The notes under the pieces: generated by a model
Told to the model about the DNA's origin: nothing
The model's database searches: none
What the model saw: the letters and a program-made list of their open reading frames with translations, nothing else
NCBI GenBank assembly: GCA_030630935.1
Contig: DAOVMD010000019.1
Coordinates: 1 to 15,491, forward strand
Length of the DNA: 15,491 bases
Reading direction: 5' to 3'
DNA from: Candidatus Mcinerneyibacteriota bacterium
Lineage (GTDB): Bacteria; AUK180; JAQVHJ01
Part shown: one piece after another, positions 1 to 15,491 of the stretch
Layout: each line of letters begins with the position of its first letter
Numbering within the stretch: position 1 is the first letter of the stretch
Program-made: the position numbers and the translations under genes

Positions 1-20
1 ATAAATTCCTTTGAACGCAC

Positions 21-109
21 ATCAGTCCCTACGGGACTGTTCTGTTTTTTTGCATTTTAACCCAGCAATGAATTGCTGGGCTACTATCACTTTATCCCTA
101 CGGGATAAA
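21..109. repeat. Cluster of three short perfect hairpins (REP-like)
   Basis: Three palindromes lie within 90 bp. CAGTCCC-TAC-GGGACTG is at 23-39 (7 bp stem). CCCAGCAA-TGAA-TTGCTGGG is at 61-80 (8 bp stem). TTTATCCC-TAC-GGGATAAA is at 91-109 (8 bp stem). The first and third share the core TCCC-TAC-GGGA, so they look like two members of one family flanking a different hairpin. Palindromes of this kind are typical of REP-type intergenic repeats. No transposase gene is present in the window. Confidence 0.7.
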
Positions 110-243
110 AAATAAAATCAAAATGGTCTTTTTAAATAATCTACGTATATTAATATTGAATTTTATTCATAAAAGTCAACCATTTACCGGTCTCCTTTTA
201 TCTTGCCAATAACCGTTGATAATTGTTAATTGATAAACCATTC

Positions 244-264
244 TCAAGCAACTTTGTTGCTTGA
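244..264. repeat. Perfect hairpin, 9 bp stem
   Basis: TCAAGCAAC-TTT-GTTGCTTGA forms a perfect 9 bp stem with a 3 nt loop. No uridine tract follows on either strand, so it does not look like an intrinsic terminator. It probably belongs to the repeat-rich block. Confidence 0.6.
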
Positions 265-311
265 TCAGAGAACAGATATCAGAGAGTAGAGAACAGTTGT
301 TTTCTAGTTCG

Positions 312-337
312 TAGAGACGTGCCACGGCACGTCTCTA
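312..337. repeat. Near-perfect palindrome, 12 bp arms
   Basis: TAGAGACGTGCC (312-323) and GGCACGTCTCTA (326-337) are exact reverse complements separated by 2 bp. It is GC-richer than its surroundings and resembles REP-type palindromes found between genes in many bacteria. No T-run follows on either strand, so terminator function is not supported. Confidence 0.7.
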
Positions 338-360
338 TAATATGTATACCTAATGATTAC

Positions 361-447
361 AAGTCTCTTTAAAGTCTCCAGATACGCTTCTTTATCGCTT
401 CACTATACGGGATCTCCTCTCTTCGTTCGTCAACCTGCTGAAGAATA
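361..447. repeat. Repeat family R, copy 1 (variant loop)
   Basis: The conserved blocks are AAGTCTCTTTAAAGTCTCC at the left and CGGGATCTCC, then TCGTCAACCTGCTGAAG, at the right. Between them this copy carries a longer divergent insert (about 380-405) than copies 2 and 4. Its left stem is mutated (TCCAG where the other copies have TCCCG). It is the most diverged of the four copies. Confidence 0.65.
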
Positions 448-475
448 ATGTTTTTTCTTTTTTTGTTTTGTTTTT

Positions 476-508
476 TCCTCAGTGTTCTCCGTGTCCTCAG
501 TGGTGAAA
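476..508. repeat. Short CCTCAGTG repeat motif
   Basis: CCTCAGTG occurs twice around TTCTCCGTGT, giving a short internal direct repeat that runs directly into the start of the 164 bp duplicated unit. From memory, strings of this kind (CACTGAGGACACGGAGAACACTGAGG on the other strand) recur between genes in unrelated bacteria. A database search would be needed to confirm this. No coding or RNA role is visible. Confidence 0.45.
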
Positions 509-668
509 TATTTTTTGCATTCATTAGAACCTTTAAGCAACAAATGCTTTAGACAATTATAAACAATTTAAATAAGCCACTTATAAGTCTCTTAAAAGTC
601 TCCCGATGTGAAAATCGGGATTTCCTCCCTTCGGTCGTCAACCTGCTAAAGCAATTTTTCTTTCTCTT
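505..668. repeat. Long duplicated unit, copy A (contains R copy 2)
   Basis: This unit starts with GAAATATTTTTTGCATTCA and continues through AAGCAAC and an AT-rich stretch. It then contains repeat R copy 2 (586-655): AAGTCTC, the hairpin TCCCGAT-GTGAAA-ATCGGGA at 601-620, TTTCCTCCCTTCGGTCGTCA, ACCTGCT, and a T-rich tail. The same order recurs at 816-978, 311 bp away. The R core is nearly identical between the two copies, while the AT-rich left half has drifted with small indels. Confidence 0.7.
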
Positions 669-698
669 GTTTTTTTAGTTCTCGTTAGTTTTTTAATA

Positions 699-746
699 GG
701 GAACCCTACGTGCGGTGCCATGCATCGTACATGGTGCATGGGTTCC
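699..746. repeat. Imperfect long hairpin
   Basis: GGAACCC (700-706) pairs with GGGTTCC (740-746). The interior holds further partially complementary ATGCAT/TGCCATG and CATGGTGCAT segments. The whole forms a roughly 47 bp imperfect palindrome lying between repeat copies. It resembles a REP-type element and has no terminator-like T-run on either side. Confidence 0.5.
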
Positions 747-753
747 TTACTCT

Positions 754-815
754 TAAGTTCTCCCGATGCGCTTCGCGTTACGGGATCTCCTCTTGATAAT
801 CGTCGACCTGCTAAA
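754..815. repeat. Repeat family R, copy 3 (alternative hairpin loop)
   Basis: This copy reads AAGTTCTCCCGATGCGCTTC, then GCGTTACGGGATCTCC, then CGTCGACCTGCTAAAG. The outer stem TCCCG (761-765) with CGGGA (781-785) is kept. The inner part differs from copies 2 and 4, forming GCGC/GCG pairs around TTC in place of GAT/ATC. The stem is thus preserved while the loop varies. The long unit at 816 begins immediately after it. Confidence 0.65.
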
Positions 816-978
816 GAAATATTTTTTGCATTCAATCGCTTTCATAAGCAACCAAGGTTCTAAACAAATATAACAAAATTTTAATAATTTATTATAAGTC
901 CCGTCCAGTCTCCCGATGAGAAAATCGGGATTTCCTCCCTTCGGTCGTCAACCTGCTGAAGCAATTATTCTCTTTGTT
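816..978. repeat. Long duplicated unit, copy B (contains R copy 4)
   Basis: This is the second copy of the unit at 505-668. It begins with the same GAAATATTTTTTGCATTCA string and ends in the T-rich tail after CAACCTGCTGAAGCAAT. Its R copy (896-966) has the hairpin TCCCGAT-GAGAAA-ATCGGGA at 911-930, which differs from copy 2 only in the loop. It also has the same TTTCCTCCCTTCGGTCGTCA block. It lies about 50 bp past the stop of the CAP-domain gene. Confidence 0.7.
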
Positions 979-1028
979 TATTTATTATTTATTTTTATTT
1001 TACTGTGGGATTAACAGTTGTGTGTAAA

Positions 1029-2576
1029 TTATTTCAAAACAAAAATACCATAATATCTTTTTTTATCATTATCTTTTAAAATTGATATCCCAAGTTGCTT
1101 TAAGTCTGAGCTAAGAAATTGTTTATCAGAGATCAGGTCTTCTGAATTTATAAACGTGAAAAATAAAAAGTTTAAAGACTCTTCATATCCCTTCTCCAGA
1201 AGAACTTCATTAACATAACCATTAAAGTCCTTTAAAAAAGTTTCTTCTCCATTAGTAACAAGTTTTTCCTTAAGTGCATCTGCAATTTGAGATAGTCCGT
1301 AGTATTCAATAATAATTTTTTTATTATTATCGGATCTTTTTTTGTTGAGTTTTTTAAGGAATTCACTCTTTACTATTTCAGAATCTAAAAACGGCTTAGC
1401 TTCCCCGAATATTTGTGTTATATAAAGGTATCCATCATCGCCCTTTGTAATTCCAATTCCAATTACATTATAATCAGGGTCAAGGATATTTTTCCTGTGC
1501 CCTGGTGAATTCATTAAACTTTCTTCTCCTTCCTCAATACTTTTAGCCTTACTTAGATTTTCGCCAATACTAGAAAACACATAATTATCATAATCAAACC
1601 AAGCTTCTAATCGATCACTTACAGAACCATATAATGGTGATATATGGTTAATATCTCCTTCTTCAGCCATCTCCTTACTATGGTTCCTGGCAAGATCATT
1701 TAGACCCGGAAGTGTTTTTAAAGATGTACGGTTAAATCGTTTCCTGTCTTTATTAACAAGTTTTATCATTTTCTCTTCAGGAAATAAATGATTAAATTTA
1801 AATTGTTTTGATGGTGATTTTGATTCAGGACGAGTAATAGAAGTTTGAACATATATATCAAAAATATTTGTTGGTTCCGGACCACGATCAGTTTCTAAAA
1901 CTACTTCAAATGTATATACTCCTTTCTTCCGAAACCGGTCATAGTCAATTTCTATTGTTGAACCGAATTGCTTGACTTCAATCTCGTCAACTGTCCCGGA
2001 GGGTAGGGTAACAAAGATTTTCGGGTTTTTATAAGTATAATGATCAAGAATCTCTCCTTGAAAATTAAATCGATCATAAAGTTCATATTCATTCTTAGAT
2101 AACTTTATCTCAACGGTCTTCTTTGATAATAAATAATATGTATAATAATATTTTTTGAATTTTATTACAGAAAAACCTATCCTATTAAATTTAGCCCGGG
2201 ATATATTTTTATCTTCCTTGAAATTTTTAGAGATCTGAGATTCCCGGTTTGTAATGAACATGGCGACATAAACTGATGGGATAATATCGGAAAACTTATT
2301 CTTAAGAAAAAAGTAATGTAATTTTTCCTTACTAAGCTCAATTTTTGCACCCTTCTTTATTCCGCCGTGAGTCTTTAAATAATCATGAAGATAATCAAAA
2401 GCAACTTTATTTAATATGGTATCTTCAAGAAGCTGTGCTTGGGAATTCTTTACTCTTTGCTCATTAATGATTTTTATAATCTTTGGTCTTACCGGTTTAA
2501 ACTCAGTAAAATCAGAATGAACATGATATGATAATAACAAGAGGAAGGATATTAATAATATTAAATTTCTTTTCAA
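1029..2576 (-). CDS. Secreted CAP/SCP-domain protein with degenerate flanking CAP-like segments
   Basis: This 515 aa protein has a hydrophobic N-terminus (residues about 4-20, LILLISFLLLLS) that looks like a signal peptide, so it is probably exported. The best-conserved part, residues 265-395, is a CAP/SCP (PR-1-like) domain. It shows the usual histidine and glutamate positions (His299, His311, GEN with Glu339, SPGHR with His360) and the NVIGIG and YITQIF strands. Residues 32-155 and 404-515 look like degenerate CAP repeats without those residues. Residues about 185-245 resemble an Ig-like linker. Bacterial CAP proteins rarely have known functions, and none is assigned here. The start is a TTG (2574-2576) overlapping the ribBA TGA stop by 4 bp. 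The next in-frame methionine is at residue 106, which would lose the signal peptide. Translation is therefore probably coupled to ribBA. Confidence 0.85.
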   Translation of the reverse strand: MKRNLILLISFLLLLSYHVHSDFTEFKPVRPKIIKIINEQRVKNSQAQLLEDTILNKVAFDYLHDYLKTHGGIKKGAKIELSKEKLHYFFLKNKFSDIIPSVYVAMFITNRESQISKNFKEDKNISRAKFNRIGFSVIKFKKYYYTYYLLSKKTVEIKLSKNEYELYDRFNFQGEILDHYTYKNPKIFVTLPSGTVDEIEVKQFGSTIEIDYDRFRKKGVYTFEVVLETDRGPEPTNIFDIYVQTSITRPESKSPSKQFKFNHLFPEEKMIKLVNKDRKRFNRTSLKTLPGLNDLARNHSKEMAEEGDINHISPLYGSVSDRLEAWFDYDNYVFSSIGENLSKAKSIEEGEESLMNSPGHRKNILDPDYNVIGIGITKGDDGYLYITQIFGEAKPFLDSEIVKSEFLKKLNKKRSDNNKKIIIEYYGLSQIADALKEKLVTNGEETFLKDFNGYVNEVLLEKGYEESLNFLFFTFINSEDLISDKQFLSSDLKQLGISILKDNDKKRYYGIFVLK

Positions 2577-3814
2577 CTTTTTCTCTTCCCTTTTGATTTT
2601 TGAGTTTTCTTTTTCTTGAGTTGTAACCTATGACCAAGTTTCTCTTCTTTTACTTTCAAATAATGAATATTTTCTTTATTCGGTTTTATTATAATTGGAA
2701 TCACTTTTGTGATTTTTAAATTAAATGCTTCTAAACCAATGACTTTTTTAGGATTATTAGTCATCAAATGAATCGTTGTTAAACCAAGGTCTTCAAGGAT
2801 TTGAGCACCAATTCCATAATTACGTAAATCGGGTTTAAAGCCAAGTTTAATATTCGCTTCAACTGTATCAAGACCCTTATCCTGAAGATGATATGCTTTT
2901 AATTTATTCGGTAAACCAATACCTCTTCCTTCCTGACGCATATATAATACCACGCCTCTCTTTGCTTCATTAATCATAAATAAAGCTTTATCTAATTGCT
3001 GTCCGCAATCACACCTTAAGGAACCCAATGCATCTCCTGTGAGACATTCAGAATGAACTCGTACAAGAACATTCTTTACACCTTTTATTTTTCCCTTTAC
3101 GATTGCAAGGTGATGCTCCTGTTCGTCTTTTGACATGTATAAAACACCTGTAAAATTTCCATATTTTGTTGGCAGTTTGAATGTGGCAACCCGTTTTATT
3201 AGTTTCTCCTTTTTATGCCGATAAGAAATCAAATCCTTAATTGAAATTATTTTCAAATGATGTTTCTTTGCAAATTTAACCAGGTCAGGTAATCTCGCCA
3301 TTGTTCCGTCATCTTTCATGATTTCACAAATTACTCCTGACGGTTCGAGTTCTGCCAGAGTTGCAAGATCAATTGCCGCTTCTGTATGACCTGCTCTTCT
3401 CAATACTCCACCTGAAACTCCTACTAAAGGAAAAATATGTCCAGGTCTAATTAAATCCTTCGCCTTATATTTTTTTGAAACTAATACTTTAACAGTTTTG
3501 GCTCTATCAAATGCTGAGATACCCGTTGTAACACCATTTTTTGCGTCCACACTAATCGTATATGCTGTTTTCCTCTGGTCTTGATTATAATTACACATAG
3601 GTCCTAACTTTAATTCCCTTGCACGATCAATTGTAATTGGAACACAGATAAGACCTCTTCCAAATTTTGCCATGAAGTTTACCAGGGCAGGTGTAACCTT
3701 TTCAGAAGCGAAGATCAGGTCTCCTTCATTTTCTCGATCTTCATCATCTACAACAATTACTAACTTGCCTGATTTGATATCCTTAATTGCATCGGATACT
3801 TTATTGAATTTCAT
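2573..3814 (-). CDS. ribBA: Bifunctional 3,4-dihydroxy-2-butanone 4-phosphate synthase / GTP cyclohydrolase II
   Basis: This cytosolic enzyme supplies both precursors of riboflavin. The N-terminal half (about 1-200) makes 3,4-dihydroxy-2-butanone 4-phosphate from ribulose 5-phosphate. The C-terminal half (about 205-400) opens GTP. The synthase half shows the acidic DDEDRENEGD motif (residues 23-32) and AGHTEA with His143. The cyclohydrolase half shows Cys257, Cys268 and Cys270 (ECLTG, RCDCG), which should bind zinc. It also has RQEGRGIG (293-300) and DLRNYGIGAQIL (329-340). At 413 aa it has the normal fusion length. The lysine-rich tail after residue 399 is an unconserved extension. The ATG follows a good Shine-Dalgarno sequence (AAGGAGGG) and lies 9 bp after the ribE stop. 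Both catalytic halves look intact. ribD and ribH are not in the window. Confidence 0.96.
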   Translation of the reverse strand: MKFNKVSDAIKDIKSGKLVIVVDDEDRENEGDLIFASEKVTPALVNFMAKFGRGLICVPITIDRARELKLGPMCNYNQDQRKTAYTISVDAKNGVTTGISAFDRAKTVKVLVSKKYKAKDLIRPGHIFPLVGVSGGVLRRAGHTEAAIDLATLAELEPSGVICEIMKDDGTMARLPDLVKFAKKHHLKIISIKDLISYRHKKEKLIKRVATFKLPTKYGNFTGVLYMSKDEQEHHLAIVKGKIKGVKNVLVRVHSECLTGDALGSLRCDCGQQLDKALFMINEAKRGVVLYMRQEGRGIGLPNKLKAYHLQDKGLDTVEANIKLGFKPDLRNYGIGAQILEDLGLTTIHLMTNNPKKVIGLEAFNLKITKVIPIIIKPNKENIHYLKVKEEKLGHRLQLKKKKTQKSKGKRKS

Positions 3815-3823
3815 TAACCCTCC

Positions 3824-4414
3824 TTATAAAGTAAATCTTTCAATATATTTCCCAATTATATCATTTTCAATATTCACATGCTGTCTGGGTTTTAAATATT
3901 TTAAATTAGAATTTTCAATTGTATGTTTAATAATATTTACACTAAACTCGGTTTTCCTGATCTCGGCAATTGTTAAACTGATTCCATCAATTGCAACTGA
4001 ACCTTTTTGAACAATATATCTTAGAATATTAGAGTCTGCTGCTACAGTTAATATTCGTTCATTTCTTTTGGAAACAAAACTCTTTACCTTTCCGGTTCCA
4101 TCAATATGACCCTGAACAATATGACCATCTAAACCACGGTTCAGACGGAGTGCTTTTTCTAAGTTTAAAAACTTTCCCGGTTTCCAATCAGGGATTGTAG
4201 TTATCTTTTCTGTCTCAGGCATATATTCAACTGTGAATTCCTTCTTTAAAAATTTTATCAATGTTAAACAAATTCCATTCACTAAAATACTATCTCCAAG
4301 TTGAACATCCATTAAAAAATCTTTAGAACCAAGACTAATTACTAATTGATTCATTGTGGATCTCTTTTCTCTTCTCTTTAACTTTCCAAGTACCTCAACA
4401 ATTCCTGTAAACAT
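3824..4414 (-). CDS. ribE: Riboflavin synthase, alpha chain
   Basis: This enzyme joins two molecules of 6,7-dimethyl-8-ribityllumazine to give riboflavin, the last step of the pathway. The 196 aa protein consists of two homologous lumazine-binding barrels, about residues 1-93 and 98-190. The N-terminal MFTGIVE is the family hallmark, and GHIVQGHIDG (98-107) opens the second barrel. The paired motifs VNGICLTL and IDGISLTI show the internal duplication. Enzymes of this family are usually trimers. It is the first gene of the ribE-ribBA-CAP run, with only 9 bp before ribBA. An AAAGGAG Shine-Dalgarno sequence precedes the ATG at a fairly long spacing. I found no FMN riboswitch in the short leader. 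Some databases name the gene ribC or ribE depending on lineage. Confidence 0.95.
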   Translation of the reverse strand: MFTGIVEVLGKLKRREKRSTMNQLVISLGSKDFLMDVQLGDSILVNGICLTLIKFLKKEFTVEYMPETEKITTIPDWKPGKFLNLEKALRLNRGLDGHIVQGHIDGTGKVKSFVSKRNERILTVAADSNILRYIVQKGSVAIDGISLTIAEIRKTEFSVNIIKHTIENSNLKYLKPRQHVNIENDIIGKYIERFTL

Positions 4415-4446
4415 AAAAATTTCTACTCCTTTTTTTACTTAGATTT

Positions 4447-4480
4447 ATTATATCATAAAATTACAAAAGAATAAAGTAAA
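4447..4480 (-). promoter_or_regulatory. Probable promoter of the ribE-ribBA-CAP operon
   Basis: Reading leftward, TATGAT (4452-4457) sits 17 bp from TTTACT (4475-4480), and an overlapping perfect TATAAT lies at 4447-4452 with only a weak -35. Either could be the -10 box of a sigma70-type promoter about 35-45 bp ahead of the ribE start codon. The neighbouring sequence is very AT-rich, so chance matches are likely. Confidence 0.4.
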
Positions 4481-4488
4481 AAATTTCA

Positions 4489-4608
4489 AGGGACGGTGCT
4501 CCCATTTTGTCCCATTTATATTTATAATTATCCTTATATTGTAATTTATAAATCTGATTGATTTTTAAAGTAAACATAATAATGGGACAAAATGGGAGCA
4601 CCGTCCCT
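4489..4608. mobile_element. MITE-like element with 28 bp perfect terminal inverted repeats
   Basis: The left arm (4489-4516) begins AGGGACGGTGCTCCCATTTT, and the right arm (4581-4608) is its exact reverse complement over 28 bp. They enclose 64 bp of AT-rich sequence (4517-4580) with no coding capacity. Each arm also contains a short GGGA...TCCC palindrome, as in REP-type or IS200/IS605-related non-autonomous elements. The 2 bp flanks are both CA, too short to prove a target duplication. The element sits between ribE and groEL, and its right end abuts the T-run of the groEL terminator. No transposase is present. It could alternatively be a large stable hairpin with a processing role. Confidence 0.7.
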
Positions 4609-4609
4609 C

Positions 4610-4640
4610 AAAAAAAAAGCCCCGCTAAAAAGCGGGGCTT
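4610..4640 (-). terminator. Intrinsic terminator of groEL
   Basis: On the minus strand a 10 bp stem (AAGCCCCGCT / AGCGGGGCTT) with a 4 nt loop is followed by nine T residues. It lies 28 bp beyond the groEL stop codon. This is a classic Rho-independent terminator, and it separates groEL from the riboflavin operon. Confidence 0.92.
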
Positions 4641-4668
4641 ATATGAAACATTAGTAAAGGGGAGTGGT

Positions 4669-6333
4669 TTAATACATTCCACCCATTCCGCCCATTCCAC
4701 CTGGAGGCATAGCCGGCATACCGCCGCCTTTATTTTCTTCAGGTTTGTCAGTAATTAGAACTTCTGTAGTGAGCATTAATGCAGAGATTGAAGCAGCATT
4801 CTGAAGTGCTGATCTTGCAACTTTAGCAGGATCAATTACTCCGGCTTTTAAAAGATCTTCAAATTTATCAGTTAAAGCATTATAGCCAACGTTTCCTTTT
4901 TCATGTTTTAACTTCTCAACAATAATTGCACCTTCTCTACCGGCATTAATTGCAATTTGTCTTGAAGGTTCTTCGAGTGCTCTTCTAATAATATTGATTC
5001 CGATTACAAAATCAGACTCGAAATATTCTTCTTTAATTTTTCTGGCATCTTTATTAAGTACAGAGATAGCTTTTAAGAAAGTGATACCGCCACCGGGAAT
5101 GACTCCTTCTTCAACGGCTGCTCTAGTTGCTGATAAGGCATCTTCAACTCTTGCCTTTTTCTCTTTCATTTCTGTTTCTGTTGCTGCTCCAACTTTAATT
5201 ACTGCAACACCCCCGGCTAATTTTGCTAATCTTTCCTGCAGCTTTTCCTTATCATAATCAGATGTGGATTCTTCAATCTGTTTTTTAATCTGAGCAATTC
5301 TTTTTTCAACTGCTGCTTTATTAGTTTTGCTATCCTGCTGAATAACAGTGTTATCCTTGTCAATTTTAATTTTCTTGACAGTACCTAACATCTCAACAGT
5401 TGTATTCTCTAATTTGAATCCTGTTTCTTCCGTAATGACAGTTGCTCCTGTTAAGATTGCAATATCTTCAAGCATTGCTTTTCTTCTATCCCCAAATCCT
5501 GGTGCCTTAACGGCTGCAACCTGAAGTGCACCTCTTAATTTATTAACAACTAAGGATGCTAATGCCTCGCCCTCAATATCTTCTGCAATGATCACAACAG
5601 GTTTTCCCTGCTCAGAAACTTTCTGAAGAATAGGGAAGATATCTTTCATATTAGCAATTTTTTTGTCATGAATTAAGATGCTTGCATTTTCATAAACAGT
5701 CTCCATTCTCTCTGCATCTGTAACAAAATATGCAGATAAATAGCCTCTGTCAAATTGCATTCCTTCAACTATTTCATGGGTTGTTTCAATACCCTTTGCC
5801 TCTTCAACAGTAATTACACCTTCTTGTCCGACAACATCCATTGCCTCAGCAATCAATGACCCTATCTCGGGGTCATTATTAGCAGAAATCGCTGCAATAG
5901 CTGCAATCTCTTCTTTGCTTTTTATCTTCTTGGACATTGATTTAATCTTTTCTACAACCGCTTCTACTGCAACTTCAACTCCTTTCTTGAGGAACATAGG
6001 ATTTGCTCCGGCTGTTACATTGCGGATACCTTCTTTAATTATAATCTCTGCAAGAATTGTTGCGGTGGTTGTTCCATCACCTGCAATATCATTTGTTCTT
6101 GTTGCAACTTCCTTTACAAGCTGTGTTCCCATATTTTCAAATGGATCTTCCAGATCAATTTCCTTCGCAACAGTTACACCGTCTTTTGTGATTAATGGTG
6201 CACCGAATTTCTTGTCAATTACGACATTTCTTCCTTTTGGTCCAAGAGTAATTTTAATTGCTCGTGCAAGCTTTTCTACTCCCTTCCGAATCTTTTCTCT
6301 GGCTTCATCATGATACATGAATTCCTTTGCCAT
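4669..6333 (-). CDS. groEL: Chaperonin GroEL (Hsp60)
   Basis: This is the large chaperonin subunit, which forms double seven-membered rings and folds proteins in the cytosol using ATP together with GroES. At 554 aa it has the usual length. The equatorial ATP site shows LGPKGRNV (30-37) and GDGTTT (85-90, Asp86). The conserved [20 protein letters not shown] block holds the second catalytic region. The protein ends in a Gly-Met-rich tail ([10 protein letters not shown]) typical of GroEL. The start codon follows a strong AAAGGAGG Shine-Dalgarno sequence at 6339-6346. The leader carries its own promoter and a perfect CIRCE operator. Unusually, groES is not next to it: folK lies upstream, and a terminator and the riboflavin genes lie downstream. 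It may be a second GroEL copy, or groES may be encoded elsewhere. Confidence 0.98.
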
Positions 6334-6361
6334 TTTTGCCTCCTTTTGTTATTAGAAATTG

Positions 6362-6388
6362 TTAGCACTCGTTAAGGTTGAGTGCTAA
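6362..6388 (-). promoter_or_regulatory. CIRCE operator (HrcA binding site)
   Basis: TTAGCACTC-N9-GAGTGCTAA is a perfect match to the CIRCE consensus. It lies just downstream of the predicted start of transcription and about 28 bp ahead of the groEL start codon. In other bacteria HrcA bound here represses chaperone genes until heat shock. hrcA itself is not in the window. Confidence 0.97.
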
Positions 6389-6395
6389 AAGTGTT

Positions 6396-6424
6396 ATCAT
6401 ACAATATTTTTCCCGCAATTTCAA
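6396..6424 (-). promoter_or_regulatory. groEL promoter
   Basis: On the minus strand TTGAAA (6419-6424) and TATGAT (6396-6401) are separated by exactly 17 bp, a good vegetative-type promoter. Transcription would begin near 6389, at the edge of the CIRCE element, which is the usual arrangement for HrcA repression. The -35 box lies only about 16 bp beyond the folK stop. Confidence 0.75.
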
Positions 6425-6440
6425 GTCTTTTTTTTGAAAA

Positions 6441-6938
6441 TTAAAAATTTATTTTAGAAAGGGTTTGATTAAGGAAAGAGTTATTGAGGAGGAAATCTTT
6501 AATTGGGGTATTATTTTCAGGGTATAATAGCTTAGGTTCAAGCTCGAGTAGGGGAATTAAGACGAATAATCGTTTGGTGAATTCAGGATGCGGGATAATC
6601 AATTCGTGAGAATTCAAGACGATTTCATTAAAAAGAATTATATCAATATCAATTATTCTGTCCTGGAATATTTCGGATATCTTCTCTGATCTTCCCATTT
6701 CTTTTTCAATTGACTTAAGAATAGTTAGCAATTCGTTCGGTTGTTTTGGAGTTACAATTTTAATTACCCCGTTATAAAAAAAGTTTTCTGATTCAAATCC
6801 AACAGGAGTTGTCTTATATATAGATGAGATAATAATTTCAGATGCTTTTGTTTTTTCATTAATTTTCTTAATGGCATTTTTTAAGTTGAGTTTTTTATCA
6901 CCAAGATTTGAACCGATACTAATATAAACTGAATTCAT
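6441..6938 (-). CDS. folK: 2-amino-4-hydroxy-6-hydroxymethyldihydropteridine pyrophosphokinase (HPPK)
   Basis: This enzyme transfers pyrophosphate from ATP to 6-hydroxymethyl-7,8-dihydropterin in folate biosynthesis, in the cytosol. The 165 aa length is typical. The N-terminal VYISIGSNLGD, TTPVG (43-47) and EKEMGR (78-83) are family motifs. The signature DRIIDIDII (93-101) supplies the two magnesium-binding aspartates, Asp97 and Asp99. Arg94, His117 and Arg123 match the catalytic-loop residues known from E. coli HPPK. It follows the carbonic anhydrase gene after 76 bp, so it may be the last gene of that operon or may use its own promoter in the AT-rich gap. No clear Shine-Dalgarno sequence is visible, but the ATG fits the family N-terminus well. 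No terminator hairpin separates it from the groEL promoter. Confidence 0.94.
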   Translation of the reverse strand: MNSVYISIGSNLGDKKLNLKNAIKKINEKTKASEIIISSIYKTTPVGFESENFFYNGVIKIVTPKQPNELLTILKSIEKEMGRSEKISEIFQDRIIDIDIILFNEIVLNSHELIIPHPEFTKRLFVLIPLLELEPKLLYPENNTPIKDFLLNNSFLNQTLSKINF

Positions 6939-7014
6939 TTTATCAGATTTTTTAAAAATTAATATATTAAAGAAATAATCATTTTTAATTTATGCGGATA
7001 AGTATTTTAATTAA

Positions 7015-7518
7015 TTAGATATATCCTTTTGCAATTTCAATATAATGTTCAGCAGAATATTTCAAGAGTTCTTTTTCTTTTTCAGTAAGTTCTCTTTTAA
7101 CTTTTGCAGGGATTCCTAATACCAGAGTTCCCGGGGGTATTTTTGCACCTTCAGTAACTAATGCACCAGCACCAATGATACTATATTCACCTATTTCAGC
7201 TCCATTCAGGATAACTGCCCCCATTCCTATAAGAGCAAAATCTTCAATTGTACAACCATGTAGAATTGCATTATGTCCAACAGTCACATATTTACCAATT
7301 ATAAGGGGGAAAGTTCCGGTATCCACATGCAAAGAAGAGAGTTCCTGAATATTTGTTCCCTTCCCGATTGTGATATAATTTACATCACCTCTTACGACAG
7401 AATTGAACCAGATTGACGCATCTGCAGCTATTTTTACATCACCGGCAATAATTGCCCCTTCCGCAATAAACGCAGATGGGTGAATGATAGGAGTTTTTCC
7501 TTTATATGATATTAACAT
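7015..7518 (-). CDS. Gamma-class carbonic anhydrase family protein
   Basis: This 167 aa left-handed beta-helix (hexapeptide repeat) protein is of the YrdA/PaaY/CamH type. Proteins of this type form trimers, and some hydrate carbon dioxide to bicarbonate. Three histidines, His64 (SSLHVDTG), His82 (VGHNA) and His87 (ILHGC), are the expected zinc ligands. Arg43, Asp45 and Gln58 also match conserved positions of the class. Repeats such as IIAGDVKIAADASIW and VILNGAEIGEYSIIGAGALV show the helix turns. The acidic loop of archaeal Cam is absent. Activity in this subfamily varies, and some members act in other roles, so the substrate is not certain. It starts 14 bp after the upstream CNB-protein stop, with a GAAGGG Shine-Dalgarno sequence close to the ATG, and probably shares its transcript. 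Confidence 0.9.
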   Translation of the reverse strand: MLISYKGKTPIIHPSAFIAEGAIIAGDVKIAADASIWFNSVVRGDVNYITIGKGTNIQELSSLHVDTGTFPLIIGKYVTVGHNAILHGCTIEDFALIGMGAVILNGAEIGEYSIIGAGALVTEGAKIPPGTLVLGIPAKVKRELTEKEKELLKYSAEHYIEIAKGYI

Positions 7519-7532
7519 TTCCCTTCACTTTT

Positions 7533-7994
7533 TTATTTACCTTGAGAAATAATTTCCTTTAATTTTTTATTTGTATCACGTAGTCTAATAAGTACAGCTT
7601 TCAACATTGTTGAGAGTACTTTATTCGCAAGGAATGGCCGTTCCTGTGTAATCTTATCAAAGTCCTTTTTTCTTAGAATTAAAACTTCGCAATGGTCTAT
7701 GCTTATAACGGAAGCAGAGTGCAGTCGACCATCTAAGAAGCTCATCTCCCCGAAGAAGTTTCCGGTTTCAAGATCAACAATATGTGTTGGTTCCTTTCCC
7801 GGGATATTCAGCATGATTTTAACTTTCCCTGATGAGATAAGAAAAAGACTTCGAGTAATCTGATTTTCCCGTAATATGGTCTCCTTAGGATTAACAGTTT
7901 GAAAGTCAAGGTACTTTGTCAGGAATTCCATCTCATCTTCAGAGAGATTTTTAAAAATTTCAACTACTTTTATTTTATTAATATCATCTATCAT
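7533..7994 (-). CDS. Stand-alone cyclic-nucleotide-binding-domain protein
   Basis: This 153 aa protein is essentially one Crp/Fnr-type cNMP-binding beta-roll (residues about 10-115) plus a C-terminal helical segment (about 118-150). It has no DNA-binding helix-turn-helix, so it is not a typical Crp-like regulator. The phosphate-binding cassette reads FGEMSFLDGRLHSASV (81-96). Gly82 and Glu83 are kept, but the arginine that contacts the cyclic phosphate in PKA and CRP is replaced by His92. Binding of cAMP or cGMP is therefore doubtful. A CAGGAG Shine-Dalgarno sequence precedes the ATG. It lies 15 bp after the PorV-like gene and 14 bp before the carbonic anhydrase gene, so co-transcription is likely. 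Its role is unknown. Confidence 0.87.
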   Translation of the reverse strand: MIDDINKIKVVEIFKNLSEDEMEFLTKYLDFQTVNPKETILRENQITRSLFLISSGKVKIMLNIPGKEPTHIVDLETGNFFGEMSFLDGRLHSASVISIDHCEVLILRKKDFDKITQERPFLANKVLSTMLKAVLIRLRDTNKKLKEIISQGK

Positions 7995-8009
7995 ACTGTA
8001 ACTCCTGAG

Positions 8010-8903
8010 TTACCTTGTTATATAATTAAGTGAGAAAGCATATTGCGGTTTAAAACCATCTCTTTCCGATTTATATACAATTGTAACTCCAATATAATTG
8101 TTTCCTGAAATTTTAAAGTTCCCACCTAATCCTGCAGAGAATAGGGCATCATTATAACCTAAGCAAGCCATTAAATCTCCCATTGAGTATTCAACTCCGA
8201 AATGAGCTATACTTTTTTCCTCAGCTCTCTTAGAAAGTTCCAGTGAAGTCCTCCAACTTTTATCAATTTTATAGCTTACTCCAAATTGAGTTAACATAGG
8301 TACTTCTTCCTCATATCCGGAGTCCCAGGAGAATGTTTCAGAAATATCTCTGAAGACTAAACTGGCTTTTAATTTTTCTTCAACTCCATATAGAATTCCG
8401 AAATCGAATCCGAACGAATCAGCTTGATTCTCTCTGAAATTTTGTTGAAGCATCTTTAGATTTAATCCGGCTGCCCATTGTGATGAGAATTTATAACCAA
8501 CTGAAAAAGCAGTAACAGTTGAAGTGATATTAAATGTTCCGGTTGCGAATGCGATTTCATCATGTCCTACAATATCATCGATTACATACTGCATCAGGTA
8601 ACCACCGACTGCTAATCTTTTTGTGACCGGTGATGCATAACTCAGAAACATATAAGATCTATCAAGGTCCATCATTGCATAATAGATTTCTCCAAAACTT
8701 CCATGCAGCTGAACAATTCCCGCAGGATTATAGAATGTTGCGCTGGAGTCATCTGCAATACTTGAAAATGCTCCGCCCATTGCCAAACCACGTCCTCCCG
8801 GGGTATAGGTCAAGTAGTGAGCCGGTTCAATATATTCTGCAAATAACATTGTAGAAGATATTGCTAAAACTGCTAATATTAAATAAAATTTGATTCTTTT
8901 CAT
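8010..8903 (-). CDS. PorV/PorQ-family outer-membrane beta-barrel protein
   Basis: This 297 aa protein begins with a signal peptide (residues about 1-22, KFYLILAVLAISSTMLFA). It is otherwise made of alternating amphipathic strands, as expected for an outer-membrane barrel. The GGRGLAMGGAFSSIADDSSA (37-56) and FYNPAGI (57-63) segments are the hallmark of the PorV/PorQ (UPF0164) family. In Bacteroidota, PorV carries proteins with C-terminal sorting signals through the type IX secretion system. I chose the ATG at 8901-8903. An AAGGAG Shine-Dalgarno sequence lies just ahead of it, and a longer version starting at 9053 would overlap the upstream protease by 140 bp and add a non-signal-like extension. 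The gap to the protease stop is 10 bp. Whether it is a true PorV or a relative is not settled. Confidence 0.85.
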   Translation of the reverse strand: MKRIKFYLILAVLAISSTMLFAEYIEPAHYLTYTPGGRGLAMGGAFSSIADDSSATFYNPAGIVQLHGSFGEIYYAMMDLDRSYMFLSYASPVTKRLAVGGYLMQYVIDDIVGHDEIAFATGTFNITSTVTAFSVGYKFSSQWAAGLNLKMLQQNFRENQADSFGFDFGILYGVEEKLKASLVFRDISETFSWDSGYEEEVPMLTQFGVSYKIDKSWRTSLELSKRAEEKSIAHFGVEYSMGDLMACLGYNDALFSAGLGGNFKISGNNYIGVTIVYKSERDGFKPQYAFSLNYITR

Positions 8904-8909
8904 GATACA

Positions 8910-8915
8910 CTCCTT
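8910..8915 (-). promoter_or_regulatory. Shine-Dalgarno that fixes the porV-like start
   Basis: AAGGAG on the minus strand overlaps the first two bases of the upstream protease stop codon (8914-8916) and lies 6 bp from the ATG at 8901-8903. It supports the short start over the upstream in-frame ATG at 9053 and suggests translational coupling. Confidence 0.8.
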
Positions 8916-10410
8916 ATTCTGCTTTAACAGCTTTAATAACCCTTTCACCATCCGGGCCTTCAAGTTTAATAAAATAAACATTATTTCCATAACCGGTAGC
9001 ATCCCAGATAATAGAATTGTTCTGACCGGCCTTTGCATCAACTGAGAAATCATCTATCTTATTTAAACGATCATCGTAAATTGTTACTTTTACAGATTGG
9101 TTGCTGTTTACCGTGAAGATGATCGTGGTTTTTCTTTTAAATGGATTTGGGAAGTTATATGCATTCGTGAGGTTATAAACTTGATCGGGTTTTGCAGCTA
9201 ATAATGCTCTATAAGCATCTATTCTCCCGTCACCATACATATCGTCCCTTCCGGAATCACCTAAGTCAATTGCAGAGATTTGAAGGATGTAGCGAACTGA
9301 TTCAGGACTGGTTGCTCCTCTTGCAATGACAAGAGCTCCGACTCCTGCAGCATGTGGGCATGACTGTGAAGTCCCGCCCATCCAATAGAACGCGTCAGCA
9401 GGATAGGTAGATAAAATTAGATTCTCAGTTGGGGGTGAGTCCCCGCCCGGAGCGACAATATCCAGATTATCTCCCCAGTTTGAATAATCAGTTTTTATAT
9501 CATGTTTTGTTACTGCACCAACAGAAATTACCTGTTGATATGCAGCCGGGTAAGCAACTGCAGGTTCACCGTCATTTCCTGAAGATGCAAACATAGCGAC
9601 TTTGTTATTATAAGCATGAGCAATTGCATCTTTAATAGGACCTTCAGGTGAAGGGGTATAAGCGACACCATCAATAACCGGCCAGCCTAAGCTCATATTA
9701 ATAACATCGGCTCCCTGGTTAGTAGCCCAGACAATTCCATCTGATAAAGTATAAGAATCTCCGGAACCGGTATGATCAAGAACCTTTACAGGTAGAAGAG
9801 AACAATCATGAGCAACTCCTGAAACCCCGTATCCGTTATTGGTAACTGCTGCAATAATTCCGGCAACATGGGAACCATGTCCTTCATCATCTTCTGCAAT
9901 GAAATCACTATTTACTGAATCATAACCACTGCTATAAATGTTAGCGACCAGGTCAACATTATCAAGATCAATTCCGGTATCCAGTACTGCAATTAAAATG
10001 GAAGAATTACCGGTCTCAAGATTCCAGGCAGTCGGCATATTAATCTGTCTCATCCCGTGTTGATAATTCCAATAAGTATCATTGGGAATTAAATGCTTAT
10101 GACAGATATAATTATATCCTGAATATTTAACATCAGGATGTACCCCAAGTCTTTTAACTTCAAAAGGAACGGCTCGCGTTTCTTCAATCGTGAAAAGATA
10201 ATAATCAATAAACGGACTCTTCTTCTTCAATTTCAAATTATTCTGAGTCATGAACTCTTGAAGAGCCTTAGCTGATTTCTGTGTATGAAATTTAATAATT
10301 ACTTCACCCTTTCGATAATCATAATAAGGCTCAGCCTTTTCTGCGAAACTAAGAAGGTTGAATATAAATAGAGTTACAAGCACCAATAGAAAAATTCTCT
10401 TGTTTCTCAT
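8914..10410 (-). CDS. Secreted subtilisin-like (S8) serine protease with C-terminal sorting-type domain
   Basis: This 498 aa exported protease has a signal peptide (residues about 1-23) and a prodomain-like segment (about 28-105). The S8 catalytic domain spans about 120-405, with Asp144 (VLDTGID), His178 (GHGSHVAG) and Ser348 (GGTSQSCPHAAG). Asn279 (SSGND) forms the oxyanion hole. The active-site loop reads GTSQS in place of the commoner GTSMA, but the triad is intact. Residues about 414-498 form a small beta-rich domain starting YNFPNPF, with VKVTIYD and VYFIKLEG strands. This matches the type IX (Por) C-terminal sorting domain / FlgD-like fold. It is the first gene of a tight run, with the PorV-like gene 10 bp downstream, which fits cargo and shuttle being made together. 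A GGAG Shine-Dalgarno sequence and a consensus promoter lie upstream. Its target is unknown. Confidence 0.93.
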   Translation of the reverse strand: MRNKRIFLLVLVTLFIFNLLSFAEKAEPYYDYRKGEVIIKFHTQKSAKALQEFMTQNNLKLKKKSPFIDYYLFTIEETRAVPFEVKRLGVHPDVKYSGYNYICHKHLIPNDTYWNYQHGMRQINMPTAWNLETGNSSILIAVLDTGIDLDNVDLVANIYSSGYDSVNSDFIAEDDEGHGSHVAGIIAAVTNNGYGVSGVAHDCSLLPVKVLDHTGSGDSYTLSDGIVWATNQGADVINMSLGWPVIDGVAYTPSPEGPIKDAIAHAYNNKVAMFASSGNDGEPAVAYPAAYQQVISVGAVTKHDIKTDYSNWGDNLDIVAPGGDSPPTENLILSTYPADAFYWMGGTSQSCPHAAGVGALVIARGATSPESVRYILQISAIDLGDSGRDDMYGDGRIDAYRALLAAKPDQVYNLTNAYNFPNPFKRKTTIIFTVNSNQSVKVTIYDDRLNKIDDFSVDAKAGQNNSIIWDATGYGNNVYFIKLEGPDGERVIKAVKAE

Positions 10411-10449
10411 GTTTTTTCTCCTTTTTGTTTTTAAGGATATTTCTTTTTT

Positions 10450-10478
10450 ATTATATAAGATTATTCAGCAATTGTCAA
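10450..10478 (-). promoter_or_regulatory. Consensus promoter of the protease-porV-CNB-carbonic anhydrase operon
   Basis: On the minus strand a perfect TTGACA (10473-10478) and a perfect TATAAT (10450-10455) are separated by exactly 17 bp, the ideal sigma70-type arrangement. Transcription would start near 10443, giving a leader of about 33 nt. This suggests strong expression unless a repressor acts. Confidence 0.8.
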
Positions 10479-10594
10479 GAAAAAAAAGAAGGCTGGAGCA
10501 ATATTTAAATCATGAGTCCTTGACTCGTTCCCGGGAGTGAATTGTTAATCGTGAGAAGTAACCAGTTTAAAGGAAAAAAAAACAAGTATTTTAC
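10479..10594. other. Core of the divergent intergenic region
   Basis: This is the space between two outward-facing promoters. It holds a small hairpin, GAGTC-CTT-GACTC at 10514-10526, next to CCCGGG (10530-10535), and otherwise AT-rich sequence. A shared operator could lie here, but I cannot identify a specific regulator site. Confidence 0.4.
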
Positions 10595-10624
10595 TTGACA
10601 ACAAGCATCAAATTGTGTTATTAT
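10595..10624 (+). promoter_or_regulatory. Promoter of the large modular protease
   Basis: TTGACA (10595-10600) is followed after 18 bp by TATTAT (10619-10624). Transcription would start near 10631, giving a leader of about 43 nt before the ATG at 10674. It diverges from the operon promoter at 10450-10478, so the two -35 boxes are about 117 bp apart. Confidence 0.7.
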
Positions 10625-10673
10625 ATTTAGGAAATATTATAAATTTTTAATTATAATATACAAGGAGGAAAAG

Positions 10674-13600
10674 ATGATCCCCAAAAACCAAATATTTATT
10701 TTAATATTATTAATTTTGTTTATTTTTTCAGGTTCTATTTTTGGTGGCGAGATTTCGTCAGAACTTGATAGTTATATAAATTTGAAATCACGATCTGATG
10801 AACTGATCCCAATTGTCATTCATATGAAGGAGAAGCTTGATGTAAAGTCAATGTCAACCGATTTACGGAATCAGAGCGCAAGCAAGCAATTTATCCATAA
10901 ACAAATTATTACTTCACTTCAATCCATTGCGAAGAATTCACAGCATGAGATTATATCAATAATTGAGAAGGAGATTCAAATTGGTAATGCAAAAGACCTG
11001 ACAACTTTTTGGGTATTCAATGGTATGACCCTTGAAGCAACTCCTTCCCTGATAAAGCAGCTTGCTTCACTTGAATCTGTCGAGTTAGTCCGAGAGCAGT
11101 TAGAGATTCATCTTATAAACGATAAATTTTATTCAATTCCCCCTGCAAAGACCCGAGCCGAAGTAAAGGATTTTGGAGTTAAGCAGATTAAAGCTGATCA
11201 GATGTGGGCACTTGGTTACAGGGGTGATGGAATAATTGTAGCAAATTTTGATACGGGAGTAAATTTAAATCATAAGGATTTAAGCGGGAAATGGTTAGGT
11301 AATACGAAACCGGCCTCAGAATGCTGGTTTGATCCATGGTCAAATACTTCACAACCAGTTGATGGCGGGACAAACACCTGGCAGCATGGAACTCATACAA
11401 TGGCAACTATAATCGGTGATGATGTTTCCGGAGGAGTTCATTATGGAGTTGCACCAAATGCAAAATGGATAGCTGCCCGTATGTTCAGTTATGACGGGAA
11501 TGCAAGTGAAACCAACACTATAAAATGTTTTCAATGGCTCGCAGATCCTGATGGTAATCCTGCAACAAATACTGATGTTCCGCACATTTGTAATAATTCC
11601 TGGGGTGCCACGAATCCTTATACAGGTGCAGGCGTCTGTAACAGCGGATATTATACTTATATCGATAACTGTGAAAACCTTGGAATCGTTTTATTATTTT
11701 CAGCTGGAAATAATGGTGAGTACGGTTCAAAAACAATTGGATCACCTGCATCCAGAATAACAACTTACCTAAATGCTTTTTCGATAGGCGCGACCGATTC
11801 TTCAAGGAATATCGGGAGTTTCTCATCACGTGGTCCATCAACCTGTGATGGTTCCACAATTAAACCGGAAGTTTCAGCACCTGGTGTTCAAGTTTGGTCA
11901 GCAGACGGGTCATCCACTAACGGTTATAAATATGGTGACGGGACTTCAATGGCTTGTCCGCACGCGGCCGGTGCAGCGGCATTATTACTTCAATATAAAC
12001 CAGATGCCACAGTTATAGAGATTAAAAAGGCATTATATTATACAGCGACCTATGGGTATAATCAGCATGGTGAGGATAATAATTTTGGACGCGGAATCAT
12101 TGATGTTATGGCTGCCAAAGATTATCTGCAACCGGTTGCTGATCCAAATATTGATTATGTCTCAAAATATATCGATGACTCGTCAGGGAATAGTAATAAT
12201 TATGCTGATCCCGGGGAGTCCATAAAAATTCAAGTTACACTGAAAAATACCGGTTCTAATGCAGCAAGTATTTCCGGTGTATTATCATCAACCGATCCTT
12301 ATGTTACAATTTCTGATAGTAGTTCAACATTTCAGGATATTTCCACTAATTCAACAGGGACAACAAATTTCCCACATTTCTCAGTTTCGATAGATGGTGG
12401 TTGTCCATTAGGTCATGTAATTCAATTTACATTAAACATCACCTCGAATGGCGGGAGTTATAATACTTCAAAATCTTTCTTCATTCAAGTTGGTACACCA
12501 ACTGCCAACACACATAATTCAACAGATACCCCAATTGCAATTCCCGATAATAACACAACTGGGATTACAAGTAATTTGGATTTAAGTAATGTTGGAACAA
12601 TTGCAGATATAAATATTTATTTAAATATTACACATACATATATAGGAGATTTAAAGATAACCTTAATCTCTCCGGAAGGAACCCCGATTGTTCTCCATAA
12701 TAAATCAGGTGGTGGAACAGATAATATTGTTGGATGGTATGACACTGATAAACCGGAAGATGGTCCCGGAAAATTAGATGATTTAGTTGGAGAGAATGGT
12801 TCCGGTAACTGGCGTATAGCAATTACAGATACAGCAGGTCAGGATACCGGTCAATTGAATTCATGGAAATTAGAGATTACATCTTATGGTCAGCCAACCG
12901 ATTCAATTCCGCCTTCCGATATCTCAAATCTTTCAGCAGTCTCGGGAACAGTGGAAGGAACAGTAAAGTTAACCTGGACTTCTCCGGGTGATGACGGCAA
13001 CTCAGGTCAGGCAGCAAAATATATTTTAAAATATAATACAGTATTAATAACTTCCGGAAACTGGAACAGCTCCAGTGAGGTAACCGGATTACCTACACCA
13101 AAAACTGCCGGTGGTTCAGAATCAATTACTTTATCCGGGTTGACACCGGGGCAACTTTATTATTTTGCACTTAAAACAGAGGATGAGATTCCGAATACCT
13201 CGGGCTTGTCAAATGTTCCTTCTGCAGCAGCCAAGCAGGCTGCGCCAATTCTTTTAGTAGATGATGATAATGGCGGAACAGTTGAAACATATTATACGTC
13301 GTCATTAGATGCAGGAGCTTATGTTTATGATACCTGGAGTGTGAAAGATTCCGGCAGCCCTGATTCATCAAAACTGCAATCTTATCAGTATGTAATCTGG
13401 TTCACGGGAGGTGATTATCAGACTACCTTAACAACCACAGATGAGAATAATTTAAAATTGTATTTAAATAATGGCGGTCGTTTATTCCTTGTTAGTGATG
13501 ATTACCTTTATCAGATTACCGGTGGTACAGATGGGAATTTAACCCAGGACTTTCCAAAGAATTATTTGAAGATTGATTCATGCGATAATGATGTCGGGGA

Positions 13601-15491
13601 TAGTTATGAAACGACTGCAAATGGTGTTGGTGGTGACCCTATTAGTAACGGTTTGAATTTAACTATTAACGCAAGTTCACCGATTACAAATTATGCCGAT
13701 GCAATTTTCAGTTCAACTGCTGATGTAATATTTAATAATAGCAAACCCGAACCTTGCGGTTTACGATATGATAACGGAACATATCGTGTTGTCACACTTG
13801 TATTTCCATTTGAAAATATCTCAAGTTCCACAAACCGAAATACTCTGATGAATAAAGTATTAACCTGGCTTCAGAATGGTGGAGGTGCATCAGATACAAC
13901 TGCTCCGGCAGCCGTTTCCAATCTTAATGCTGTACAGGGAACCACATCAGGTGAGATTGTTCTAACATGGACAGCACCTGGTGACGATGGTAATTCAGGT
14001 CAGGCAGCAGAATATATAATTAAATATAATACAACTGCAATTTCTGAGTCAAACTGGAATTCTTCAAGTGATATTTCAGGGGAACCTACTCCAAAGACTG
14101 CAGGGTCAGGAGAGACACTTACGATTTCAGGATTTACTCCGAATGAAAGTTATTACTTTGCAATTAAAACGAAAGATGAGGTTCCTAATATTTCAGCGGT
14201 TTCAAACTCTCCTTCTGTAACAGCGCCCGGTTCTCAAAATTCCGGTGAGTATCATAGTGCAGATACTCCAAAATCCATTCCGGATAATAATACAACCGGT
14301 GTTGAGACCTATATTCCCGTAATTGAAAGTTACACAATTTCTGAAATTGAAATATATCTAAATATCAAGCATACATATCGCGGCGATCTTAGGGTAACAT
14401 TGAAGTCTCCAGCCGGTACAGTAGTAACCTTACATAATCGTGGTGGCGGCTCAGCGGATAACCTTGTCGGGTGGTATGCGACTGAGGTAACCCCATCAGG
14501 ACCAGGCTCTCTTAATGACTTTATTGGTGAGAATTGTAATGGGAACTGGTACCTGAATGTTGATGATAATTATTCACAGGATACCGGAACAATTGATGAA
14601 TGGGTAATTAAAATGAAATACAATACAGGTGTTGTTAGTGATGGTACTCCGCCAGCTGATATTACAAACTTGACAGCGTATAAAAATTCGGATAGTTCAG
14701 TTACCTTAAAATGGACTTCTCCGGGTGACGATGGTAATACCGGTACAGCAGATCATTATGTCATAAAACATAATACTGTTAATATAACTGATTCAAACTG
14801 GACATCTTCATCTTCTCTTTCGGGATTACCCGCTCCTTCAGCTCCGGGGTCACAAGAGCAGTTGATAGTAAATAGCTTGTTAACCGGAACAACATATTAT
14901 TTTGCAATCAAGACTTATGATGAAGAGGATAATTATTCAGGATTATCGAATGTCGCGTCGTATTATTTATCTCCACCTGCTCCGGAAATTACAATTCTTT
15001 TAGTCGAAGACGCAAATTCGAGTTCAGTTAATACCATATATACTAATGCATTAGATGCAAAAGGTTATACGTATGATACCTGGGATACTTCCGGTTCGGG
15101 GTCACCATCCGCAGCAACCTTGAAAAATTATTCAGTAGTAATCTGGTTTACAGGTGCTGACTCTACGACAACTTTAAGCCCTGCTGATGAAACAAACTTG
15201 AAATCATATTTAAACGCTCATGGTCATTTATTCTTTATCAGTCAGGATTATTTCTATGATTTAATGGGTGACCCAGCTGGTTCTGTTTCTATCTCTAATG
15301 ATTTCATTAATAATTACTTACATATTTCACATGTAGATAATGATGTCGATTCTCCAAGAAAAGATATGCAGTATGGCCTAAACAATGACCCGATCTCTGA
15401 TAGTGTAGTTGTTAGTATTGGAGGAACTCCCATTACAAATTATTCTGATTCATTTACGAAAACAGACGGGGTGGATTCCTTTGCTGTAACC
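10674..15491 (+). CDS. Large modular bacillopeptidase F-like S8 protease, 3' end cut by window
   Basis: The frame is open from an ATG with an AAGGAGG Shine-Dalgarno sequence (10662-10668) to the window end: 1606 codons and no stop. The start gives a signal peptide (about 1-24). Next come an inhibitor-I9-like prodomain (about 42-160) and an S8 catalytic domain (about 170-485). The catalytic residues are Asp193 (NFDTGV), His238 (QHGTHTM) and Ser425 (GTSMACPHAAG), with oxyanion Asn346 (SAGNNG). Then follow a CARDB-like beta domain (about 488-612), P domain 1 (614-739), FN3-1 (745-857) and an amidotransferase-like ILLVDDD domain (859-1068). The series continues with FN3-2 (1075-1182), P domain 2 (1194-1316), FN3-3 (1325-1438) and a second ILLVED domain (1439 onward). 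The catalytic part resembles bacillopeptidase F. It is predicted to be secreted or surface-bound. Any C-terminal sorting signal would lie beyond the window. Confidence 0.93.
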   Translation, partial: MIPKNQIFILILLILFIFSGSIFGGEISSELDSYINLKSRSDELIPIVIHMKEKLDVKSMSTDLRNQSASKQFIHKQIITSLQSIAKNSQHEIISIIEKEIQIGNAKDLTTFWVFNGMTLEATPSLIKQLASLESVELVREQLEIHLINDKFYSIPPAKTRAEVKDFGVKQIKADQMWALGYRGDGIIVANFDTGVNLNHKDLSGKWLGNTKPASECWFDPWSNTSQPVDGGTNTWQHGTHTMATIIGDDVSGGVHYGVAPNAKWIAARMFSYDGNASETNTIKCFQWLADPDGNPATNTDVPHICNNSWGATNPYTGAGVCNSGYYTYIDNCENLGIVLLFSAGNNGEYGSKTIGSPASRITTYLNAFSIGATDSSRNIGSFSSRGPSTCDGSTIKPEVSAPGVQVWSADGSSTNGYKYGDGTSMACPHAAGAAALLLQYKPDATVIEIKKALYYTATYGYNQHGEDNNFGRGIIDVMAAKDYLQPVADPNIDYVSKYIDDSSGNSNNYADPGESIKIQVTLKNTGSNAASISGVLSSTDPYVTISDSSSTFQDISTNSTGTTNFPHFSVSIDGGCPLGHVIQFTLNITSNGGSYNTSKSFFIQVGTPTANTHNSTDTPIAIPDNNTTGITSNLDLSNVGTIADINIYLNITHTYIGDLKITLISPEGTPIVLHNKSGGGTDNIVGWYDTDKPEDGPGKLDDLVGENGSGNWRIAITDTAGQDTGQLNSWKLEITSYGQPTDSIPPSDISNLSAVSGTVEGTVKLTWTSPGDDGNSGQAAKYILKYNTVLITSGNWNSSSEVTGLPTPKTAGGSESITLSGLTPGQLYYFALKTEDEIPNTSGLSNVPSAAAKQAAPILLVDDDNGGTVETYYTSSLDAGAYVYDTWSVKDSGSPDSSKLQSYQYVIWFTGGDYQTTLTTTDENNLKLYLNNGGRLFLVSDDYLYQITGGTDGNLTQDFPKNYLKIDSCDNDVGDSYETTANGVGGDPISNGLNLTINASSPITNYADAIFSSTADVIFNNSKPEPCGLRYDNGTYRVVTLVFPFENISSSTNRNTLMNKVLTWLQNGGGASDTTAPAAVSNLNAVQGTTSGEIVLTWTAPGDDGNSGQAAEYIIKYNTTAISESNWNSSSDISGEPTPKTAGSGETLTISGFTPNESYYFAIKTKDEVPNISAVSNSPSVTAPGSQNSGEYHSADTPKSIPDNNTTGVETYIPVIESYTISEIEIYLNIKHTYRGDLRVTLKSPAGTVVTLHNRGGGSADNLVGWYATEVTPSGPGSLNDFIGENCNGNWYLNVDDNYSQDTGTIDEWVIKMKYNTGVVSDGTPPADITNLTAYKNSDSSVTLKWTSPGDDGNTGTADHYVIKHNTVNITDSNWTSSSSLSGLPAPSAPGSQEQLIVNSLLTGTTYYFAIKTYDEEDNYSGLSNVASYYLSPPAPEITILLVEDANSSSVNTIYTNALDAKGYTYDTWDTSGSGSPSAATLKNYSVVIWFTGADSTTTLSPADETNLKSYLNAHGHLFFISQDYFYDLMGDPAGSVSISNDFINNYLHISHVDNDVDSPRKDMQYGLNNDPISDSVVVSIGGTPITNYSDSFTKTDGVDSFAVT
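12513..12890 (+). repeat. P (proprotein convertase) domain, copy 1, inside the large protease
   Basis: Residues 614-739 read as a P/Homo B domain: IPDNNTTGI, IYLNITHTYIGDLKITLISP, LHN...GGG, NIVGWYDT, LVGENGSGNW and SWKLEI. P domains are jelly-roll modules that usually follow S8 proteases and stabilise or anchor them. The same module recurs at 14253-14622. Confidence 0.85.
14253..14622 (+). repeat. P domain, copy 2, inside the large protease
   Basis: Residues 1194-1316 repeat the P-domain motifs in the same order: IPDNNTTGV, IYLNIKHTYRGDLRVTLKSP, LHNRGGG, NLVGWYAT, FIGENCNGNW and EWVIKM. At the DNA level the two copies have diverged by many silent changes, so the duplication is not recent. 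This copy is far from the catalytic domain, which is unusual for a P domain. Confidence 0.85.

Follow-up and report, generated by a model that had tools for sequence, protein, structure and literature searches.

A subtilisin-family protease and a PorV/PorQ-family barrel as a probable cognate pair of a type IX secretion system in Candidatus Mcinerneyibacteriota

Cargo-barrel partnerships described in other systems

In the known type IX secretion systems (T9SS), tails of type A are all handled by one PorV, despite their low identity, and cargos of type B have a PorP/SprF barrel of their own, encoded directly after them (PMC12618676). In Flavobacterium, cargos of type B depend on this adjoining barrel, and it determines their final location too (PMC12618676, PMC9143113). 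PorU remains bound to PorV, and PorZ to PorQ, both with their tails kept; it has been suggested in a review that cognate barrels may protect the tail from cleavage, and a cognate barrel is suspected for PorZ/PorQ (PMC10202324). Our search of open-access papers for T9SS in other phyla returned nothing useful, and type A cognate barrels described in subscription journals could be missed by it.

The locus described here resembles the type B/PorP-SprF pairs (SprB-SprF, Fjoh_3952-Fjoh_3951; PMC12618676, PMC9143113) in that a cargo gene is followed by the gene of its own 14-strand FadL-type barrel, and also in that there are several such pairs per genome, together with orphan cargos. The PorP/SprF barrel is required for secretion and anchors its cargo; the two proteins of our locus may bind each other. 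Unlike in the type B pairs, the cargo has a type A-like tail (TIGR04183), and its barrel is a member of the PorV/PorQ family, not of PorP/SprF. With the PorV shuttle of Bacteroidota, which receives type A tails (SprA-PorV, 6h3i, 8gl6), the barrel shares the family and the fold; however, it is shorter than the deposited PorV (297 vs 402 residues) and far under the cut-off of the PorV equivalog, and where Bacteroidota have one PorV gene for all type A cargos (PMC12618676), the genome studied here has 14 family matches, many of them beside one cargo. The locus is also similar to PorU-PorV and PorZ-PorQ (PMC10202324), where a protein with a C-terminal sorting domain, which in the case of PorU is a protease, is held uncleaved by a PorV/PorQ-family barrel. 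Yet the protease is of the S8 type rather than C25, and by the curated cut-offs the proteins of the locus are not equivalogs of PorU, PorZ or PorQ.

We propose, with a probability of about 0.6, that the protease and the barrel are a cognate cargo-barrel pair of the T9SS, i.e. the type A/PorV counterpart of the type B/PorP-SprF pairs. The proposal draws on the coupling of the two genes, their domain content, the PorV-type model of the barrel, the presence of SprA, the synteny of the pair, the recurrence of such pairs, the divergence of paired tails and the co-variation of tails and barrels. Cognate barrels are known for type B cargos; here the same logic would extend to the PorV family and to tails that are type A-like.

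The protease-barrel locus and its conservation

The window, i.e. the whole stretch of 15,491 nucleotides that was analysed, is an entire contig of a 3.16-Mb assembly that is 80% complete. Its minus strand carries, in this order, the genes of the S8 protease, the PorV/PorQ-family barrel, a protein with a cyclic-nucleotide-binding (cNMP) domain and a hexapeptide-repeat protein (Table 1). Between the stop of the protease and the start of the barrel there is a spacer of 10 nt (8913-8904), and the Shine-Dalgarno sequence of the second gene (8915-8910) overlaps the stop codon of the first (8916-8914); both facts had been pointed out in the earlier note, and the coordinates of the two genes (8914 and 8903) bear them out. 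We took 8903 as the start of the barrel because a normal-looking signal peptide and a Shine-Dalgarno sequence are found there; the ORF lister had placed it at 9053, within the protease. The perfect TTGACA-17-TATAAT upstream of the protease is by itself no proof of function, and promoter-like sites overall are no more frequent than in shuffled sequence. Positions 10674-15491 of the plus strand encode a large S8 protease that is transcribed divergently and contains P-domains as well as fn3 domains; it is cut by the contig end, and its C-terminus lies outside the contig.

Table 1. Coordinates of the features discussed, numbered along the window
Feature	Positions	Strand	Evidence
Presumably secreted S8 (subtilisin-family) protease: putative signal peptide, prodomain, catalytic domain, sorting domain; 498 aa, stop TAA at 8916-8914	8914..10410	-	Domain profiles
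N-terminal prodomain, Fervidolysin_NPro-like	10123..10335	-	PF22148, 26.6 bits (cut-off 21)
S8 catalytic domain (residues 137-395)	9226..10002	-	PF00082, E 4.5e-51
Type A-like T9SS C-terminal sorting domain (YNFPNPF...NNVYFIKLEGPDGERVIKAVKAE)	8917..9165	-	TIGR04183, isolated tail
Shine-Dalgarno AAGGAG of the barrel gene	8910..8915	-	Direct reading; overlaps the protease stop codon
Sigma-70-type promoter-like site, TTGACA-17-TATAAT	10450..10478	-	Consensus 12/12; 40 bp 5' of the protease start
PorV/PorQ-family outer-membrane barrel, probable partner of the protease; 297 aa, ATG at 8903-8901	8010..8903	-	NF033709, AF2 model, PorV profile match
cNMP-binding-domain protein, next in the block	7533..7994	-	PF00027, 63.9 bits; synteny in relatives
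Hexapeptide-repeat (gamma-carbonic-anhydrase-like) protein, closes the conserved block	7015..7518	-	PF00132, 68.7 bits; synteny

The protease begins with a putative Sec signal peptide, read from the sequence as MRNKRIFLLVLVTLFIFNLLSFAEKAEP. Its catalytic triad (D144/H178/S348) is complete and invariant in the alignment of orthologues, and the protein is predicted to be an active protease. The earlier note had likened its tail to T9SS cargo, and TIGR04183 supports the likeness, albeit at the borderline: the isolated last 95 residues score 26.5 bits against a cut-off of 23 and pass, the full-length protein scores 22.5 and falls just under, and PF18962 (cut-off 27) stays below its threshold both for the full-length protein (20.9) and for the isolated tail (25.2). 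We regard the tail as a borderline, type A-like sorting domain. The AF2 model of the protease, made from six sequences, has a poor overall score (51.7) and was used for the strand count of the tail only; residues 418-495 form seven strands in it, with local pLDDT mostly of 60-90. A point against the cognate-pair reading is that the tail family is similar to FlgD Ig domains too. Neither the type B tail model TIGR04131 nor the PorP/SprF model TIGR03519 is listed for the window proteins.

The barrel passes the family model NF033709 marginally (90.4 against a cut-off of 90, and 87.2 in the genome scan), in keeping with its earlier designation as PorV/PorQ-like, and scores well below the equivalog models of PorV (NF033710, 17.6 vs 250) and PorQ (NF033711, 67.2 vs 220).

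The four-gene block is syntenic in five relatives from another family of the same class, so the pair is indeed kept as neighbours in related genomes, a point on which the earlier note had made its reading depend; in each of the five, the protease and barrel genes overlap by 4 bp. In the nearest genome, which is of the same family, the barrel is 75% identical and its neighbour is unseen, because the contig ends there. In the other family, the syntenic barrels share no more than ~20% identity with the window barrel and have low NF033709 scores, one of them (L117) having no match, and a scan of the genome contigs for close relatives with the window barrel alone as the query found none. In a quick tree the syntenic barrels lie near the window barrel (SH-aLRT 84), and a single clade comprising all of them is not rejected (AU p 0.496); the window barrel is no more than a candidate orthologue of the syntenic ones.

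Pairing of PorV-family genes and possible tail-barrel specificity

Association with a cargo is not a peculiarity of this locus. When the last 95 residues of each neighbour's protein were scored with TIGR04183, the domain was found, across seven genomes, in 57 of the 66 genes that lie upstream of a PorV-family gene on the same strand, compared to 5/42 downstream controls (Fisher 4e-15; orthologues are counted in several genomes, and because these rows share ancestry and are not independent the P values of pairing are too small, the contrast being still large). The median gap from the cargo to the PorV-family gene is 9 nt. In the genome of the window, 8/14 barrels directly follow a sorting-domain gene and several others lie at contig ends, the assemblies in the comparison being fragmented. 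A sorting domain was also found in 48/65 upstream neighbours at loci mostly from other, mainly candidate, phyla (Elusimicrobia, Zixibacteria, Latescibacteria, Gemmatimonadetes, WOR-3, Aerophobetes, Ignavibacteria, KSB1 and others), where the pairing was not selected for, since these loci were found by the barrel profile and not by the cargo. The genes porU and porV lie side by side in P. gingivalis, which is not part of the evidence counted here. PorV-family genes usually occur paired with a cargo, in the lineage of the window and in several other phyla, and the paired partners with recognised domains in the genome of the window are mostly not proteases. The genomic evidence thus upholds one part of the earlier interpretation, that of a dedicated cargo-barrel pair, and contradicts the other, according to which the pairing would be unusual or peculiar to a protease.

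Two lines of evidence, one from the tails and one from their co-variation with the barrels, reach further than adjacency. In the two genomes compared, the unpaired cargos (18-22 per genome) have a common tail, from which most paired tails diverge: the median normalised local alignment score is 0.23 between orphans vs 0.11 between orphans and paired cargos in the genome of the window, and 0.17 vs 0.12 in G003 (permutation p 0.0002, the floor, in both), a contrast that would be exaggerated if the profile misses divergent unpaired tails. Similarity to the common tail is lowest for the tail of the window protease (0.08) and for its orthologue in G003 (0.07); in one pair (C223) the tail resembles the common one. 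Similarities of tails and of barrels co-vary among the pairs of a genome (r 0.43, null sd 0.08), significantly so in three of the seven genomes taken alone, but not in the genome of the window (p 0.10) or in G001 (p 0.55). Between the two families, the best match of a barrel is the partner of the best match of its tail in 27/64 cases, compared to 8.1 by permutation. The window pair itself fails this best-match test: the tail finds its syntenic orthologues in 3/4 genomes, the barrel does not. About 20 cargos without an adjoining barrel in the genome of the window (e.g. L251, L252, L254, L255, L257) have a near-uniform tail ending in GK-AIIK, which is likely to be a common address. When the profile of paired tails was compared with solved structures, the best match was the C-terminal domain of PorU, with that of PorZ also high; we dropped a special likeness to PorU/PorZ as a distinguishing mark of paired tails, as one tail of the control set matches the PorZ model with 66 bits.

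If the two proteins of the window are a cognate pair, the protease would reach the periplasm via Sec, fold there and be carried through SprA by its C-terminal sorting domain, and its divergent tail would be taken up by a PorV-like barrel of its own, produced alongside it from the coupled gene, rather than by the shuttle common to most cargos. The protease would then most likely stay docked on the barrel at the cell surface, in the way that PorU stays on PorV, PorZ on PorQ and a type B cargo on its PorP/SprF barrel, since a partner supplied in stoichiometric amounts is of use only when it is not recycled; the barrel would collect the protease and probably keep it at the surface.

Another explanation, which we find unlikely but which fares best among the alternatives, takes the barrel for one of a set of interchangeable PorV-like shuttles; the pairs would have spread by duplication of the unit, and the adjacency would couple expression only, any barrel serving any cargo. 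One PorV does handle type A tails of low identity in known species (PMC12618676). Most sorting-domain cargos of this genome have no adjoining barrel, so some barrel must serve many, and duplication of whole pairs alone could produce the co-variation of tails and barrels without any specificity of binding. However, in two genomes the tails of paired cargos depart from the common one, the pairings have been kept across two families, and within a genome most barrels share less than about 35% identity with one another, which would be unexpected for interchangeable copies.

The reading of the two proteins as a cognate pair suggests that the T9SS in this lineage uses dedicated barrels for some cargos, instead of one shared shuttle. 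A broader scheme, to which we give somewhat less than even odds, would have private PorV-family barrels outside Bacteroidota, each docking one type A-like cargo at the surface through a tail that is left uncleaved; versions with OmpA or SPOR fusions would tie the cargo to the cell wall, and a shared barrel would serve the many cargos that have the common tail. If true, then with many pairs per genome and several phyla involved, tail-barrel specificity would be a general addressing code, and the paired tails that lie far from the common tail would be ready test pairs for establishing which part of the tail sets the final location.

Secretion machinery, barrel fold and barrel variants

The earlier note would have abandoned its reading in a genome without other T9SS genes. 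SprA was found in the genome of the window and in the six relatives searched (7/7 genomes), compared to 0/14 control genomes; in the genome of the window it is split over two contigs (C221/C73) and below the cut-off of 200 bits, and in three relatives it is intact and above it. The same genome has two C25 peptidases, one of them distantly PorU-like (54 bits vs the PorU cut-off of 420), and, besides the 14 PorV-family matches that also answer the question of further paralogues, about 40 sorting-domain matches. The motor subunit GldM (PorM; TIGR03517) had no match in the seven genomes, where a divergent form could escape and the assembly of the window is 80% complete, so the machine may differ from that of Bacteroidota. 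SprA of the relatives (G000-G006) is shorter, with ~1,770-1,790 aa against 2,319 positions of the model, and these genomes, in which GldM has no match, possibly have a different energising unit.

It could be argued that the S8 protease is not an end-point cargo but a surface maturase, held by the barrel as in a PorU-PorV-like processing module and trimming or shedding other cargos. In PorU-PorV, too, a barrel of the PorV family retains a protease (PMC10202324), the class has conserved the block of four genes, and the C25 peptidase of this genome is so distant from PorU that it leaves room for another processor. Nonetheless, a PorU-like C25 peptidase does exist in the genome, and the other paired cargos scanned there are without a protease domain, so pairing is no mark of processing; we regard this role as improbable.

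In the AF2 model (pLDDT 91.5), the window barrel has 14 strands, with short helices ahead of strand 1. Structural re-alignment of the model gives Z-scores of 32.7 and 32.3 for PorV (8gl6_F and 6h3i_F) and a tied 32.0 for FadL, and in the Foldseek top 50 FadL comes first, with PorV not among the matches listed. Because structure alone ties PorV with FadL, the kinship with PorV rests on the sequence profile of the barrel family, which matches the solved PorV with E 6e-37 vs 6e-6 for FadL/TodX. A role of the barrel as a FadL-type channel for small hydrophobic molecules, with an incidental pairing to the protease, is very improbable: FadL structures are within 1 Z unit of PorV and there is a weak match to Pfam Toluene_X, but the sequence profile strongly favours PorV, the NF033709 cut-off is passed, and the pairing with sorting-domain cargos is systematic.

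Several PorV-family paralogues carry further domains. Barrels fused to OmpA are found beside a sorting-domain cargo in L049:2504-4408 (C188 of the genome of the window; also with SPOR) and in L069:4712-6133 (G001 C128); these peptidoglycan-binding fusions fit anchoring and parallel the PorP-PorE link to peptidoglycan. In the genome of the window there are also a 499-aa barrel with ComEA-like helix-hairpin-helix (HhH) repeats (L054:630-2129, C41) and a 985-aa barrel with TPR repeats (L057:6376-9333, C212). In one PorV-family clade (L228:2481-3389, L219:3171-4076, L208:2168-3073), the barrel follows a gene of ~870 residues whose end reads as a TonB-type receptor barrel rather than a sorting domain. 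The cargo L057:3611-6379 (C212) has one sorting-like/FlgD-Ig domain at its C-terminus and a second one near its N-terminus.
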